This document shows positions 1 to 64,000 of a DNA stretch of 64,000 nucleotides, one piece after another. Position 1 is the stretch's first letter. Every line of letters begins with the position of its first letter. The stretch is from an uncultured Coriobacteriaceae bacterium (GTDB lineage: Bacteria > Actinomycetota > Coriobacteriia > Coriobacteriales > Eggerthellaceae), in assembly GCA_902768975.1 (NCBI GenBank), contig CACXMZ010000005.1:248001-312000 (forward strand), in the 5' to 3' direction. The notes under the pieces were generated by a model. The model had not been told where the DNA came from. It saw only the letters and a list, made by a program, of their open reading frames with translations, and did no database searches. A program made the position numbers and the translations under genes.

Positions 1-135
1 GTTGCTCACAAAGGTCACTGAAAGCTCCGCGTGGGCGGGCAGCTCCATCTGCTCCATGGCAAAAATACACAGGCCTTCAACGTTAACTTCTTCAACGAGG
101 TCATTGCCATGTTCAACGGTTACTAATACGTCCAT
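1..135 (-). CDS. ybeY: Endoribonuclease YbeY, N-terminal fragment
   Basis: The window edge cuts this gene after 45 codons. The visible peptide begins MDVLVTVEHGNDLVEEVNVE and ends with AELSVTFVSN, which matches the N-terminal strand-helix-strand pattern of YbeY, a metal-dependent RNase of 16S rRNA maturation and ribosome quality control. The catalytic histidine motif lies outside the window, so it cannot be checked. The start ATG at 135 has an AAGGAG Shine-Dalgarno sequence five bases upstream. The gene directly follows phoH, the usual phoH-ybeY order, and is probably the last visible gene of the hrcA heat-shock operon. The call rests on weak N-terminal similarity plus the strong neighbourhood. 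Confidence 0.75.
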   Translation of the reverse strand, partial: MDVLVTVEHGNDLVEEVNVEGLCIFAMEQMELPAHAELSVTFVSN

Positions 136-189
136 GTGCTCTCCTTGCACCACGTTATTGGGGCCAAAACTCGCGAAGGTTTTGGCTGG

Positions 190-1191
190 TTAAATAACAA
201 TCCCGTCGGCGGGGTCTTTGCTTTCGCGCGTCGCCACGTCCGCCGCAAAAGCGTTGTCGTAGGCACTTACAATAGCTTGCACGAGTGAATGGCGCACGAC
301 GTCCTTGCCCGTAAAGTCGCAAAAGGCAATGCCGTCGATACCGTCGAGTACGCTGCGTACCTGCTTCAAGCCGGAAACCCCTTTGGGAATGTCGATCTGA
401 GTCGTGTCGCCCGTAATAACCATCTTCGAGCCAAAGCCAAGGCGCGTCAGAAACATCTTCATCTGTTCGGGCGTGGTGTTTTGAGCTTCGTCCAAAATAA
501 TGAAGCTGTCGTTTAAAGTGCGGCCACGCATGAAGGCAAGCGGAGCAATTTCAATAACGCCGTCGTCCAGGTAGCGGTTCGCGCGTTCCATGTCGCACAT
601 GTCAAAGAGGGCGTCGTAGAGCGGGCGAATGTAAGGATCCACCTTTTCGTTTAAGGTACCTGGCAAAAACCCCAGGCTTTCCCCTGCTTCAACAATAGGT
701 CGCGTTAGGATAATACGGCCCACTTCCTTGCGTTTAAGCGCCGCCACTGCCATGGCCATGGCAAGGTAGGTCTTGCCCGTACCAGCAGGACCCACACCAA
801 AGGTAATCGTATTTTTGCGGATGGCATCGACGTAGGTTTTCTGGCCCGCTGTTTTGGGGCGCAGGGCACGCCCGCGGTAGGTCAGCAGGATGTCGTCACG
901 CAGGGCGGAAGGCGCATAGTCGCCGCTGCGCAAAAGGTCAATGGAATTGCGCACGTAAGCCTGGTCGGGCACGCCACCGGCTTCAATATATTTAATAAGC
1001 TCGTTAAAAAGCGTGGTCAGCACTTGCACTTCGTCGTGGGAGCCACTCAAGGTTACGGCATTGCTGCGCACGGTTACGCGGGCGTCGAAGGCGTCTTCAA
1101 TAAGGTGCAGCAATTCGTCGCCACTACCCACCACGAGGGCCATGTCGATTGAATCTGGTACGTTAAAAGTAATGTTGGTGTCGCTTGTCAT
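190..1191 (-). CDS. phoH: PhoH family ATPase (PhoH-like/YbeZ)
   Basis: This is a cytoplasmic P-loop ATPase of the PhoH/YbeZ family, usually linked to RNA metabolism and to the partner RNase YbeY. The 333-residue length is typical. An N-terminal KH-like region of about 100 residues is followed by the ATPase core, with Walker A GPAGTGKT at residues 134-141 and Walker B LDEAQ near 233-237. The start codon overlaps the mtaB stop by four bases (ATGA), which implies translational coupling. It lies in the hrcA-dnaJ-rsmE-mtaB-phoH-ybeY run. No strong Shine-Dalgarno is seen, in keeping with coupling. The family is certain; the exact physiological role is only known from relatives. Confidence 0.95.
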   Translation of the reverse strand: MTSDTNITFNVPDSIDMALVVGSGDELLHLIEDAFDARVTVRSNAVTLSGSHDEVQVLTTLFNELIKYIEAGGVPDQAYVRNSIDLLRSGDYAPSALRDDILLTYRGRALRPKTAGQKTYVDAIRKNTITFGVGPAGTGKTYLAMAMAVAALKRKEVGRIILTRPIVEAGESLGFLPGTLNEKVDPYIRPLYDALFDMCDMERANRYLDDGVIEIAPLAFMRGRTLNDSFIILDEAQNTTPEQMKMFLTRLGFGSKMVITGDTTQIDIPKGVSGLKQVRSVLDGIDGIAFCDFTGKDVVRHSLVQAIVSAYDNAFAADVATRESKDPADGIVI

Positions 1192-2408
1192 AGGCTAAAT
1201 GTTCCATCCTTTTCATTGTAGTCGCGCAAGGTGGCGTCCACTAAGGCGCCGCGCTGCGCACTTTCGGGAACGCGCACTTCAAAGTAAGATTCGCTCATGC
1301 CGCGCGCGTCCCCTTCTATAAGTATACGCTCTTGGGAACCCATGCGTTCCTGTGCTTCGGTATTACGCAATTCCTTGGCGAGGTTCTGCATGCGCTCCAT
1401 CCGCTCAGCCTTCACGTCGGGCGCGATCTGATCAACGCGCTCTGCGGCTGGTGTGCCATCGCGCTTTGAATAACGGAAGATATGCATACGCGAAAAATGG
1501 CAGGAACGCGCAAGATTCAAGCTTGCCGCAAAGTCTTCTTCCGACTCCCCGGGGAAGCCCACAATAAGGTCCGTCGAAAGCGAAAGTTGCGGAATGGCAG
1601 CGCGGAGTTTTTCAATAGTGGCAAGGTATTCTTCGGAGTTATAACGACGTGCCATGTCGTGCAATACCTTGGAGGAACCGCTCTGCAGGGGTACATGCAA
1701 ATGACGGCAGACCATGCCATCATGGCTGGCGAGCACTTCGATAAGGGCATCGTCTATGGTTACCAGTTCAATACTCGAAATGCGCAGGCGAGTTTCAGGG
1801 GCAAGAGAGCGCAGCTGCAGAATGAGGTCTGCAAGTGAAGTCCCCTGCCAGTTATAAGCACCCAAGTCTATGCCAGTGAGCACCACTTCGTGGACGCCCG
1901 CCTGGGCATAGGCCTGCACTTCGTCGATGACCTGCTGAACAGGAACCGACCAGGCCTTACCGCGCGCCACATGCACAATGCAGTAGGTACAGGCATTGTC
2001 GCAGCCGTCTTGCACCTTTACACCCACACGCGTAGGAAATTCGTCCCCCACCCGCAACAGGGCGGGTGCATGAACGTATTCTTCACCCGTAAGGCCCAGG
2101 CATTCCGCGACCACATTGGACTTTTCCACCACGCGTACCGCAGGCGAAAGAGCTTCATAGGCGCCAGGGTCTATGGTTGCCGCACAGCCCGTAACGAATA
2201 CGGGCGCTCCCGGGTTATGTGCCACCGCGCGGTTTACTTCCTTGCGCGTTTTGCGGTCGGCTTCAGCTGTAACCGTGCAGGTATTCACAATGGCTGCATC
2301 GGCACCTTTGTCGACCGCTTCCCAGCCAGCTGCAAGTAAGGCCGCCCCCATCGAGTCGGCTTCTACCCTGTTTACCTTGCAACCAAGATTTGTAAGAGAA
2401 AACTTCAC
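1188..2408 (-). CDS. mtaB: tRNA t6A37 methylthiotransferase MtaB
   Basis: This is a radical-SAM methylthiotransferase that converts t6A37 to ms2t6A37 in ANN-decoding tRNAs. Three N-terminal cysteines (C10, C44, C75) bind the auxiliary cluster. The radical-SAM triad CDNACTYC (C136, C140, C143) binds the SAM-cleaving [4Fe-4S] cluster. A short TRAM-like tail closes the 406-residue protein. The opening sequence NLGCKVNRVEAD is diagnostic for the MtaB branch rather than MiaB or RimO. It overlaps rsmE upstream by four bases and phoH downstream by four bases, so the three are tightly coupled. Placement next to dnaJ and rsmE is common in Gram-positive bacteria. Confidence 0.95.
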   Translation of the reverse strand: MKFSLTNLGCKVNRVEADSMGAALLAAGWEAVDKGADAAIVNTCTVTAEADRKTRKEVNRAVAHNPGAPVFVTGCAATIDPGAYEALSPAVRVVEKSNVVAECLGLTGEEYVHAPALLRVGDEFPTRVGVKVQDGCDNACTYCIVHVARGKAWSVPVQQVIDEVQAYAQAGVHEVVLTGIDLGAYNWQGTSLADLILQLRSLAPETRLRISSIELVTIDDALIEVLASHDGMVCRHLHVPLQSGSSKVLHDMARRYNSEEYLATIEKLRAAIPQLSLSTDLIVGFPGESEEDFAASLNLARSCHFSRMHIFRYSKRDGTPAAERVDQIAPDVKAERMERMQNLAKELRNTEAQERMGSQERILIEGDARGMSESYFEVRVPESAQRGALVDATLRDYNEKDGTFSL

Positions 2409-3184
2409 TGAAGCCCGCCCAGCTCGTAGATGGCAATGGCAGGCGCAATTAATCCGGCCGTTTCAGTGCGAAGAATATTGGGGCCGAGCGTAACGGCAAA
2501 ACCATGCGCATTGCTAGAAACAAGCTCTTCGACTTCCATATGCGTAAGACCGCCTTCGGGCCCAACAACCACGGCCACGCGCGCATCTTCGATGGGAGTA
2601 AGCGTTGCCGCCAAAGCATTCTGGAGCGCTTCTTTAATGGTAAGCTTACCCGCTTCTTCCCATGCCACCAGCACGCAGGTAGCACCAGCAATCATGTCGC
2701 AAGCTTCGCGCACCGTTGCTGGCTGGGCTATCTCGGGAATCGACCGCAGGCCCGCCTGCATAGCCGCAGACTTTGCAATATTTTCCCATCGTGCCACGCG
2801 AGCGGCTGCCTTCTTTTCGTCAAGCTTGACCACGCTGCGTTCGCACACAAGCGGGATAAAAGCCGCCACACCAATTTCAGTAGCATGGCGCACTACGTCG
2901 TCGAACTTGTCGCCCTTCGCAAGGCCCTGCAGCAGAATAACCTGCGCGCCCAGCTCTTCGTTCGTTTCATGCGAAGCAATACGCACGCGCAGGTCGTCGT
3001 CAAAGGAAACAATTTCGCACTCGAAATAGTCCGTCGCGGCGTCTATGACCGCAATATGCTCCCCCACCTGCAAGCGCAAAACGCGCGCATGTTTTAAGTC
3101 GTCCGGCGAAAGGCGCAAGGCAAACTCTTCCGCGCTTTCTTGCGCTAAAACTTGATTTTCCAGAAAGAAGCGGTGCAGACTCAT
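2405..3184 (-). CDS. rsmE: 16S rRNA m3U1498 methyltransferase RsmE
   Basis: This is a SPOUT-class methyltransferase that forms N3-methyluridine at position 1498 of 16S rRNA. The length of 259 residues is normal. An N-terminal PUA-like domain (HRFFLENQVL onward) precedes the SPOUT domain. The C-terminal SAM knot shows VGPEGGLTHMEVEEL followed by LGPNILRTETAGLIA, the family signature with the conserved LRTETA. It follows dnaJ by 12 bases and overlaps mtaB by four. Co-transcription with dnaJ under CIRCE control would make it a heat-shock gene, an inference from position. Confidence 0.96.
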   Translation of the reverse strand: MSLHRFFLENQVLAQESAEEFALRLSPDDLKHARVLRLQVGEHIAVIDAATDYFECEIVSFDDDLRVRIASHETNEELGAQVILLQGLAKGDKFDDVVRHATEIGVAAFIPLVCERSVVKLDEKKAAARVARWENIAKSAAMQAGLRSIPEIAQPATVREACDMIAGATCVLVAWEEAGKLTIKEALQNALAATLTPIEDARVAVVVGPEGGLTHMEVEELVSSNAHGFAVTLGPNILRTETAGLIAPAIAIYELGGLQ

Positions 3185-3196
3185 AACGGCCGAACT

Positions 3197-4321
3197 CTAA
3201 TTAAAGACGTCGCGAATCTTTTGGAATGGCGTGCGAGCCGAAGCCACGTCTTCACCCATTTCGGCTGCCAAATCTTCGAGAATTTCACGCTCGCGCTTGG
3301 AAAGCTTCTTGGGCACTTCAACGTTTACATGGGTAAACAAGTCGCCGCGTCCTTCGCTCTTAAACTTGGGCATGCCGTGGCCCTTGGTGCGTACCACCTG
3401 GTTGTTTTGGCATCCTTCAGGAATACGGACCTTCACTTTTTCGTTTTCCAAAATGCCGTCGACTTCAATTTCGGCACCCAGGCAGGCCTGGACAATCGAA
3501 ATATTAACGAGGGTATGCAGGTTGTCGCCCTCACGCTGGAAGTAGTCATGCGGACGGATACGGCAGGTAACAATGAGGCTGCCCGCTTCGGCGCCTTGCA
3601 TGCCCGCTTCACCAAAACCAGTCAGGCGAAGCTGCTGACCGTCGCGGATACCCACCGGCACTTCAACCGTCACGCGCTGACGGTCGGGCACACGCCCTTG
3701 GCCTTCGCATTCGGGGCAGGCGTTTTCGATAGTTTCGCCCGTGCCGCCACAATGCGGGCAGGTCGAAGCCGTCTGCATGTCGCCCAGGAAGGTGCGTTGG
3801 ACGGTTACCACGCGGCCGCGGCCATTGCACTCGGGGCAGGTTACGCGCTTGCCGCCTTCGCCCATGCCGGTACCTTCACATTCGGGGCACGGCGCCAGGC
3901 GGTCGTAGACAATTTCCTTCTTACAACCAGCAGCCACTTCTTCCAAGGTCAAGCGCAAACCAACGCCCATGTCGCGGCCTTCACGACGCACAGTGGCACC
4001 CATGCCGCCCATGCCACCAAAGAAACTGCTGAACAAGTCGCCCATGCCAAAGCCGCCGCCAAACAGATCTTCAAAGTCCACGTAGGCAGGGCCGGAGCCG
4101 GCGGCGCCAGGAATGGTGCCGAAGCGGTCGTACTGGGCGCGTTTATTCGGGTCCGAAAGAACGTCGTAGGCTTCGTTGAGCTCCTTGAATTGCTCTTCCG
4201 CATTCGGAGCTTTGTTTACGTCGGGATGAAGCTGGCGCGCCTTGCGGCGGAACGCCTTCTTTATTTCGTCGTCGGTGGCGTTACGTGCCACTCCAAGTAC
4301 TTCATAGAGATCTGCTGCCAT
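3197..4321 (-). CDS. dnaJ: Chaperone DnaJ (Hsp40)
   Basis: This is the co-chaperone that stimulates DnaK ATPase and delivers unfolded clients. All class I domains are present in 374 residues: a J domain with the HPD motif (LHPDVNK), a Gly/Phe-rich linker (FGGGFGMGDLFSSFFGGMGG), four zinc-binding repeats (CPECEGTG, CPECNGRG, CPHCGGTG, CPECEGQG) and the C-terminal substrate domains. It follows hrcA by about 20 bases and should share the CIRCE-controlled transcript. DnaK and GrpE are not in the window, so this is either a second DnaJ (CbpA/DnaJ2-like position) or the only copy set apart from dnaK. Confidence 0.97.
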   Translation of the reverse strand: MAADLYEVLGVARNATDDEIKKAFRRKARQLHPDVNKAPNAEEQFKELNEAYDVLSDPNKRAQYDRFGTIPGAAGSGPAYVDFEDLFGGGFGMGDLFSSFFGGMGGMGATVRREGRDMGVGLRLTLEEVAAGCKKEIVYDRLAPCPECEGTGMGEGGKRVTCPECNGRGRVVTVQRTFLGDMQTASTCPHCGGTGETIENACPECEGQGRVPDRQRVTVEVPVGIRDGQQLRLTGFGEAGMQGAEAGSLIVTCRIRPHDYFQREGDNLHTLVNISIVQACLGAEIEVDGILENEKVKVRIPEGCQNNQVVRTKGHGMPKFKSEGRGDLFTHVNVEVPKKLSKREREILEDLAAEMGEDVASARTPFQKIRDVFN

Positions 4322-4340
4322 TATGCTTTGTTTGCCTTCC

Positions 4341-5093
4341 TTAGTTATTATTCGTTGTGTCGTCGTCCATTAATGCTTCGCGCGCCGCACGCACCGCACG
4401 GATGACCTGGGCGTAGTTCATACGCGTCGGCCCAATTACGGCAATAACGCCAGTGTGGGGCCCACAGCCATACTTGCTTGCTACCACAGACACGCTATTC
4501 AAAAGTTCGTTTTCATTTTCATGACCGATGCGCACGACCGTTTCGTCTTCCGCTTCTGCCGCATCGACGATTTCCATGAGGACGGTTTCGTCTTCAAGGG
4601 TTTGCACCACGGGCAAAATAGCCTGCGGCCGCGCAAATTCAGGTTGTTGAAGCAGGGTTGAAAGCCCGCTCATCTGCCCAATGTTAAGCGACATGGTTTG
4701 TGGCGGTACCGCAATGGAAAGACATTCGGTCAGGCGCGCCAGAGCCGCCGTGGTCTGGCGAAGAAGGCGGTCAACTTCGTCTGCCTGCTGGCGGGCTGCC
4801 TCGACCGCCTGAAGGAATTGTTCGTCGCCACTTTCGTCTTCGGGAAGTTCATTGGCGAACAGCTCGTCGACAAAAGAACGGTAACCAAAGTCGGTAGGAA
4901 TGCGACCCGCCGAAGTATGCGGCTGCGTAATATAGCCAGCGTCTTCGAGGGCAGAAAGGTCATTGCGCACCGTGGCGGAACTCACACCCAGCTGGTAGTT
5001 TTCCACGAGTGTGCGCGACCCCACGGGCAGGGCATGGTGAACATACTCTTCAATAAGAGCAGCTAAAACGCGCTGGCGTCTATCGGAAAGCAT
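4341..5093 (-). CDS. hrcA: Heat-inducible transcription repressor HrcA, short form
   Basis: HrcA represses class I heat-shock genes by binding CIRCE. The N-terminal winged helix is clear (GSRTLVENYQLGVSSATVRN, then PHTSAGRIPTDFGYRSFVDEL), as is the C-terminal family end (GVIAVIGPTRMNYAQVIRAV). At 250 residues it is about 90-100 shorter than well-known HrcA proteins. From memory of the Bacillus protein, the missing part is the middle: the first half of the GAF-like domain and the inserted dimerising domain. No frameshift is seen. A CIRCE element lies 41 bases upstream, so the gene is probably autoregulated. The start has a good AGGGGG ribosome site. Confidence 0.92.
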   Translation of the reverse strand: MLSDRRQRVLAALIEEYVHHALPVGSRTLVENYQLGVSSATVRNDLSALEDAGYITQPHTSAGRIPTDFGYRSFVDELFANELPEDESGDEQFLQAVEAARQQADEVDRLLRQTTAALARLTECLSIAVPPQTMSLNIGQMSGLSTLLQQPEFARPQAILPVVQTLEDETVLMEIVDAAEAEDETVVRIGHENENELLNSVSVVASKYGCGPHTGVIAVIGPTRMNYAQVIRAVRAAREALMDDDTTNNN

Positions 5094-5134
5094 GACACCC
5101 CCTGTTTATGGTCGATTACCTACAATCAAGCATT

Positions 5135-5161
5135 TTAGCAGCCGCGCCATGCGAGTGCTAA
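5135..5161 (-). promoter_or_regulatory. CIRCE operator upstream of hrcA
   Basis: On the minus strand the arms are TTAGCACTC and GGCTGCTAA separated by nine bases. This matches the CIRCE consensus (TTAGCACTC-N9-GAGTGCTAA) at 16 of 18 arm positions, with one perfect arm. The minus strand also reads TTAGCA then 18 bases then TAAAAT, a plausible -35/-10 pair overlapping both arms, so HrcA binding would directly block the promoter. It controls the hrcA-dnaJ-rsmE-mtaB-phoH-ybeY run. Confidence 0.9.
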
Positions 5162-5203
5162 CGCTGATACTAAACCGTCATACTTGGGAACAAATTTCCC
5201 CAT

Positions 5204-6379
5204 TTACAGATCGAGAAAGGCGCCGAATAATTCGTTGCCACAGAGCCAGCCACGCGTGGTAGGAACAAAGCGTTCCCCTTCCCAGCGGGCAAGCTTACGT
5301 TCTACGAGTTCACCACAGACATCGTCAAAACGAGCGAAAGTCGTACGCGCGGCGCTAACGAGTTCAGGACCAATGCCTTGTGTCATGCGCATGCCAAGCA
5401 TGAGGTCTTCGGCAAGCATTTCACTGGCATTCAAGTGGTCGAGCACTTCCCCACCCGCGCTAAAGCGGACGCGTTCGTTGGCATTTTGCGCCATACTGAC
5501 GGCGCCTTCGCCCAGGCCTAAATACGGCACACCAGTCCAGTAAGCAATATTGTGACGGCATTCAAAACCAGGGCGCGCATAGCTCGCCACTTCATAGCGC
5601 TGCATGCCGGCGGCTTCCAACACTTCGGCAGCCAGCTCCATGCAGTCCGCCTGAAAGTCGGGGTCTGTGTCGGCCAGTTCACCCGACTGGACTTTCGCTT
5701 CGAAGGGAGTGCCATCTTCAATGGTAAGCGGATACACACTTACGTGACTGACACCCAGCGCGATGGCTTCTTCCAGGCTTGCCCGGAAGCTTTCAAGAGT
5801 TTGCTTCGGAATGCCGCACATAAGGTCCAGGCTTAGGTTCGTAAAACGTTCCTTGGCGGCTGCAATAGCATCGCGTGCTTGCTGGGCCGAATGTATGCGC
5901 CCGAGTGCCTGCAGTTCGTCATCATTAAAACTTTGGACCCCAATGGAAAGCCTGTTCACGCCCAGGGCCCACAGGTCGCGCACCAGGCGCTCGTCCAAAC
6001 TGTCGGGGTTAGCTTCAAGCGTGCATTCCACGTCTTCGGTCAAATGCATGGAAAGCGACAAGGTATAGAGCAGCTCGGTCAGGTACTTCTGCCCTAAAAA
6101 CGAAGGAGTACCCCCGCCGATGTAGACTGTGCGCAGACTACCCAAAAGCCCCGTGCGACCCGCGCGGCGAATGGCAAGAATCATGTTGTCGGTATAGGCA
6201 CGCAGCTCGGGCGATTCATGGTCGATGGCCTGCGTTGTGAAGTCACAATAGAGGCAGCGCTGTTTGCAGAAGGGCACGTGAATGTACAGGGCGCCATAAG
6301 GGTCCTGGCCAGGCATAATCTGGCCAAACGATTCCGCTGGGTTTTGGGTTGAGCTACGCATGTCGGCCGCTTCCCCCAT
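5204..6379 (-). CDS. hemW: Radical SAM heme chaperone HemW
   Basis: This is a HemN-like radical-SAM protein of the HemW type, which binds heme and helps insert it into target enzymes. It is often mis-annotated as oxygen-independent coproporphyrinogen oxidase. The cluster motif CKQRCLYCDF lies about 40 residues in, after ALYIHVPF, followed by YIGGGTPSFL and a C-terminal HemN wing (ENIAYWTGVPYLGLGEGAVS-type region). The 391-residue length fits. The start chosen has GGAG five bases upstream and follows the dusB stop by two bases. HemW versus HemN is decided by the CxxxCxxC motif without the extra HemN cysteine; the exact role remains inferred. Confidence 0.92.
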   Translation of the reverse strand: MGEAADMRSSTQNPAESFGQIMPGQDPYGALYIHVPFCKQRCLYCDFTTQAIDHESPELRAYTDNMILAIRRAGRTGLLGSLRTVYIGGGTPSFLGQKYLTELLYTLSLSMHLTEDVECTLEANPDSLDERLVRDLWALGVNRLSIGVQSFNDDELQALGRIHSAQQARDAIAAAKERFTNLSLDLMCGIPKQTLESFRASLEEAIALGVSHVSVYPLTIEDGTPFEAKVQSGELADTDPDFQADCMELAAEVLEAAGMQRYEVASYARPGFECRHNIAYWTGVPYLGLGEGAVSMAQNANERVRFSAGGEVLDHLNASEMLAEDLMLGMRMTQGIGPELVSAARTTFARFDDVCGELVERKLARWEGERFVPTTRGWLCGNELFGAFLDL

Positions 6380-6381
6380 GT

Positions 6382-7425
6382 TTACTCCACCCCTCCATGA
6401 GACGCATCCACCTGGGAAAGGTGCGAAAGCATGGCGTCGAAGGCATGGTCAAAATCTTCAACCATTGTGCAGGCATTAAAGGTGGCTCGCGCGGCAGATG
6501 CCCCAGGAATACCCTTCACATACCAGCAGGCATGCTTACGCATGCGCACCACACTGCGAGGTTCACGCTCGTGCAGCAAATGAGCATGACGCCGCGCCAT
6601 TTCAATGCGCTCCTCTGACGTTGGGGCGAGTGTCGGACACCCCGTTTCAAGCGGGGCAGCTGAAATGGGGTGTCCGAACTCGCCACTTGTTTCAAGGACT
6701 TCATTGATTTGGGCAAAGATCCACGGGTTGCCTTCCGCACCGCGCGCCACCAGAATGGCGTCACAGTCCGTCGTGCTAAAAAGAGCCAGGGCGTCTTCAG
6801 CACTAAACACATCGCCGTTCCCAATAACAGGAATAGTCACAGCTTGCTTGGTACGGGCAATGCAGTCCCAGTCGGCCTCACCCCTATACATTTGTGTGGC
6901 GAAGCGCCCGTGCAAGGCAATCGCAGCCGCGCCCGATTCCTGGGCCATACGCGCAAAGTCAATACAGGTTTCACTGCCTTCGTAATAGCCGCGACGCGTT
7001 TTAACCGTCACGGGCACCTGCACGGCCTGCGCCACCGCAGAAATAATCTGCCCCGCAAGCACGGGGTCCTTAATCAAGGCAGCGCCGTCGCCTTTGCCCG
7101 CAATCTTTTTTACGGGGCAGCCCATATTAATGTCGATTACGGCAAGACGCTCCCCGAGTGCTTCTTCAATCCACTTGGCTTGCTCTGCCATGGTTTCAGG
7201 TTCATGGCCAAAGATTTGCACGCCTGCGAGGGCTTCCCCGTCGTAGAGGTCAACCAAATGCGCGGTACGTTCATTGGCATAGCTCAAACCCTTGGCGGAA
7301 ACCATTTCAGTAAACGCAAGCGAAGCACCCTGTTCAGCGCACAGCTGCCGAAACGCAGGGTCGCTCACTCCCGCCATGGGAGCCAACATCACCTTATGCG
7401 TTTTGAGAAATTCGGAGTAGTCCAT
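6382..7425 (-). CDS. dusB: tRNA-dihydrouridine synthase (DusB type)
   Basis: This FMN enzyme reduces specific uridines in tRNA to dihydrouridine. The opening LAPMAGVSDPAFRQLCAEQGA, the catalytic-cysteine region NMGCPVKKIAGKGDGAAL, VKTRRGYYEGS and the FMN phosphate motif IPVIGNGDVFS are all present in 347 residues. Unusually, a 60-bp inverted repeat is translated in frame near residue 255, adding the Pro/Ala/Gly-rich stretch GEFGHPISAAPLETGCPTLA before the conserved APTSEERIEMARRH. No Shine-Dalgarno is visible before the start. The core motifs look intact, so I infer an active enzyme carrying a tolerated insertion. Confidence 0.94.
   Translation of the reverse strand: MDYSEFLKTHKVMLAPMAGVSDPAFRQLCAEQGASLAFTEMVSAKGLSYANERTAHLVDLYDGEALAGVQIFGHEPETMAEQAKWIEEALGERLAVIDINMGCPVKKIAGKGDGAALIKDPVLAGQIISAVAQAVQVPVTVKTRRGYYEGSETCIDFARMAQESGAAAIALHGRFATQMYRGEADWDCIARTKQAVTIPVIGNGDVFSAEDALALFSTTDCDAILVARGAEGNPWIFAQINEVLETSGEFGHPISAAPLETGCPTLAPTSEERIEMARRHAHLLHEREPRSVVRMRKHACWYVKGIPGASAARATFNACTMVEDFDHAFDAMLSHLSQVDASHGGVE
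6625..6684. repeat. 60-bp palindromic element inside dusB
   Basis: Arms at 6625-6649 and 6661-6684 are reverse complements apart from one bulged base and one mismatch, around an 11-base loop. The core of each arm contains GGACACCCC / GGGGTGTCC. Both strands would form a long hairpin. It is read in frame as 20 residues of dusB and causes no stop or frameshift. It resembles in-frame palindromic elements known from Rickettsia or a REP unit, but no family is assigned. Confidence 0.85.
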
Positions 7426-7478
7426 AACTAATTTAATTAACTCGTAGGTTGGCGCTAGTAAAGTCGTCCATAGCTGAA

Positions 7479-9284
7479 CTATTCATCGACCTTCAGAATG
7501 GCCATAAATGCTTCCTGCGGGACTTCCACGTTACCAATGGCCTTCATGCGCTTCTTGCCTGCCTTCTGCTTTTCGAGCAGCTTGCGCTTTCGCGTAATGT
7601 CGCCGCCATAGCATTTCGCCAACACGTCCTTGCGCTTGGCGCCCACCGTCTGGCGAGCCAACACACGCCCACCAATAGCCGCTTGAATGGGCACTTCAAA
7701 CATCTGACGCGGTATGATGGCTTTGAGCTTTTCACACAGCACGCGCCCGCGGTCGTAGGCCTTGTCGCGATGCACGATAAACGAAAGTGCGTCTATCGGT
7801 TTGCCCGAAAGCAGAATGTCCAGCTTCACCAAATTCGATGTCTGGTAGCCCGCCAGTTCATAGTCAAGCGAAGCGTAGCCCTTGGTCGAACTTTTCAGCT
7901 TGTCGAAGTAGTCCAAGATGAGCTCGGAGAGCGGAATGTCCCAGAGCATTTCGACGGTCGTTGGTGAAAGATAGTTCATGGTTTTAAAGGTTCCGCGGCG
8001 CGCCACCGTCAGGTCCATGACCGCGCCCACATAGTCAGGCGGAATAAGAATCTTAGCTTCCAGGTAGGGCTCTTCCACGTGGTCAATTTCCCCTGGGTCG
8101 GGCATTTCCTGGGGCGAATGGAGGGAAACCATGGTGCCGTCGGTCTTAAACACATGGTATTCCACGCTCGGCGCCGTCGCGAGCAGGTCCAGGTCGAATT
8201 CACGCTCGAGGCGCTCCTTCACGACTTCCATATGCAGCAGCCCCAAAAAGCCCACGCGGAAACCAAAGCCAAGGGCATGGCTCGTTTCGGGTTCGTAGAC
8301 CAAGGCAGGGTCGTTCAAAGCAAGTTTTTCGAGGGCGTCGCGCAGGTCTTCATAGTCGTCGGAATCTATGGGGAACAAACCGGTAAAGACCATGGGCTTC
8401 ACGTCGCGATAGCCAGGCAGCGGCTCTTCTACCCCACCTGTGGCGTTGGTAATGGTGTCGCCCACTTTAACCTGCGCAGGGTCTTTCAAGCCCGTAACGA
8501 AGTAACCCACTTCGCCCACACCGAGCGCTTCACAAGGCACTTCAGCGGGCCTGCGAATACCCACTTCTTCAACCAGGGCTTCGGCGCCCGTTGCCATCAT
8601 GCGCACGCGCTCGGCAGTTTTAAGCTGGCCGTCCACCACGCGCACCAAGGCAACCACGCCACGATAGGCATCAAAGTAGGAATCGAAAATCAGGGCGCGC
8701 AAGGGTGCCGCCGCATTACCTTCGGGTGACGGAATGTTATATACGATTGATTCAAGCAAATCGTGCACGCCTTCGCCTGTCTTGCCACTGGCAAGAACCG
8801 CATCGTCGGCAGGAAGAGCGAGTGCTTCTTCAATTTCTGCGCGCACGCGTTCGGTGTCGGCCGAAGGCAGGTCGATCTTATTAATAAGCGGAATAATTTC
8901 GAGGTTGGCATTCATGGCCATCATGGCGTTTGCCACCGTCTGAGCTTCAACGCCCTGGGTGGCGTCCACCACGAGCACCGCGCCTTCACACGCCGCAAGC
9001 GAACGCGAAACTTCATAGGTAAAGTCCACGTGCCCCGGAGTGTCAATAAGGTTGAAATGGTAGGTCTGCCCGTCGTCGGCCACATAGTCCACACGCACAG
9101 CCTGGCTCTTAATAGTAATGCCGCGCTCCCGTTCAATGTCCATGGAGTCGAGCAACTGCTCGGTCATGTCGCGGCTGGCCACCGTGCCCGTTTGTTCCAA
9201 AATGCGGTCAGACAAGGTCGACTTGCCGTGGTCGATGTGAGCAATAATGCTGAAATTTCGTATGTAGTGTGGGTCTATACTCAT
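7479..9284 (-). CDS. lepA: Elongation factor 4 (LepA)
   Basis: This ribosomal back-translocating GTPase acts in translation fidelity and initiation or assembly. The start [20 protein letters not shown] (601 residues) gives the normal length; an open frame extends 25 codons further upstream but lacks family similarity. The GTPase motifs [17 protein letters not shown] and NKIDLP are followed by the EF-G-like domains and the LepA-specific C-terminus, ending [17 protein letters not shown] then [19 protein letters not shown]. It is divergent from rpsT, a frequent pairing. A possible promoter, TTGTGG-16-TAAATT, lies in the shared upstream region. Confidence 0.97.
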
Positions 9285-9497
9285 AACCTGCTTACTATAC
9301 CGTATGTAGCGCCCGATTTCAGGCGCGTAAGGCGGCGTGCGCAAGATATCGAGATTCACAGCAGCATGGGTTTGTGCGACGAATTTGTGGTTAGGAATTT
9401 ATTTTGCAAACAATTGACCACAAATACCTTGTTCATGTGGTACTATTTCGTAGTTTTCGTTTAAAACAAAAAGTAAGTAAACATTTGGAGGAACAAA

Positions 9498-10097
9498 GTG
9501 GCGAACATCAAAAGCCAGAAGAAACGTAACTTAACGAACGAAAAAGCACGTATGCGTAATCGTGCTGTTCGTGCTGAAATCAAGACCGCAACGCGTGCCG
9601 TCAAGGACGCGGTTGCCGCTGGCGACGGTGCCGCAGCCATCGCTGCAGCCCACAAGGCTTGCAAGCTCATGGACCGCGCCGTAACCAAGGGCGTTCTGCA
9701 TAAGAACCAGGCTGCCAACCGCAAGAGCGGCGTTATGAAGCTGGCCAACACTGTGGCAACAGCTGAAGACATTGCTGGTTATAAGGCCCCTGAAAAGAAG
9801 GCTCCAAACAAGACGGGTGCCCCGAAGAAGGCTGCTGCTAAGGCCGAACGCAAGAAGGCCATGGAAGAAGCTCAGAAGGCCAAGGAAAAGAACCGCAAGG
9901 AAACTCAGAAGGCTCAGGCTGCTGCCGCTGAAAAGCGCGCGAAGGAAGAAGCAGAAGCCGCTGCTGCCGAAGCAGAAGCTGCCGCCGCTGAAGCTGCTGA
10001 AGCTGAAGCCGCCGAAGGCGAAGAAGCTGCTGCTGAAGAAGCCCCTGCTGAAGAAGCTCCCGAGGAAGCTCCTGCTGAAGAAGCTACTGAAGAATAA
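9498..10097 (+). CDS. rpsT: 30S ribosomal protein S20 with long Ala/Glu/Lys tail
   Basis: Residues 1 to about 88 are a normal S20 (MANIKSQKKRNLTNEKARMR through GVLHKNQAANRKSGVMKLAN), which binds the 5' domain of 16S rRNA. The chain then continues for about 110 more residues: first Lys/Ala-rich, then Glu/Ala-rich with EEAPAEEAP-like repeats. The total of 199 residues is more than twice the usual 85-90. The frame is continuous and ends in a proper terminator, so the tail is probably real. The start is GTG with a TGGAGG ribosome site. It is the only plus-strand gene in the first 28 kb. Confidence 0.95.
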   Translation: MANIKSQKKRNLTNEKARMRNRAVRAEIKTATRAVKDAVAAGDGAAAIAAAHKACKLMDRAVTKGVLHKNQAANRKSGVMKLANTVATAEDIAGYKAPEKKAPNKTGAPKKAAAKAERKKAMEEAQKAKEKNRKETQKAQAAAAEKRAKEEAEAAAAEAEAAAAEAAEAEAAEGEEAAAEEAPAEEAPEEAPAEEATEE

Positions 10098-10123
10098 TCC
10101 GGATTCATCCGCATATCAAGAAC

Positions 10124-10150
10124 AAAGAAGCCGCGGCACGCGGCTTTTTT
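10124..10150 (+). terminator. rpsT intrinsic terminator
   Basis: A GC-rich stem, AGCCGCG / CGCGGCT around a GCA loop (10129-10145), runs directly into six T residues, 30 bases after the rpsT stop codon. The upstream A residues extend the stem as A-U pairs. Confidence 0.93.
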
Positions 10151-10179
10151 GTTGCAGGGAGCTGGGGTTATAGCGGGAT

Positions 10180-10363
10180 ATAGGGTTCGGATATCGCTAT
10201 TTGCGATGTCGTGAGTTCAAATATCGCAATTTTCGCTGTTGCCGAAAATTGCACTTAACTAAGTTGACGAGCGTCAAGCGAGAGCGCATGAAAGAAAAAG
10301 CCCTAAATGGGCTTTTTCTTGAACAGCGGAAGCGGTCGCAAAATAGCGATACCCGAACCCTAT
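10180..10363. repeat. Structured repeat element, copy 1 (possible novel ncRNA)
   Basis: Read on the plus strand, an outer stem of about 26 bp (10180-10206 with 10336-10363) encloses three parts. The first is a hairpin at 10226-10252 with a 10-bp stem and loop CTGTTGC. The second is a linker containing GAGCGCATGA (10282-10291). The third is a perfect 12-bp hairpin at 10292-10320, followed by GAACAGCGGAAG. The sequence CGCTGTT (10234-10240) is complementary to AACAGCG (10322-10328), giving a possible 7-bp pseudoknot. The loops and linkers recur in copy 2 at 45642-45828 while the stems differ in sequence. It fills the gap between the convergent rpsT and holA genes. It matches no RNA family that I recognise. 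Confidence 0.8.
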
Positions 10364-11328
10364 CAGCCGATGACCTTAAGATACCAATCTTGGAAGGCGG
10401 TTTCAGGGTCGGCACCACTCTTCATGGCACGTTCGGCATCGCGCGCAGAAACAAGGGCCGCACGCAATTCGTCTGCGCTAAAGGCCCGTGCCCAGCGCGC
10501 ATGGTTTTTCACGCGCCAGTCAGGCACGCCCAAGTAGCCTGCCAGTTCACCAATCTGACCGCGTTCCCCAAAACTGCGAGCCGCAACCAGTTCCCGCACA
10601 CGCGTTACGCACATGGCAAGGAGCGCATAGGGCGTAGTCGATTCCATACGCGTGCGCAGCTTAAGGCATTTTTCTAGATTACGCTCGCTGAAGGCATCGA
10701 CAAATTCCCAGGGTTTTACTTCAGACGTACGGCTGACCATCGAAGCAACTTCGTTGTCGTTAATGGGGTCGCTCCCCCGATGTGCCAAGGCCAGCTTCTG
10801 CAATTCGGCGTCGAGGGCCACGGTGTTGTCGCCCACCAAGTCCACAAGCAAGCTTGCAGCAGATTCCGTAATAACCGCACCATGAGCAGTAGCCATAGCA
10901 CGCACCTGCGTGGGTAATTCGCGCAGCTTCGGCGGCGTACAGTCAATAATGGCATTCGCACCTAACTTGGCAACCGCCTTGTACAAGCGCGTGTTCTTGG
11001 CCAAGCCGCTCGCAATTAGACACAACACCGTAGTTTCGTTAGGAGAAGCAAGGTAGTTAATGAGCTCTTCCTGGTCGTCCTTTTTCAGGCGGTCAACTGC
11101 GTCTACCTGCACCAAGCGAACATTGGAAGCAAAGGGCAAGGTATTACACGCTGCAACAATGGCTTCACCTTCGGCAGTTTCGCCATTGAAGGTGTCCGAA
11201 TTAAAGGAAAGATCCCCTTCTTCTTCGATACGCTTACGCAAACGCTTCACAACCGTTTGGCGCTTGAGTTCGTCGGTGCCCGTAACCAAGTAGGCGGGCA
11301 AAAGGGCTTGTTGCTGTTTTTCTGCCAT
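10363..11328 (-). CDS. holA: DNA polymerase III delta subunit
   Basis: This clamp-loader subunit opens the beta sliding clamp. The N-terminal LPAYLVTGTDELKRQTVVKR and the LVQVDAVDRLKKDDQEELIN region fit the HolA AAA+-like fold, which lacks a working Walker A. The C-terminal collar region contains WEFVDAFSERNLEKCL and GVPDWRVKNHARWARAFSAD. The length of 321 residues is normal. It lies 10 bases downstream of comEC, the usual Gram-positive comEC-holA order. The opposite-strand neighbour rpsT is also a conserved neighbour of holA. Confidence 0.93.
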   Translation of the reverse strand: MAEKQQQALLPAYLVTGTDELKRQTVVKRLRKRIEEEGDLSFNSDTFNGETAEGEAIVAACNTLPFASNVRLVQVDAVDRLKKDDQEELINYLASPNETTVLCLIASGLAKNTRLYKAVAKLGANAIIDCTPPKLRELPTQVRAMATAHGAVITESAASLLVDLVGDNTVALDAELQKLALAHRGSDPINDNEVASMVSRTSEVKPWEFVDAFSERNLEKCLKLRTRMESTTPYALLAMCVTRVRELVAARSFGERGQIGELAGYLGVPDWRVKNHARWARAFSADELRAALVSARDAERAMKSGADPETAFQDWYLKVIG

Positions 11329-11337
11329 AGGAACATT

Positions 11338-13710
11338 CTACTTGACGGTCTGCACACTTATGCGGGTTGCGTCTAATTTGCATATAACATCCCCGCTTTG
11401 GTCGGTTCGCAAGACCGCAGCGCCCGCCTGTTCGAGCATGTCAATGACTTCTTCGTTGGGGTGGCCATAACGATTGTTTTCACCCACGCTTACCAGAGCG
11501 AGGCTGGGTGCTAAGATACCAAGTTGGTCGGGGGTGAAGGCTCCACCCGAACCATGATGCCCCACCTTATAAATGTCCACCTGTTCCAACAGGCCCTGCT
11601 CCTGAAGTTGCGCAAGGACTTCGCTTTCTGCATCGCCACAAAACAAAGCGCACGCTTCGCTTATGCCGTCGCAGTTTGCATCCACTTCAACATGGACCAC
11701 TAAGCTGTCGGCATTGCCGCCTTCTTCAGCAAAACGGATGGGGTGAATAACGCGCGCTGAAAACGGACCCCAATTCAGCACGTCGCCAACAGCAAGTCCT
11801 ACAAGTAGGCCCGACGGTGCATCTTTACGCAATTTGCTGCAATTCGCGCAGGTACAAGCTAGCAAGTCCTGGGCAACCAGCACGCGGTCGACTTCCACGA
11901 AGTCGCAAACCGTAGCAAGCGCGCCACAATGATCGTCGTCGGGGTGGCTCACCATAATGGCGTCGAGGTGGCGAATGTCGTGACGCGCCAGACCCTTCAG
12001 CACAGCGCCTTCCTGGTTGCCCGTGTCAATGAGGACCGCCTGTGTGCCACTACGCAAGACGAAGGCGTCGCCCTGCCCCACGTTGAGCATGATGATTTCA
12101 GTTGCATGCGCATGGGGAAATAACACCAGCACCGAAACCAAAAAGGCCAGAAGGGCGGCAAGGCATGAAAGAGCTCGCGTGCGCGTGGGGCGCGGCCAGC
12201 GCTTCAAAACCAGACAGGCGCCCAAAAAGGAAAGACCTGCGGAAAGCCAGGTAGGAACGTTAACGGCAATGGCGGCAAAGGGAACCGCCGCAAGCAGGTG
12301 AACAAGGTCGCTAAAGCCTTGGGCCAGCAAGACCATAAGCCCCACAGCAATGCCCAAGCCGGGCACAAGGGCGCCAAGAAAAGCAGCAATCATGCCACCC
12401 ACACAGAGCAAGGAAAAGAGTGGTGCTGTAAGGAGGTTCGACAAGGGTGCAATAAGCGAAAACTGGCTAAACAAGGGAAGCGTAACTGGCAAGGTGGCTA
12501 CGATGGCAGAAAGCGTCATCCCCAAGATGTCGCATAAGGCTTTAAAGCGGCCACCACTGGCATGAAGAAGCCAGGCCGTGAAATAGGGCGAAAACAAAAT
12601 AATGCCGCAAGTGGCAAGGCTTGAAAGCAAAAGCGAAACCGAAAGGCACAGGCGCGGTTGAAGCGCAATAAAAACAATGACGCAAACCGAAAGCGCATTC
12701 AGAGCGAATGACCTGCGGTTTCCGAAAAACGCAAAAAGCAGGCACAGCGCCATAAGGCAGGCGCGCATGGCCGAATGGGGCGCCCCCGTGAATAATACAT
12801 AGCTCACGCAGACCGCCGCTTGTATGCCCAAGGACACGCCTCGGGGCACCTTCAGGGCGCGCAGAAGTGCGGCTATGAAGGCAATGCTTATGCCCAAATG
12901 AGCACCCGAAACGGCAACGATATGGGCAAGCCCCACGCGCTTTACCGAACCGTAAAGAGGGCTCGAGAATAGGTCACTTCGGTCGCCAAAGACTATGGAA
13001 CGAAGGAAGAGCTCCCCTTCCGAATTGTGCTGACTATACTGTTCGATGCCCGCCCGCCGCGCACTGGTAATTAAGCCCAAAATTCCTGCAGGTGCATGCA
13101 CGTCAACACGATACGGCGTGATGGAGCCCACGCAACCTTTGCGCCAGTAATATGACGCAGCCGTCCGCGAAGGCTTGCGTATGGCACAGCGCAATTCAAA
13201 GACGTCCCAGCAAGCTGCCTGAACTTCTTTGGGAAGATTAACGCGCACCAAGTAACTCTTCCCCTCTGGGTTATAGGCCCGCGCCAGGCAATACGCCCCA
13301 AAGTCAGATTCGGAAACATCTTCGATGATCTGAAAGCGATAGTCATCCACCCCTGCTTGAGCAAGCTGGATGGTATCCGCGCGAAGACTATAGGCCGCCT
13401 GCCCTGCACAAGCCAGACCCATACAAATACCCAACAGCACAAGCAAGAAGGGGCGAAGCCCCTTAAGGTACAGAGCTAGCCCTAAGCTTGCGGAAGCAAC
13501 AATCCCGCAGAGAGAAAGTGAAAGAATAAGCTCAGGGCTCGCATGTTGGAAAAGACTTAGTATTGCTGCGGTAGCCGCCCAAAAACTTGCCGCACAATAG
13601 AATAGGGGCGGAAGTGTGGGCCTTTGCGGAAATGACTTGCGGCCCTCAGGGGGAAGCGGTGCCTCATCCAAAAAGAAGGTGCTGGTATTTGAAGCTGGCC
13701 TGGTGGTCAT
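11338..13710 (-). CDS. comEC: DNA uptake channel ComEC/Rec2
   Basis: This polytopic membrane protein carries single-stranded DNA across the membrane during natural transformation. The 790 residues contain the three expected parts: an N-terminal region with two or three membrane helices and a DUF4131-like extracellular domain, a central competence domain with many helices (signature VKRVGLAHIVAVSGAHLGIS) and a C-terminal metallo-beta-lactamase domain with VSHPDDDHCGAL and KVGHHGSGG. Its start overlaps the comEA stop by four bases. With comEA it suggests competence or a retained uptake channel; type IV pilus genes are not in this window. Confidence 0.95.
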   Translation of the reverse strand: MTTRPASNTSTFFLDEAPLPPEGRKSFPQRPTLPPLFYCAASFWAATAAILSLFQHASPELILSLSLCGIVASASLGLALYLKGLRPFLLVLLGICMGLACAGQAAYSLRADTIQLAQAGVDDYRFQIIEDVSESDFGAYCLARAYNPEGKSYLVRVNLPKEVQAACWDVFELRCAIRKPSRTAASYYWRKGCVGSITPYRVDVHAPAGILGLITSARRAGIEQYSQHNSEGELFLRSIVFGDRSDLFSSPLYGSVKRVGLAHIVAVSGAHLGISIAFIAALLRALKVPRGVSLGIQAAVCVSYVLFTGAPHSAMRACLMALCLLFAFFGNRRSFALNALSVCVIVFIALQPRLCLSVSLLLSSLATCGIILFSPYFTAWLLHASGGRFKALCDILGMTLSAIVATLPVTLPLFSQFSLIAPLSNLLTAPLFSLLCVGGMIAAFLGALVPGLGIAVGLMVLLAQGFSDLVHLLAAVPFAAIAVNVPTWLSAGLSFLGACLVLKRWPRPTRTRALSCLAALLAFLVSVLVLFPHAHATEIIMLNVGQGDAFVLRSGTQAVLIDTGNQEGAVLKGLARHDIRHLDAIMVSHPDDDHCGALATVCDFVEVDRVLVAQDLLACTCANCSKLRKDAPSGLLVGLAVGDVLNWGPFSARVIHPIRFAEEGGNADSLVVHVEVDANCDGISEACALFCGDAESEVLAQLQEQGLLEQVDIYKVGHHGSGGAFTPDQLGILAPSLALVSVGENNRYGHPNEEVIDMLEQAGAAVLRTDQSGDVICKLDATRISVQTVK

Positions 13711-14462
13711 ACGCAGATAAGCCCTTCGACGGCTTCATATTTCTTTTCCCCTATGCCCGAAACGCGCATCAGTTCATCGGGCGTTGAAAAGGGGCCTTCG
13801 CTTTCGCGACTGGCGATTATCTTTTGCGCGGTAGCAGGGCCAATACCAGGCAGGCTTTCCAATTCTGCTTGCGTGGCTGTGTTTATATTGACCTGCCCTG
13901 GCGCGCTGCCCGCCGCTCCACCTGGGGCACTTCCTGCTGCGCCACCTGGGGCAGCACCTTGGGGCGTGGCGGCCACCTGCCCAGTCCCTTGCGCTGCTTC
14001 AACTTCGCTTAAAAGCGGCACGTGAATCTGTTCGCCGTCCACCAACAATCGCGCCAAATTGTTATAGTCGGTTGCCGCCCCTTCAGCAAAGCCCCCTGCG
14101 CTGTTAACTGCGTCCCCAACCCGTGCGTCGACCGGCAGCTTATACACCCCGGGGTATTGAACTGCTCCACTTACGAATACGAAGACTTCAGCCACCTGTT
14201 CGGGCACCGCTTCGCTCGAAGCAGACGCTCCAGCACCTTCGCCCACGCCCTCTTCCGAAGAAGGAGCCCCCGCAGTACTGCGCTGCGCCGCTGCGCTACT
14301 TTCTATTTCAAACGACGTACCTGAAGCGGCCGTAACAATATTGCCCCCGAAAAACATTAAGCACATGCCCAAGAGCACCAAAATGCCAATGAGCACAGGG
14401 GTTTTTACATCGCTCATATGGGCCTGCGACCGCAGGCTTTTGGACGATTCGACAAAAGGCAT
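13707..14462 (-). CDS. comEA: Competence protein ComEA (SLBB + helix-hairpin-helix)
   Basis: This membrane-anchored DNA receptor hands DNA to ComEC. One membrane helix (about residues 22-44) is followed by a Ser/Ala/Gly-rich linker, an SLBB domain (VFVSGAVQYPGVYKLPVDAR), a Pro/Gly/Ala repeat (PGGAAGSAPGGAAGSAPG) and a C-terminal double HhH domain (VNINTATQAELESLPGIGPA). The start at 14462 has AAGGGGG six bases upstream; an internal ATG at 14417 is the alternative. The 251-residue length is normal for actinobacteria. It is coupled to comEC by a four-base overlap. Confidence 0.94.
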   Translation of the reverse strand: MPFVESSKSLRSQAHMSDVKTPVLIGILVLLGMCLMFFGGNIVTAASGTSFEIESSAAAQRSTAGAPSSEEGVGEGAGASASSEAVPEQVAEVFVFVSGAVQYPGVYKLPVDARVGDAVNSAGGFAEGAATDYNNLARLLVDGEQIHVPLLSEVEAAQGTGQVAATPQGAAPGGAAGSAPGGAAGSAPGQVNINTATQAELESLPGIGPATAQKIIASRESEGPFSTPDELMRVSGIGEKKYEAVEGLICV

Positions 14463-14498
14463 GCGCTGCCCCCTTATTTCCCAGTAGTACCACCATAC

Positions 14499-14604
14499 GG
14501 AAAAAAGGTCTCAGGAAGCACAACAAAAAGGTCTCAAAAATGTCTCGAAAAGCTCTGCAAAAAGCTCAACAAAAGCTACTCAGAAAGGTCTCAGAAATGT
14601 CTCA
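14499..14604. repeat. Short repeated GTCTC motifs upstream of comEA
   Basis: AAAGGTCTCA occurs at 14504, 14527 and 14584. The second and third copies are each followed at the same spacing by ATGTCTC, so 14527-14546 and 14584-14603 match at 19 of 20 bases. The last copy runs into the thiI stop codon. On the minus strand the motif reads GAGACATTTxTGAGACCTTT, a style seen in REP-like debris near RAYT transposases, although no transposase is in the window. Confidence 0.55.
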
Positions 14605-15819
14605 CACCTGGTCAGTGGGCGTGTTTTTTACGACAGGACAGGCATAGTCGTGCACCTCAATTTCTTCAAGAATTGAAGCAATCCAACTGTCCAACGGAAG
14701 CAGGGCTTCCGCTTCGCGCACCTTGTCCAACTTAGCATGAGTTTCGGGGTTGCGGGGCATAAAGAGCGTGCAGCAGTCAGTAGCATCCTGGCTTGAAATT
14801 TCAAAGGTGCCCAAGGCCTGGGCTTCTTCGATAATGTCTTGCTTGTCGGACCCAATCAGGGGGCGCAAAACGGGCAGGCTTACCGCGTCGTTGGTTGCCA
14901 CAATATTGTCGAGAGTCTGCGAAGCCACCTGGCCCAAGCTTTCCCCCGTCACCAAGCCACGCGCACCAACCTGGCCCGCCACAGCTTCTGCCACACGGAA
15001 CATGAGGCGCCTATACATAATGACGCGCAGGTCCGCAGGCACCAGGGCCGCAATCTGTCGCTGGTATTCGCCAAAAGGCACCACGTACACACGCGCAATA
15101 CAACCGGTTTTTTCAAGCACATGGGCGATGTCGTCGACCAGGTATTCGCTCGTTGCCGCCGCGGCGGGGCGCCCACTAAAGTGAATGCCATAACACACCG
15201 CACCGCGACGCGCCATTTTCCACGTAGCCACAGGCGAGTCGATCCCTGAAGAAAGCAGGCACACCAGGCGCCCACTCACCCCCACAGGCAGGCCACCCAC
15301 GCCACGTGTCGAACGCGCCATAATATAACTCGCGCCCTGGATAACTTCCACGCGTACTTCAACGCTCGGGTTCTTCATTTGCACCTTCGCGTCGGGGAAT
15401 TGTTCGCACAAATGCGCGCCCACGATTCGGTTGATTTCCATCGAATCGAGTTCAAAGTCGGTGTGATTGCGCCGCGCCGCCACCTTGAAGCTTTCAAACG
15501 CGCCCACGTCGGCCAAGGCCTGGGCGGCCGCTTCATTCATCTGGTCAATTTCACGCTCGCACACATAACCGCTCGAAACGCGCGCTACGCCAGGAATGCG
15601 GGTGATCAGCGCTTCGGCTGCGCATACCGCTTCATAACTTGCATCTTCGCTAAAACGAATGAGAATGCGCCCCGAAATGCGCTTGATGTCTTGCACGGGC
15701 TGTGCCTTCAAAAGGAATTCAAGGTTGCGCACCAAGCGGGTTTCAAAGGCAGGACGATTATGGCCTTTCAGACCAATTTCATGGTAATGAACCAGGCATA
15801 TGCGCTGGTAGGAAGCCAT
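14602..15819 (-). CDS. thiI: tRNA 4-thiouridine synthetase ThiI (no rhodanese domain)
   Basis: ThiI adenylates U8 of tRNA and inserts sulfur; in some bacteria it also serves thiazole synthesis. The 405 residues hold an NFLD/THUMP RNA-binding region (HYHEIGLKGHNRPAFETRLV, GRILIRFSEDASYEAV) and a PP-loop ATPase (LLSSGIDSPVATWKMARRG). The chain ends after the ATPase, so the C-terminal rhodanese domain of the enterobacterial enzyme is absent. Short ThiI proteins of this kind rely on a separate cysteine desulfurase. It follows rpoZ by 12 bases and ends in the GTCTC repeat region. Confidence 0.95.
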   Translation of the reverse strand: MASYQRICLVHYHEIGLKGHNRPAFETRLVRNLEFLLKAQPVQDIKRISGRILIRFSEDASYEAVCAAEALITRIPGVARVSSGYVCEREIDQMNEAAAQALADVGAFESFKVAARRNHTDFELDSMEINRIVGAHLCEQFPDAKVQMKNPSVEVRVEVIQGASYIMARSTRGVGGLPVGVSGRLVCLLSSGIDSPVATWKMARRGAVCYGIHFSGRPAAAATSEYLVDDIAHVLEKTGCIARVYVVPFGEYQRQIAALVPADLRVIMYRRLMFRVAEAVAGQVGARGLVTGESLGQVASQTLDNIVATNDAVSLPVLRPLIGSDKQDIIEEAQALGTFEISSQDATDCCTLFMPRNPETHAKLDKVREAEALLPLDSWIASILEEIEVHDYACPVVKNTPTDQV

Positions 15820-15831
15820 ATGAAAGATTAA

Positions 15832-16092
15832 TTAATGAGCCTGAGCGTCGATAGTGCTCGGGTCGAACGAAACTTCTTCTTTTGAAATTTCGTCAAAGGC
15901 AATCGAAAGCGGCTTCTTCTTCGAAGCACGGGCCACTTCAACCGCCGTCTGCAGCTGAATGGCACGGTCGCGCTGGCTACGCAGCATGTCGTTAATGTCG
16001 TGCGCACGATGCGAAGCAACAGAGCAAAGCAGGAAACGGTCCTGGTCGGTTTCGGAAAGCAGTTCTTCAATCTTCGGTTCAATAAGGCTCAT
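15832..16092 (-). CDS. rpoZ: RNA polymerase omega subunit
   Basis: Omega assists assembly and stability of RNA polymerase by clamping the beta-prime C-terminus. The 86-residue protein begins SLIEPKIEELLSETDQDRFL and contains LCSVASHRAHDINDMLRSQR, which corresponds to the conserved ARRARQIN-like region, and KKPLSIAFDEIS. It directly follows gmk (two-base gap), the usual mihF-gmk-rpoZ order in actinobacteria, which supports the call where the short sequence alone would be moderate. Confidence 0.9.
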   Translation of the reverse strand: MSLIEPKIEELLSETDQDRFLLCSVASHRAHDINDMLRSQRDRAIQLQTAVEVARASKKKPLSIAFDEISKEEVSFDPSTIDAQAH

Positions 16093-16094
16093 GT

Positions 16095-16667
16095 CTATTC
16101 CTCTTCTTTTCCTGCGTGGGACTCGATAAAAGCAACGAGGTCTTCTGTCGCAGTCTCTAAATCATCATTCACAAGCACGAAATCATACTTCATTTTCTCG
16201 CGCATTTCCAGTTCTGCCACCTTCATCCTCGCATCAATTACATCTTGCGGCTCCGTAGCACGCGACTCGAGGCGCTGGCGCAGTTCTTCAATACTGGGCG
16301 GTTCAATAAAAACCAGAATGGCTTCAGGGAACTTTTCGCGCACCTGCAGGCCACCCTGGACGTCGATTTCAAGCAACACCGCTTCGCCCTTGGAAAGGTG
16401 TTCTTCAACGGCAAATAGCGGCGTCCCGTAACGTGCCGTATGCACGTTTGCCCACTCCAGAAAGCCATCTTCTTCAATAAGCTTGTCGAATTCGGCGTCG
16501 CTTAAGAAGAAGTAATGGACGCCGTCGCGCTCCCCTTTGCGTGGTTTGCGAGTAGTGGCAGAAACGGACACCCACGCCTGGGGTATCCGCTTCAAAATAC
16601 GAGCCACCAGTGTGCCTTTGCCAGCACCTGATGGCCCAGAAATTACAAACAGCTTACCGTTTGCCAC
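16095..16667 (-). CDS. gmk: Guanylate kinase
   Basis: This enzyme phosphorylates GMP to GDP with ATP. The P-loop GPSGAGKGT at residues 11-19, the GMP-binding stretch SVSATTRKPRKGERDGVHYFF and EIDVQGGLQV are all present in 190 residues. The start codon is GTG and overlaps the mihF stop by one base. It sits between mihF and rpoZ in a likely three-gene operon. Confidence 0.97.
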   Translation of the reverse strand: MANGKLFVISGPSGAGKGTLVARILKRIPQAWVSVSATTRKPRKGERDGVHYFFLSDAEFDKLIEEDGFLEWANVHTARYGTPLFAVEEHLSKGEAVLLEIDVQGGLQVREKFPEAILVFIEPPSIEELRQRLESRATEPQDVIDARMKVAELEMREKMKYDFVLVNDDLETATEDLVAFIESHAGKEEE

Positions 16668-16975
16668 TAGCTGAGGCGCTCCAGAAGCGCAGCTTCCTGA
16701 CGTTCGCCCAAACCGCGCAGACGACGGCTTTCAGCAATGTGAAGTTCAGCCATGATCTTTTCGGCCTTGGCCTTACCGTAACCAGGCATGGTTTCAATAA
16801 GCGTGGAAACCTTCATGCGACCTACTACCGGGTCGTCCTTCATGCCAAGAACCTTCTTCAAAGTGAGCTTGCCACTTTTCAGGTCGTCGCGAACCTTTGC
16901 TCTTTTGATGCGAGCAGCCTTTGCCTTTTCAAGAGCGGCCTGGCGCTCTGCTGGACTAAGCTGTGGAATAGCCAT
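16667..16975 (-). CDS. mihF: Actinobacterial integration host factor (mIHF)
   Basis: This small nucleoid protein has a helix-two-turn-helix fold and is unrelated to HU-like IHF. The 102-residue sequence AIPQLSPAERQAALEKAKAA through VSTLIETMPGYGKAKAEKIM is the mIHF signature. The family is practically confined to Actinobacteria, so the gene is a good taxonomic marker. An AAAAAGGAG ribosome site lies upstream. The minus-strand sequence TGCTAGGAT upstream may be an extended -10 promoter. It leads the mihF-gmk-rpoZ operon. Confidence 0.95.
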   Translation of the reverse strand: MAIPQLSPAERQAALEKAKAARIKRAKVRDDLKSGKLTLKKVLGMKDDPVVGRMKVSTLIETMPGYGKAKAEKIMAELHIAESRRLRGLGERQEAALLERLS

Positions 16976-17056
16976 AATACGTACTCCTTTTTCTCCTACA
17001 ACGATATACGTATCCTAGCACAAAGGACGGTGCTTATAAACAATTTTTTGGAATTG

Positions 17057-17078
17057 AACAGCACTTTTGCTGTTTTTT
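17057..17078 (+). terminator. Weak hairpin with T-run between pyrF and mihF
   Basis: AACAGC / GCTGTT around ACTTTT is followed by four more T residues on the plus strand. The two flanking genes are both on the minus strand, where the hairpin is not followed by a T-run. It may stop antisense transcription or mark the end of the pyr transcript; the call is weak. Confidence 0.35.
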
Positions 17079-17109
17079 ACAGAAGTATTGACTGTATGCG
17101 CAATAAGGT

Positions 17110-17832
17110 TTAGAGACTCTGGGCGATGGCTTCAAATGCCGCCGCAGGGTCGCTTGCCTGGGTTATGGGGCGGCCCACAACAATATGGCTTGCCCCTGCG
17201 CTAAAGGCATCCGCCGGGCTTGCCACGCGGCTTTGGTCACCCAATTCTGCACCGGCTGGCCGCACGCCAGGAGTAACAATATAAGCGTCTTCACCCAAAA
17301 GCGTACGCAAGGCTGCCGCTTCCTGCGGTGAAGCCACCACGCCTGCAAGACCTGCCGCCTGAGCCTGCTTAGCCATTTCTAGTACCTGGTCATTTACTCC
17401 ACGTTCGATGCCGCACGCCGCCAAGCTTGCCGCGTCCATACTCGTGAGCACGGTAATGCCCAACATAATGGGAAGGTCCAAACCAAAGTCGTCAGCCGCC
17501 GCCTGGGCACCTTCGACCGCAGCCTGCATCATGGCTGCCCCACCCAGGGCATGCATGGTTATCATGTCGGCACCGTTGCGCGTAGCAGAAGCCGCCGCCC
17601 CACGCACCTGATGTGGGATATCGTGAAACTTCAGGTCGAGGAAGACTTTATAGCCCATTTCTTTCAGTTCATACACGATGCGCGGGCCCTGCGAATAATA
17701 GAGCGTCATGCCTACCTTGAGCCACGAAGCCTGCCCCTGCAGTGCTTCGGCCAAGTCGAGCGCCTGCGACATATCGCAGTCAAGCGCCACGATAATACGG
17801 TCCTTCTGGGGAACTTGAACAAAATCTAGCAT
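17110..17832 (-). CDS. pyrF: Orotidine-5'-phosphate decarboxylase
   Basis: This enzyme decarboxylates OMP to UMP, the last step of pyrimidine synthesis. It is the group 1 form of 240 residues, with [13 protein letters not shown] at the N-terminus, the catalytic DLKFHDIP at about residues 65-72, and GVRPAG and [10 protein letters not shown] binding phosphate at the end. It is the last gene of the pyr operon and overlaps pyrD by seven bases. Confidence 0.97.
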
Positions 17833-18743
17833 TGCAGCGCTCCTATCAGTTCGTTTACGTCTGCCACGCCTTGTTCTTCACAGTAGGCTTCGATGCCCTG
17901 CACCACGTCAAGGGCAGCACGCGGGTTAACGAAGTTTGCCGTACCCACGGCCACCGCCGTGGCACCCGCAAGCATGAATTCAATTGCGTCGGTGCCGTTG
18001 CTAATGCCGCCCATGCCAAGGAGTGGAACGGAAACTGCCTGATGGACCTGCCATACCATACGCAAAGCAACGGGCTTGACCGCCGGCCCCGAAAGGCCAC
18101 CCACCACGCGGGCCAACTGAGGCTTACGCGTACGTGCGTCTATGGCCATACCGAGCAAGGTGTTAATGAGCGAAAGCGCATCGGCGCCAGCACTTTCAGC
18201 AGCGCGAGCAATTTCGCAAATGTCGGTAACGTTGGGTGAAAGCTTTACGATAAGCGGGCGCTTAGTGGCAGCACGGCACATGCCCACTACCGTTTCCACA
18301 CTCGGAACATGGGTGCCTATGGTCATGCCCCCTTCGTCCACGTTGGGGCAGCTGATATTCACTTCATAAGCTGAAACGCGCACGTCTTCTTCAAGCGCTT
18401 CAATAACGTCTACGTATTCCTGGAAGCTGTGGCCGCTCACGTTCACGATAACGGGCACGTCTTTGCCTTCAAGCCAGGCAAGGTCCTTTTCACGCAAGGC
18501 AGCCACACCGGGGTTTTGCAGGCCAATGGAATTGAGCATGCCACTGGCGGTTTCTGCCATGCGGGGGCTTTCGTTACCTTCCCAACCATGGAGCGAAACG
18601 CCCTTGGTGGTTATGGCGCCCAGCTGCGCGATGTCGAAGAAGTCGTTGTATTCACGCCCCGCCGCAAAGGTTCCTGAAGCAACGGTAACGGGGTTCTTCA
18701 TGTGCAGGCCGCCCAGATTCACGGCCATGTTTATGCCAGCCAT
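17826..18743 (-). CDS. pyrD: Dihydroorotate dehydrogenase B, catalytic subunit
   Basis: This FMN enzyme oxidises dihydroorotate to orotate and passes electrons to PyrK. The class 1B type is shown by [38 protein letters not shown], the active-site [11 protein letters not shown], and [15 protein letters not shown]. The cysteine at the catalytic base position (NISCPN region) fits class 1 enzymes. The start at 18743 sits in the overlap with pyrK; a GTG two codons upstream at 18749 is possible. It is coupled to pyrK, its electron-transfer partner. Confidence 0.95.
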
Positions 18744-19528
18744 TACCACACCACCTCCGCTGCTTGGAAAATGGGCCCGTCCACACAGCAGCGCTTCTTA
18801 CCCGCCGTCGTGTCCACCACGCACGAAAGGCAGGCGCCCACGCCGCAGGCCATGCGGCGCTCAAGCGAAACTTCGCACGGAAGACCCGCTTCTTGCGCCA
18901 TGCCGGCAACAATCTTGATAAGGGGCTCGGGCCCGCATACTGCCACGTAGTCGAAGTTGCCCGACGCAATAGCGTCTTGGGCTGGCTGGGTGCAAAAACC
19001 CGCGTGGCCAAAACTGCCGTCGTCGGTTGCCACCGCAAGCGTGGTATTGGGTAGGGCTTCGTAGCTTGCAAGCGTGACGTGCGCGCCCTTGGTCTGCGCG
19101 CCCAAAACCACGTGCAAGCCTTGTGCCGCCTGGGCAAGTTCTTCGGCAAGCATGAACAAGGGGGCTGCGCCCACGCCACCAGCAACCAGCAGGCAGCGCG
19201 CACCCGCAGGTGGCGCCCAGGTGTTGCCCACCGGGCCAATAAGGCTGCAGGTCTGGCCTGCTTCAAGACTGCTTAAATGTTCGGTTCCGGTGCCCACGAC
19301 CTGGTACAAAATGGTCAGCACGCCATTAGCGCGGTCGGCCATATACACCGAAAACGGTCGGCGTAAAATCTTGTCGGGCATACCAGGGATTTGCATATGG
19401 ACAAACTGCCCTGGCTTTATGGCATGGGCAATCTGAGGGCTACGCAATTCGATAAAGTAAAGCCTTTCGGCGGCTTGTTCATTAGAAACAATCTGTGCCG
19501 CCTCTTCAATTAAGCCCGTTCTTTCCAT
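18743..19528 (-). CDS. pyrK: Dihydroorotate dehydrogenase B, electron transfer subunit
   Basis: PyrK binds FAD and a [2Fe-2S] cluster and moves electrons from PyrD to NAD. The FAD/NAD reductase fold is seen in [20 protein letters not shown] and the GPVGNTW and [17 protein letters not shown] motifs. The C-terminal cluster cysteines are in [20 protein letters not shown], with a later [10 protein letters not shown]. The ATG at 19528 is preferred because GGGGG lies six bases upstream; a TTG two codons earlier is open. It lies between pyrC and pyrD. Confidence 0.95.
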
Positions 19529-19549
19529 GTGCAACCCCCTTTCAAATGT

Positions 19550-20842
19550 CTATTCAACAATTTCACCATCTTGCAAGGTGGCATAACCACCCAGGTACAC
19601 GTCGGTCACACGCCCAGTAAGTTCGGCCCCCATGAAGGGTGAATTAAGCGACTTACTGGCAAAACAATCCGCGTCGACCGTCCACTTTGCTTCAGAATCG
19701 AAGATGGTGAAGTCGGCCGTGCTTCCTTCGACGAAGCTGACCTTTTCGACGCCCAAGATGCGTCGCGGGTTAATAGCCATCAGTTCAATCATGCGGTTCA
19801 AGTGGATAACGCCAGGTTCAACCAGCTGGGTCCAGATAAGTGCAAGCGACGTTTCCAGACCTATCATGCCAAAGGGCGCCTCTTCAAATTCGCAGTCCTT
19901 TTCCCAGGGCGCATGGGGCGCGTGGTCAGTAACAATGCAGTCGATGGTGCCGTCGATAACGCCTTCGATGAGCGCTTCATTGTCGTCCTGGGTACGCAGC
20001 GGCGGGTTCACCTTGAAATTCGTGTTGTAGTCCGCGCCAATAACATCTTCGTTTAAGAACAGGTGCTGCGGCGTTACTTCGCAGGTCACACGCAGGCCTT
20101 CAGCCTTGGCAGCGCGCACCAGGTCGAGCCCGCGGCGCGTGCTAATGTGCTGGATGTGCAAGGCAGTGCCCGTCAGGCGCGAAAGTGCAATGTCGCGTTG
20201 AATCTGCAGCTCTTCGCCTTCAGCAGGCCAGCCAGCCATGCCAAGACGCGTGGAAACCACGCCTTCGTTAACCTGGCCCTTGCCCACCAAGCCTTCGTCC
20301 TGACAGTGGCTCATTACAGCGCAGCCAAACTGATGCGCGTAGTCCATCACGCGGCGCATCATACCTGAATCTTGCACACCGCGCCCGTCGTCCGTGAAGG
20401 CCACCGCACCATGGGCACGCATGTCGCCCATTTCAGAAAGCTCAACGCCTTGCAGGCCTTTGGTGCAAGCACCTGCCACATGAACGCGGCACTTCCCCAC
20501 TTCGGCAGCGCGCTTGAGCACATATTCAACCACGTCGGCATTGTCGATGGTGGGCTTGGTATTCGGCATGCAGCACACGGCCGTAAAGCCACCCTTGGCC
20601 GCCGCCCGCGTTTCACTTGCAATGTCGCCCTTGTGTTCTTGACCGGGGTCGCGCAGGTGCACGTGCATGTCCACCAAGCCGGGGATGCAATACTTACCTG
20701 CCATGTCGCGGGTTTCGCCTTTTTCGATTGAAAGGTCCTGCCCCACTTCGACAATCTTGCCGTCACGCACGACAATGTCGCAGAATTGATTCATAGAAAG
20801 CTGCGGGTCAACCGCTTGAACATTTTTAAGAAGCAGAGCCAT
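19550..20842 (-). CDS. pyrC: Dihydroorotase (class I, zinc)
   Basis: This amidohydrolase closes carbamoyl-aspartate to dihydroorotate. The metal-site motifs DMHVHLRDPGQEHKGDI, GGFTAVCCMPNTKPTID, HCQDEGLV, HISTRRGLDLV and DHAPHAPWEK mark the class I (Bacillus-like) enzyme. The start at 20842 (MALLLKNVQAVDP) is chosen because GGAGG lies eight bases upstream. An ATG two codons earlier is too close to that site. The gene overlaps the end of pyrB by 17 bases. Confidence 0.96.
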   Translation of the reverse strand: MALLLKNVQAVDPQLSMNQFCDIVVRDGKIVEVGQDLSIEKGETRDMAGKYCIPGLVDMHVHLRDPGQEHKGDIASETRAAAKGGFTAVCCMPNTKPTIDNADVVEYVLKRAAEVGKCRVHVAGACTKGLQGVELSEMGDMRAHGAVAFTDDGRGVQDSGMMRRVMDYAHQFGCAVMSHCQDEGLVGKGQVNEGVVSTRLGMAGWPAEGEELQIQRDIALSRLTGTALHIQHISTRRGLDLVRAAKAEGLRVTCEVTPQHLFLNEDVIGADYNTNFKVNPPLRTQDDNEALIEGVIDGTIDCIVTDHAPHAPWEKDCEFEEAPFGMIGLETSLALIWTQLVEPGVIHLNRMIELMAINPRRILGVEKVSFVEGSTADFTIFDSEAKWTVDADCFASKSLNSPFMGAELTGRVTDVYLGGYATLQDGEIVE

Positions 20843-21770
20843 TTTCATTTCCTCCAAGAAGCCAATACAGGACCGACATGCGCGTGCAAATGCCCGCGTA
20901 CACCTGGTCTAAAATGACCGAACGCGTGGGGTGGTCGGCCATGAATGAGTCGAGTTCCACGCCGCGATTAATGGGGCCCGGGTGGCAGATGAGCGCATCC
21001 GGTTTCATGAGGGCATCGCGGGCCTGGGTTAAGCCAAAGAGCATGTGGTATTCACGTTCGCTCGGGAAAGGTGCTTCCTCGAGGCGTTCGCGCTGAACAC
21101 GCAGCATGTACATAACATCCATTTCAGGCAGCACTTCATCCAAGTTGCTTGAAACATAGTCGGCACCCAGCACGTCGGGGCGTGCCGGCAGCAAGGTTTG
21201 TGGCGCCACCAGGGTTACCTTCGCGCCCATAATCTTGAGCGCTGGCACCAAGGACCCACACACGCGCGAATGCAAGATGTCGCCCACGATGGCCACGTTC
21301 AGCCCTTCGAAGCTACCCTTTTCTTGCCAGATGGAATACAGGTCAAGCAGGGCCTGCGTGGGGTGCTGGTGCTTGCCGTCGCCCGCGTCAACCACGTGGG
21401 CCGACGTGTGCTGGGCTACCAGTTGGGGGGCACCCGCATGCTTGTCGCGGATAACCACCAGGTCGATCTTGTAGCTATTCAGGGTTTCCATGGTGTCGAC
21501 CAGGCTTTCGCCCTTAACCGCTGAAGTTGAACTGCCACCAAAATTAATGGTGTCGCAGCTCATGCGCTTTTCGGCCAGTTCAAAGCTCGAGCGTGTGCGC
21601 GTGGAAGGCTCATTGAACATATTAACCACGGTGTAACCCTGCAGTGTGGGGACCTTCTTGATGCGGCGCTCGTTCACTTCAGAAAGCGTCTTGGCCGTTT
21701 CAAGGATGGTCATGATGTCTTCGGCAGAATATTCCGTAATGTCGATGAGGTGCTTGTGGTTAAAAGCCAT
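20826..21770 (-). CDS. pyrB: Aspartate carbamoyltransferase catalytic subunit
   Basis: This enzyme joins carbamoyl phosphate and aspartate. FNEPSTRTRSSFELAEKRMS is the carbamoyl-phosphate signature; HPTQALLDLY and HPGPINRGVELDS are also present. Starting at MAFNHKHLIDITEYSAEDIM gives the normal 314 residues; an upstream open extension overlaps pyrR and is unlike the family. No regulatory subunit PyrI is present, as in other Gram-positive bacteria. It follows pyrR by one or two bases. Confidence 0.97.
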   Translation of the reverse strand: MAFNHKHLIDITEYSAEDIMTILETAKTLSEVNERRIKKVPTLQGYTVVNMFNEPSTRTRSSFELAEKRMSCDTINFGGSSTSAVKGESLVDTMETLNSYKIDLVVIRDKHAGAPQLVAQHTSAHVVDAGDGKHQHPTQALLDLYSIWQEKGSFEGLNVAIVGDILHSRVCGSLVPALKIMGAKVTLVAPQTLLPARPDVLGADYVSSNLDEVLPEMDVMYMLRVQRERLEEAPFPSEREYHMLFGLTQARDALMKPDALICHPGPINRGVELDSFMADHPTRSVILDQVYAGICTRMSVLYWLLGGNENGSAS

Positions 21771-21771
21771 G

Positions 21772-22401
21772 CTACTCACCGCCTTCCGCGTTCGCGAGCG
21801 CAGGTGCAACGGGAGCACTTCCCGCGCGCGCACCTTCTTCAAGCTGCAAGATGGCAACTTCGCTCACGCCGTCGAGCTCTTTGAGGAACAGGCGCACGTT
21901 TTCGTCCGACGAACTGGGCACATTCTTGCCCACGAAGTCGGCGCGTATGGGCAGTTCCCGATGGCCGCGGTCGACCAACACAGCCAGCTGCACCGTGCGC
22001 GGACGGCCCATGTCCATGAGGGCATCGAGCGCGGCGCGAATGGTACGGCCGGTGTAGAGCACATCGTCCACAAGCACGATGTCCTTGCCGTCGATGTTGA
22101 AACTGATGCGCGTTTCGTGCACCGCAGGCGCCAGGCGCGTGGCAAAGTCGTCGCGGTAAAAGCTGATGTCCAGATGGCCGAACGGGACTTCCACCCCTTC
22201 GATTTCCTGGATCTTTGCGACCAGCTTGTTCGCCAGGATATCGCCGCGCGTCACAATGCCCACGAGGGCAATGTTTTCAGCGCCATTATTTGCTTCGAGG
22301 ATTTGGTGAGCAATGCGCGTAAGCGTACGCTCGATTTCGGATTCGTCCATGCAAATGGACTTTACCTGGGTAGCACCAGGCGCGTGAATAGATTCACTCA
22401 T
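21772..22401 (-). CDS. pyrR: Pyrimidine operon regulator / uracil phosphoribosyltransferase PyrR
   Basis: PyrR binds pyr mRNA in response to UMP/UTP and often has uracil phosphoribosyltransferase activity. The PRPP loop [20 protein letters not shown] and [20 protein letters not shown] are diagnostic. A C-terminal Ala-rich extension of about 20 residues follows. The ATG at 22401 has AAGGAG six bases upstream; the upstream GTG is too close. It leads the pyr operon. The 150-base leader contains ACCGAGAGACC just before the ribosome site, a weak echo of a PyrR-binding loop, but no anti-terminator/terminator pair is convincing. Confidence 0.96.
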
Positions 22402-22560
22402 AAGCACTCCTTGTCGGTCTCTCGGTACCGCCTTTAAAGGGCATTGATACTATATCATACGACATGACGCTGCGCGCGATCCCAGCGCATTATGGTGCTA
22501 TTACGCCCGTATATGACAACTCGGCGCTTAACGGCAAGCTAAGCGCGCAAATGAAGGGCG

Positions 22561-24291
22561 CTAGTAGGCGTCGTCGGGATTGTGGTGGTCGCCGGCAGGT
22601 GAATGAATCTTGGTTTCGTCTTCAACAACGCCGTCTAGGCTGCGAATAAGCTTGCGCTTAATCTTGCCGCCGACAGTTTTGGGAAGTTCGTCGACGTATT
22701 CCACGATGCGAGGATACTTATACGGCGCGGTTTCCTTTTTCACGAAGGCCTGAAGTTCCTTGGTGAGTTCTTCGCTAGCCTCGAAGCCTTTCGCCAATAC
22801 CACAGTGGCTTTTACGACCAAGCCACGCACGGGGTCTGGCGCGCCCGTGACCGCACATTCCACCACGGCGGGGTGTTTGACCAGGGCAGACTCCACTTCA
22901 AAAGGCCCAATGCGGTAGCCCGAACATTTAATGACGTCGTCGTTGCGGCCCACGAAGCTTACGTAGCCATGCGAATCGCGCCAAGCCATGTCGTGCAGAT
23001 TGTAATAGTCGCCACCCACGGCTTCCTCGGTCTTTTCGGGGTTATTGAAGTAGCCCACAAACAAGCCCGGCGGGTAGGCTTCGCGCAGGCCCGTTACGCA
23101 GATGGCGCCTTCGTCACCGTCATGAACTTCGTAACCGTCTTCGTCGAGCAGCTTGATATTAAGCAGTGGCGAAGGCTTACCCATGGAACCTGGCTTAGGC
23201 TCGATCCACGGGAAGGTTGCCAACAGCACGGGGCCTTCGGTTTGGCCAAAACCTTCACGGATTATTTTGCCCGTGAATTGCTCCCATTGGATGGTCACTT
23301 CGGCATTCAGGGGCTCACCCGCCGTAGCAAAGTTTTCAATGCTTGAAAGATCGAAGGAACCCACGTCTTCCTGAAGCATGAAGCGATACATGGTCGGTGG
23401 TGCACAGAAGGTGGTGAGCTTATAGTCTTGCATTTTCTGCAGCAGCTGAGCGGGAACAAACTTGTCCATGTCGTAGCAGAAGATAGTCGCACCGCAAATC
23501 CATTGGCCGTAGATCTTGCCCCAACCGAATTTTGCCCAGCCTGAATCGGTCACGCTCATGTGCAGCTTGTTTTCTTGAACCTGCTGCCAATATTTCGCTG
23601 TAATGATATGCCCCAAAGGATGAGCAAAGTTGTGCATAACGGCCTTGGGGTTGCCCGTGGTGCCGCTCGTGAAATAAATAAGCATGGTGTCTTTGCTGGT
23701 AGTGGCTGCGCTGCCCGTGGGACGTTCCCAGGTTTCTGGGGCCGCTTCGAGCAAGGCGTCGAATGAAAGCCAGCCTTCGCGCTGTCCCGCCACGAGCACC
23801 TTGTTTACGATGCTTGGCGCTTCAGGCAAGGCCGCTTCCACCTGCCCTGCCACATAGTCGTCGTCTACGCACACGAGCATTTTCACGTTTGCCGTGTTTG
23901 CGCGATAAACAATGTCGTGCGTGGTCAGCTGAAGCGTGGCGGGAATAATGGTCGCGCCAATCTTGCAGAGCGCCGTAGCCACCACCCAGTATTCCCAGCG
24001 GCGGCGCAGTATACACATGACCACGTCGCCCTTGCCAATACCCAATTCAACAAAGGCATTGGCAGCCTGGTTGGAAAGACGGCTGATGTCGGCAAAGCTG
24101 AAAACACGTTCTTCACCCGCATCGTTGCACCACACAAGCGCCCGCTTTTCAGGTTCCACCGCCGCCCATTCGTCAACTACGTCATAGGCAAAATTGAAGT
24201 CTTCGGGAACGTCGATGGCGAAGTTCTCGAAGAAGTCTTCGTAGGAATCGAAGTCAATCCGCGGGCAATATTTCTGTAAAACGTAATCCAT
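22561..24291 (-). CDS. AMP-forming acyl-CoA synthetase (medium-chain type), paralogue 1
   Basis: This ANL-superfamily ligase (576 residues) activates a carboxylic acid with ATP and CoA, or could run in reverse to make ATP from acyl-CoA. Motifs are the P-loop YFTSGTTGNPKAVMH, the A5 region EGFGQTEGPV, the A7-A8 hinge region SGYRIGPFEVE and the catalytic lysine in LPKTVGGKIKR. It lies immediately downstream of an XRE-cupin regulator and the 2-oxoacid:ferredoxin oxidoreductase genes. I infer that its substrate is the acid derived from the 2-oxoacid. The C-terminus ends in an unusual Asp/His-rich tail. Confidence 0.92.
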   Translation of the reverse strand: MDYVLQKYCPRIDFDSYEDFFENFAIDVPEDFNFAYDVVDEWAAVEPEKRALVWCNDAGEERVFSFADISRLSNQAANAFVELGIGKGDVVMCILRRRWEYWVVATALCKIGATIIPATLQLTTHDIVYRANTANVKMLVCVDDDYVAGQVEAALPEAPSIVNKVLVAGQREGWLSFDALLEAAPETWERPTGSAATTSKDTMLIYFTSGTTGNPKAVMHNFAHPLGHIITAKYWQQVQENKLHMSVTDSGWAKFGWGKIYGQWICGATIFCYDMDKFVPAQLLQKMQDYKLTTFCAPPTMYRFMLQEDVGSFDLSSIENFATAGEPLNAEVTIQWEQFTGKIIREGFGQTEGPVLLATFPWIEPKPGSMGKPSPLLNIKLLDEDGYEVHDGDEGAICVTGLREAYPPGLFVGYFNNPEKTEEAVGGDYYNLHDMAWRDSHGYVSFVGRNDDVIKCSGYRIGPFEVESALVKHPAVVECAVTGAPDPVRGLVVKATVVLAKGFEASEELTKELQAFVKKETAPYKYPRIVEYVDELPKTVGGKIKRKLIRSLDGVVEDETKIHSPAGDHHNPDDAY

Positions 24292-24294
24292 GTC

Positions 24295-24855
24295 TTACTC
24301 TGCAATGATGGTGACGAATTTGGCTGGGACGCTCCCCCCGCAGCGCTGCCCATGCGGGTGCGACGGGTTGAAATAAATGCTGTCGCCCGTTTCAAGAACG
24401 AACTCCTGGTCTTCCCAGGACACGATGACGATACCTTCCAGCACCAGATTAAATTCCTGACCACCATGGCTAACCAGCTTGGCAGGTTCGTCGGACGGGT
24501 CGAGCACTACTTCCAGGGGCTGCATAATCTTGTCGGCATAGCGCCAGGCAAGATCGTCGTAATGGTAGCCCGGGTAGCGCTCCACGTTCTTGCCCTGCCC
24601 TGCACGCACCACCTGGAAGGTGTTCAGCTTGGCGGCCGTGCCCGTCAAGATTTCCGTGAACTCCACGCCAAACTTGCGTGCCATATGGTAGATAGCAGAA
24701 ATAGGTACGTCCTTGCCGGTTGCCTCCCATGCTTCATAGGTTTCAATAGGCACGTTCAGGTCCGCAGCCATTTCTTCAACAGTCACATCGCAGGCCTCAC
24801 GCAGCCCGCAAAGCCTCTGACCTATCTCTAATAGGTCCTTTTCTTCCTGTGTCAC
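24295..24855 (-). CDS. XRE family regulator with cupin sensor domain, paralogue 1
   Basis: This predicted transcription factor has an N-terminal helix-turn-helix (GQRLCGLREACDVTVEEMAA, then ETYEAWEATGKDVPISAIYH) and a C-terminal cupin (HGGQEFNLVLEGIVIVSWED, GDSIYFNPSHPHGQRC). The GTG start at 24855 has AGGAG five bases upstream and clears the upstream gene; a longer ATG frame at 24936 would overlap it by 73 bases. XRE-cupin proteins commonly sit next to AMP ligases and 2-oxoacid oxidoreductases in anaerobes, and probably sense a small acid or its CoA ester. The ligand is unknown. Confidence 0.9.
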   Translation of the reverse strand: MTQEEKDLLEIGQRLCGLREACDVTVEEMAADLNVPIETYEAWEATGKDVPISAIYHMARKFGVEFTEILTGTAAKLNTFQVVRAGQGKNVERYPGYHYDDLAWRYADKIMQPLEVVLDPSDEPAKLVSHGGQEFNLVLEGIVIVSWEDQEFVLETGDSIYFNPSHPHGQRCGGSVPAKFVTIIAE

Positions 24856-24863
24856 TTCTTCTC

Positions 24864-25403
24864 CTAGAGACTCATGCCAAGTTCGAGGGCCTTGAGGTTT
24901 GGCTCGAGCAGCTCTTGCTTTTTGGGCGGCACACACTTGGCGACCGCATCCAGCAGGGTCTGCTTTTCACAGAACTCGGTTTCCGCAAAGAGCTTGCCCG
25001 TCAGAATAATGTTCGCCAAAGTCTTGAAGCCATTTTCGTAGGCCAGGTTCGTTGCGGGTACCGTATGAATGGTCACGTCGTCACGCGAAGGCATGTCTTG
25101 GATCATCGAAGAGTCTGCCAGCACGAGCCCGCCGCTTTCCACTTCGCCAATAAACTTGTCGATGGAAGGCTGGTTCATGGCAATGAGCACATTCGGCGCC
25201 GTAACCAGGGGCGACCCAACTGGTTCGTCGGAAAGCACAACGGAACAGCTGGCAGTACCGCCGCGCATTTCAGGACCATAGGAAGGCAGCCACGAAACAT
25301 GGCGGTCTTCCAGCAAGCCAGCCTGCGCAATTACCTTGCCTGCAAACAGCAAGCCCTGGCCACCAAAGCCAGAAAGCACGATAGAAAGTTCACGCTGGGC
25401 CAT
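24864..25403 (-). CDS. 2-oxoacid:ferredoxin oxidoreductase, gamma subunit
   Basis: This subunit of an anaerobic 2-oxoacid dehydrogenase binds CoA. The signature [20 protein letters not shown] at the N-terminus and [20 protein letters not shown] are diagnostic for the POR/KOR/VOR gamma family; the length of 179 residues is normal. Its start abuts the beta-subunit stop. With beta, alpha and delta it forms the four-part KOR/VOR-type enzyme that decarboxylates a 2-oxoacid to acyl-CoA and reduces ferredoxin. Substrate choice among branched-chain 2-oxoacids, 2-oxoglutarate and others cannot be read from the sequence. Confidence 0.93.
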
Positions 25404-26227
25404 TATGCAACACCCCCCGTAACAATGGGCACGTCCTTGGCGCGCGCAAGCGCTGCTTCGGCGGCCGTTTCAAAACCTTCTTCGACGCAGTCGCGGTACA
25501 CACCCAGCGGGTAGTATGGAAGCATATTTTCTTCCAGCCAGCCGATGGCGTCCTTAGGCGTCATGCCCCAGTTAGTTGGGCAGGTACCCACAATTTCAAC
25601 GATGGTATAGCCGCGGCCTTCCATCTGGTATTCGAAGGCCTTCTTGATGGCTTTCTTAGCCTTACGCACGCTTGCCGGCTTGTCGATGGTCACGCGTTCG
25701 GCGTAAGCCACACCGTCGAGCGTAGCAAGCAGTTCGCACACGCGCACTGGGTAGCCCGCTTCCTTCGTGTTGCGGCCGTAGGGGCTCGTCTGCGTTACCT
25801 GGTTCGGCAGCGTAGTGGGTGCCATCTGGCCGCCCGTCATGCCATAGATGGCATTGTTATAGAAGATGACGGTAATGTTTTCGCCACGCGTGGCTGCATG
25901 AACGGTTTCTGCCATACCGATGGAAGCCAGGTCGCCGTCGCCTTGATAGCTAAACACGAGGTTTTCAGGGTGCACGCGCTTCACGGCCGTTGCCACACTA
26001 GGCGCACGACCATGGGCAGCTTCGATCATGTCGCAGCTGAAATAGTCATAAGCCAAAACCGAGCAACCAACAGGGGCAACACCAACGGCGTCGCCACCTT
26101 TGCCCAGCTCATCGATGGATTCTGCAACCAAGCGGTGCACAATGCCGTGGGCGCAACCCGGGCAATAGTGCGTGGGCTTGGTGGTTAAAGTCTTCGGGCG
26201 TTCAAATACTACTTGTTCTTCAGCCAT
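25403..26227 (-). CDS. 2-oxoacid:ferredoxin oxidoreductase, beta (thiamine diphosphate) subunit
   Basis: This subunit carries thiamine diphosphate and a [4Fe-4S] cluster. YCPGCAHGIVHRLVAESIDE and the ThDP motif FSYQGDGDLASIGMAETVHA are present, with the metal-coordinating YNNAIYGMTGGQMAPTTLPN. The ATG at 26227 is preferred over a GTG three codons upstream because AGGTGA lies about six bases before it. It is in the operon of delta-alpha-beta-gamma subunits. The length fits the KOR/VOR family. Confidence 0.94.
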   Translation of the reverse strand: MAEEQVVFERPKTLTTKPTHYCPGCAHGIVHRLVAESIDELGKGGDAVGVAPVGCSVLAYDYFSCDMIEAAHGRAPSVATAVKRVHPENLVFSYQGDGDLASIGMAETVHAATRGENITVIFYNNAIYGMTGGQMAPTTLPNQVTQTSPYGRNTKEAGYPVRVCELLATLDGVAYAERVTIDKPASVRKAKKAIKKAFEYQMEGRGYTIVEIVGTCPTNWGMTPKDAIGWLEENMLPYYPLGVYRDCVEEGFETAAEAALARAKDVPIVTGGVA

Positions 26228-26228
26228 G

Positions 26229-27293
26229 CTATTCACCTACTTTCGCGTTTAAGGTGCGAATTGCTTCAAGTACTTCGTCGGGCGTAGGAATAATGCCGCC
26301 CGTACGACCAAAGTGTTCCACAGGAACGTCCTTGCCTACCACCAGGCGGACGTCGTCGACCATCTGGCCCATATTCATTTCCACGGACAGATACGCCTTT
26401 GCGGTACCCATTGTGGCCTCCAGGGCCTTCGCCGGGAAGGGCCACAGCGTAATGGGGCGCAGCAGGCCAACCTTGATACCTTCTTCGCGCGCCTTCACTA
26501 CAGCGCTGCGTGCAATGCGGCTGCTCGCACCAAAGGCGACCAGTACGATTTCGGCGTCGTCGAGCATGAAGCCTTCGCTTTGCTGTTCCTTGTCCAGGAT
26601 AATTTCGTAGCGCTTGGCGCGTTCCAGCAGCTTGGCTTCCAGTTCGTTGGACTGCAGGTAGAGCGAATTGGCAATGTTGTGTTCACGCTTGCCCTTGGTG
26701 CCCGTGGTTGCCCAGGGCTTTTCGGGCAGTTCGCCAATTTCGTCGGGCAGTTCGACCGGTTCCATCATTTGGCCGAGCAAGCCGTCGGCCAAAATCATAA
26801 CTGGCGTTAGGTATTCGTCGGCCTTTTCAAATGCCGTGAAAATCATGTCGGCCATTTCCTGTACGGTGTTGGGCGCATAGACAATCTGGAAGAAGTCGCC
26901 ATGCCCCATGGCGCGCGTTGCCTGCCAATAGTCCTGCTGAGAAGGCTGAATGGAACCCAGGCCCGGGCCGCCACGTTCAACGTTGACGATAACGCCCGGT
27001 AGGTCGGCACCGGCCATGTAGGAAATGCCTTCGCCTTTCAGGCTCACGCCCGGCGAAGACGAACTGGTCATGGCACGTGCACCCGCAGCAGCGGCACCGT
27101 AAAGCATATTGATAGCAGAAATTTCGCTTTCAGCCTGCAGGAAGGTCCCGCCCACCTTGGGCATGATCTTGCTCATGTAGGCAGCCAATTCGGTCTGCGG
27201 CGTAATGGGATACCCGAAGTAAAAACGGCAGCCCGCACGTACGGCGGCAGCGGCCAGCGCTTCGTTACCCTTCATTAAAACTTTTTCACCCAT
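26229..27293 (-). CDS. 2-oxoacid:ferredoxin oxidoreductase, alpha subunit
   Basis: The alpha subunit supplies the second half of the ThDP site. YFGYPITPQTELAAYMSKIM and MTSSSSPGVSLKGEGISYMA with VERGGPGLGSIQPSQQDYWQ are typical of the VOR/KOR alpha family. The start at 27293 has an AGGAGG site six bases upstream and gives 354 residues; the open frame runs further upstream but overlaps the ferredoxin gene. It lies 10 bases after the delta subunit. Confidence 0.94.
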   Translation of the reverse strand: MGEKVLMKGNEALAAAAVRAGCRFYFGYPITPQTELAAYMSKIMPKVGGTFLQAESEISAINMLYGAAAAGARAMTSSSSPGVSLKGEGISYMAGADLPGVIVNVERGGPGLGSIQPSQQDYWQATRAMGHGDFFQIVYAPNTVQEMADMIFTAFEKADEYLTPVMILADGLLGQMMEPVELPDEIGELPEKPWATTGTKGKREHNIANSLYLQSNELEAKLLERAKRYEIILDKEQQSEGFMLDDAEIVLVAFGASSRIARSAVVKAREEGIKVGLLRPITLWPFPAKALEATMGTAKAYLSVEMNMGQMVDDVRLVVGKDVPVEHFGRTGGIIPTPDEVLEAIRTLNAKVGE

Positions 27294-27303
27294 GGCGCAC
27301 CTC

Positions 27304-27510
27304 CTACCTATATACCGTAATGGCAACGTCGGGGCACATGGTGGCACAGCTCGTACAACCCGTGCACGCGTCGTCGTCGATGCAATGTGCTGGATGGTAA
27401 CCCTTTGCATTAATGCGGTCCTGATCCAACTCCAGAATGTGGACCGGACACGCGTCAACGCAGAGCCCACAGCCCTTGCAATACGTATCTTCTACTGAAA
27501 TATGAGCCAT
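27304..27510 (-). CDS. 2-oxoacid:ferredoxin oxidoreductase, delta (2[4Fe-4S]) subunit
   Basis: This ferredoxin-like subunit of 68 residues carries two [4Fe-4S] clusters: CKGCGLCVDACPVHILE and CTGCTSCATMCPDVAITVY. It relays electrons from the thiamine site to free ferredoxin. The ATG at 27510 has AAGGAG nine bases upstream. It is the first of the four oxidoreductase genes, a gene order typical of the KOR/VOR group. Confidence 0.94.
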   Translation of the reverse strand: MAHISVEDTYCKGCGLCVDACPVHILELDQDRINAKGYHPAHCIDDDACTGCTSCATMCPDVAITVYR

Positions 27511-27532
27511 AAACATCAGCTCCTTGCTCTCC

Positions 27533-27552
27533 TGCCCGAGCGGGCACTTTTT
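27533..27552 (+). terminator. Hairpin with T-run on the non-coding strand
   Basis: TGCCCG / CGGGCA with a two-base loop is followed by CTTTTT on the plus strand, upstream of the delta-subunit gene. No plus-strand gene ends here, so it may block antisense transcripts or act as a leader hairpin of the minus-strand operon. Confidence 0.4.
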
Positions 27553-27598
27553 CCTTAGGATTTCGATGCGCTTTTCAGCTAAAAAATGCTTCTACGTA

Positions 27599-28375
27599 CT
27601 AGTCCCAAGGCTTCTTTACATATATTCGCACAAAATAGCAGTTTTCGCACGTCAATTTACCTGAATCGATGGATTCTTTGAGCTGCTGGGCCGCGGGCGT
27701 AAGCAGGTTGACGCTACCCGCTTCAGTTGCGAGGGGAACAGCTGTGCATACCAAGGGTAAACCGAGGATGCGAGCCACTTCTTCAGCAAATTCAATGCCG
27801 CGTGCCACCACACTTTCGTCGGTGGCGTCCATGAGGTGAGTGTTGTTAACCACGTGGGTCGCCGTTAAGTGGCTCGTGAATTCCATTTCGGGAAGCAGGT
27901 CGGCCGCTTCCTGGGGCTGCTTGGTAAGTTCGCGCAGACCATTGACCACGTAAAGCACCGCATGGTCGCCCTGTTTAATAAGCTTGGAGAAGCGCCCAAG
28001 AGCCGTGGCACCCACGTCGTCGCCGCCTGCGTCGATGATGCAAACATGGTTGCTACCCGCCTGTGCGTCTTCGATGGCAGTATCGATAGCTACATTGAGC
28101 ATGGGGGCATCGAGGGCCGTGTTGGCCGACTGGGGGCAAAGCATACTAATGCCCGCTGCTGCGAGCGCTTCAACATGGTCGCTGCTGCGGAAATAGGGGT
28201 TCACAATGTCCAGGTCGATAAGCGTAACCTGCTTGCCCGCTGCTGCCAGGTCGTAGGCCAAGTTGAGCGAAAAATTGGTCTTCCCCACGCCATAATGCCC
28301 GAGCACCACCACCACAGGCGGCAGGGAAAGGAGGCTCGCGGGCATATTTACCACGCTGTTACTTTCTGTATTCAT
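27599..28375 (-). CDS. MinD/ParA-like P-loop ATPase next to 2-oxoacid oxidoreductase
   Basis: This SIMIBI-class ATPase has a deviant Walker A, GHYGVGKTNFSLNLAYDLAA, then LIDLDIVNPYFRSSDH and IDAGGDDVGATALGRFSKLI. The pattern resembles MinD/CooC-type proteins, but there is no obvious metal-binding cysteine motif; two Cys occur at the C-terminus (CENCYFV). The start at 28375 is taken as MNTESNSVVNMPASLL. Genes of this kind are repeatedly found next to KOR/VOR genes in anaerobes, where they may help cofactor insertion or assembly. The function is not established. Confidence 0.8.
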   Translation of the reverse strand: MNTESNSVVNMPASLLSLPPVVVVLGHYGVGKTNFSLNLAYDLAAAGKQVTLIDLDIVNPYFRSSDHVEALAAAGISMLCPQSANTALDAPMLNVAIDTAIEDAQAGSNHVCIIDAGGDDVGATALGRFSKLIKQGDHAVLYVVNGLRELTKQPQEAADLLPEMEFTSHLTATHVVNNTHLMDATDESVVARGIEFAEEVARILGLPLVCTAVPLATEAGSVNLLTPAAQQLKESIDSGKLTCENCYFVRIYVKKPWD

Positions 28376-28466
28376 ACGTAAATCACTTCCTTTATGTTCT
28401 CTGTGTATTGAAACACAAAACACCGATTTCATCTGCAACAAGGTCACTATTTCTGCCAAAGGTGGC

Positions 28467-28499
28467 TATAATCGAATGACAACTATGGCCCATTCGATT
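28467..28499 (+). promoter_or_regulatory. -10 box and palindromic operator in divergent promoter region
   Basis: TATAAT at 28467-28472 is overlapped by a perfect inverted repeat, AATCGAATG (28470-28478) and CATTCGATT (28491-28499), with a 12-base spacer. The half-site centres are 21 bases apart, or two helical turns, so a dimeric regulator could bind one face. It lies between the oxidoreductase operon and the second XRE-cupin/acyl-CoA ligase pair. I infer that one of the two XRE-cupin proteins binds here. No good -35 box is visible. Confidence 0.7.
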
Positions 28500-28507
28500 G
28501 TATTGAC

Positions 28508-28567
28508 GAGGGGTCGGTGCGCCTTATCCTTGCCGCCACGCTTCGGACAAGGCACACCGCACCCCTC
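28508..28567 (+). promoter_or_regulatory. Long imperfect hairpin in 5' leader of XRE-cupin gene
   Basis: GAGGGG, GGTG, GCCTT and TCC on the left pair in order with GGA, AAGGC, CACC and CCCCTC on the right around a 15-base loop. The hairpin ends 31 bases before the start codon of the regulator gene. No terminator T-run follows. It could be an RNA control element or a second operator. Confidence 0.6.
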
Positions 28568-28597
28568 TTAGTATTCGAATTGCACAGGAGAAACGGC

Positions 28598-29182
28598 ATG
28601 GATACGAATATCAAAGAAATTGCCCAGCGTATTCGCCTTTTGCGCGAAGACCTGGAGCTGACCGCCGAAGACATGGCGGCTGCCACCGACCGCAGCGTTG
28701 AAAACTATCTGGCGCAGGAATCGGGCGAAGTGGACCTCACCTTCACCTTCCTTTCCAAGTGTGCTGACGCCCTGGGCGTGGACGTTATCGAGCTGCTTAC
28801 CGGTGAAAGCCCCCACCTGGGTGGCTATTCCCTCGTACGCGCGGCTGATGGCCTTTCCATCAAGCGCCGCGAAGGCTTCGAATACCTGCACAAGGCGCCG
28901 TTTTTGAAGAACCGCCTCTGCGACGTGTTCCTGGTAACGGCCCCCTACCTGGAAGAAGAGCAGAACGAACCCATCCACCTGTCCTACCACGAAGGCCAGG
29001 AGTTTGACTACGTGCTTTCGGGCAAACTACGCTTTGCCTACGAAGACCATATTGAAGAATTAGAACCGGGCGACACACTGCTTTACGACAGTAGCCGCGG
29101 CCACGGCATGATAGCCATCGGTGGCGAGCCGTGCACCTTCCTCGCCCTGGTCATGAAGCCAAAGGAAGAGTCGATTAGCTAG
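28598..29182 (+). CDS. XRE family regulator with cupin sensor domain, paralogue 2
   Basis: This protein has the same architecture as the minus-strand regulator at 24.3 kb: a helix-turn-helix (IAQRIRLLREDLELTAEDMA, VENYLAQESGEVDLTFTFLS) and a C-terminal cupin (SYHEGQEFDYVLSGKLRFAY, ELEPGDTLLYDSSRGHGM). The ATG at 28598 has AGGAG seven bases upstream; a longer open frame reaches into the leader hairpin and is rejected. The 194-residue protein precedes the second acyl-CoA ligase and is divergent from the oxidoreductase operon, so it may control both. Confidence 0.9.
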   Translation: MDTNIKEIAQRIRLLREDLELTAEDMAAATDRSVENYLAQESGEVDLTFTFLSKCADALGVDVIELLTGESPHLGGYSLVRAADGLSIKRREGFEYLHKAPFLKNRLCDVFLVTAPYLEEEQNEPIHLSYHEGQEFDYVLSGKLRFAYEDHIEELEPGDTLLYDSSRGHGMIAIGGEPCTFLALVMKPKEESIS

Positions 29183-29209
29183 GTGCGCAGGAATACCTGT
29201 TAGCACCTA
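29180..29209 (+). other. Hairpin between XRE-cupin and acyl-CoA ligase genes
   Basis: TAGGTGC (29180-29186) pairs with GCACCTA (29203-29209), and inside it CAGG pairs with CCTG around AATA. It begins at the end of the regulator stop codon and lacks a T-run, so it may be an RNA processing or stability element rather than a terminator. Confidence 0.5.
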
Positions 29210-29266
29210 AAACACCACGACCTGTCCTTTGCAGCTTCGCGCTGCCCGCTTCATGAAAGAAAAACG

Positions 29267-31045
29267 ATGAGAAAGATAAACGAACAATTTGTTGAAGAAC
29301 GCTATGGGCTGGACGGCAGCCTGCAATTCTTCCGTGCAAACTACCCCGAAACCTTTAACTTTGGCTACGACGTCGTAGACGACATTGCCCAGGCCGAGCC
29401 AAGCCGCCCTGCCCTGCTGTGGTGTAACCCTGAAGGCGAAGAACACCACTTTACTTTCGCCGATATGAAACTATGGTCGGACAAAACCGCGAACGTGCTG
29501 GCAGCCCATGGCATTGGTCGCGGCGACATGGTCATGGTCATTCTGCGCCGCCACTATCAATTCTGGTTTGTGGCCACCGCCCTGCACAAGCTGGGTGCGG
29601 TCATGGTGCCTGCCACCTTCATGCTCAAAGAACACGACCTGGACTATAGGCTGCAAAGTGCTGAAATCAAGGCGGTCATCTGCACCGACGTGGGCTACAT
29701 TGCCGACGTGGTCGACGCTTCTGCCCCCCGTTGCCCAAGCGTGCAAGTAAAGATGCTTGTGGGCGGCGCCGGCGGTGGCACTTGCGAAGACCCTGAAGCC
29801 GCAGGCTTTGGCCCTGCCCTTTCAGGCCCAGACGGCCTGTGCAAGGCGGCTGCCACACGCGAAGGCTGGATCGACTTCAACACCGAACTACTTGCTGCTC
29901 CTGCCGAATTCGAACGCCGCGAAACGAAGGCGGCCGACCCCTTCCTCATGTATTTCAGCAGTGGCACCAGCGGCAACCCCAAAATGGTGCTCCATAACAG
30001 CGGCTATGCCGTGGCGCACACGGTTACTGCCAAGCATTGGCACAACGTGCAGTCCGACGGCGGCGTGCATTTCACCATTGCCGACACGGGCTGGGGCAAG
30101 GCTGTGTGGGGCAAGTACTATGGCCAGTGGCTCATGGAAGCTTGCTGCCTGGCCTACGACTTCGACCGCTTCGACGCGCAGGAAATCTTAGAACTCATAG
30201 GCAAGTACCAAGTGACCACCCTGTGCTGCCCGCCTACCATGTATCGTATGTTTATGGAAGCCGACGTGGACCAGTTCGACCTGGCAAGCTTAGTGCATTG
30301 TTCCACCGCGGGTGAAGCATTGAACCCCGACCTCTTCGACTACTGGAAAGAGCACACGGGCCTTACCATCTACGAAGGCTTTGGCCAGACCGAAACGCCG
30401 CTAACCATCGCTAACCTGGTGGGTTCTACCCCACGCCCTGGGTCCATGGGCAAGCCTTCCCCGCAGTATGAATTACAAATCCAACTGGATGACGGCACCC
30501 CTGCCCGCCCAGGTCAGACGGGTGAAATTTGCATCAAGATGGACGAACACACCCACGGCATCATGATGGAATACTACAAAAACCCCGAAAAGACAGCCGA
30601 GGCCATCCATGACGGTTGGTACCATACGGGCGACACCGCCTGGTACGACGAAGACGGCTATATTTGGTATGTGGGCCGCAACGACGACGTTATTAAGTCG
30701 AGCGGTTACCGCATTGGCCCCTTCGAAATTGAAAGCGTACTGCTTGAACATGCCGCCGTGCGTGAAGTGGCAGTTACTGGCGTACCCGACGAACTGCGCG
30801 GCTATGCCGTGAAGGCCACCATCGTGTTGGCAGAAGGATTTGAAGGAACGCCCGAACTAACCAAGGAACTGCAGACCTATGTGAAGCAGGAAACGGCGCC
30901 TTATAAGTTCCCGCGCATCGTGGACTACGTAGACGAATTGCCTAAGACGGTCAACGGAAAGATTCGCCGTGTGGCCATTCGCAAGGCAGACGAAGAGGCC
31001 GCCCACTTACCGGTTGAACACGACAAGAAAGACGGCTTGGTTTAG
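29267..31045 (+). CDS. AMP-forming acyl-CoA synthetase, paralogue 2
   Basis: This ANL ligase of 592 residues is clearly related to the minus-strand enzyme at 22.6 kb. Motifs are YFSSGTSGNPKMVLHN, YEGFGQTETPLTIAN, SGYRIGPFEIE and the catalytic lysine in LPKTVNGKIRR. A Gly/Ala-rich insert (GGAGGGTCEDPEAAGFGPAL) occurs between residues 163 and 200. The ribosome site is weak. The last 20 codons (ending HDKKDGLV) are duplicated at 37035-37097 on the far side of an AT-rich island, suggesting that the gene's 3' end served as an integration target. Confidence 0.93.
   Translation: MRKINEQFVEERYGLDGSLQFFRANYPETFNFGYDVVDDIAQAEPSRPALLWCNPEGEEHHFTFADMKLWSDKTANVLAAHGIGRGDMVMVILRRHYQFWFVATALHKLGAVMVPATFMLKEHDLDYRLQSAEIKAVICTDVGYIADVVDASAPRCPSVQVKMLVGGAGGGTCEDPEAAGFGPALSGPDGLCKAAATREGWIDFNTELLAAPAEFERRETKAADPFLMYFSSGTSGNPKMVLHNSGYAVAHTVTAKHWHNVQSDGGVHFTIADTGWGKAVWGKYYGQWLMEACCLAYDFDRFDAQEILELIGKYQVTTLCCPPTMYRMFMEADVDQFDLASLVHCSTAGEALNPDLFDYWKEHTGLTIYEGFGQTETPLTIANLVGSTPRPGSMGKPSPQYELQIQLDDGTPARPGQTGEICIKMDEHTHGIMMEYYKNPEKTAEAIHDGWYHTGDTAWYDEDGYIWYVGRNDDVIKSSGYRIGPFEIESVLLEHAAVREVAVTGVPDELRGYAVKATIVLAEGFEGTPELTKELQTYVKQETAPYKFPRIVDYVDELPKTVNGKIRRVAIRKADEEAAHLPVEHDKKDGLV
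30983..31045 (+). repeat. Direct repeat, left copy (candidate attL in acyl-CoA ligase 3' end)
   Basis: This 63-bp stretch encodes the last 20 residues and stop of the acyl-CoA ligase. It is 61/63 identical to 37035-37097. Both differences are synonymous third- or first-base Leu changes (TTA/TTG, TTG/CTG), as expected when an element brings its own copy of a coding attachment site. Confidence 0.8.
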
Positions 31046-31080
31046 CACACTACTAAAAGCTCAATCAGCTATGGTTTCCT

Positions 31081-31111
31081 AAAAACTCTAACGCTTTCGT
31101 TAGAGTTTTTT
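31081..31111. terminator. Terminator after acyl-CoA ligase, probably bidirectional
   Basis: A perfect 13-bp stem, AAAAACTCTAACG / CGTTAGAGTTTTT, around CTTT ends in a T-run on the plus strand and has a matching A-run on the left, so it could also work on the minus strand. It lies 35 bases after the ligase stop. A degenerate copy of its right half recurs near 31135-31155. Confidence 0.88.
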
Positions 31112-31191
31112 GCGTTAACGATTTTGCAAAAAATATAACGCAAACGTTAGGGTTTTCAATTATTTCAGCAAGACCTAATACCAAGATCAAA

Positions 31192-31228
31192 ATTGCGTAA
31201 CGTAACTAAAATCGTTACGTTACGCAAT
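31192..31228. repeat. Perfect 15-bp inverted repeat near island boundary
   Basis: ATTGCGTAACGTAAC (31192-31206) and its exact complement (31214-31228) flank a 7-base loop. No T-run follows. Internal GTAAC direct repeats could make it a protein-binding site. It lies 50 bases beyond the stop codon of the lipoprotein gene and near the left end of the island. Confidence 0.7.
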
Positions 31229-31277
31229 ATCAAACAGCTGGGCGCCTACTGTTGCGCTCGCTTGAAACAACTCAATG

Positions 31278-31865
31278 TTACTCCACTTTAGTAAGCATAA
31301 ATTCGTCGGTGGTGTAGGTCTTAACACCGCTTTTAACTGTTACTTCAAGCTGGGGTGCGGTGGAATAGCTGTCGTTATACACCGCTTTAATCTCAAGGTC
31401 TCTGGCACCCTGAATGTCGGATTCGGGAATGGTCAACTTGAACTTCTTGTTTTCAAGCGTGGTCAGCAAGTCGCTAAACTCCTGGTAGTTATCCCCCGGC
31501 GCCGATTCCACGTCACTCGTTAGGTCGTTGCGCGCATGCCCATGGAAGAGCACCTTTACGTCCACGTGCATCTTGCCCAAGGAATCGATGTCGTGAATAG
31601 TAATCTCGATGGGGTTTTGTTGGGCACCATAGCAGGCGTAGTTGGTGTCCGTCTTGGCAAGCTTTCCCGTCCATGTGCCCACCAGTTCCACATTTGCGTC
31701 AGTTGAATAATCAACCGCACTCGAAACAGCGCCTGAAGAAGCACCCGATGAAGCAGGGCCACTTGCCATACAGCCCGACAAGAACAGCATGAGCAACATT
31801 GTGAAAACTAGCAATGATGTAAGCGAAACATACTGCTTTTTATAATGAAGAAACAATCTGTCCAT
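31278..31865 (-). CDS. Putative lipoprotein, unknown function
   Basis: The 195-residue protein has a type II signal: a hydrophobic stretch and lipobox FLSGC with Cys32, followed by a Ser/Gly/Ala linker. The mature part (GTWTGKLAKTDTNYACYGAQ onward) looks beta-rich and resembles extracellular domains that open with 'GxWxG', but I cannot name a family. No convincing ribosome site is seen. It lies 40 bases downstream of a second, larger lipoprotein on the same strand, so the two may be co-expressed and surface-exposed. Confidence 0.8.
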   Translation of the reverse strand: MDRLFLHYKKQYVSLTSLLVFTMLLMLFLSGCMASGPASSGASSGAVSSAVDYSTDANVELVGTWTGKLAKTDTNYACYGAQQNPIEITIHDIDSLGKMHVDVKVLFHGHARNDLTSDVESAPGDNYQEFSDLLTTLENKKFKLTIPESDIQGARDLEIKAVYNDSYSTAPQLEVTVKSGVKTYTTDEFMLTKVE

Positions 31866-31906
31866 CCTTCGTCATCTCGTCATAGGGAGGTGTAATCAAC
31901 AGCTGG

Positions 31907-33799
31907 CTAGATGCAGAAGCCAGGGACAACACCATACAAATAGTATGCAGTTCCATCTTTAAGAAGGGGTTCACCGTCCCTGTTAACATTCAGGAAACAA
32001 CTCGAGTTGGCCGGATTTGGGGAGCGACCCCACCAGGCGTACGAATCGAGGTTCTCAAAGCCTTTAACAAGAATATTGTTGGAATCATCGGGTTTAACTA
32101 AAGCATCCCTATAAAGCTTGTACTCCATGCCTTCGCTATTAAAAATGTCATCATGTGCTGGCAAAATAAACTTTTCAACATCACCACACAATTCTTTGGA
32201 ACTCGGTAGCCAAATCAGATCGGATGTTGTGGTAACAGAAGATGTACTGCTGGTCTCACCAGTATTGTTGGTCAGTTTGTCAACAGAAACAATAATTGAA
32301 CTAAGATCCGAACTCAGGTCTGCAACAAATGACGAATTGAGCCAGGTACGCATTTCGCTCGCTTCCCAACCACCATTATTGCTAGAACTACTTGAATTCA
32401 TGCCGCGCTCCTCGATGCAGTCTTTAAATATAAAGCTAATTCCAGCTTTGCCCGAACCGTCTGACTTGTCATCATGGTTAAACCCAACAATCTGAACTTG
32501 CGAACTCCAAGAAACATCTTTGGAAAAAACAGTTTTAATTTGGGTGCCATCAAGGGTGCCGTCAGGATTACAAAGGTTGTATTTCTTTGCAACCTCAATA
32601 CCACCCATTTCGTCCCCTGCGGCAGAAATCTCGGCTGAAATAGTTGCAAGTTCCTGCCATGAGTAGTCGTTTACAGATGTCTTAATTGCAACGCTACCGG
32701 CAACATTATTTGATGAGTTCGCCTGGTCCGTTGAAGTCTCTGCAACACTATTTGACACCGTGCTTGCTGAAATGCAAAAGCATGGAGCAATACCTTCAGG
32801 AATGCTAGCATTGTTCCCGTTGGGGGCTGCGCTCCCATTGTGACCCACTTGCTGAAACACGTAACTCTGACTTGGAAGCGGAGAACGCAGCCACCACGAG
32901 CACCCTTCCCCTTCAAAAAGCCTAACAAGACTGCTCCTACTGTCAGGCAGATCTCTATAAAGCTTGTACTGCACACCCTCGCCATTCATAACGTCATTAT
33001 TTGCTTGAAGAGAGCTAGGGTAAAAATCTAAATTACCAAACAGTTCTTGTGTGCTAGGTAGCCAAATCATGTCGGAAGTTGCGGTAATAGAGGAAGTGCT
33101 TTCGGTCTTCCCTGTATTGTTTGTAAGCTTGTCAACAGGGACGATAATCGAACTGAGGTCTGAAGGAAGTTCCGCGACAAAAGATGAATTGAGCCAGGTG
33201 CGCATTTCGCTTGATTCCCAGCCACCTGCGTTAGTATTACCTGAATTCATTGAACGCTCGGCAACACAAGTTTTAAAAGCGAAGCAAATGCCAGCTTTGC
33301 CTGAACCGTCTGACTTGTCGTCATGGTTAAAACCAATAATCTGCACAATCGCTTGCATGCCACTTGCAAGTGTTACATCTTTTAGTTGGGTACCATCCAG
33401 AGTGCCATCGGGGTTGCAAAGGTTGTACTTCTTGGCAACTTCAATGCCGCCCGCTTCGTCCCCTGCGACCGAGATTTCAGCCGAAATCTTAGAAAGCTCT
33501 TCCCAGCTGTAGTCGTTAACAGAAGCCTTAGCACTAACGCCACCGACAGCACTACTTGACGTGCCCGTCTCGCTCGACGAAGCATCAACCGCGCTACTTA
33601 CCGTAGCACTTGCCGACGCCTCCTGCGAAGACGACTGCTCTTCGGCGGAGCTTGTAGGCTGCTCAGCTTGCTGGGGCGAACTAGACGCCCCGCCACCTGA
33701 ACACGCCGCCAACAGCACACCCATAAGTACCGTACACATAGCAACGAGCGCAACACTTATTAATCTTCTCATACTCCCCTTCTCTCCTTTCATTTCCAT
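31907..33799 (-). CDS. Lipoprotein with two tandem DUF6273-like domains
   Basis: The protein has a lipoprotein signal (ISVALVAMCTVLMGVLLAAC, Cys33), a Ser-rich linker, then two homologous domains of about 250 residues, near residues 90-345 and 370-630. Each starts SVNDYSWxEL, contains GGIEVAKKYNLCNPDGTLDG, VGFNHDDKSDGSGKAG-like text, SEMRTWLNSSFVA and SWWLRSP/AWWGRSP, and ends in a PxFCI motif. This matches the DUF6273 surface domain common in gut Coriobacteriia and Firmicutes; its ligand is unknown. An alternative start at 33772 (MRRLIS) is equally plausible. The duplicated domain implies an internal gene duplication. Confidence 0.85.
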   Translation of the reverse strand: MEMKGEKGSMRRLISVALVAMCTVLMGVLLAACSGGGASSSPQQAEQPTSSAEEQSSSQEASASATVSSAVDASSSETGTSSSAVGGVSAKASVNDYSWEELSKISAEISVAGDEAGGIEVAKKYNLCNPDGTLDGTQLKDVTLASGMQAIVQIIGFNHDDKSDGSGKAGICFAFKTCVAERSMNSGNTNAGGWESSEMRTWLNSSFVAELPSDLSSIIVPVDKLTNNTGKTESTSSITATSDMIWLPSTQELFGNLDFYPSSLQANNDVMNGEGVQYKLYRDLPDSRSSLVRLFEGEGCSWWLRSPLPSQSYVFQQVGHNGSAAPNGNNASIPEGIAPCFCISASTVSNSVAETSTDQANSSNNVAGSVAIKTSVNDYSWQELATISAEISAAGDEMGGIEVAKKYNLCNPDGTLDGTQIKTVFSKDVSWSSQVQIVGFNHDDKSDGSGKAGISFIFKDCIEERGMNSSSSSNNGGWEASEMRTWLNSSFVADLSSDLSSIIVSVDKLTNNTGETSSTSSVTTTSDLIWLPSSKELCGDVEKFILPAHDDIFNSEGMEYKLYRDALVKPDDSNNILVKGFENLDSYAWWGRSPNPANSSCFLNVNRDGEPLLKDGTAYYLYGVVPGFCI

Positions 33800-33865
33800 G
33801 CCTTCATCCTTCTTTTTCCCTAACCCTATGGTTAAACAATGCCTTTGCTTAACTACTGTCTATTG

Positions 33866-35068
33866 TCATTCGGACTCCTCTTTAACCTCTTCTGCATTTT
33901 CTTCTGTAGTTGCTCCAATTGCTTCAGCACCAAAGCCCTCGTCATTGCTCTTACGCAATTCCTTATTGATATTCCTCGACTCCGTCATGGGAAAGAAAAC
34001 GTCCTTAAAGGCAATGTCGGAATTACCCTGTTTATCGAAAACACACTCATTGTTAAACCACTGCGCAAAGAAACTAACCAGAATATGAAATGGCATTGAA
34101 TCAAAGAAATTGCGCCGCTGGGTATCTTTCGTACCCATTTCAATAGCGCGGATGCGGCACTTTGCGCAATTAAGAAAACGACTGTAGCGACAGTCCAGAT
34201 AGTCAAGCTGGTTTCTCACATCACATCCAAGCGCGGCACTACAACGTTTTTCACCCAAAGGCTGATAATCGAGATCCAAGTTCTTTTCGACGATGCAAAC
34301 GCAAAGTAGGTATATTTCAATTGCGCGCACATAAAGATTCTTGTTTGGAACCTTAGCAATTGCATTAAGTGATTCTGGAAGTTGTGCGCTTGCAAATGGA
34401 AATAAGCGAGAGCAGAGAGGCTTATAGTTTTCGCTGTTTTTGTTAGTGTCAACCCCGCAATAGGCACAACCATATTCATCGGTATAAAAGAGCGAGAGGG
34501 CTGCACTACTAAGCAAATCTTCAACTCTCTGTTTTGATTCGTAGTACTGACAACTGCATTCGGTTAGATTTTCGTTCTTATTCCGATTAGGATTAATTGT
34601 CTTAGTCGCATATATAAGACGATGTAGCTCCCTTGCCATGTCGCATATATCGCTGAATTCTTTTTTAAAAATTTTTCGAGTTACATACTCACTTCGTTTG
34701 TATTCGTACTCCCGACGAGATTTTCTTCTTGCAATTGAATATGCAATGGGCCATCCCAGAAACAACGTGACAAGCGCCGCGAAAACCGTAGCCATTGCGA
34801 TAGCATTATTGTTCGTTCCATAAATAGCAGATTGGCAGGAATAAGCCATACAAGTTGAAGTATTGGCTGAAAACACTGACGCAAGCCACTCGAAGGTGTC
34901 TGCTATGAAAGGAACAATGCAAAAAATAAAGAGAAGTAAAAGAGCGATTTCAATTAATAACACTAACGAACTGCTAATACGCCAGTACTTGTTAATATGC
35001 GTGCAGAGTGTGTATGCACTTTGCTCAGATTTCTCGTCTGTAGTTCTACAAGTTTTAATCAAAATCAC
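33866..35068 (-). CDS. Unrecognised membrane protein with cysteine pairs
   Basis: The 400-residue frame has two predicted membrane helices (about residues 32-57 and 89-112) and then a long charged cytoplasmic part starting SIARRKSRREYEYKRSEYVT. Cysteine pairs CSC, CAYC and CAKC are spread through residues 165-310 and could bind zinc or a metal cluster. An acidic tail (EENAEEVKEESE) ends the chain. The start is probably GTG at 35068, but the ribosome site is poor. Codon and base use are AT-rich like the rest of the island. I do not recognise the family. Two N-terminal helices plus a large cytoplasmic domain is a layout seen in some defence and signalling proteins, but no function is claimed. 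Confidence 0.7.
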   Translation of the reverse strand: MILIKTCRTTDEKSEQSAYTLCTHINKYWRISSSLVLLIEIALLLLFIFCIVPFIADTFEWLASVFSANTSTCMAYSCQSAIYGTNNNAIAMATVFAALVTLFLGWPIAYSIARRKSRREYEYKRSEYVTRKIFKKEFSDICDMARELHRLIYATKTINPNRNKNENLTECSCQYYESKQRVEDLLSSAALSLFYTDEYGCAYCGVDTNKNSENYKPLCSRLFPFASAQLPESLNAIAKVPNKNLYVRAIEIYLLCVCIVEKNLDLDYQPLGEKRCSAALGCDVRNQLDYLDCRYSRFLNCAKCRIRAIEMGTKDTQRRNFFDSMPFHILVSFFAQWFNNECVFDKQGNSDIAFKDVFFPMTESRNINKELRKSNDEGFGAEAIGATTEENAEEVKEESE

Positions 35069-35147
35069 CCATCGTAGCTACCAACAACATTAGCCCCGAT
35101 GGATTACTTAAATAGTGCGCAACGCAAGATGAAGAGCATCCACCAAG

Positions 35148-35263
35148 GCTGCGAAACCATAGAGAATCCTAAGAAAGAAAACTCCTGAAGGCAGATGCCC
35201 TTCAGCATCCGTTTTCTTTCTTGATGATTCTGGAAGAAACAGAACCCTCTATGGTTTCGCAGC
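35148..35263. other. Nested inverted-repeat structure (possible ncRNA)
   Basis: A perfect 17-bp outer stem (35148-35164 with 35247-35263) encloses three further elements: a perfect 12-bp stem (35171-35182 with 35211-35222), inside it a 7-bp stem CTGAAGG / CCTTCAG with a 7-base loop, and beside it a 5-bp hairpin (35228-35244). It lies in the divergent region between the unknown membrane protein and the DUF3800-like gene. The layout suggests a folded RNA or a single-stranded DNA structure. No loop sequence is shared with the elements at 10.2 or 45.7 kb. Confidence 0.75.
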
Positions 35264-35431
35264 TCCCATTATATATGAAGACACATGAAAGCAATCTGAC
35301 GATTATCAGCGGAAAAGTGGGCGGACAAATACAGTACGGCACAATTAGATACGCTGCTGAAGAAACATAGGTAATTCGACGCACTTTCATGAACTCACTG
35401 TTATAAAATCAAATTATAAAAAGGAGCTTAA

Positions 35432-36022
35432 TTGAACAAGCATTTTGAAAGACAGATAATTGCATGGGGCGACGAAAGCATACGCATTTCTGCACCTGTT
35501 CCAACATATCTTATGGCTGCAACAATTCTTCCAAATGATTGTGACTTGGCCCATCTTGCATCCCTAAAACCAAAAGGTACTATTAAGCTCCATTGGCGCG
35601 AACTCACTGATAAAGTGCGCCTTGAAGCAATAACTGAAATCGCGAAGATTGGTGGCCAAACCACTATAGTTGCTGCTGCGCCTCTACCCAAAAAGAAGCA
35701 GGAACGCGGTCGGCGTAAATGCCTTGAGTTGCTACTGCCAGAACTTGAAAGATTGAATGTTAGTACCCTAGTACTGGAAAGTAGAATGCTTAAACTCAAT
35801 GAGAAAGATATAGAGATGCTTCATGCACTTCGCGTTCAGAATATCGTCTCGAACATTCGTATTGAGCATGCTCATGCTAGCGAACAAGAACAGCTTCTTG
35901 TTCCGGATCAGATTCTTGGTGCATATGGAGACTACTTGAATAGCAACGACGAAAGTGCAAGATGGGGTCAATCATGGGAAACAGTACTTTCGAAACTCAC
36001 AATTATGGAAACAGAAATATAG
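35432..36022 (+). CDS. DUF3800-like protein (putative RNase H-fold)
   Basis: The 196-residue protein starts at TTG with AAGGAG five bases upstream. The opening IIAWGDESIRIS carries a D-E-S motif like the first acidic strand of DUF3800 proteins, and the end LLVPDQILGAYGDYLNSNDE resembles their final 'AD..aGa..' helix with a second Asp. The spacing of the acids fits an RNase H-like active site. DUF3800 proteins are common in phage and defence regions; their activity is mostly unproven. Here the gene stands between two strong hairpin structures. The family assignment is by motif only. Confidence 0.55.
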   Translation: MNKHFERQIIAWGDESIRISAPVPTYLMAATILPNDCDLAHLASLKPKGTIKLHWRELTDKVRLEAITEIAKIGGQTTIVAAAPLPKKKQERGRRKCLELLLPELERLNVSTLVLESRMLKLNEKDIEMLHALRVQNIVSNIRIEHAHASEQEQLLVPDQILGAYGDYLNSNDESARWGQSWETVLSKLTIMETEI

Positions 36023-36025
36023 CGC

Positions 36026-36091
36026 GAGGGCTGGGTCCCGCGATACCGCGGGGACTCCCAGCCCTCACTTCCTAACCTCCCAGCGGGAGGT
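36026..36091 (+). other. Double GC-rich hairpin after DUF3800-like gene
   Basis: GAGGGCTGGG / CCCAGCCCTC (36026-36035 with 36057-36066) encloses CCCGCG / CGCGGG around ATAC. A second hairpin, ACCTCCC-AGC-GGGAGGT, follows at 36075-36091. It starts four bases after the stop codon. It is far more GC-rich than the surrounding AT-rich island. It could be a terminator without a T-run, or a structured RNA. Confidence 0.65.
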
Positions 36092-36472
36092 GGCTTTCAG
36101 GTGAATCATAGCATAATTTCTTATTAAGTTCCAAAGCCATGGATGACCGCGTGGCATTGTACTGCGGTTTTATATAGGGAGGTCTGTATTTTGAGTGCCA
36201 GTAAAACCTTGATAAGAATCGAACAAAACATGGCAATTCTAAGTAGAATTTAGAACGCAAGTTCGTTACGAACAGATGTATGTTAGCATGTCATAAAACA
36301 AGACGCGGCCTACCCCAGTGCTGCAAGACTGAAGCATAGTATTTGATTAAGAATTATCTGAATTAACTAGTCGGTTAAAAACTTGAAGTCAAATTTATAA
36401 CTTCAAGATAAGAGTTTCTTTACAAGAATAGATTTATGTCTTACAATTATGTAAGTCAAAAAGGAGACAACC
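36092..36472. other. Gene-poor AT-rich interval upstream of toxin-antitoxin pair
   Basis: No convincing gene is present. A short frame starting TTG near 36191 behind GGGAGG encodes only about 20 residues (MSASKTLIRIEQNMAILSRI) and may be a gene remnant. Two inverted repeats occur: CTTGAAGT / ACTTCAAG at 36382-36407 and CTTACA / TGTAAG at 36440-36455. The latter is just upstream of the ribosome site, so they are candidate operators for the following pair. Confidence 0.5.
36440..36455 (+). promoter_or_regulatory. Candidate toxin-antitoxin operator
   Basis: CTTACA-ATTA-TGTAAG is a perfect palindrome six bases before the AAGGAG ribosome site of the toxin gene. Type II antitoxins of the ribbon-helix-helix class usually bind such short palindromes to autoregulate. 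Binding here is inferred. Confidence 0.5.
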
Positions 36473-36742
36473 TTGTTTGACGATATCACGGTAAATGCCC
36501 GCATAAAGGAAAGACATCCAGAATTACAAGAAGACGATGTTAAAAGCGCGTGGAACAATGCTGTCAAGTATGCAGAAAGAACTACCGGCAGTATTCCTGG
36601 TCCCCTACTCGTCGCAATAGGCACAGACAGCAAAGGTAGATTACTAGAGATGGTTGGAGTCGCTACATCGGATGCAATTCATATTTTTCATGCAATGACA
36701 CCGCCTTCGAAGAAAACGATTGAAGAATTAGGAATGAAATAA
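36473..36742 (+). CDS. BrnT-like toxin of a type II toxin-antitoxin pair
   Basis: The 89-residue protein starts at TTG with AAGGAG upstream. The end of the protein, GRLLEMVGVATSDAIHIFHA then MTPPSKKTIEELGM, resembles the strand-and-tail region of BrnT-type RelE-fold toxins that cleave RNA. The N-terminal half (ITVNARIKERHPELQEDDVK) matches the 'hxRHxI..eev' start of the actinobacterial subgroup. The antitoxin gene follows two bases later. The toxin-first order is as in brnTA. Confidence 0.75.
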   Translation: MFDDITVNARIKERHPELQEDDVKSAWNNAVKYAERTTGSIPGPLLVAIGTDSKGRLLEMVGVATSDAIHIFHAMTPPSKKTIEELGMK

Positions 36743-36744
36743 CC

Positions 36745-37020
36745 ATGGGGATTACTACAAAAGACGGAACATACATAAGCGATGAACAGCTCGAAGACAT
36801 TGCCCAAATGTTTGAGCGTGGTGAATGGCCCGAAGGCAAAACACATATATTGCGTGGGCGTCCCCTTATTCTTGGCGAGGAATTGCAGTCTGTTACCTAC
36901 AGAGACACAAAACGCAAAGTTGCCGCCATGGACAAACGCGCAAAGACGCTCCATATGAGCAGATCGGACTATTTACGAGACCTTGTAAGCAAAGACCTAG
37001 CATCCGCGGCAACGGTTTAG
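36745..37020 (+). CDS. Ribbon-helix-helix-type antitoxin partner
   Basis: The 91-residue protein has an N-terminal part rich in acidic and aromatic residues (SDEQLEDIAQMFERGEWPEG) typical of a toxin-wrapping segment, then RGRPLILGEELQSVTYRDTK with a predicted ribbon and helix, and a C-terminal MDKRAKTLHMSRSDYLRDLV like CopG/MetJ antitoxins. The GRP-L-G linker is common in actinobacterial antitoxins of this class. Translation is coupled to the toxin. The gene ends 14 bases before the right-hand direct repeat. Confidence 0.75.
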   Translation: MGITTKDGTYISDEQLEDIAQMFERGEWPEGKTHILRGRPLILGEELQSVTYRDTKRKVAAMDKRAKTLHMSRSDYLRDLVSKDLASAATV

Positions 37021-37034
37021 GTCTAAAGGCGCAT

Positions 37035-37097
37035 AAGGCAGACGAAGAGGCCGCCCACTTGCCGGTTGAACACGACAAGAAAGACGGCCTGGTTTAG
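37035..37097 (+). repeat. Direct repeat, right copy (candidate attR, displaced ligase 3' end)
   Basis: This is an orphan copy of the last 20 codons and stop of the acyl-CoA ligase, 61/63 identical to 30983-31045 with only synonymous changes. It has no upstream reading frame of its own. It ends 10 bases before the convergent rsmB stop codon, so the pre-insertion order would have been ligase then rsmB. Confidence 0.8.
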
Positions 37098-37107
37098 TCC
37101 TATATAG

Positions 37108-38466
37108 CTAAACTCGTTTGAGGCGGCAGGCAAAGTGGGCGTCGCAGCCGTTTGAAACAAGCGCGGGTTTGAAGTAATAATCTGAAATGCCCGGGGACGG
37201 CGTGGGAACAAGCGTAAAGCCCTGCCCCGCTTTGCTTTCCAGGAATTCCTTGATGACCAATTCATTTTCTTCGCGCGTAATGGTGCAGGTGGAATAGGTC
37301 AGCTGACCACCGGGCGCCGCGTAGCGCGCAGCTTCAGAAAGGAGGGCGAAGCCGCGGTTGGAAAGACTACCTACCTTGTCGCGCGTAAGCTTCCAGCGGA
37401 TTTCCGGGTGGCGGCGCAGCGTGCCCAGGCCTGAACAGGGGGCGTCCACAAACACGGCTTCGAACTGCTTGGAACCAAGCTGGGCAGACAAGTTGCGTGC
37501 GTCGGCGCTAATGACATCTGCAAGCTGCACGCCATAGGTAGCAGCACGTGTATTGAGCAAATTGGCCTTGAAGTCGAAGCTATCCACGCAGGTAAGCGCC
37601 ACCTGGCTCCCCCACCTGCGATGAGCCCCGCTTTGCAGCAGGATGGTTTTCGTGCCACGGCCCGACCCGATTTCGAGCATACTGCTTGGCTTGGTGGCAG
37701 GCAGGGCAATCTGGGCCACCGCCTGGGCAGCCGCGTCGGAAACCAGAATGGATCCATTCGCGAACAAATCGCGCGCGGTATTGGTGGCAACCGCTGCTGA
37801 AGGCGCGCGGAAACAACCCGCCAAGGGGGCGCCTCCAAAATGCACGGGAGTAAGGTTCACGCCTTCTGCGACAAAAGCTTCAACTACGCTCGTGTCGGTA
37901 GCCTTCAAGGCGTTGACGGCCACGAACAAAGGGGCCGGCATATTGGACGCCTTCATGAATTCTTCGGCGCCCGCATGGCCGTAAAGGTCCACCAGTTCGC
38001 GCGTTATCCACTGCGGGAAACCATAAAGGCGTGCGAAGGCTGCCATGTCGGTCTTGGGGTTGCCATAAGGAAAGTTAGCTCGACCCGTTGAAATCTTGCG
38101 CAGGACCGCATTAGCCAAGCCCGCCGCCTTAGGCGTAACCGAACGAACGAGTTCCACACCTTGGTCAACCGCAGCATGGTCTTCTTTATGCAGGAACAAA
38201 ATTTCGTATACCGAAATGCGCAGGGCATCGCGCACGTCGGGCTTCACGTCGTTGGGGCTGCGCAGGTGCTTGTTAATGGCTTCGTCGAGCGTGCCCCAGG
38301 TGGTAGCCACGCCCAGTGCAAGCGCACGAGCAAAGGCGCGGTCTTCGGGGCTTAAGGTGCTGCGCGAAAGCTGGCCGTCCAGCACTTCGCCCACAAAGGC
38401 GTCGCGTTCGCGTGCGGCGGCCGTTACGCGAAGGGCCATCACGCGCGCAGGAGAAAGCCTAGACAT
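37108..38466 (-). CDS. rsmB: 16S rRNA m5C967 methyltransferase RsmB
   Basis: This NusB-domain fused methyltransferase has an N-terminal NusB-like region (LSRSTLSPEDRAFARALALG) and a C-terminal SAM methyltransferase with catalytic cysteines in FVDAPCSGLGTLRRHPEIRW and TYSTCTITREENE. The start at 38466 has GGAGG six bases upstream and overlaps the fmt end by eight bases; the longer open frame is not needed. The length of about 452 residues is normal. The fmt-rsmB linkage is common. Confidence 0.95.
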   Translation of the reverse strand: MSRLSPARVMALRVTAAARERDAFVGEVLDGQLSRSTLSPEDRAFARALALGVATTWGTLDEAINKHLRSPNDVKPDVRDALRISVYEILFLHKEDHAAVDQGVELVRSVTPKAAGLANAVLRKISTGRANFPYGNPKTDMAAFARLYGFPQWITRELVDLYGHAGAEEFMKASNMPAPLFVAVNALKATDTSVVEAFVAEGVNLTPVHFGGAPLAGCFRAPSAAVATNTARDLFANGSILVSDAAAQAVAQIALPATKPSSMLEIGSGRGTKTILLQSGAHRRWGSQVALTCVDSFDFKANLLNTRAATYGVQLADVISADARNLSAQLGSKQFEAVFVDAPCSGLGTLRRHPEIRWKLTRDKVGSLSNRGFALLSEAARYAAPGGQLTYSTCTITREENELVIKEFLESKAGQGFTLVPTPSPGISDYYFKPALVSNGCDAHFACRLKRV

Positions 38467-39409
38467 CGAAGGCCTCCCACACGGCACCCTGCTTGATGCC
38501 AGGCACGCCCGCTGCAAATTGGGCACCCGTCATTTCGCGCTTGCCGTCGGGCTTTAGTTCGAGCACTTCGATGGGCTGGTCAGACATGCCTAAATAGAGT
38601 TTCTTTTGGAACAGGATGGCATGGCCTGCTTCAAGGGCAAGGTCGGCGCGGAGCAAACGACTGGTCACCCGTGCAGCCCGTGTTACCGTTACCGGGCGCC
38701 CCGCAATGATGGCACGCGCGGGGTGCGCGGCCGAAGACGCCTGGATATTGCGCACGGTTTCAGCCGCTGTGCCGGCAGGCCTTAAAAAGAACTGGCCCTT
38801 TTCAATCTTGTCCGCGTAGGTGGCAAAGAAGTCGTCTTGCTTGGTCCACTCCACCGTGCCCTGCTCAATCATAGAAAGCGCGGTGAGCAATGCCGAAGAA
38901 CCCAGGTCGGCCAGTTCGGCCGTAAGTTCTGTCGTGTTCTTTTCGCCAATTTCGGTGGTGCGCACGATGCAATAGTCGCCCGTGTCCATGCCTGCTTCCA
39001 TGCGCATGATGCACACGCCCGCTTCGGCGTCGCCCGCCAAGATGGCATGCTCGATGGGAGCCGCACCACGCCAAGCAGGCAGGCTGGAAGCATGCACGTT
39101 CAGACAGCCAAAGTGCGGAATATCCAGGATTTCTTGGGGCAGAATGGCGCCATAGGCTGCTACGCAAATGGCGTCGGGGGCGATCATGGTAAGGTCGCTC
39201 ACGAGCTGGGGATCGCGCAAAGTACGCGGCGTAAACACGGGGACACCTGCGCTTTCGGCCACCACCTTTACAGGCGAAGGAACCAACTTGTTGCCACGCC
39301 CGCGCACCGCGTCGGGCCGCGTGAATACCGCCACCACTTCATGGGTAGGAATAAGGTTTTCCAGGATGGTGGCGGAAAAATCAGGTGTTCCCATAAATAC
39401 GATGCGCAT
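38459..39409 (-). CDS. fmt: Methionyl-tRNA formyltransferase
   Basis: This enzyme formylates initiator Met-tRNA. RIVFMGTPDFSATILENLIP and LNVHASSLPAWRGAAPIEHA, with GVCIMRMEAGMDTGDYC, are diagnostic, and the 316-residue length is normal. The C-terminal OB-like domain follows. It is located between def and rsmB, the standard def-fmt-rsmB set for start-methionine processing. Confidence 0.97.
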   Translation of the reverse strand: MRIVFMGTPDFSATILENLIPTHEVVAVFTRPDAVRGRGNKLVPSPVKVVAESAGVPVFTPRTLRDPQLVSDLTMIAPDAICVAAYGAILPQEILDIPHFGCLNVHASSLPAWRGAAPIEHAILAGDAEAGVCIMRMEAGMDTGDYCIVRTTEIGEKNTTELTAELADLGSSALLTALSMIEQGTVEWTKQDDFFATYADKIEKGQFFLRPAGTAAETVRNIQASSAAHPARAIIAGRPVTVTRAARVTSRLLRADLALEAGHAILFQKKLYLGMSDQPIEVLELKPDGKREMTGAQFAAGVPGIKQGAVWEAFDV

Positions 39410-39426
39410 GGCTTGCCCGCTTCCGC

Positions 39427-39960
39427 CTATCGAACTTTCACGCTGGTTTCGCCAGGCCGGGCCCCTGCTGCCAGCGCCACGTCGTAGTCTTGCAGGGCTT
39501 GCAGGCGGTCCATGGGGGCAGCGCTTTCGAAGAGCGTCTTGCCGTCCAGGTGGTCGAGCTCATGCTGAATGCAACGGGCCCACAAGCCTTCGGCTTCCAT
39601 TTCGCATTCGTTGCCGTCCAGGTCGAAGTAACGAACGGTTACTTCAGCGGGGCGCGCAATGGGCACCGTAATGCCTGGGCACGAAAGGCAGCCTTCGCCG
39701 TCGACGACGGTTTCGCCGCGCGAAGCAATAATTTCAGGGTTGATGAAAGCAATGGGGTTCTTCTTGCCCGATTCAAAATCGCAGTCGGCAACGAACATGC
39801 GCTTCAGCACGCCCACCTGGGGCGCCGCCAAGCCAACGCCTTCATTTTTATACATGGTCTTTGCCATTTCTTTGGCAAGCTTTTTTAAACTCTTGTCCCC
39901 CACGTCGCAAGGTTCGCATACCTGCCGCAAAATCGGGTTCGGAGCCACCACAATATCCAT
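39427..39960 (-). CDS. def: Peptide deformylase
   Basis: This metalloprotease removes the formyl group from nascent proteins. The three family motifs are GVGLAAPQVG (residues 41-50), EGCLSCPG (89-96) and QHELDHLDG (132-140), the last with both metal-binding His and the catalytic Glu. The length of 177 residues is normal. It leads the def-fmt-rsmB run. Confidence 0.97.
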   Translation of the reverse strand: MDIVVAPNPILRQVCEPCDVGDKSLKKLAKEMAKTMYKNEGVGLAAPQVGVLKRMFVADCDFESGKKNPIAFINPEIIASRGETVVDGEGCLSCPGITVPIARPAEVTVRYFDLDGNECEMEAEGLWARCIQHELDHLDGKTLFESAAPMDRLQALQDYDVALAAGARPGETSVKVR

Positions 39961-40057
39961 CGCTCATCCGCTTTCTCTAGCATTTCACGGAAGTTATTAT
40001 ACCCGTTGCCATGCCTGTATGCCTGTTCATATACCTTTTCCGAAGCTTCGTATTTAA

Positions 40058-40257
40058 AAAGGAAGCTGGGAGTCATTTTTCGAGCTTCTCGGAGCTTTTA
40101 GGCACAGGAAGTGCGCTAGTACTGAAACGCGCTAGTTTAATTAATGGGGCGTGTGTGAAGGGATGAGGTGACAGGTGTCCCATTGGTCGCGCGCTTCATA
40201 TGCGCACTTCTCGTGCCGTTAAAAAAGCGACCGAGAAAAATGACTCCCAGTTCCTTT
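40058..40257. repeat. 200-bp nested inverted-repeat element (MITE/REP-like)
   Basis: Outer arms at 40058-40081 and 40235-40257 are reverse complements except for one inserted base. Inner segments GCACAGGAAGTGCGC and GCGCACTTCTCGTGC also pair with two mismatches, as does ACTGAAACGCGC with a sequence near 40190-40200, so almost the whole element can fold on itself. The centre carries GTGACAGGTGTCCCA, the style of REP units linked to RAYT transposases. It fills the 338-base gap between def and dnaG and holds no reading frame. Confidence 0.75.
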
Positions 40258-40298
40258 ACATAACGGCGCGATTCAAGCCCACCTGCTTGCAAAAAAGA

Positions 40299-42176
40299 CT
40301 ACTGGATGGAAGTGCGGGCGTGGGCAGCCCTACGTTCCACGATGTCTTTCTGAAGCTGCGAAACAGTTTGGAACAGAAGGTCTTGTTCTTCGGGGCTTAG
40401 CCCTTCGGGGTTTTGCAGCTGGGCGCGGTAGGTGTCGATAGCTTCTTCCAGGTCGCCTATGGCAAGTTCTTCAATGGCGTAGGCAGCGTAGGCGGCGGGA
40501 CCTTGCGTTTCGCCCGCAGACGTGGCAAACATGCGCGCCGAAGCTGGCAGCGTTTCCGTTATGGCCGCCACGATGGCAGCTGGTGTTGCCGCAGGGTCCT
40601 TGGAAAGTATGTCGAGTAGTTGCGAAGCCACGGCGCTATGCATGGTTTCATGCCAGTTGATACCAGAAAGCTCCTGCGCATACTGGTTGGCAAGGCTTGG
40701 TTCCTTGGCGCACAAGCCCAGCAGGTTCGCTTCATAGCGGCGCCGGCTGATTTCGGTTTCCGTGAGCTGAATAGGTTCAGGTGCGGGTTCAGCAGGGGCA
40801 GGCGCCTGTTGGCTACCCGCCGCAGGTGCACCCGAAGCTGCGCCTTCGTCGTAAGCTAGGCGCGGAGCCTTCAGCTTAGCCAGGCGTTCCAGCACGTCGT
40901 TTTCGCGCAGGTGCAAACGCCCCGCGATTTGAACCGCATAGTCCTTGGCCAGGAGCGAATCCTTGATAGGCGCCAACACAGCTAAGGCTTCCGTAACCGC
41001 CGACGCACGCCCTTCGGCCGTTTCCGTGTCGAAGGCAGCAATACGGCGCTCGATGCCAAAGGAGATAAGGGGCACAGCGGCGTCCACGGCGGCACGCAGA
41101 GCGTCGGGCCCTTCAGCTGCCACAAAGTCCGCCGGGTCCATATTGTTGGGCAGGGTGCAGGCCACCAGGTCTATGCGGCGCTTCCCCGCTTCTGGCGTCA
41201 TGGATTCGCCAATGAATTCCAGGGCTCGGTCGGCCGCACGCTGGCCCGCCGCGTCACCGTCGAACAGGTACACAATGCGCTTGGACGCATGGCGTGAAAT
41301 GCTGCGGATGTGCTGCTTGGTAAGCGCCGTGCCCAGCGTTGCCACCACGTTAGTCACGCCCGCTTCATGGCAGGCGATCACGTCGGTATAGCCTTCCACC
41401 ACGATAGCCACACCCGTTGCAGTAATGCCGGACTTGGCCTTGTCCAGACCATAGAGCACGCGCGACTTGTGGAACAGGGGCGTTTCCTGGCTGTTCAGAT
41501 ACTTGGGTTCACCTTCGCCCATAACGCGGCCGCCAAAGGCAATGCATTCACCCACGTCGTCGAAAATGGGGAACATCACGCGGTTGTAGAAGCGGTCGGA
41601 CACGCGCCCGTCGCGCTGCACCGCCACGTTAGCGTCGACCATTTCCTTGTTAGTGAAGCCAAGTTTACGCAGGTGGGAAACCAGTTCGCCCTTACCAGGG
41701 GCAAAACCAAGCTGCCAGCGCTTGGGCACTTCCCCGCCAAAACCGCGGTTCGCCAAATACATACGAGCCGCATTCGCTTCGCTCGACTTACCACGCATGA
41801 GCTGCAAATGGTAAAACTCCTGCGTAGCCTTGCAAACATCCTTCAAGCGCGCACGTTCGCCCTGGGAAGGCCCGCGCCCGCCCGTTTCTTGCAATTCAAT
41901 ATGGGCACGTTCGGCCAGGCTGCGTACTGCGTCGGGGAATTCCACCCCTTCGATTTCCTGGATGAATTTAAAGACGTCGCCGCCCTTGTGGCAACCAAAG
42001 CAATAAAACAGCTGGGTGTTGGGATCCACCTTGCACGACGGAGTTTTTTCTTCATGGAAGGGGCAGCAACACCAGAAGTCGCGACCGCGCTGGCGCAAAG
42101 GAACGCGCTGCGCAAACACTTCAACGATGTCGGTTGCATCGCGGACGCGCTGGATGTCTTCACTCGTTATGGCCAT
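40299..42176 (-). CDS. dnaG: DNA primase DnaG
   Basis: DnaG makes RNA primers for replication. The N-terminal zinc ribbon has CPFHEEKTPSC and CFGCHKGG with ligands C38, H41, C59 and C62. It is followed by the RNA polymerase core, the TOPRIM domain (IVVEGYTDVIACHEAGVTNV, YLFDGDAAGQRAADRALEFI) and a DnaB-binding C-terminus. The 625-residue length fits. The Pro/Ala-rich stretch near residues 450-475 is a linker to the helicase-binding domain. Confidence 0.96.
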   Translation of the reverse strand: MAITSEDIQRVRDATDIVEVFAQRVPLRQRGRDFWCCCPFHEEKTPSCKVDPNTQLFYCFGCHKGGDVFKFIQEIEGVEFPDAVRSLAERAHIELQETGGRGPSQGERARLKDVCKATQEFYHLQLMRGKSSEANAARMYLANRGFGGEVPKRWQLGFAPGKGELVSHLRKLGFTNKEMVDANVAVQRDGRVSDRFYNRVMFPIFDDVGECIAFGGRVMGEGEPKYLNSQETPLFHKSRVLYGLDKAKSGITATGVAIVVEGYTDVIACHEAGVTNVVATLGTALTKQHIRSISRHASKRIVYLFDGDAAGQRAADRALEFIGESMTPEAGKRRIDLVACTLPNNMDPADFVAAEGPDALRAAVDAAVPLISFGIERRIAAFDTETAEGRASAVTEALAVLAPIKDSLLAKDYAVQIAGRLHLRENDVLERLAKLKAPRLAYDEGAASGAPAAGSQQAPAPAEPAPEPIQLTETEISRRRYEANLLGLCAKEPSLANQYAQELSGINWHETMHSAVASQLLDILSKDPAATPAAIVAAITETLPASARMFATSAGETQGPAAYAAYAIEELAIGDLEEAIDTYRAQLQNPEGLSPEEQDLLFQTVSQLQKDIVERRAAHARTSIQ

Positions 42177-42267
42177 ATGCTCTTTCTACCTTTTCTGCTA
42201 AACCTTCGAAAGCCATTTAACTACCGTCCATTGTATAGTATCGAATGCGCATTCGCTGCCCGGGCGC

Positions 42268-43197
42268 CTAAAGGGGCACGTTTTGTCGCACCCATTCTAT
42301 ATTCGCCTTCACTTCCGCCACCAGTTCTTCGGTGGAAGCAAATTCGATCATAGGGCGAATGCGATGCAGGAATTCTACTTCGATGCGTTTGCCATACAGG
42401 TCGCCTTCAAAGTCGAGCAAATGCACTTCGATATTGGATGTGGTTTCCGCTTCAAACACGGGGCTTACGCCCACGGCCACCGCAGCACGATATTCCTGCA
42501 GACCCACGTAGGCTCGTGCGGCATACACGCCTTCGCCCAACACGCGGCGCATAGGTTCAAGTTCCATGTTCGCCGTTGCAAAGCCCAGGTCCTTGCCTTC
42601 CCCGCGGCCTGGCTTCACCACGTCAGCCAAGGTGTAAGGGTAGCCCAGCAGCGCATTGGCTTCTTCCACCTTGCCTTCCTCCAAAAGCAGGCGAATGCGC
42701 GTAGACGTGATGGGTGCGCCGTCAGTTGAAACCAACGAATGCACGCAAATTTCCGTGCCGGTTACCTTGCCCCATTCGCGCAAGTCGTCCACCGTGCCCG
42801 CTGCCTTAGCGCCAAAACGGAAGTCGCTTCCCACATGTAAATATGCGGGCGGGAAGTCGCCAAAACAGGTATCTAAAAACTCGCGCGGTTCAAGGGCCGC
42901 CATTTCGGGAGTAAAGTAGAGCATGGCAACCGCGTCTACCCCACTGTGTGCCAAAGCCTGCAGGCGGTCGTTGTTGGCCAGGAGCTTCTTCAAGCGATCG
43001 GGGTGGAACAGTTCGTCCGGGTCGATGTCGAAGGTGAGCGCCACGGTGGCACCGCCACTTTCTTCGGCCGTCTGGCAGGCAGAAGCTAGCAAATACTTAT
43101 GACCCAGGTGTATGCCGTCAAACACACCAAAAGCGCAAGATGCCCCTTTGAACCGATATTGCCCCTGTTCAGGGCCAACGCTAAATATCTGAGCCAC
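42268..43197 (-). CDS. ribF: Bifunctional riboflavin kinase / FAD synthetase
   Basis: RibF phosphorylates riboflavin and adenylates FMN. The N-terminal nucleotidyltransferase has FGVFDGIHLGHKYLL and the C-terminal kinase has GRGEGKDLGFATANMELEP. SSTRIR-like ITSTRIRLLLEEGKVEEANA links the domains. The gene follows truB with a 17-base overlap, the conserved truB-ribF order. Confidence 0.95.
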   Translation of the reverse strand: MAQIFSVGPEQGQYRFKGASCAFGVFDGIHLGHKYLLASACQTAEESGGATVALTFDIDPDELFHPDRLKKLLANNDRLQALAHSGVDAVAMLYFTPEMAALEPREFLDTCFGDFPPAYLHVGSDFRFGAKAAGTVDDLREWGKVTGTEICVHSLVSTDGAPITSTRIRLLLEEGKVEEANALLGYPYTLADVVKPGRGEGKDLGFATANMELEPMRRVLGEGVYAARAYVGLQEYRAAVAVGVSPVFEAETTSNIEVHLLDFEGDLYGKRIEVEFLHRIRPMIEFASTEELVAEVKANIEWVRQNVPL

Positions 43198-44203
43198 GTT
43201 TTACTCCTATGGAAAAACCGCAGGCGGACTTCAACTGCCCGCGGGATTGGTCGTATTCATATAATGCCACAAGTTTGTTTTTGGCAATAAGCGCAATGGT
43301 TTCGCCTGCAGCAAATTCTTGCGGTGCAGGGACTACCCCGCTCGTGCACACGCAGTAGCTTTCAGAACTGGCGGCATTGCGGTCGTATTCGAAAAGCTGT
43401 AGTTCGCTGGGAGAAAGGGCTGCCCCATGCGCCACGCTCTGTTCCGCCTTACTGCCGTCTTCAAGAAAAGCGAAGCGCAGGTCGAGCAGCTTCACGGGGT
43501 CAAGCAAGTAAGCAAAGGGCGAAGCTTCGAGCGCTTCCAGGCTTACGCAGTCTTCAGTGCGCACCTTGCCCGCAGCAATGCGCCGTAAGTTACCCACATG
43601 AGCACAGGTCCCTGCCGTATGGCCAATGTCGCGCGCGAGCGAACGAACATAGGTCCCCGCTGAAACGTGAGCGCGCACATGCCAGATGGGCGCATCTGGG
43701 TTGCCTGCATCCAGACTTTGCAACTCCAAGGAATACACTTCGACCTTGCGCGGTTCCAGGTTGATAGGCTTGCCTTTGCGTGCTGCATCATAGGCCTTCT
43801 GCCCGTCCACCTTAATGGCCGAATAGGCCGGCGGCAACTGTTCTTGCGGGCCCACAAAGGCCGTAAGCAAGTCCTGCGCAAAAGCTGGATCGCACACCTG
43901 GGGTGGCACCGTTTCGGTTGAAATAACTTCGCCCGCCGCGTCGTCGGTGGACGTTTGTGTCCCAAACATAATGCTGAAGTCGTAGGTCTTGCTGTGGCCC
44001 ACCATAAACTGGTCAAGCCTGGTGGCAGGCCCTACGCACACCAGCAACACGCCCGTGGCTTCTGGGTCGAGCGTTCCCGTGTGGCCCACGCGCCGTTCCC
44101 CATAGATGCGGCGAACCCTGTTCACCACGTCATGGGACGTCATGCCCGCAGGCTTATCGATGGCAATAACAAAGGAATAATCGGTCGACGCGCGCTTTGC
44201 CAT
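43181..44203 (-). CDS. truB: tRNA pseudouridine-55 synthase TruB
   Basis: TruB makes pseudouridine 55 in the T loop. IAIDKPAGMTSHDVVNRVRR and the catalytic-aspartate motif GHTGTLDPEATGVLLVCVG are clear, with YSAIKVDGQKAYDAARKG. The C-terminal PUA-like region is present. The start is uncertain: ATG at 44203 (MAKRASTDYSF) is preferred; GTG at 44215 is open but neither has a clear ribosome site. It follows nrnA, as in the rbfA-nrnA-truB-ribF order. Confidence 0.95.
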   Translation of the reverse strand: MAKRASTDYSFVIAIDKPAGMTSHDVVNRVRRIYGERRVGHTGTLDPEATGVLLVCVGPATRLDQFMVGHSKTYDFSIMFGTQTSTDDAAGEVISTETVPPQVCDPAFAQDLLTAFVGPQEQLPPAYSAIKVDGQKAYDAARKGKPINLEPRKVEVYSLELQSLDAGNPDAPIWHVRAHVSAGTYVRSLARDIGHTAGTCAHVGNLRRIAAGKVRTEDCVSLEALEASPFAYLLDPVKLLDLRFAFLEDGSKAEQSVAHGAALSPSELQLFEYDRNAASSESYCVCTSGVVPAPQEFAAGETIALIAKNKLVALYEYDQSRGQLKSACGFSIGVKRGSDI

Positions 44204-44218
44204 GGCATGCACCACAGC

Positions 44219-45211
44219 TTAGGACGCGCTCGTGGTTGAAGCCGCCTGGGCAAGGTCGGAAAGTTCGCCCTTAAGCGCGGCAATGGCTTCTTCCATGCTG
44301 CCTTCAAAGGTGAAACCCGCCGCCGCCTTGTGGCCGCCACCGCCCAAACGCTGGGCAATAACCGACACGTCGGTTTCGTCCTTAGCGCGCAGGCTACCAC
44401 GAACGTTGTTGTCCTGTTCGCGCAAAAGGCAGGCCACGCGCACGCCGCGCATGCAACGCAGCACGTCTATGAGGGGTTCGGCGTCGGCGCGGGTTGCGCC
44501 CGTGTCAACGAAGTCCTGAATGGTCAGGAAGCTGTAGGCACAGGTCCCGCCTTCAAGCACGCTATGGTTAGCCAGCATGCGTTCTTCAAGGGCCATGGAC
44601 TGCGGGCTGCGGTTTTGGTACATGAGCGTAGCCAAGTCCGCGGGGTCGGCACCAGCGTCCACCATTTCGGCCGCAGCACGCAGGGCTGCCGCGTTCGTGT
44701 TTTGGTACTGGAAGCGGCCCGTGTCGGTCATAAGGCCCACGTAGGCTGCAGAAGCCATGGTGGCAGTACGTGAAACGCCCAGTTCAGCAAGCAAGTTCCA
44801 TACAATCATGGCGCAAGCCGGGGCAGCATCGTCAATATAATTCGCGTCCGACATAGCTTCGAGCGAAGGATGATGGTCGATGGTAATAGTATGCGCCGCC
44901 TGTGCGTGCAAGGCAGCCGCTTCTTCGCCCATGCGCTTGGCAAGGGGCACATCGACGGCAATGAAAGTGTCGAAGGGACTGGTGAAGTCTTTGGCAATGA
45001 CCATGTCTTCCACGCCAGGCAGGTGAGCAAGCGAATAGTCGATGGCGTCGGCCTTGGCAAGCAGGCAGGTGACCGTCTTGCCGAGTGCACGGAGGCCTTC
45101 GGCGAGGGCAAGCTGCGAACCAATGCAGTCGCCGTCGGGGCTTACGTGCCCGCAGATAACAAAGTTGTCGCGCGCTTTAAGGTCCTGGGCTATTTCGGCA
45201 AGTGTTTGCAT
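44219..45211 (-). CDS. nrnA: DHH/DHHA1 nanoRNase / pAp phosphatase
   Basis: This bifunctional enzyme degrades nano-RNAs and 3'-phosphoadenosine 5'-phosphate. GHVSPDGDCIGSQLALAEGL and the DHH motif TIDHHPSLEAMSDANYIDDA bind two metals; the DHHA1 end shows GGGGHKAAAGFTFEGSMEEA. The start at 45211 (MQTLAEIAQDLKARDNFVIC) gives the family length of about 330; upstream codons overlap rbfA. It lies between rbfA and truB. Confidence 0.94.
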   Translation of the reverse strand: MQTLAEIAQDLKARDNFVICGHVSPDGDCIGSQLALAEGLRALGKTVTCLLAKADAIDYSLAHLPGVEDMVIAKDFTSPFDTFIAVDVPLAKRMGEEAAALHAQAAHTITIDHHPSLEAMSDANYIDDAAPACAMIVWNLLAELGVSRTATMASAAYVGLMTDTGRFQYQNTNAAALRAAAEMVDAGADPADLATLMYQNRSPQSMALEERMLANHSVLEGGTCAYSFLTIQDFVDTGATRADAEPLIDVLRCMRGVRVACLLREQDNNVRGSLRAKDETDVSVIAQRLGGGGHKAAAGFTFEGSMEEAIAALKGELSDLAQAASTTSAS

Positions 45212-45224
45212 GGCGGCTACTACC

Positions 45225-45617
45225 CTATTCGCCTTCGGTCTCTTCGGCTGCGTCGCTTTCATCCGAAGCATTGCTTAAACGCGAAGCTTCGCGCGCCAGG
45301 GCAGCTTCTATGGCCTGGGCTTCGTCGACACTTGCGTCCAGCATGAAGCGCAGCTGCGGTGCCACACGCCAATCCAAGTTGCGCGCCATGACAGAGCGAA
45401 TATGGCCCGCAGCCTTTTCGAAGGCAGCAGCCACGGCTTCGTATTCGGTCGGCTCGGCCGTATAAAAGACATTGCACACGCTACGATCAAAGCTCACTTC
45501 GCAACCCGTGATGGTCACCATATTCAAGCGCGGGTCACTTACATCAAAAAGCAGAGCATTCGCGATTACCTCGCGCGCCTGCTCGTTCACTTTTCTGTTC
45601 GAAGATCCTTGCTTCAT
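45225..45617 (-). CDS. rbfA: 30S ribosome-binding factor RbfA
   Basis: RbfA helps mature the 5' end of 16S rRNA under cold or stress. Family text NRKVNEQAREVIANALLFDV, DPRLNMVTITGCEVSFDRSV and WRVAPQLRFMLDASVDEAQA is visible in 130 residues, with an acidic C-terminal tail (ESDAAEETEGE). It is separated from infB by about 225 bases that hold the second copy of the structured repeat element, an unusual gap in this normally tight operon. Confidence 0.94.
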   Translation of the reverse strand: MKQGSSNRKVNEQAREVIANALLFDVSDPRLNMVTITGCEVSFDRSVCNVFYTAEPTEYEAVAAAFEKAAGHIRSVMARNLDWRVAPQLRFMLDASVDEAQAIEAALAREASRLSNASDESDAAEETEGE

Positions 45618-45641
45618 ATTCGTATTTCTTTCAAATCGTTA

Positions 45642-45828
45642 AGGGAATGCGCGAGAGGTGTTTGGGTAATCCTGAACTACAAACTCCAATTTGAAATATT
45701 CGCTGTTGCCGAATATTTCAACTTTAAAAGTGAAGTGAAGAATACCGTGAGCGCATGAGCGAAAACAATCCAGTGAATTGTTTTCGCGAACAGCGGAAGG
45801 GGTACCCAAACACCTCTCGCGATTCCCT
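45642..45828. repeat. Structured repeat element, copy 2 (possible novel ncRNA)
   Basis: The architecture and orientation are the same as at 10180-10363. It has an outer stem of 26 bp plus one bulge (45642-45668 with 45803-45828) and a hairpin at 45693-45719 with a 10-bp stem and the identical loop CTGTTGC. The linker GAGCGCATGA (45749-45758) precedes an 11-bp hairpin (45759-45787) followed by GAACAGCGGAAG. CGCTGTT (45701-45707) and AACAGCG (45789-45795) can pair. All stem sequences differ from copy 1 yet remain complementary. It lies between infB and rbfA on the strand opposite to that operon. Confidence 0.8.
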
Positions 45829-45842
45829 ATAAAGCTTTCAAG

Positions 45843-48620
45843 TTACTCTGTACGCTCAACCTCGACGACCTGATAACCTTCGATGGTATCCCCTACCTTG
45901 ATGTCCTGGTAACCCGCAATACCGATACCGCATTCATAGCCGGAACGCACGCTCTTCACGTCGTCCTTGAAACGGCGCAGCGAATCGATGCTGCCTTCGA
46001 AGATGACCGTGCCGTCGCGCACGATGCGTACCTTGTCGTCGCGGCTGATTTCGCCTTCGACGATGTAGCAACCGGCAATCGTGCCAGCCTTTGGCACCTT
46101 GAAGGTGTCGCGCACTTCGGCGATACCCGTGTCGCGCTCCACGATGTCGGGCGAAAGCAAGCCAACGCGTGCGGCATTGATGTCTTCAATGGCCTGGTAG
46201 ATAACACGATACAGACGGATGTCGACCTTTTCCTTTTCGGCCACCTGGCGCGTCTTGCCCGTCGGGCGCACGTTAAAGCCAATGATGATGGCGTCGGACG
46301 CCGCAGCCAGCGTGACGTCGGTTTCGGTAATGCCACCCACGGCCGCATGGACGATATTGATCTTAACTTCGGTCTGGTCCATCTTGTTGAAGGCATCGCG
46401 CAGGGCTTCAATGGAGCCGTCCACGTCGGCCTTCACGATAAGGTTCAGGTCGGTCTGCTTGCCTTCTTCAATGTGGCTGAACAGTTCGTCCAGGCTCATA
46501 TGGCTGCGTTCCTGGGCCTTCAGGCGCGCACGCAGGGCACGTTCTTCGGCCAGCTTGCGGGCGTCGCGTTCGTCTTCGAACACGCGGAATTCGTCGCCCG
46601 CGGTGGGAACACTGGAAAGGCCCAAAATTTCGACCGGGTCGGCAGGACCAGCTGCTTCAACGTTTTCACCGAGCGGGCCAACCAGGGCGCGCACACGGCC
46701 ATAGCTGGTGCCAGCCACCACCACGTCGCCTGGCTTGAGCGTGCCGCGGTTCACGAGCACCGTGGCAACCGGGCCGCGGCCCTTGTCCAGGTTGGCTTCG
46801 ACCACGTAGCCGCTCGCCAGTGCATTGGGGTTGGCCTTCAACTCCAGTACGTCGGCCTGCAAGATGATGGTTTCGAGCAGGTCGTCGATGTGTTCGTTTT
46901 GCTTCGCGGAAACGTCAACGAACATGTTCGAACCGCCCCATTCTTCGGGGATGATTTCATATTCGGTCAGCTCCTGGCGCACGCGGTCGGGCGTGGCACC
47001 AGGCTTGTCGATCTTGTTCACGGCAACCACGATGGGCACGCCAGCGGCCTTCGCGTGGTTGATAGCTTCAATGGTCTGCGGCATAACGCCGTCGTCGGCG
47101 GCAACCACCAACACGACCACGTCGGTGATGGCAGCACCGCGGGCGCGCATAGCGGTAAAGGCCTCGTGACCAGGGGTGTCGATAAAGGTAATCTGCTTGC
47201 CGTCGATTTCAACCACGGACGCACCAATATGCTGGGTAATGCCGCCCGCTTCGCGTTCAGCCACACCGGTTTCGCGGATGGCATCGAGCAAGGACGTCTT
47301 GCCATGGTCGACGTGGCCCATAACGGTAACCACCGGCGGGCGCGGAACGAGGTCGGCTTCGGTGTCGTTGTAGACCACCGCGTATTCTTCTTCGGGCGAA
47401 ACCACACGCACCTTGCGGCCCATGTCGTCGGCAATGAGCTCAATAAGTTCATCACTCATGGACTGGGTAAGCGTAAGCACCTGGCCAAGCATAAACAGAC
47501 GCTTGATAATGTCGTTCGGCGGCACGTTCAGCAGGTCAGCGAACTTCTGCACGCTTGCGCCCTGCGGAATTTCCACCACGGAGTCGTCAAGCACCAGTTC
47601 GGGGTCGAGACCCTTTTCCAAGGCTTCCAGTTCGGCCTTTTCGCGGGCTTCCGCTTCGCGCTTTTCCTTGCGCTTCTTACGGCGGCCTTCGCCTTCCTGG
47701 CTTGCGGCTTCAACGGCGGCACGGGCTTCCGCAAGCACCTTGTCGCGCTGAAGTTTTTCAGCCTGAACAGCCATTTGGGCATAGACGTCGTCGCCGCTTG
47801 CTTCAACAGGTTCGCCTGTCAATTCGGGAACTTCGGGTTCAAAGCCACGACGCGCACGGCCCTTCTTGCGGCCGCCTTCACGGGCAGGCGCAGGGGCTTC
47901 CTGGGCAGGTGCAGACTCCATGCGTGCCTGTTCGCTTTCGATTTGCGAAAGCAACGAATCGAAGGCGCTCGGAGCAACGGGTGCTGCTTCGAGCACGCGT
48001 TCGGGTTCATCTTCGACTTCTGCTGCAGCCTTGCTCCGCGTAGGCTTGGAACCACGCAGGCTTTCTTCTACGGCCTGTTTCTTGGCAGCGTCTTCGGCAG
48101 CCTGGGCCAAGCGAGCACGCGCTGCCGCTTCAGCCGCTTCGCGTTCCACGCGTTCGGCTTCGGAAGCGATCTGGCTTTCGAGGCCTGCGTAAAGCGAAGG
48201 TGCCGGTTCGGGCGCCACAGGTGCCGCAACAGCTTCGGGCTCTTCTTCGGGCTCTTCTTCAGCGGCGGGCGCACCAGCGTAGCCTTCGTCAACGTCGCCC
48301 ATCTGCCTGCGCGCGCGTTCTGCTTCGCGAGCAGCACGTTCAGCTTCTACAGCGGCGCGACGTTCGGCTTCTTCAGCAGCCTTTTTCGCTTCCGCTTCAG
48401 CCTTTTCGGCGGCAAGCTTTTCAGCTTCCTTGTCGTCGATAATGCCCGCCTGCGCCTTCAGTTCGGGCTCGAGGTTTTTCCGCACCTTTTGCACGTAGGC
48501 GTCGTTGAGCACACTTGCGTGGCTCTTGGCCGGAATCTTCATTTCGGCCAGACGCTCGAGCAATTCCTTACTGGAAAGGTTAAGCTCTTTTGCTAGTTCA
48601 TGTACACGCATATCTGCCAT
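45843..48620 (-). CDS. infB: Translation initiation factor IF-2
   Basis: IF-2 brings formyl-Met-tRNA to the ribosome. The 925 residues comprise a small IF2_N domain ([20 protein letters not shown]), a long Ala/Glu/Arg-rich coiled linker to about residue 330, a second N-domain ([20 protein letters not shown]), the GTPase domain with GHVDHGKTS near residues 433-441, DTPGHEAF and NKIDKPGA, and C-terminal domains ending [15 protein letters not shown]. It is the last gene of the rimP-nusA-ylxR-infB group and is preceded by the ylxR stop by 22 bases. Confidence 0.97.
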
Positions 48621-48642
48621 GTTGTTTTGCTCCTACTGCCAA

Positions 48643-48918
48643 CTAAACTGTTTGCATATGCGCCTGCAGGGCCTGAGCCACCGCCTGCGCTTGGTCTTCG
48701 CTTACATTCGCCTTAAGTGCGTGGGCAAGACGCCCCGTGCGCACTTTTTCGAAACATGCTGGTGAACACACATAGGCCCCACGCCCTGCTGCTTTGCCCG
48801 TGGCGTCGAAAGCAATGCCTTCGCTGGTGCGGACAATACGTAGAAGCCCCGCCTTGGACGCCTTCTGCCCGCAGGCAATGCAGGTACGCTCGTGGATATG
48901 TGCGTTTTCCTGTGTCAA
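48643..48918 (-). CDS. ylxR: YlxR/RnpM family RNA-binding protein
   Basis: This small DUF448 protein (91 residues) is usually located between nusA and infB. In Bacillus the homologue RnpM modulates RNase P. The motif RTCIACGQKASKAGLLRIVR and GRGAYVCSPACFEKVRTGRL, with two Cys pairs, is diagnostic. The probable start is TTG (TTGACACAG) five bases after the nusA stop, with GAGGA as a distant ribosome site. Confidence 0.93.
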   Translation of the reverse strand: MTQENAHIHERTCIACGQKASKAGLLRIVRTSEGIAFDATGKAAGRGAYVCSPACFEKVRTGRLAHALKANVSEDQAQAVAQALQAHMQTV

Positions 48919-48923
48919 ATTAC

Positions 48924-50405
48924 TTAATCCTCGTCGCCGTCTTCGTCGTCATCGTCGTCATCGTCATCATCATCGTCGTCGCTGTCGTCGTCTTCGTCAT
49001 CCGAATCGGGCTCAGCGGCTTCTTCAATATCTTCAGCCTCTTCGACTGCCTCTTCAGCGGCTTCAGCTTCTTCTTCAGCTGCTTCAAGCAGGTCTTCAGT
49101 CGCATCGTCTTCATCGTCGTCTTCAAGTTCGGCCGCCTGCGCAGCTTCAGCCGCAGCAGCAAAACGCTTCAGACGCTCGAGGAGTTCTTCTTCGTCGGTG
49201 TCGGCATGAACGCCACAGAAGTGCGAACCGGGGCGTGCATGGTTGCGGCAACGGATACCGTCTTCGGTCACGTATTCGCACAGACCGCCCTCTTCGGGTT
49301 CGGCCGCAGCTTCTTCGTCGATAAGCGCGTCGGCCACGAGGGATGCTTCACCCGCGAAGGAAGCCGACTTAATGTCGATGTGCCAACCCGTCAGGCGCGC
49401 CGCCAAACGAGCATTCTGGCCTTCCTTGCCAATGGCGAGCGAAAGCTGGTCGTCGGGCACGATAACCGTGGCGTAATGGGTTTCTTCGTCAATGTCCACA
49501 CGCGTTACTTTCGCAGGTGAAAGGGCATTTTTCACATAGATGGCGGGGTTTTCGTCCCACTGGATAACGTCCACGCGTTCGTTGCGCAGCTCTTCAACCA
49601 CCATGCGCACGCGGCTACCCTTCGGGCCAACGCAGGCGCCCACCGGGTCCAGGTTTGCTTCGCGCGAATGTACGGCAATCTTGGAACGCGCACCTGGTTC
49701 ACGTGCGATGGATTTGATTTCAACCATGCCGTCATAGATTTCAGGCACTTCAATTTCGAACAGGCGACGAATCAGGTCGGGGTGCGTACGCGAAACCACA
49801 ATGGCCGGGCGGGCCTGTTCGCCGCGCACCTTCGGGTCGTCGGAATTAGGGTTGCGCACTTCAATAATGAGCGTCTTCAGGCGCTGGTTGTGGCGATAGC
49901 GTTCCCCTGCCGGACGTTCGTTGCGTTCATTGGGGCTGCGCTTCTGGTCGTAGTGCGGCAGTTCGGCTTCTACGCCGTCACGAATCTTGATGATGGTGAA
50001 TTCAGGTGTGCCCTGCAGCACGGTTCCGGTAACCAAGTCGCCCACACGCTGGCTGAACTCTTCGTAAATAGTCTGGCGGCCCGCTTCGCGCACGATGGCG
50101 TTAATAACACCCTTAGCATTCTGGGCGGCAATACGACTGACGTCGTCGGGCGTACGGTCGATTTCGTCGAATTCGTGGTAGTTGCCCTCTTCGTCGGGTT
50201 CGCCCTTGGGGACCAGTTCGTACACGTAAATCTTGCCGGTATTACGGTCGATGATTACGCGCGCGGAATGGTCGTAGTCCATGTCCAAAATGCGTTCGTA
50301 GCTTTTCGCAAGTGACTGCTCCAAGCGCTCAATCAGGTAAAACTCGTCGATCCTGCGTTCGTGAGCGAGCGCCTGTAAGGCCTCAATCAACTCTGAGCTT
50401 GCCAT
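48924..50405 (-). CDS. nusA: Transcription factor NusA with Cys cluster and poly-Asp tail
   Basis: NusA controls pausing, termination and antitermination. It has the N-terminal domain ([20 protein letters not shown]), S1, and KH1-KH2 ([40 protein letters not shown]). After the KH domains there is an unusual small Cys/His cluster at about residues 377-401 ([15 protein letters not shown] then CGVHAD) that could bind zinc. The chain ends in a very acidic tail with 12 Asp in a row. The start at 50405 has AAGGAAG upstream. The tail DNA is a GTC/GAC-type microsatellite and may vary in length between strains. Confidence 0.95.
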
Positions 50406-50427
50406 TACTCTTCCTTTCCTATTCGCC

Positions 50428-50898
50428 TTATCGCGAAAAATCAATCGTGCCCTTTACGTTGGCACGCTTAATACCGTCCAGCGGAATGGCTTCTTCCACG
50501 CCATCCACGTCTAAAAGCACGTCGTTTCCGCGCATGCCCAGCAACTTACCCGTCCATTTCGCGCGCCCGTTAACGGGTTCCTGGCACACCACGTGCACCA
50601 CTTCCCCGGCGAAACGCTCGAAATGAGCTTGCGTGCGCAGCGGGCGGTCGATACCAGGGGAAGAAACTTCCAGCGTGTACGCACCCGGGAAGGGGTCAAT
50701 GTCGTCCATGATGGCATTAATCCATTCCTGAGCTGCAGAAAGTTCGTCGAAGCTGACACCATTTTCCGTGTCTATGTACACGCGAATAGTTGGCGCCTTC
50801 TTCGCCCCTGCAATTTCAACCGTCACAATTTCTGTGCCCTGTTCGCGCGCCGTTGGTTCCAGCGCGTCGAGCAGGCTTTTTTCCTTTGCCGTAAGCAC
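50428..50898 (-). CDS. rimP: Ribosome maturation factor RimP
   Basis: RimP is needed for 30S assembly. EIVTVEIAGAKKAPTIRVYI, VSFDELSAAQEWINAIMDDI and YTLEVSSPGIDRPLRTQAHF are the family signature. The length of 156 residues is normal. The start is GTG with AAGGAAGGAGG upstream. It heads the rimP-nusA-ylxR-infB operon and sits directly behind a terminator-like hairpin. Confidence 0.95.
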   Translation of the reverse strand: MLTAKEKSLLDALEPTAREQGTEIVTVEIAGAKKAPTIRVYIDTENGVSFDELSAAQEWINAIMDDIDPFPGAYTLEVSSPGIDRPLRTQAHFERFAGEVVHVVCQEPVNGRAKWTGKLLGMRGNDVLLDVDGVEEAIPLDGIKRANVKGTIDFSR

Positions 50899-50916
50899 GC
50901 CAAAACCTCCTTCCTT

Positions 50917-50945
50917 AAAAAAGAAGCGGGCAAACTGCCCACTTC
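50917..50945 (-). terminator. Terminator/attenuator just upstream of rimP
   Basis: On the minus strand GAAGTGGGC / GCCCGCTTC around AGTTT is followed by TTTTTT, and 19 bases later the rimP start codon. It must be passed by any rimP transcript that starts further upstream and also ends leuA transcripts. A NusA-dependent leader terminator controls the rimP-nusA operon in Bacillus. By analogy this may be a nusA autoregulatory attenuator. Confidence 0.85.
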
Positions 50946-51150
50946 CCGCTCATCGAAAAGTTGTACGCGCTAAACGCAGGTGTATTTTTACCATAAATCC
51001 TGGTCTTTTGCCACTCTTTGGCTCAGTTTATGAAGATGTATGCACAATTCATGGTCCATGCAGGACCGCATTCGCGCCACCAATGTCTTGTTTAGGAACG
51101 GAGCGAGAACAAAAAGCCTCCAAGGCAGAACCCCAAGGTCAATGAAGCAG

Positions 51151-52674
51151 CTATGAACGTTGGGAAACAAGCAGGCGGTTCAAGGCGTCGAGGTATGCCT
51201 TAACCGAAGACACGATGATGTCGGGGTCGGTGCCGCGGCCCGTGAATACGCGCGAGTCGGGCCCCGCAATGCGCACCGTTACTTCACCCAGGGCGTCGGT
51301 GCCACGCGTGGCTGCCTGAATGTCGAATTCAAGCAATTCATTTTCCACGCCAATGATCTTATTAACTGCTGCATAAGCGGCGTTAATAGGCCCGTCGCCC
51401 GTGGTTGCCACCGTATGTTCTTCGCCCGCTTCGTCGGCAAGCGTGAGAGTGACCGTGGGCGTAAGCGGGAAGCCCGTGGATACCTGCAAACCGCACAGGG
51501 TATAAATCGCATGTGCCGCGCGCCCCATTTCACCCACGAGGCTTTCCAAGTCTTCGTCGTAGACTTCGCGCTTGCGGTCGGCCAATTCAAGGAATTTGTC
51601 GTAAATGGCGTCGAGCGCTTCCATGTCGAATTCAAAGCCAAGCTCTTCCAGGCGATGCGCCAAAGCCGCACGGCCGCTACGCGCCGTAAGCACGATATTG
51701 GTCTGTGCCGCGCCCACCGTTTCAGGGTTAATGATTTCGTAGGTGTCGCGCGCCTTCAGCACGCCGTCCTGGTGAATGCCCGAAGAATGCGCAAAGGCGT
51801 TGGCGCCCACGATAGCTTTATTTGGTTGCACGCGAATGCCCGTGGTTGATGCCACCATGCGGCTCGTGCGTACGATTTCATTTGTATTAATTTCGGTATG
51901 GGCGTCCAGAGATTCGCCATGCACGGCAATGCCCATGACTATTTCTTCGAGCGATGCATTGCCCGCGCGTTCGCCCAGGCCGTTAATGGTGCATTCCACC
52001 TGGGTGGCACCAGCGGAAACTCCCGCCAGCGAAAGAGCCGTTGCCAGGCCCAAGTCGTTATGGCAATGGACGGACAGCTTAGCCTGGTCGATGCCGCGCG
52101 CGTGCTCGAGCACATAGGCAACGAGGGCAGCGAATTCTTCAGGCAGCGCGTGGCCCGTCGTGTCGGTAATGTTGACTATGTTCGCACCCGCTTCAATAGC
52201 GGTTTCGCAGGCCCGCACCAGAAATGCGCGGTCCGCACGGGAAGCATCTTCGGCATAAAATTGCACGTCAGAGCATAAGTTTCGGGCAAAAGCAACACTA
52301 GTACGAATGCGGTCGAGGCAGTCGTCTTCGCTCATTGCGAGTTTGTTTTGCAGGTGCACAGGCGAAACACCAATGCCGGTATGGATGCGCGGACGGGCGG
52401 CTGGAGCCAGGGCGTCTGCCGCCGCTTGAATGTCGCCTTCCATGGCACGCGAAAGAGCACAAACGACCGCGGCGTCCCCCACTGCTTCGGCTACGGATCG
52501 CACGCTTTCGAAGTCGCCCGGCGAAGAAACGGGGAAGCCCGCCTCGATTACGTCCACGCCCAAGCGCACGAGCTGGCGCGCAATGGCGACCTTGTCTTCG
52601 CGCGTCATCGAAGCGCCCGGCGACTGTTCACCGTCGCGCAAAGTGGTGTCGAATATGTCTATCTTTCGTGTCAT
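51151..52674 (-). CDS. leuA: 2-isopropylmalate synthase
   Basis: This enzyme condenses acetyl-CoA and 2-oxoisovalerate, the first step of leucine synthesis. IDIFDTTLRDGEQSPGASMT, the HxH metal site in SVHCHNDLGLATALSLAGVS and GIHQDGVLKARDTYEIINPE are present. The C-terminal 130 residues form the LeuA regulatory domain for leucine feedback. The length of 507 is normal. It is downstream of ilvN and in the same direction as ilvBN, separated by about 115 bases that contain a REP-like inverted repeat. Confidence 0.95.
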   Translation of the reverse strand: MTRKIDIFDTTLRDGEQSPGASMTREDKVAIARQLVRLGVDVIEAGFPVSSPGDFESVRSVAEAVGDAAVVCALSRAMEGDIQAAADALAPAARPRIHTGIGVSPVHLQNKLAMSEDDCLDRIRTSVAFARNLCSDVQFYAEDASRADRAFLVRACETAIEAGANIVNITDTTGHALPEEFAALVAYVLEHARGIDQAKLSVHCHNDLGLATALSLAGVSAGATQVECTINGLGERAGNASLEEIVMGIAVHGESLDAHTEINTNEIVRTSRMVASTTGIRVQPNKAIVGANAFAHSSGIHQDGVLKARDTYEIINPETVGAAQTNIVLTARSGRAALAHRLEELGFEFDMEALDAIYDKFLELADRKREVYDEDLESLVGEMGRAAHAIYTLCGLQVSTGFPLTPTVTLTLADEAGEEHTVATTGDGPINAAYAAVNKIIGVENELLEFDIQAATRGTDALGEVTVRIAGPDSRVFTGRGTDPDIIVSSVKAYLDALNRLLVSQRS

Positions 52675-52758
52675 GGCGCTTTATTGTACTAAAGAGTTCG
52701 CGTGCTGTCTTAACAACTCTTCGGGGAAATGTGTCTCATTTAGGGTGGGAGTAAAAAT

Positions 52759-52783
52759 GGAACAAAAACCCGTCCCCTGTTCC
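52759..52783. repeat. Short REP-like inverted repeat at ilvN-leuA junction
   Basis: GGAACA and TGTTCC flank AAAAACCCGTCCCC. The minus strand reads GGGGACGGGTTTTTGTTCC, a phrase typical of REP remnants. A further GTGTCTCATTT at 52731-52741 resembles the GTCTC motif near 14.5 kb. Confidence 0.5.
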
Positions 52784-52788
52784 AAATG

Positions 52789-53268
52789 CTATTTCGCGCT
52801 GCGCGTAATGGCCGTAACTCCCGTACGCGTAATTTCAGCCAGGTTGTAGGGCTTCAGTAATTCTTCGAGGCCCGCCAGTTTGCTTTGCGTACCCGTAGCT
52901 TCAATAGTGAGCGACTTATGCCCCACGTCTACAATCTTGGCACGGAACACGTTGGCAATCTCGATAACTTCACTGCGCCTTTCAGGTTCCACAGCCACAC
53001 GGAACAGCACCAGTTCGCGCTCGATGGCTTCGTCTTCAGTTAAGTCGGTAATCTTATGGACGCACACCAGTTTGTTCAGCTGCTTGGTAATTTGTTCGTA
53101 GGCCACGTCTTCAGCTTCCACGACCGCCGTAATGCGCGACTTAGTCGGGTCTTCGGTGGGCGCCACAGAAAGTGAATCGATGTTAAAGCCACGGCGCGAA
53201 ACCAGCCCTGTTACGCGTGAAAGCACACCTGGTTTGTTTTGCACGAGCACACTCATTACATGCCTCAT
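52789..53268 (-). CDS. ilvN: Acetolactate synthase regulatory subunit
   Basis: This ACT-domain subunit gives valine feedback and raises activity of IlvB. HVMSVLVQNKPGVLSRVTGL, FSRRGFNIDSLSVAPTE-like text and LTIEATGTQSKLAGLEELLK are typical of the 159-residue IlvN/IlvH. Its start ATG overlaps the ilvB stop (TAATG); an ATG four codons downstream also has a ribosome site. It is translationally coupled to ilvB. Confidence 0.96.
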   Translation of the reverse strand: MRHVMSVLVQNKPGVLSRVTGLVSRRGFNIDSLSVAPTEDPTKSRITAVVEAEDVAYEQITKQLNKLVCVHKITDLTEDEAIERELVLFRVAVEPERRSEVIEIANVFRAKIVDVGHKSLTIEATGTQSKLAGLEELLKPYNLAEITRTGVTAITRSAK

Positions 53269-55046
53269 TACAGGCCCCCTTCCCCTTCTTCGTTCACTTC
53301 GCCAACTTGGCGAACTTCGTGGCGTTCAAGCCCCAGGCGCACCGCGCCCACCGCAAGGTCAATAGCGCCCACGGCATCCGCCGTCGCACCGCCCGGCGGC
53401 ACCATGGGGTACACGTTCGCATCTCGCGGAATTACCACGTCAAGCAAATAGCAGCCTTCTGCCGCCAACATGGTTTCAATGGCAGCGGCCACACTAGACG
53501 GGTCTTCCACGCGAGCAGCCTGCCAGCCGTAAGCAGCGGCAAGCGCCACAAAGTCCGGGTTCGCGGAAAACTCGGTTGCCATAAAGCGTTTGTTATTGAA
53601 CAGGGTTTGCCACTGGTGCACCATACCCAAGGCGCTGTTGTTCATCAGTAGCACCTTCACGTTGGCGCCTGCTTCAAGCGCAGTAGCCATCTCCTGAATA
53701 TTCATCTGCAAGGATCCATCGCCAGCGATACACACCACCTGGTCATCTGGGTTTGCCAAGGAAGCGCCAAGGGCAGCGGGGAAACCAAAGCCCATCGTAC
53801 CCAGGCCACCGCTCGTAATAAAACTACGGGGCGTTTCGCGTTCCATAAACTGAGCGGCCCACATCTGGTGCTGCCCCACTTCCGTGGTCACAATGCTGCG
53901 CGTGCCTGCCAGCTGGCGCGAAAGTTCCATCACCACGTCTTCAGGGATAATGCCCGTACGCCCTTCTTCAACAGCCGTGCTATAGAAGGGCCAACGCTCC
54001 TTCCATTCAGCAAGTTCAGCCAACCAGTCCTTGGACTGCGGCTGCGCTTTTTGGGCGCTCAAGGCTTCAACAATGTCGGCCAACACACCCGCCACGTCGC
54101 CCACAATGGGTACGTCGGCAGGAAGCACCTTGCCAATTTCGGCAGGGTCTATATCTATGTGAATAACCCGCGCGCGTTCAGCAAAGTGGGCAATACGCCC
54201 CGTCACACGGTCTGAAAGGTGCGTGCCTACACAAATGAGCAGGTCGCACTGGGCTATGGCTTCATTGGCATATTTCGAACCATGCATGCCCACGTGCCCC
54301 AAGTTCAGGGGGTGTGCGCTAGGAAGAGCAGTTTTACCCATAAGCGTGCATACCACGGGAATCTGCATGGTGTCCACCAGGGCCGCCAGGGCTTCACTTG
54401 CATTTGCGCTTACCACGCCCCCACCTGCAATTACAAGCGGCTTGCGCGCTTCACCAATTAACGCAGCAGCCTTGCGCACCTGCTTGGCGTTTCCCTTTAC
54501 CGTGGGCTTATAGCTGGGGATGTTCACCGTTTCTGGCCACGTAAATTCAAGTTCTTGGCCCGCAACGTCGCTTGGCACGTCTATAAGGACCGGACCTGGG
54601 CGCCCCGTACTTGCCACATGAAAGGCTTCAGCAAAGGTTTCAGGGAGTTCACGCGCTTCGCGCAACAAATAGGAGTGTTTCACCACGGGCAACGTAACGC
54701 CAAAAATGTCGGCTTCCTGGAACGAATCGGTCCCAATAACCGTGGTGGGCACCTGGGCCGTTATAACCACCAAGGGCACACTGTCCATGTAGGCCGTTGC
54801 AATACCCGTTACCGTATTGGTGGCACCGGGCCCACTGGTCACCAGAACCACACCAGGCTTACCAGTTACGCGCGCGTAACCGTCGGCTTCATGTACCGCC
54901 GCCTGCTCGTGCCTGGACAATATGAAAGTAATGTCGGATTCAAAGAGGGCGTCGAACAACTTAACGGCCTGCCCGCCTGGGTAGCCAAACACGTATTCAA
55001 CACCAGCAGCCTGCAAAGAGGCTATTACTGCCTGCGCACCTGTCAT
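53268..55046 (-). CDS. ilvB: Acetolactate synthase catalytic subunit
   Basis: This ThDP enzyme makes acetolactate or acetohydroxybutyrate for branched-chain amino acids. VEYVFGYPGGQAVKLFDALF with the catalytic Glu region, the FAD-binding middle and the ThDP motif GDGSLQMNIQEMATALEAGA are clear. The start at 55046 (MTGAQAVIASL) has AAAGGA upstream and gives 592 residues; the longer open frame lies in the leader. A strong promoter is 176 bases upstream. Confidence 0.96.
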   Translation of the reverse strand: MTGAQAVIASLQAAGVEYVFGYPGGQAVKLFDALFESDITFILSRHEQAAVHEADGYARVTGKPGVVLVTSGPGATNTVTGIATAYMDSVPLVVITAQVPTTVIGTDSFQEADIFGVTLPVVKHSYLLREARELPETFAEAFHVASTGRPGPVLIDVPSDVAGQELEFTWPETVNIPSYKPTVKGNAKQVRKAAALIGEARKPLVIAGGGVVSANASEALAALVDTMQIPVVCTLMGKTALPSAHPLNLGHVGMHGSKYANEAIAQCDLLICVGTHLSDRVTGRIAHFAERARVIHIDIDPAEIGKVLPADVPIVGDVAGVLADIVEALSAQKAQPQSKDWLAELAEWKERWPFYSTAVEEGRTGIIPEDVVMELSRQLAGTRSIVTTEVGQHQMWAAQFMERETPRSFITSGGLGTMGFGFPAALGASLANPDDQVVCIAGDGSLQMNIQEMATALEAGANVKVLLMNNSALGMVHQWQTLFNNKRFMATEFSANPDFVALAAAYGWQAARVEDPSSVAAAIETMLAAEGCYLLDVVIPRDANVYPMVPPGGATADAVGAIDLAVGAVRLGLERHEVRQVGEVNEEGEGGL

Positions 55047-55221
55047 GCGTCTTCCTTTCACGTACTTGCCAAGCCGCACACCTGAAGATCGTTCAAGCGC
55101 CAACTTCGCGTTCAGTCCTTTAAGCTCCACTGCCTTTCAGAAGACGTACCTGCTGGGGTTTCCGGTTGCAGGCAGGCCTTTTTACTTCGCAGCTTCAAAG
55201 CCTTTATTTAGTTGAGGAGGA

Positions 55222-55250
55222 ATTATAGCCATGAACAGCTAAAACCGCAA
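55222..55250 (-). promoter_or_regulatory. Sigma-A promoter of ilvB-ilvN-leuA
   Basis: On the minus strand TTGCGG, 17 bases, then TATAAT form a near-consensus promoter. The roughly 170-base leader that follows contains competing pairings (CCTGC with GCAGG, CTGCC with GGCAG) but no T-box motif and no Val/Ile/Leu-rich leader peptide. Leader control is possible but unproven. Confidence 0.75.
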
Positions 55251-55296
55251 GGGCTGGGCGTTCGAGCACGCCATTGTAACGGTATTGAGTGCACCC

Positions 55297-55977
55297 CTAT
55301 TGCGCAACGCCATATTGCGCGTAGTAGGCTTCAAGCTGGGCTTTCATGGCGTCGTCAATAAGCACACGCCCGCCCACTTCGCGGCCGTACAGGTATTCAA
55401 GCACTTCGCTCATGGAAACAATGGCAGCCGTAGGGAAACCATACTTGTCGGAAACTTCGTCGATGGCGGCCTTTGCGCCGCTTGGCCCCACTTCTTCGCG
55501 GTTAAGCGAAACCATGAGCCCCACCACATCAACGTTAGCAGCAGCTTTAAGCAACGGGTAGGTTTCGTCGATGGACTTGCCCGAAGTCGTTACGTCTTCC
55601 ACCATTACCACGCGCGCGCCGTCGGCCAATTCAGCACCCAGCAAGTTGCCACCTTCACCGTGGTCTTTGGCTTCCTTGCGGTTGGAACAATATTGGACTT
55701 CCTTGCCGTAGAGTTCCGCCAAGCCCATGGCGGTTACCACCGAAAGCGGAATGCCCTTATAGGCAGGGCCGAATACCACGTCGAAGTCCAGCCCAAAAGC
55801 TGCCTCTATAGCGCGAGCGTAATACAAACCCAGCTGGTGTAGCTGTTCACCCGTTGTATAGGCACCCGCATTCATAAAAAATGGTGAAGTGCGCCCGCTC
55901 TTCAGCGTGAATTCACCAAACTTCAGCACGTCAGACGCCACCATGAATTCAATGAAATCCTGCTTGTACTGCTCCAT
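55297..55977 (-). CDS. pyrE: Orotate phosphoribosyltransferase
   Basis: This enzyme converts orotate and PRPP to OMP. SPFFMNAGAYTTGEQLHQLG, VVFGPAYKGIPLSVVTAMGL and the PRPP loop VVMVEDVTTSGKSIDETYPL are diagnostic in 226 residues. It is separate from the pyr operon at 17-22 kb, whose other six steps it completes. It is next to a purine permease gene on the same strand. Confidence 0.95.
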   Translation of the reverse strand: MEQYKQDFIEFMVASDVLKFGEFTLKSGRTSPFFMNAGAYTTGEQLHQLGLYYARAIEAAFGLDFDVVFGPAYKGIPLSVVTAMGLAELYGKEVQYCSNRKEAKDHGEGGNLLGAELADGARVVMVEDVTTSGKSIDETYPLLKAAANVDVVGLMVSLNREEVGPSGAKAAIDEVSDKYGFPTAAIVSMSEVLEYLYGREVGGRVLIDDAMKAQLEAYYAQYGVAQ

Positions 55978-56016
55978 ACGGCTTCTCCTTTTAAATCGTA
56001 CCTATTGAATTATATA

Positions 56017-56052
56017 AAAAGCAAAGGCCGCAGCGAATGCGTTGCGGCCTTT
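56017..56052 (-). terminator. Terminator of the purine permease gene
   Basis: On the minus strand AAAGGCCGCA / TGCGGCCTTT, extended by three inner pairs around a four-base loop, is followed by GCTTTTTATA. It lies 40 bases after the permease stop and 40 bases before pyrE. Confidence 0.88.
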
Positions 56053-56092
56053 TACACTTTTTAGGGCGTTTGGAAAAACGCTATTGCCACCT

Positions 56093-57517
56093 TTATGCCA
56101 CCAAGAAGAACTTGATGAGGAAGATGATGGACAGCACGTAGGTAAGCCAGTACTTCTTGTTGAATTCACCCGTGATGATGTTAATAATCGAGAACGAGAT
56201 GAGGCCAATACCAATGGCATGACCGATGGAACCGGAAATAGGCATGGCAATAAGCATGAGGGCAACCGGCACCACTTCGTCGAACTTGTCCATGTCCACA
56301 TTGCGCAGGCCCTGAAGCATGAGCACGCCTACGTAAATAAGCGCAGCACTCGTGGCGGCCGAAGGAATAATAGCCGCGAGAGGACCAATAAACATGCACA
56401 GCAGGAACACAATGCCGCAGGTAAGTGCGGTAAGGCCCGTGCGGCCACCAGCTTCAACACCAGCAGCAGATTCCACAAAGGTAGTAACGGTTGAAGTACC
56501 CGTGCAAGCACCCACCACGGTACCCACGCTGTCGGAAAGCAGGGCTTCCTTCATCTGCGGCATCTTGCCGTTTTCGTCGAGCATGCCCGCGCGCGAAGCG
56601 GTACCCACCAGTGTGCCGATGGTATCGAACATGTCGATCATGCAGAAGGTAATGATGAGCGTAATAACCGTAAACCAGCCAAGCTCCAGGAAGCCAGCGA
56701 AGTTGAACTTAAACAGAGTCAGGTTAACCATGTCGCCAAAAGCAGGCATCCAGGAAGCGGTTGCCAGGCTTTCGAAAGGATTGGTGCCCAGGAAGATGGC
56801 CTGGCCTGCCCAATACAGGACAGAAGCCACCAGCATACCCAGGATAACCGCACCCTTAACCTTGCGGTGTGCGAAGAACACGATGGCGAACAGGCCAACG
56901 AACATAGTAATAACCGTGAGCACCATGGGCGCATAAGCCGTGTCCATGGCGGTTTGTGCGCTGCTTGCGGTAAGAGCACCAAAGAAGTCGCGCATAACGT
57001 AGAAGGGGTTACCATCGGCGCCGAATACGCCAGCGTTGGAACCCACGCCAATGTTGAGCAGCATAAGGCCAATGGCAGGCGCAATACCCATACGCACGCC
57101 ATACGGAATAGCTTCAACAATCTTTTCGCGGATATTCAGAATGGTAAGTATAAGGAAGACAATACCTTCAGCCAGGATGATGATAAGAGCAGCCTGGAAG
57201 CTTGCAACATAGCTTGTGCCCGTGATGGTAACAATCTGGGCAACAACCACCGCGAAGAAGCTGTTCAGACCCATACCCGGTGCCAAACAGAACGGCTTGT
57301 TGGCTAAGAATGCCATGCAGATCATGGCGATGCCCGAAGCCAGGCAGGTGGCCAAAAAGACGGCATTCCACAAGTCGTCGCCACCCGCGCGCCAGCCCGT
57401 GAGCAGGTTGGGGTTCAAGGCGATGATGTATGCCATGGTCATGAATGTGGTGAGACCGGCAACTATTTCAGTTTTGACACTGGTGCCGTTCTCGGAAAGT
57501 TTGAAAAACTTTTCCAT
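56093..57517 (-). CDS. NCS2-family purine permease (AzgA/PbuG type)
   Basis: This integral membrane transporter of 474 residues has about 12 helices, probably importing adenine, guanine or hypoxanthine by proton symport. The start KTEIVAGLTTFMTMAYIIAL and GLNSFFAVVVA and DMFDTIGTLVGTASRAGMLD are hallmarks of the AzgA branch rather than the UraA/xanthine branch. It is alone between two terminators. I looked for a purine riboswitch upstream and did not find one. Confidence 0.93.
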   Translation of the reverse strand: MEKFFKLSENGTSVKTEIVAGLTTFMTMAYIIALNPNLLTGWRAGGDDLWNAVFLATCLASGIAMICMAFLANKPFCLAPGMGLNSFFAVVVAQIVTITGTSYVASFQAALIIILAEGIVFLILTILNIREKIVEAIPYGVRMGIAPAIGLMLLNIGVGSNAGVFGADGNPFYVMRDFFGALTASSAQTAMDTAYAPMVLTVITMFVGLFAIVFFAHRKVKGAVILGMLVASVLYWAGQAIFLGTNPFESLATASWMPAFGDMVNLTLFKFNFAGFLELGWFTVITLIITFCMIDMFDTIGTLVGTASRAGMLDENGKMPQMKEALLSDSVGTVVGACTGTSTVTTFVESAAGVEAGGRTGLTALTCGIVFLLCMFIGPLAAIIPSAATSAALIYVGVLMLQGLRNVDMDKFDEVVPVALMLIAMPISGSIGHAIGIGLISFSIINIITGEFNKKYWLTYVLSIIFLIKFFLVA

Positions 57518-57670
57518 AGCGGAGAAACCCTTCTCTTATATGAGGATGCGACGCAAAACATTGTAACCCAACCGTTACCTGAGCGGTACCAGATTTTGGG
57601 GTTTTTTATCGAAAACCCCCTAGATATTGCCTGAATGTGACACTCTCCCCTATTTAGAACAGCATCGCTT

Positions 57671-57699
57671 AAAAAGGAAGGCCCCCGAAGGGACCTTCC
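57671..57699 (-). terminator. nifJ terminator
   Basis: On the minus strand GGAAGGTCCC-TTCG-GGGGCCTTCC is followed by TTTTT, 20 bases after the nifJ stop. The UUCG tetraloop makes a very stable hairpin. A second hairpin without a T-run (57598-57619) follows, before the permease gene. Confidence 0.93.
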
Positions 57700-57720
57700 A
57701 TACAAGCTTGTAGCTCTACC

Positions 57721-60700
57721 CTATTCCTGGGTGTCGTCGTAAACCGCTTGCAGCTTTTCGAGGTGCTTAAAGCGCGCTTCAGCAGCAGCTTCGTTGCGCT
57801 TGAAGAGTTCCTTCGAACGACCCGGGAATTCGCGAGCCAGGCGGTTGTAACGAGCTTCGTTAGCCAGGAATTCCTGATACCCGCCAGCAGGTGCCTTGGA
57901 GTCAAGAACGAACTTCTTGCCGTCTTCAGCAGCTGGGTTGAAGCGGAACAGGTTCCAGTAACCGCAGTCCACAGCCTTCTTCATTTCTTCTTGGCAATTG
58001 ATCATGCCGCCCTTGATGGAGTGCATTTCGCAGGGGCAGTAGCCAATGATGAGCGAAGGACCAGGATAAGCTTCGGCTTCAACGATAGCCTTGATGGTCT
58101 GTGCCGGCTTGGAGCCCATGGCGATTTGAGCCACATACACATAACCATAAGCCATGGCGATTTCAGCCAAGCTCTTCTTCTTAACTTCCTTACCAGCAGC
58201 AGCAAACTGAGCAACCTGACCGATGTTGGAAGCCTTGGAAGCCTGACCACCCGTGTTGGAGTAAACTTCGGTGTCGAAGACGAATACGTTCACGTCGTCG
58301 CCAGAAGCGAGTACGTGGTCCAGTCCGCCGTAACCGATGTCGTAGGCCCAACCGTCGCCACCGAAGATCCAAACGCTCTTCTTGGAAAGGAATTCGCTCT
58401 TGGAAAGGATTTCCTTAGCCAGAGCAGAATTGCTCTTCTTCAGTTGCTCGATGTACTTTTCAGTAGCAGCCTTGTTGGCTTCGCCGTCGTCCATGGTGCG
58501 CAGCCATGCCTTAGCAGCACGCTTCAGCGGTTCAGCGCAGCGACCTTCGATAAGTTCTTCGGTCTTGAGCTTGAGGTTGTTGCGTACCGCCTGCTGGCCA
58601 AGGTGCATACCATAGCCATGTTCGGCGTTGTCTTCAAACAGCGAGTTGCTCCAAGCAGGACCGTGGCCGTCCTTGTTCACCGTGTAGGGCGAAGTGGCAG
58701 CCGGGTTGCCCCAAATGGAGGAACAACCAGTAGCGTTGGCGATGTACATACGGTCGCCGAAGAGCTGGGTAACCAGGCGAGCATAGGCAGTTTCAGCACA
58801 ACCGGCGCAGGCACCGCTGAACTCAAGCAGCGGCTGAGCAAACTGGCTGTCCTTAACGGTGGTGCCTTCAAGCTTCGGCTTACGCGACACCTTTTCGACG
58901 CAATAGTCGAATGCCTTCTGCTGGTCCAGTTCGCCTTCGGTGGGAACCATCTGGATGGCCTGAGTCGGGCACTGGCCAATGCAGACGCCGCAACCCATGC
59001 AGTCGAGCGGCGAAATAGCCAGCGTGTACTGCAGGCCGGCCATTGCCTTGCCCTTGCCTTCGGCCAGCTTGGTGACCTTCGGAGCAGCCTTGGCTTCTGC
59101 CTTGGTCAGGCCATAAGGACGGATGCAGGCATGCGGGCACACATAGGCGCAGTTGTTGCACTGGATGCACTTTTCGGCGTCCCAAGTAGGAACGGTAACG
59201 GCTACGCCGCGCTTTTCGTAAGCAGCAGCGCCAGTTTCAAACTGACCGTCGATATGCGGCATGAATGCGGAAACAGGCAGGCTGTCGCCGTCCATGTGGG
59301 CAACAGGATCCATGATTTCAGTAACCTGCTTAACCAGCGCGGGACGACCCTTGTACTTCGGTGCAGAGGTCTTGTCCGTCGCGGTCTTCCAGCTGGCAGG
59401 AATTTCAACCTTTACGTAGGCGGTTGCACCAAGGTCGATAGCCTTGTGGTTCATGTCCACGATGTCCTGGCCCTTCTTCAGGTAGGACTTGGTAGCAGCA
59501 TCCTTCATATACTGGATGGCCTGCTTCTGCGGCATGATCTTTGCCAGGCTGAAGAAGGCAGACTGCAGAATGGTGTTGGTGCGCTTGCCCATGCCAATTT
59601 CCTTGGCCAGGTCGATAGCGTTGATGAGGTAGACGTTGATTTTGTTCTTGGCAATGTACTGCTTCGCAACGGCGGGCAGGTGCTTGTCAAGTTCTTCGGG
59701 CGTCCACTGGCAGTTAATGAGGAAGGTGCCGCCCGGCTTAACGTCGCGGACCATCTTGAAGCCCTTGATGATGTAGGACGGGTTGTGGCAAGCCACGAAG
59801 TCGGCCTGGTTTACATAGTAGGTCGAACGGATGGGGCTGTCGCCGAAGCGCAGGTGCGAAACGGTTACGCCGCCCGTCTTCTTGGAGTCGTACTGGAAGT
59901 AAGCCTGTACGTACTTGTTGGTGTGGTCGCCAATAATCTTGATGCTGTTCTTGTTAGCACCAACCGTACCGTCGCCACCCAGACCCCAGAACTTGCATTC
60001 GATGGTGGAAGGATCGGCCACGTTGGGCGTGTTCTCCTTTTCGGGCAAGGACAGGTGCGTTACGTCGTCGACGATACCCACGGTGAATTCGCGAGCCGGC
60101 TTGGCTTTCTTCAGTTCGTCGAAGATAGCGAAGGCACTGCTGGGAGGCGTGTCCTTGGAGCCCAGACCGTAGCGGCCACCAACAACGGTGAGGCCCGCCA
60201 GACGGCCCTGTTCGGCCAGAGCGGTCATAACATCGAGGTACAGAGGTTCGCCGCCAGCACCAGGTTCCTTGGTGCGGTCGAGAACAGCAAGCTTCTTAAC
60301 CGTCTTAGGCAGAGCGGCAACAAACTTTTCGGCTACGAACGGACGGTACAGGCGAACCTTGATAAGGCCAACCTTCTGGCCATGAGCGTTCAGGTAGTCG
60401 ATAACTTCTTCGAGCACGTCGCAGAAGCTACCCATAGCAACCACTACGCGGTCGGCCTGCTTGTGGCCGTAGTAGTTAAACAGTTCGTAGTTGGTACCGA
60501 TCTTCTTGTTTACCTTGTGCATGTATTCTTCCACGATGGCGGGAAGTTCGTCGTACAGCTTGTTGCAAGCTTCCCTGTGCTGGAAGAAGATGTCCGGGTT
60601 TTCGTGCGAACCGCGCATGGCAGGACGCTCGGGGTTCAGGGCATGAGCGCGGAAGGCGTCAACGGCCTTGAAGTCCGTGAGCTTGGCCAGCTCGTCGTAG

Positions 60701-61263
60701 TCCCAAACAGCAATCTTCTGAACTTCGTGGCTGGTACGGAAACCGTCGAAGAAGTTCAGGAAGGGAACGCGACCCTTGATGGCAGCCAGATGGGCTACTG
60801 CGGAAAGGTCCATAACTTCCTGGACGTTGGTTTCAGCCAGCATGGCAAAACCGGTCTGGCGGCAAGCCATAACGTCGGAATGGTCACCAAAAATAGAAAG
60901 TGCCTGAGTAGCAACGGTACGGGCACTAACATGGAAAACGGTGGGCAGCATTTCAGCTGCGATCTTGTACATGTTGGGAATCATAAGAAGCAGACCCTGG
61001 GAAGCGGTGTAGGTGCTTGTCATAGCACCAGCTGCCAAGGAACCGTGAACGGCACCAGCGGCGCCACCTTCGGACTGCATCTCGCACACCTTAACGGTAG
61101 TGCCAAAGATGTTTTTGCGCCCCTGTGCAGACCAGATGTCTACCATGTCTGCCATCGGGCTGGACGGTGTAATAGGATAAATACCGGCAACTTCTGTAAA
61201 CGCATAGCTTACATGCGCTGCGGCGGTATTACCGTCCATGGACTGGAATTTTCTTTTGGCCAT
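57721..61263 (-). CDS. nifJ: Pyruvate:ferredoxin (flavodoxin) oxidoreductase, single chain
   Basis: This enzyme oxidises pyruvate with CoA to acetyl-CoA and CO2, reducing ferredoxin; it is central to anaerobic energy metabolism. The 1180 residues contain, in order, the alpha-like domain (FTEVAGIYPITPSSPMADMV), the gamma domain (GLGGDGTVGANKNSIKIIGD), a two-cluster ferredoxin domain (CIQCNNCAYVCPHACIRPYG near residue 700; CMGCGVCIGQCPTQAIQMVP near 757) and the beta/ThDP domain (WIFGGDGWAYDIGYGGLDHV). It is a monocistronic gene with its own promoter and terminator. Confidence 0.97.
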   Translation of the reverse strand: MAKRKFQSMDGNTAAAHVSYAFTEVAGIYPITPSSPMADMVDIWSAQGRKNIFGTTVKVCEMQSEGGAAGAVHGSLAAGAMTSTYTASQGLLLMIPNMYKIAAEMLPTVFHVSARTVATQALSIFGDHSDVMACRQTGFAMLAETNVQEVMDLSAVAHLAAIKGRVPFLNFFDGFRTSHEVQKIAVWDYDELAKLTDFKAVDAFRAHALNPERPAMRGSHENPDIFFQHREACNKLYDELPAIVEEYMHKVNKKIGTNYELFNYYGHKQADRVVVAMGSFCDVLEEVIDYLNAHGQKVGLIKVRLYRPFVAEKFVAALPKTVKKLAVLDRTKEPGAGGEPLYLDVMTALAEQGRLAGLTVVGGRYGLGSKDTPPSSAFAIFDELKKAKPAREFTVGIVDDVTHLSLPEKENTPNVADPSTIECKFWGLGGDGTVGANKNSIKIIGDHTNKYVQAYFQYDSKKTGGVTVSHLRFGDSPIRSTYYVNQADFVACHNPSYIIKGFKMVRDVKPGGTFLINCQWTPEELDKHLPAVAKQYIAKNKINVYLINAIDLAKEIGMGKRTNTILQSAFFSLAKIMPQKQAIQYMKDAATKSYLKKGQDIVDMNHKAIDLGATAYVKVEIPASWKTATDKTSAPKYKGRPALVKQVTEIMDPVAHMDGDSLPVSAFMPHIDGQFETGAAAYEKRGVAVTVPTWDAEKCIQCNNCAYVCPHACIRPYGLTKAEAKAAPKVTKLAEGKGKAMAGLQYTLAISPLDCMGCGVCIGQCPTQAIQMVPTEGELDQQKAFDYCVEKVSRKPKLEGTTVKDSQFAQPLLEFSGACAGCAETAYARLVTQLFGDRMYIANATGCSSIWGNPAATSPYTVNKDGHGPAWSNSLFEDNAEHGYGMHLGQQAVRNNLKLKTEELIEGRCAEPLKRAAKAWLRTMDDGEANKAATEKYIEQLKKSNSALAKEILSKSEFLSKKSVWIFGGDGWAYDIGYGGLDHVLASGDDVNVFVFDTEVYSNTGGQASKASNIGQVAQFAAAGKEVKKKSLAEIAMAYGYVYVAQIAMGSKPAQTIKAIVEAEAYPGPSLIIGYCPCEMHSIKGGMINCQEEMKKAVDCGYWNLFRFNPAAEDGKKFVLDSKAPAGGYQEFLANEARYNRLAREFPGRSKELFKRNEAAAEARFKHLEKLQAVYDDTQE

Positions 61264-61368
61264 AAAAACCCCCTTATGCTGATAGTTTTGCTTCCCCTCG
61301 CTTGGGAAGCGGCCAATTAATTTTTACAAAGGACGCAACCGTTTACGCCCTTTAGTGACCTGTTCTCC

Positions 61369-61374
61369 ATTATA
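61369..61374 (-). promoter_or_regulatory. -10 box of nifJ promoter
   Basis: TATAAT on the minus strand, 106 bases upstream of the nifJ start, preceded by a TA-rich stretch. No good -35 box is seen. The leader carries the strong ribosome site AAGGGGG. The call rests on the -10 match alone. Confidence 0.5.
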
Positions 61375-61428
61375 TACGAGTCGCTGAAAAAGGGTTTACT
61401 TTTTTATGCTTTTACCTATTGGTTCTTC

Positions 61429-61459
61429 CAAAAAAAGGAGCGCACCTTGAGTGCGCTCC
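61429..61459 (-). terminator. Terminator of the NrfD-type gene
   Basis: On the minus strand GGAGCGCAC-TCAAG-GTGCGCTCC, a perfect 9-bp stem, is followed by seven T residues, 20 bases after the stop codon. It ends the molybdoenzyme operon. Confidence 0.95.
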
Positions 61460-61479
61460 AAAACAAAAGGGAGGAAGAA

Positions 61480-62685
61480 TTATGCAGCAGCTGCTTCGGC
61501 AGCAGCGGGCGAAGCTTCAGCTTTTTTAGCTGAAGGGTCGACATACTTTTTCGCAAGAATCATAAAGGCCAAAGCACCCAGGCTAATTACGCCAACAACA
61601 ATGCCGAGTTCAGGCAAAGTGGGAGCATAGGTGCCCGCCGTAGCGAAAGCAGCTGTTGGGTCGGCAATGGCGCCTTGGGTTCCCAGGCTAATGCCAGGAC
61701 CAGCGTCGATGTTAGGCGTAATGAAGCTGGTAAGCAGCAACCATATACGCTTAGCTGCAACACCAAGCACCACCAGTACGCTCGCAAGGATTACCATAGT
61801 CTTGTTAGAACGATTCTTGGCAATAGCCAGAATAAGGAAGGGCACGAGCAAGCCACATATAATTTCAAACCAGAAGAACGGAGCAGTAGCGCCACTGAGC
61901 ATGTGGTTCAAGGCAACTGCTTCCCCAGCCCCTGGATATGCCATAGTCAGCAGTTCGCAGCCAATGAAGAAGGCATCGACGGCAATAAAAACCGCAAGCA
62001 GCTTTCCAAGCTTTTCAAGCAAACCTTCTTCAAGCGCAATGATGCCCGCAGCTTCAAGGCCGATAAGGGCAAGCAAGAGCAATGCTAAACCTGAATCGAG
62101 GGCACTTGCCACAAAGATGGGTGCCATAATGGCGGTATACCATGCACGGGCAATCTGGAGGCCAAAAATCCATGCAGTAACGCTGTGTACCAAAATGGCA
62201 ACAGGCAAAGCAATATAAGAAAGCTTCTTTACTTTGTCTTCTTCGCCCTTGTTCATCCACATAAGGTCGAGGATGTTAATAACCAAGTAGATGGCGATGA
62301 TGATAACGTCCCAAATGAGCGGACTCATAAAGTTCGGGCCCGTGAACAGGCGCCAAAAACGCTGAATGCCGCCCAGGTCGATAAGAATAAAGATGCCAGC
62401 GACACAGATGCATACTATGGACAGAATAACTGCAGGCTTTGCAATGGTCTTGAAGCTTTCAATGTTGAACACGTGCGCGGAACTAGCCACAATAAGGCCG
62501 CCCGCAGAAAGGCCAACAAAGAGCATGAACATGGCAATATAGATACCCCAGGAAGTTACGTTGGACATGCCAGTAATACCCAGGCCATTCATAAGCTGGA
62601 AGACCCAGCACCCAATGCCGACAACCGCAAGTGCTGCGAGCACAAACAGAGCGGTTTTACCTTTGGAAGAAAAATTCTGCAACAT
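61480..62685 (-). CDS. NrfD/PsrC-type membrane subunit of molybdoenzyme complex
   Basis: This quinone-interacting membrane anchor of about 401 residues has about ten hydrophobic segments. The stretch SNVTSWGIYIAMFMLFVGLS near the N-terminus and LGGIQRFWRLFTGPNFMSPL are typical of NrfD/DmsC-like subunits. The start at 62685 has GGGGAG eight bases upstream; a GTG three codons earlier is too close. It ends in an Ala-rich cytoplasmic tail. It is third in a catalytic subunit, Fe-S subunit, membrane subunit series, the standard CISM layout, so it should pass electrons from menaquinol to the Fe-S subunit, or the reverse. Confidence 0.92.
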   Translation of the reverse strand: MLQNFSSKGKTALFVLAALAVVGIGCWVFQLMNGLGITGMSNVTSWGIYIAMFMLFVGLSAGGLIVASSAHVFNIESFKTIAKPAVILSIVCICVAGIFILIDLGGIQRFWRLFTGPNFMSPLIWDVIIIAIYLVINILDLMWMNKGEEDKVKKLSYIALPVAILVHSVTAWIFGLQIARAWYTAIMAPIFVASALDSGLALLLLALIGLEAAGIIALEEGLLEKLGKLLAVFIAVDAFFIGCELLTMAYPGAGEAVALNHMLSGATAPFFWFEIICGLLVPFLILAIAKNRSNKTMVILASVLVVLGVAAKRIWLLLTSFITPNIDAGPGISLGTQGAIADPTAAFATAGTYAPTLPELGIVVGVISLGALAFMILAKKYVDPSAKKAEASPAAAEAAAA

Positions 62686-62700
62686 ATAAACCACTCCCCT

Positions 62701-63321
62701 TTACTGAACATAGAAGACCTGCGGATGCGTGCCGCGTTCTTCTAACAGGATGCGAACATTGCCCGTAGCCTTGAGTTTGGAAATTTCAGATTCTGGATCG
62801 TCCAAGTCGCCGTACACGCGAGCCCGCGCAGGACAGCATTCAACGCACATGGGCTCAGCTTCGCCGCGATCGATGCGTTCCTTGCAGAGCGTGCATTTTT
62901 CCATGACACCTTTGCCACGTGCGGGAACTTCCTTGTCGCCATAGGCAGGATTGCCACCGCGCGAAGGTTCATTCCAGTTGAAAACACGGGCGTTATAAGG
63001 GCAGGCGGCCATGCACATGCGGCAACCAATGCACTTGTCGTAGTTGATTTCAACACGACCGTTTTCATCTTTGTAAGTAGCACCCGTCGGGCACACCTTC
63101 TGGCAGGCTGCATTTTCACAATGCTGGCAAGCCAGGGGCAGATAGGTACGCGTAAGGTTCGGGTACACGCCCTGGGCGCCGTCAACCACGTCGCTTCCTT
63201 CAGTGAGGACACGATTCCATAGCATGCCGTCGGGAACATTGTTGCTCATTTTGCAGGCCAGCGAACAGGTGTGGCAGCCCACGCAGCGGTCGAGCTTAAC
63301 CGCAATTGCTAATTTAGTCAT
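62701..63321 (-). CDS. DmsB-like electron-transfer subunit with four [4Fe-4S] clusters
   Basis: This Fe-S subunit of a molybdopterin oxidoreductase (206 residues) has four cysteine groups: CVGCHTCSLAC, CQHCENAACQKVCPTGA, CIGCRMCMAACPYNARVF, and CTLCKERIDR with CVECCPARA. It relays electrons between the membrane subunit and the catalytic subunit. The start at 63321 (MTKLAIAVKLDRCVGC) has GAGGAGG seven bases upstream. It is 14 bases downstream of the catalytic-subunit gene. Confidence 0.95.
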   Translation of the reverse strand: MTKLAIAVKLDRCVGCHTCSLACKMSNNVPDGMLWNRVLTEGSDVVDGAQGVYPNLTRTYLPLACQHCENAACQKVCPTGATYKDENGRVEINYDKCIGCRMCMAACPYNARVFNWNEPSRGGNPAYGDKEVPARGKGVMEKCTLCKERIDRGEAEPMCVECCPARARVYGDLDDPESEISKLKATGNVRILLEERGTHPQVFYVQ

Positions 63322-63334
63322 CGCTAAACCTCCT

Positions 63335-64000
63335 CTATGCCTTCTCGATACCAACCAGGGTGTCGGAGAAGGGCGCAACTGGGCCCATCATCAACGCAGC
63401 ACCGCGCGGCGGAACGAAATCGTTGGTAAGTGCTTGCATATTGCCTTCAACGGTAAAGTCGCTTGTGGCGGCTTCGTACATGCGGGCAGAACCCGGGCGA
63501 ATAGATTCGTTGACCTGAACCTTCACCTTGATTTCGCCGCGGTCGTTAAACACGCGGACCGTGTCGCCGTTGGCAATACCCTTGCCTTCAAGATCGGCAG
63601 GATTCACGGCAATAACGGGCGAGTAAATCTCCTGAATCCAGGACGCGTCGTTAAACTGGCTGTGAATGCGGAAACGGGTACGCGTATTGGCAAGCTGCAG
63701 CGGATACTGTTCGCGCAGCGGGTTCCCTGCGTAAGCTTCGTTGGGCTCTTCCCACTTCGGCAGCTGCTGGTCGAAGTCGGTAAGGAAATCGTAGTAGACT
63801 TCCATATTGCCCGAAGCTGTGGGGAACGTCTTGTCCATGAATACCATCTTAGGCTCTTCGATGCCTTCGTTGGGCCATACGCAGCCATTTTCCTTCAGCT
63901 TTTCGATGGTCAACTTGTTGTAATACGGATCCGCCGAAGTCGAAAGGGCAATTTCTGCTCGTTCCATAGCTGAAGCAGGCAATGCGCTTTCGCAACCCAG
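63335..64000 (-). CDS. Molybdopterin oxidoreductase, C-terminal part
   Basis: Only the last 222 residues are in the window. They include the C-terminal molybdopterin dinucleotide-binding domain: RFRIHSQFNDASWIQEIYSP, VIAVNPADLEGKGIANGDTV, VFNDRGEIKVKVQVNESIRP, as in DMSO, polysulfide and thiosulfate reductases. The catalytic metal ligand and N-terminal Fe-S motif lie outside, so the substrate cannot be told. With the two downstream genes it makes a membrane-bound respiratory complex. Coriobacteriia carry many such operons for diet-derived acceptors. Confidence 0.9.
   Translation of the reverse strand: MGCESALPASAMERAEIALSTSADPYYNKLTIEKLKENGCVWPNEGIEEPKMVFMDKTFPTASGNMEVYYDFLTDFDQQLPKWEEPNEAYAGNPLREQYPLQLANTRTRFRIHSQFNDASWIQEIYSPVIAVNPADLEGKGIANGDTVRVFNDRGEIKVKVQVNESIRPGSARMYEAATSDFTVEGNMQALTNDFVPPRGAALMMGPVAPFSDTLVGIEKA

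Follow-up and report, generated by a model that had tools for sequence, protein, structure and literature searches.

Two related palindromes in one stretch of DNA

What kind of element is the palindrome at positions 10180-10363 of the window (the whole 64-kb stretch of DNA analysed here), and how does it relate to a second palindrome at 45641-45830? An earlier note had described two loci with common loops and linkers and with stems that differ in sequence yet stay complementary; the segments were present as quoted, and its coordinates for both loci were correct. In copy 1, the outer arms of 23 nt (10180-10202 and 10341-10363) were 96% complementary, and the stem was extended by GCGA (10203-10206) pairing with TCGC (10336-10339), with one bulged base. 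The outer arms of copy 2 lay at about 45641-45668 and 45803-45830. Folding compared with dinucleotide shuffles gave z values of -9.6 (copy 1) and -9.5 (copy 2), and 0/200 shuffles equalled either. Within the window, exact matches to GAACAGCGGAAG occurred in these two copies only. The parts of both copies are listed below.

10180..10206, + strand: copy 1, left arm of outer stem P1, locus-specific (ATAGGGTTCGGATATCGCTATTT + GCGA); inverted repeat and arm alignment
10226..10252, + strand: copy 1, hairpin P2, GCAATTTTC-GCTGTTGCC-GAAAATTGC; folding and double changes in the family
10253..10264, + strand: copy 1, small hairpin P2b, ACTT-AACT-AAGT; read from the sequence, with variants in alignment A4
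10282..10291, + strand: copy 1, conserved unpaired motif GAGCGCATGA; GCGCA(T/C)GA in 35/39 diverse copies
10292..10320, + strand: copy 1, hairpin P4, AAGAAAAAGCCC-TAAAT-GGGCTTTTTCTT; folding and double changes in the family
10321..10332, + strand: copy 1, conserved motif GAACAGCGGAAG; identical in the two copies of the window
10336..10363, + strand: copy 1, right arm of P1 (TCGC, bulged A, AAATAGCGATACCCGAACCCTAT); inverted repeat and arm alignment
45641..45668, + strand: copy 2, left arm of P1, with no sequence relation to that of copy 1; inverted repeat
45691..45721, + strand: copy 2, hairpin P2, TTGAAATATTC-GCTGTTGCC-GAATATTTCAA; folding
45749..45799, + strand: copy 2, GAGCGCATGA, P4 and GAACAGCGGAAG in that order; folding, exact motif match and family pattern search
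45803..45830, + strand: copy 2, right arm of P1; inverted repeat

Copy 1 neighbours a ribosomal S20 gene and a convergent holA-like DNA polymerase III delta gene (DNA_pol3_delta match), whose stop codon abuts the outer end of the right arm. Copy 2 sits between rbfA and infB (RBFA and IF-2 matches).

A repeat family confined to Eggerthellaceae among the genomes of the order

With an exact pattern built on both copies, we located 15 copies in the 1.89-Mb genome to which the window belongs, and more in two Eggerthellaceae MAGs from deer gut. A covariance model (R1) gave 35 matches in the own genome (96% complete), which was examined at the matched loci and retrieved stretches, and 12, 15 and 2 matches in three other species of the same genus; it also found copies in two other genera. 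The earlier note had proposed a covariance search for further copies in relatives, and such copies were indeed found. With a refined model (R2) rebuilt from 39 diverse copies, the family was present in 21/399 genomes of the order, a lower bound, given the strict filters applied when searching more than 40 genomes. All 21 belong to the window's own family (21/21), and 11/123 genera were positive. Outside the order, R2 gave one weak match (E 5e-4). The copies form recent subfamilies.

We searched Rfam 15 with the window and 16 loci from several genera. The results showed no family at the gathering score or at E up to 10, the only match being a tRNA, in agreement with the earlier note's failure to recognise a known RNA family. 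No Rfam ribozyme matched the window or the 16 loci, and no evidence for a ribozyme was found. A literature search on Eggerthella repeats or motifs, covering texts outside supplementary motif lists, returned nothing relevant. Seven pattern matches in viral contigs, none of them with a core, were attributed to chance, as were two matches in genome contigs (L018 and L024). We regard it as certain that this is a genuine, unlisted family of covarying repeats, each with an outer stem of its own.

A covarying core inside private stems

The repeat is about 190 nt long, of which 130 nt form a conserved multi-hairpin core. The consensus order is the private stem P1, CUCUGAACAC, P2, P2b, ..GCAUGAAGCAGUGCAGCGCAUGA, P4, GAACAGCGGAGCGG and P1'. 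In an alignment of 39 copies (A4), 98.6% of cells were paired. Double changes occurred at 23/27 pairs (9/9 in P2 and 10/11 in P4), with 309 double-change cells against 75 in shuffles, and the covariation score was 0.80, compared with 0.20 in shuffles and 0.08-0.17 once partners were slid; A4 was fitted to a model already containing P2 and P4, so the counts lean towards these stems, but the collapse on sliding is still large. The stems thus covary beyond column composition and relatedness, which bears out the suggestion that selection acts on a folded nucleic acid.

Two unpaired motifs flanking P4, GCGCAUGA and GAACAGCG, were constant across genera, and GAACAGCG was kept in 30/39 diverse copies. 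P2b occurred in A4 as ACTT/AAGT, GCTT/AAGC, GCAT/ATGC and CGTT/AACG, and a further inner stem was seen by eye as CTGAAC/GTTCAG, CGAAAC/GTTTCG and ATGCGC/GCGCAT in different copies. The pseudoknot proposed earlier (CGCTGTT with AACAGCG) can be drawn in both window copies but is not family-wide, since the P2 loop that it needs, GCTGTT, was present in 13/39 copies. With its A and T tracts, P4 often looks as though it could terminate transcription in both directions. Nested in the core, mostly within P4, we also observed a structured mini-repeat of 80 nt (GGCGACCGAGAGGGAGCATGCAGCTCAGCGAAGCTGAGCGCAT) (L118 4271-4484, L123, L126, L104, L142 and L138).

The outer stem P1 behaved differently from the core, a feature absent from the earlier account: it spans 20-35 bp, is near-perfect and is unique to each site. 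Across about 65 copies, each arm compared with its inverted partner was identical at 1261/1394 inner columns. Between sites, arm similarity fell to the level of shuffled sequence, though many cores were more than 85% and even more than 90% identical. Arm similarity did not follow core similarity (Mantel r -0.06, p 0.88), which rules out arms travelling along with the core. No clear T-run of the kind expected after an intrinsic terminator followed the outer stem; runs of three or more T were found at 14 and 8 of 67 ends, compared with 12% at random.

A second, unrelated repeat family was observed at window positions 40059-40257 and at L260, L262, L265-L267, L272 and L274 of genome G000. Its interior is conserved and its arms differ by copy (GGCTCCTTGTTGCCCTAAACAAC, CTGGGAGTCATTTTTC, CGGTATGCCATTTTTC and others), so private arms are not tied to one core. 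A hairpin outside the family studied here occupies 35148-35263 of the window; its 17-bp arms (GCTGCGAAACCATAGAG) match perfectly and stand 82 nt apart. At L135 (after 1221) and L156 (after 1164), right arms were tandemly repeated, with or without P4 and GAACAGCG, and the arm sequences differed.

Mismatches point to RNA of the + strand

We counted arm mismatches on the + strand after removal of near-duplicate orthologues. G·U mismatches significantly outnumbered A·C mismatches (45 vs 17, p 0.0005). Where the neighbouring genes run on the other strand ('--' copies), the ratio had the same direction (15:6), which was not significant alone; the conserved CGC:GCG helix together with P2 and P4 gave about 18:2. 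Template switching is blind to strand, and the G·U excess therefore indicates selection on + strand RNA. Strand-biased mutation, possibly linked to replication, could contribute part of this excess; transcription direction gives no explanation for it. The earlier note had left the choice between RNA and folded single-stranded DNA; the asymmetry favours RNA of the strand read there (+) and disfavours single-stranded DNA. The + strand RNA is thus the likely selected form, and the copies would be expressed as RNA.

Placement behind genes and comparison of orthologous sites

In 26/45 copies with a gene pointing towards the element, no more than 10 nt separated the gene's stop codon from the end of an arm, the distances being taken from approximate ORF calls. 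The copies adjoin housekeeping genes, and divergent gene pairs are rare around them. This placement is consistent with insertion into very short intergenic gaps; a 3'-UTR element would show the same placement, so stop-codon proximity decides neither reading. At L105 (about 1480-1660, G000:C4), each arm falls on the coding end of one of two convergent genes: a queA-like gene (its name read from sequence alone) that ends in ..GDAMLIKG, and a neighbour whose end is ..KDDAH. The palindrome therefore spans two C-termini. In genome G052 (L145-L148 and L156), duplicated genes lie upstream of the copies and encode repetitive proteins that look secreted. The flank of about 500-530 bp shared by the G052 copies was rejected as a partner gene, as it consists of duplicated 3' gene ends.

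Flank comparison among three species identified about 16 shared sites; as several sites occur in three species, most copies are old. At some of them both arms and core were kept (core identity 0.99 for L133/L106 and 0.96 for L012/L022), and at others the position was kept and the core type or orientation was not. The arms of L118/L157, and of L021 and its counterpart in G001, were plainly the same with the core reversed. Such core inversion between related arms had not been part of the earlier account. At L009/L137 and L045/L138, the arms were apparently homologous and had changed with pairing kept, and the cores were of different types. Core conservation could equally well reflect host function.

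Empty sites were also found. The own-genome site orthologous to L134 (flanks 93% identical) lacked core and arms except, at most, a few initial bases of one arm beside the stop codon, and relatives' sites for L121, L128, L130 and L009 carried neither arm. As several empty sites have no arms, a pre-existing palindromic target was rejected. The G004 site orthologous to L123 carried one arm sequence, CTTGCTGGTAGTGC, and at L139 an element-poor relative had the left outer AAAGGG and lacked the matching right CCCTTT; a short hairpin at this relative's site may be a relic. Deletions can mimic empty sites, so the direction of change is unproven. At the sites orthologous to L002 (G004, L195) and L120 (G001, L197), a long hairpin with an unrelated loop was observed in place of the element.

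A probable mobile structured-RNA repeat and its rivals

We consider it moderately probable that the family is a non-autonomous, probably mobile structured-RNA repeat with arms that template switching rewrites again and again. The + strand RNA would fold into P1, the core strands, P2, P2b and P4, with GCGCAUGA and GAACAGCG around P4, and the element would land between genes, typically directly behind stop codons. During or after insertion, DNA-polymerase template switching between the arms would rewrite one from the other and occasionally flip the core. The expected outcome would be a near-perfect outer stem proper to each site around a core sequence common to, and exchanged among, sites. Selection would keep the pairing and the core motifs, acting on the + strand RNA or on the part that this RNA plays when the element is copied. 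Template switching between inverted repeats leads to arm homogenisation and spacer inversion (PMC8604942), and it makes and maintains RNA hairpins (PMC8794818). We propose it here because homogenised arms and an inverted core are its published signature (PMC8604942), and it likely shapes the arms. Mobility would be the reason for the spread; no transposition was observed.

A mainly selfish mobile repeat is favoured over a host cis-acting RNA, that is, a 3'-UTR hairpin selected by the host at each site to stabilise or terminate the upstream mRNA, which we regard as somewhat unlikely. The 26/45 copies close to stop codons, the housekeeping neighbours, the terminator-like P4 with its A and T tracts and the occupied sites common to species (core identity 0.85-0.99 at some) would all suit such a hairpin. 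However, in '--' copies, where the bias is kept, the neighbouring genes lie antisense to the favoured RNA strand, T-runs after the outer stem are only slightly in excess, copy 1 has a separate ordinary terminator upstream, and relatives' empty sites are without an obvious substitute. Insertion itself might instead make the arms, the core copying about 20-25 nt of one flank, inverted, to the other side. This is unlikely in our judgement, although it would explain why sites with nearly identical cores have unrelated arms, why one arm sequence stands at the site orthologous to L123 and AAAGGG without CCCTTT at L139, and why both L105 arms are the ends of protein-coding genes. Against it, the empty L121, L128, L130 and L009 sites carry neither arm and L134 at most a few bases, the relatives' states could be deletions, and rewriting after insertion is in any case evident from inverted cores and drifting arms at old sites. 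A new kind of mobile element, whose RNA-structured core inserts behind stop codons and duplicates about 20-25 nt of one flank in inverted form, each new copy thereby deriving its outer stem from its target, is a distinctly improbable extension of this idea.

The earlier note's suggestion of a folded recombination substrate of a mobile element is possible, and we searched for enzymes that might move the mobile repeat favoured here. An element resembling REP/REPIN or IS200/IS605, mobilised by a Y1 (HUH) transposase that works on one folded strand, would fit the strand-specific folding and the RAYT-sized Y1 proteins, which are common in Eggerthellaceae and occur in element-bearing genomes (12/21). 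The frequency in other genomes was similar (60/119, p 0.64, no association), no Y1 transposase was found in the own genome (96% complete, 35 copies), and comparison of arms between sites revealed no common end sequence or tag, all of which makes such an element very unlikely. An RNA-copied, SINE-like element served in trans by a reverse transcriptase would agree with selection on the RNA strand and with the recent subfamilies. Nevertheless, no RVT_1 was found in the window's genus, and RVT_1 was present in 1/21 element-bearing and 29/119 other genomes (p 0.046), opposite to an association; this route is scarcely probable. Target-site duplication was not enriched overall (observed mean 4.63, compared with 4.49 in mismatched flanks). 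A 16-bp repeat at L007 was rejected as a target duplication, as it derives from the neighbouring second repeat.

Relation to known systems and significance

The family resembles REP/REPIN sequences with RAYT (PMC3116915, PMC3733652, PMC8266576), which are likewise short palindromic, many-copy, intergenic, non-autonomous and organised in intragenomic families. REPs, however, share one palindrome and a tag of the GTAG/CGTC type, whereas in the present family the copies have no outermost-stem sequence in common, conservation lies in a multi-hairpin core of 130 nt, and the search of the own genome yielded no Y1 protein. Bacterial MITEs and small mobile sequences (RU/ERIC, PMC2759123, PMC2229807; MITEAba12, PMC6382973) are alike in size and intergenic placement, nested insertions, and presence or absence between relatives, seen here as empty sites at L134, L121, L128, L130 and L009. 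MITEs differ in having family-wide terminal inverted repeats and target duplications, while the repeats here are site-private with no overall duplication. Hairpins and inverted repeats maintained by template switching (PMC8794818, PMC8604942) show the same arm homogenisation and spacer inversion, but those cases concern RNA genes and short yeast repeats, compared with dozens of copies of one core in separate 20-35 bp stems. Orphan structured ncRNA motifs (e.g. PMC2864571, PMC8040213) also have covarying stems, invariant loops and no known function; the present family differs in its tens of copies per genome, one stem without shared sequence and no Rfam match.

For readers of genomes, these results carry a caution that perfect private stems with covariation need not mean separate functional RNAs. 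Selection on RNA is usually hard to tell from strand-blind template switching, and the G·U versus A·C count helps to do so. If mobile, the family would represent a class of repeats without a common end sequence, missed by finders that use shared terminal repeats. One RNA core held in dozens of near-perfect stems that drift independently amounts to a natural replicate experiment on the origin and upkeep of long RNA stems.

What the first reader, a model, noticed from the sequence alone, without database searches (positions are those of the whole stretch)
35100..36100. DUF3800-like gene set between two strong non-coding hairpin structures
A 116-bp nested inverted repeat with a perfect 17-bp outer and 12-bp inner stem lies upstream, and a double GC-rich hairpin lies directly downstream of the gene in an otherwise AT-rich island. 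DUF3800 proteins have an RNase H-like fold by family knowledge. A nuclease-like protein with structured RNA on both sides suggests a protein-RNA pair, such as an RNA-guided or RNA-inhibited effector or a defence system. The system idea is inference.
Basis: partly seen in the sequence, partly recalled or inferred. Interest (0 to 1): 0.68.

Follow-up and report, generated by a model that had tools for sequence, protein, structure and literature searches.

The report
RNase-like gene paired with small RNA
A small nuclease-like gene carried on mobile DNA in many actinobacteria comes with its own small structured RNA, encoded just behind it and usually on the opposite strand, and the RNA sometimes survives without the gene, which suggests an RNA-controlled toxin or defence module.

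Summary
Both hairpins are real. The downstream one matters: it is a ~75-80-nt structured RNA gene on the minus strand, with a conserved -10 box, ending at the stop codon of the nuclease-like gene (35432-36022). A covariance model finds this RNA beside 56 of 57 homologous genes across Actinomycetota (the 57th is cut by a contig end), 52 on the opposite strand, 4 (Bifidobacterium) on the same; 12 of 17 base pairs show two-sided changes. No Rfam family matches over threshold; nearest is PtaRNA1 (sub-threshold, reciprocal). The protein is confidently predicted as an RNase HII-like fold with invariant D14-E15...E116...D159; it does not itself match Pfam DUF3800, though a Clavibacter homologue does. 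In 297 genomes of the order all 11 protein-bearing genomes carry the RNA, while 8 carry only the RNA, one of them a sister species at the same insertion site (97% identical). This fits an RNA-antitoxin/nuclease-toxin module best (about 50%); an RNP defence effector is the main rival. The upstream hairpin is an unrelated genus-level element. The RNA-guided idea lacks any variable guide. Function is untested.

The parts
35432..36022 (+). Nuclease-like gene, 196 aa (TTG start, AGGAG-type ribosome site just upstream); predicted RNase HII-like fold; invariant D14 E15 S16, H54 W55, R94, E116 R118, D159, G163
   Evidence: ORF; alignment A4 of 37 homologues; AlphaFold pLDDT 94.8; Foldseek and VIA-align
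36019..36098 (-). Predicted small RNA gene, about 75-80 nt: hairpin A, GGAAGT linker, 11-pair stem B with apical hairpin, GCGC end that reaches the stop codon of the nuclease gene. Model R1 match 36019-36092; the 5' end near 36098 is inferred from the -10 box
36105..36110 (-). -10 box TATGAT of the small RNA, with TG before it; -35-like TTGGAA at 36129-36134, spacing 18
   Evidence: -10-like box in 42 of 53 loci
36017..36115 (-). 99-bp block (-10 box plus RNA) that alone is present, at 97% identity, at the same chromosomal site in same-genus genome G266, which lacks the nuclease gene
31046..37097 (.). AT-rich genomic island holding the module, inserted behind an AMP-binding enzyme gene and bounded by a 63-bp direct repeat of that gene's 3' end (30983-31045 and 37035-37097)
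35148..35263 (.). Upstream nested inverted repeat; real, but a separate genus-level element and not part of the nuclease-RNA pair

Best explanation
A mobile two-part module: an RNase HII-like nuclease gene and a ~75-80-nt structured RNA transcribed from its own promoter, usually convergent with the gene and ending at its stop codon. SHOWN by computation: the gene-RNA linkage, the RNA structure and its strand, the conserved -10 box, the predicted nuclease fold with invariant acidic residues, and the one-sided dependence (in the order sample no protein-bearing genome lacks the RNA, while the RNA occurs without the gene). INFERRED: the RNA folds into a recognition shape that binds the nuclease and keeps it inactive (RNA antitoxin); loss of the RNA, by plasmid loss, host takeover or RNA turnover, frees the nuclease to cut RNA or RNA-DNA hybrids and stop growth. 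RNA kept alone after loss of the gene would act as an anti-addiction antitoxin. That the pair is a real functional unit: about 0.95. That the RNA is an inhibitor: about 0.5.
For: RNA model R1 finds the RNA in 56 of 57 homologue loci (32 of the 56 not used to build it); the 57th, L062, is cut by a contig end. 52 lie on the opposite strand, 48 of them within 30 nt of the stop codon, median 3 nt. Pairing 96.0%, 12 of 17 pairs with two-sided change, covariation 0.445 against 0.196+-0.016 shuffled and 0.08-0.13 slid. RNA strand: 45 G-U against 6 A-C cells (20 against 6 without one invariant U-G pair), i.e. 96.0% against 86.8% standard pairs. -10-like box in 42 of 53, 15.3 expected, 12 in a downstream control. 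Order sample of 297 genomes: protein in 11, all with RNA; RNA in 19, 8 without protein (Fisher 2e-15, relatedness not corrected). Gene remnants with well-scoring RNA: G196, G218:C45, G253:C16, and one gene with an internal stop, G165:C23. Homologues on 26 plasmid records; RNA beside 7 of 8 examined. RNase HII is the best fold: Z 10.9, E 5e-6.
Against: No toxicity, binding or expression data. The RNA does not form ToxI-like repeats in one operon with the toxin. RNA-only loci could be relics, a free-standing regulator or chance gene loss; one of the 8 (G207) is a weak partial match (27.3 bits). Gene fragments without a listed RNA also exist (G218:C6, G263:C73). In divergent homologues the RNA match is often weak (10.5-23.5 bits), and none was found near G703 (L183) or at the expected place near Clavibacter pCM2 (L169). 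PtaRNA1, the nearest Rfam family, is annotated as an antitoxin of a type I system beside another protein, which would suggest another mechanism, or that the likeness is convergent.
Confidence: 0.5

Rival explanations
1. RNP effector: the RNA is a required cofactor or sensor of the nuclease (defence against phage or plasmids), and the nuclease is switched on through the RNA when foreign nucleic acid or an RNA-degrading event is met.
For: Strict linkage of gene and RNA, mobile context with integrases in several loci and plasmids, RNase HII-like fold; DUF3800 proteins have been reported with putative ncRNAs and beside Cas12a2 (PMC10910872, passages).
Against: RNA without the nuclease in 8 of 19 RNA-bearing genomes, in one at 97% identity; no PADLOC match; no neighbour genes shared beyond close relatives.
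Confidence: 0.25
2. Free-standing regulatory or selfish RNA with a dependent nuclease: the RNA acts on its own targets (as PtaRNA1 is thought to), and the nuclease processes or turns it over.
For: RNA-only loci, several RNA copies per locus in L113, L076, L064, L095, L108, likeness to PtaRNA1, which is found with another protein.
Against: The RNA follows the gene almost without exception when the gene is present, and no shared target or partner was seen at RNA-only loci.
Confidence: 0.15
3. Cis-antisense control: the convergent RNA pairs with the 3' end of the nuclease mRNA and limits its expression.
For: 48 of 52 opposite-strand RNAs end within 30 nt of the stop codon, so an mRNA read past its stop would carry the full complement.
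Against: RNA lies on the same strand in four Bifidobacterium loci and further away in others; strong structural covariation is not needed for antisense pairing.
Confidence: 0.07
4. Transcription terminator or DNA-level hairpin (attachment or recombination site).
For: GC-rich hairpin directly after a stop codon; several loci lie near integrases.
Against: No T-run follows; invariant GGAAGT and GCGC outside the variable stem, own -10 box, strand-specific G-U pairs, orientation flips and gene-less copies.
Confidence: 0.03

Closest known systems
DUF3800-associated RNA motifs (Rfam DUF3800-I RF02969, DUF3800-IX RF02968; series recalled from Weinberg 2017, paper not held)
   Same: Structured RNA next to a DUF3800/RNase H-fold gene
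   Different: None of these families matches this RNA at any threshold used; the opposite strand and gene-less copies are shown here, and whether the known motifs share them was not tested
PtaRNA1 (RF01811), plasmid small RNA annotated as antitoxin
   Same: Hairpin - GGAAGUG - stem - GCGCUU layout; PtaRNA1 model hits the window at 26.9 bits (E 0.0076; best hit of the whole genome), R1 hits true PtaRNA1 at 29.2 bits (E 1.3e-5); mobile plasmid setting
   Different: Below the gathering score of 47; no apical hairpin; neighbours are a 'ptaRNA1 family toxin' and trb genes, no RNase HII-like gene annotated; among nine other homologue loci scanned no PtaRNA1 match at E<=1
Type III toxin-antitoxin systems (ToxIN)
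   Same: Working idea: nuclease held by a structured RNA
   Different: Fold is RNase HII-like, RNA is a single separately promoted unit on the other strand, not tandem repeats in the toxin operon
RNase HII / RNase H2
   Same: Fold (Z 10.9 to 1uax) and the D-E pair on the first strand (motif recalled)
   Different: No sequence-family match to any RNase H family; conserved H54-W55 and QER-RRK stretch seem its own
RNA-guided RuvC/RNase H nucleases with a 3' RNA (TnpB-omegaRNA type, recalled)
   Same: RNase H-superfamily nuclease gene followed by a structured RNA
   Different: No variable guide part, protein 196 aa without other domains, RNA on the opposite strand

Membership tests
Pfam DUF3800 (PF12686) | Profile match at the gathering score | tested here: not met
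   Window protein: 0 families at E<=1; 0 of 37 members of A4 match DUF3800 at E<=1. A distant Clavibacter plasmid homologue does (E 1.5e-4, 22.9 bits, cut-off 21), another only weakly (13.9 bits)
Pfam DUF3800 (PF12686) | RNase H-like fold | tested here: met
   AlphaFold pLDDT 94.8; RNase HII best by Foldseek and VIA-align
RNase HII | Fold | tested here: met
   Z 10.9, 151 residues at 3.2 A to 1uax; the top 24 rows are RNase H2/HII/HIII or complexes that contain one
RNase HII | Sequence-family match | tested here: not met
   No RNase H family among Pfam or NCBIfam matches
RNase HII | Cleavage of RNA-DNA hybrids or single ribonucleotides | not testable with these tools
   Needs biochemistry
Rfam DUF3800-associated RNA motifs | Covariance-model match | tested here: not met
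   No match over gathering score nor among matches up to E 10. A genome search with RF02969 found nothing in 110 genomes and in no control, so it is uninformative
PtaRNA1 (RF01811) | Covariance-model match at the gathering score of 47 bits | tested here: not met
   26.9 bits in the window
PtaRNA1 (RF01811) | Common descent of the two RNAs | tested here: inconclusive
   Reciprocal model hits but no match in nine other homologue loci
PtaRNA1 (RF01811) | Position antisense at the 5' side of a ptaRNA1-family toxin gene | tested here: not met
   In the window the RNA ends at the 3' end of an RNase HII-like gene; layout of true PtaRNA1 loci
Type III toxin-antitoxin | RNA antitoxin of tandem repeats upstream in the toxin operon | tested here: not met
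   Single RNA, other strand, 3' side
Type III toxin-antitoxin | Protein toxin neutralised by direct RNA binding | not testable with these tools
   Needs toxicity and binding assays
RNA-guided nuclease (TnpB type) | Variable guide segment next to a fixed scaffold | tested here: not met
   Copies within one locus show no guide-like variable stretch; conservation runs over the whole RNA. Sequence beyond the RNA was not examined for guides
Intrinsic terminator | Hairpin followed by a T-run | tested here: not met
   No T-run after the hairpin on the gene strand; the scan lists only a 6-pair minus-strand site there

The most novel reading that the evidence does not exclude
A new type of RNA-antitoxin system spread over Actinomycetota: an RNase HII-like toxin held by a separately promoted, structured RNA, with solitary RNAs working as anti-addiction immunity, and with PtaRNA1 of proteobacterial plasmids as a distant cousin of the same RNA superfamily, so that PtaRNA1 would act through structure rather than, or besides, antisense pairing.
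Probability: 0.25. Interest if true: 0.85.

Novelty: new variant of a known kind. Interest (0 to 1): 0.68.

Why it matters
RNAs next to DUF3800 genes are known to Rfam, but I know of no assigned function. Here is a compact pair (a 591-bp gene and an RNA of about 75-80 nt) with a confident protein model, a sharp RNA boundary given by a 99-bp block in a same-genus genome, natural RNA-only loci, and members in named genera such as Bifidobacterium, Curtobacterium, Arthrobacter and Actinomyces and on Streptomyces plasmids. That makes the open question of what such nuclease-RNA pairs do directly testable with small constructs.

Tried and rejected
Both hairpins as one system: rejected; the upstream hairpin has relatives only in the genus (G309 77%, G266 73%, at other places) and upstream folds of homologues are scattered (6 of 46 with z <= -4, no common place).

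RNA as part of the nuclease mRNA (gene strand): rejected by the G-U test and the -10 box.

Guide RNA: compared within-locus copies; no variable stretch.

Shared partner genes: all-against-all comparison of ORFs within 5 kb found none beyond close relatives.

Defence-system match: none in PADLOC; PHROGs none for the nuclease. Phage and viral collections: no homologue.

Solved structures by sequence: nothing meaningful.

Upstream hairpin as a multicopy repeat of this genome: no, single copy. Rfam DUF3800-I genome search: uninformative, nothing rang in controls. E. coli search for PtaRNA1: no match. Paper searches for 'DUF3800', 'ptaRNA1' and variants and RNA-antitoxin terms listed no description of this pair in the held library; only listings were seen except for passages of PMC11701678, PMC10910872, PMC7657543 and PMC3771888. 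Weinberg 2017 was not held and Findeiss 2010 not read, so the series of DUF3800 motifs and the PtaRNA1 biology are recalled, apart from the passages and annotations cited.

Rows dropped: L031 (internal stop) from A1; L064 (wrong frame) between A3 and A4; L075, L100 (duplicates) and L104 (wrong place found by the regex) from A2; L069, L110, L115 (near-duplicates) and L090, L102, L085, L103, L095, L108, L111 (poorly aligning) from A5; all of these RNAs were later scored by R1. In one search, 53 RNAs were tested: the 57 (window and 56 loci, one RNA each) less L061, L075, L087, L100.

Full report
WHAT IS THERE. The window is part of a 1.9-Mb genome; named relatives of the gene that are closest to it carry titles such as Eggerthellaceae or Coriobacteriaceae. 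The finding lies in an AT-rich island (31046-37097) behind an AMP-binding enzyme gene. The island is bounded by a 63-bp direct repeat of that gene's 3' end (30983-31045 and 37035-37097, 97% identical). The same junction is empty in the same-genus genome G306 (76 bp between the two flanking genes) and short in four other genomes of the family (66-151 bp), while G266, G238 and G307 carry other inserts there. No integrase was seen in the island. Its genes are two lipoprotein-like genes, a membrane-protein-like gene, the nuclease-like gene, and a small pair with a VapB-like second gene.

CHECK OF THE OBSERVATION. Both hairpins exist at the stated places and are far more stable than shuffled sequence. 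The gene between them encodes 196 aa and matches no Pfam, PADLOC or PHROG family, and NCBIfam only at noise level. The DUF3800 name is indirect: none of 37 homologues scanned matches PF12686, but a distant plasmid homologue from Clavibacter passes its cut-off.

THE DOWNSTREAM STRUCTURE IS AN RNA GENE. In 57 loci found by protein similarity in named genomes, a covariance model R1 built from 25 RNAs finds the RNA in 56; in the other, L062, the contig ends 81-87 nt behind the match. Of these 56, 24 were used to build the model and 32 were not. Not all are independent (L063/L075 and L099/L100 are near-identical, several Curtobacterium are close). Of the 56, 52 lie on the strand opposite to the gene, 48 of them within 30 nt of the stop codon (median 3), and four, all Bifidobacterium, on the same strand. 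The stem covaries: 12 of 17 pairs have two-sided changes, 96% of cells are paired, covariation 0.445 against 0.196 in shuffles and at most 0.13 when slid. On the gene-opposite strand 45 cells are G-U and 6 A-C, so 96.0% of cells are standard pairs against 86.8% on the gene strand; without the invariant U-G pair it is 20 against 6. A -10-like hexamer lies in the 30 nt before the model start in 42 of 53 RNAs, 40 of them at a distance of 8-13 nt, where shuffles give 15.3 and a downstream control 12. In the window this is TATGAT at 36110-36105 with TTGGAA 18 nt before it. These facts exclude a simple terminator and a gene-strand mRNA element.

INDEPENDENT SETS. Homologues lie on 26 plasmid records (Clavibacter, Streptomyces, Arthrobacter, Rhodococcus, Kocuria and others) and on no phage record. 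I examined 8 of the 26: seven have the RNA on the opposite strand at the 3' side of the gene (24-57 bits), six of them from the annotated stop to about 55 nt behind it and one (L168) inside an annotated C-terminal extension; the eighth (L169) has no match there. In an even sample of 396 genomes of the phylum, 12 carry the protein; the strict genome search found the RNA in 5, four of them protein-bearing (in one, G474, on another contig) and one RNA-only. With filters off on 14 fetched stretches, the best R1 match of nine loci (L176-L181, L184, L186, L187) lies 37-84 nt behind the protein core on the opposite strand, though five score only 10-17 bits; in L182 the second-best match lies there; near G703 (L183) there is none, and L188 holds only an N-terminal piece at a contig end.

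ONE-SIDED DEPENDENCE. In 297 genomes of the order, 11 carry the protein (with the single sequence, with the profile) and all 11 carry the RNA; 19 carry the RNA, so 8 have RNA only (G266, G167, G260, G268, G280, G108, G289, and G207 with a weak partial match). Fisher's test gives 2e-15, without correction for relatedness. Remnants of the gene beside a well-scoring RNA occur in G196, G218:C45 and G253:C16, and a gene with an internal stop in G165:C23. Against this, fragments without a listed RNA occur in G218:C6 and G263:C73. In the same-genus genome G266 the same chromosomal site holds other genes, no nuclease gene, and one block of 99 bp that is 97% identical to window 36017-36115, i.e. the -10 box and the RNA and nothing more; the flanking genes are 87% and 80% identical. 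The RNA is thus kept, or was gained, alone. RNA copies in tandem or on both sides of the gene (L113 three; L076, L064, L095, L108 two each) show no guide-like variable segment.

THE PROTEIN. The AlphaFold model has mean pLDDT 94.8. Foldseek puts archaeal RNase HII first (E 5e-6); in VIA-align the top 24 rows are RNase H2/HII/HIII or complexes that contain one, with Z 8.4-10.9, above Argonaute and integrase cores near 7. Invariant D14 and E15 on the first strand, E116 at a later strand end and D159 on a helix resemble the RNase HII active site (assignment by recall and inference). H54-W55 and the QER-RRK stretch are conserved in the family and could serve RNA binding (inference).

HOW IT PROBABLY WORKS. 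The presence of the RNA with the gene, its survival without the gene, the mobile setting (plasmids, integrase-bearing neighbourhoods) and a predicted nuclease fold fit an RNA antitoxin that holds a toxic nuclease (about 0.5). A ribonucleoprotein defence effector that needs its RNA (about 0.25) or a free regulatory RNA with a dependent nuclease (about 0.15) are not excluded. No expression, toxicity or binding was measured.

RELATION TO KNOWN SYSTEMS. Rfam lists DUF3800-I and DUF3800-IX RNAs (PMC11701678, passages seen), and a Science paper reports DUF3800 as an RNase H fold that has been found with putative ncRNAs and occurs beside Cas12a2 (PMC10910872, passages seen). No Rfam DUF3800 model matches here. 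The nearest Rfam family is PtaRNA1: 26.9 bits in the window, best hit of the genome; the reverse test, R1 against true PtaRNA1 on three IncP plasmids, gives 29.2 bits. Both share hairpin, GGAAGUG, stem, GCGCU. PtaRNA1 neighbours are an annotated ptaRNA1-family toxin and trb genes, and nine other homologue loci gave no PtaRNA1 match at E<=1, so common descent is open.

THE UPSTREAM HAIRPIN. It has relatives at other loci in two same-genus genomes (77% and 73%), in one of them directly upstream of a lipoprotein gene that resembles the one in this island (judged by eye), with changes on both arms that keep some pairs. It is a separate element.

VERDICT. New variant of a known kind (DUF3800-type gene with RNA), function open but now sharply testable.

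Noticed in passing
window 30983-31045 and 37035-37097: 63-bp direct repeat of the 3' end of the AMP-binding enzyme gene bounds the 6-kb island; same-genus G306 has the empty junction, G266 another insert at the same place. Looks like a site-specific insertion behind a gene end, but no integrase is present.
   Followed up: partly
window 35148-35263; L173 1501-1629; L174 1501-1619: The upstream nested hairpin has relatives of 73-77% identity at other loci in two same-genus genomes, with a nearly invariant inner CTGAAGGCAGATGCCC core and some two-sided changes in the outer arms; a small structured or MITE-like element of the genus.
   Followed up: partly
window 36473-37020: Two-gene pair (89 and 91 aa) in the same island; the second resembles a VapB antitoxin (NCBIfam E 7.7e-5, below cut-off). 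Possible second toxin-antitoxin pair.
   Followed up: no
window 31046-31165 and L051 just behind the same gene: About 120 bp directly behind the AMP-binding gene, with a terminator-like hairpin, is shared by the window and G266 although the inserts behind it differ; possible element end.
   Followed up: no
L170, L171, L172 around 3970-4041: Genuine PtaRNA1 genes on IncP plasmids are hit by the actinobacterial RNA model (29.2 bits); the two RNAs may belong to one superfamily.
   Followed up: partly
L149 4009-5379, L038 7326-8636 (G196:C86), L158 3990-5441: Solo or remnant-linked RNAs in G266, G196 and G165:C31 lie near AAA-type ATPase genes (judged by eye from the sequence); this may be chance.
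   Followed up: no
window 31907-33799: 630-aa lipoprotein with two DUF6273 stretches and an internal duplication of about 850 bp spacing at DNA level (77-80% identical blocks).
   Followed up: no
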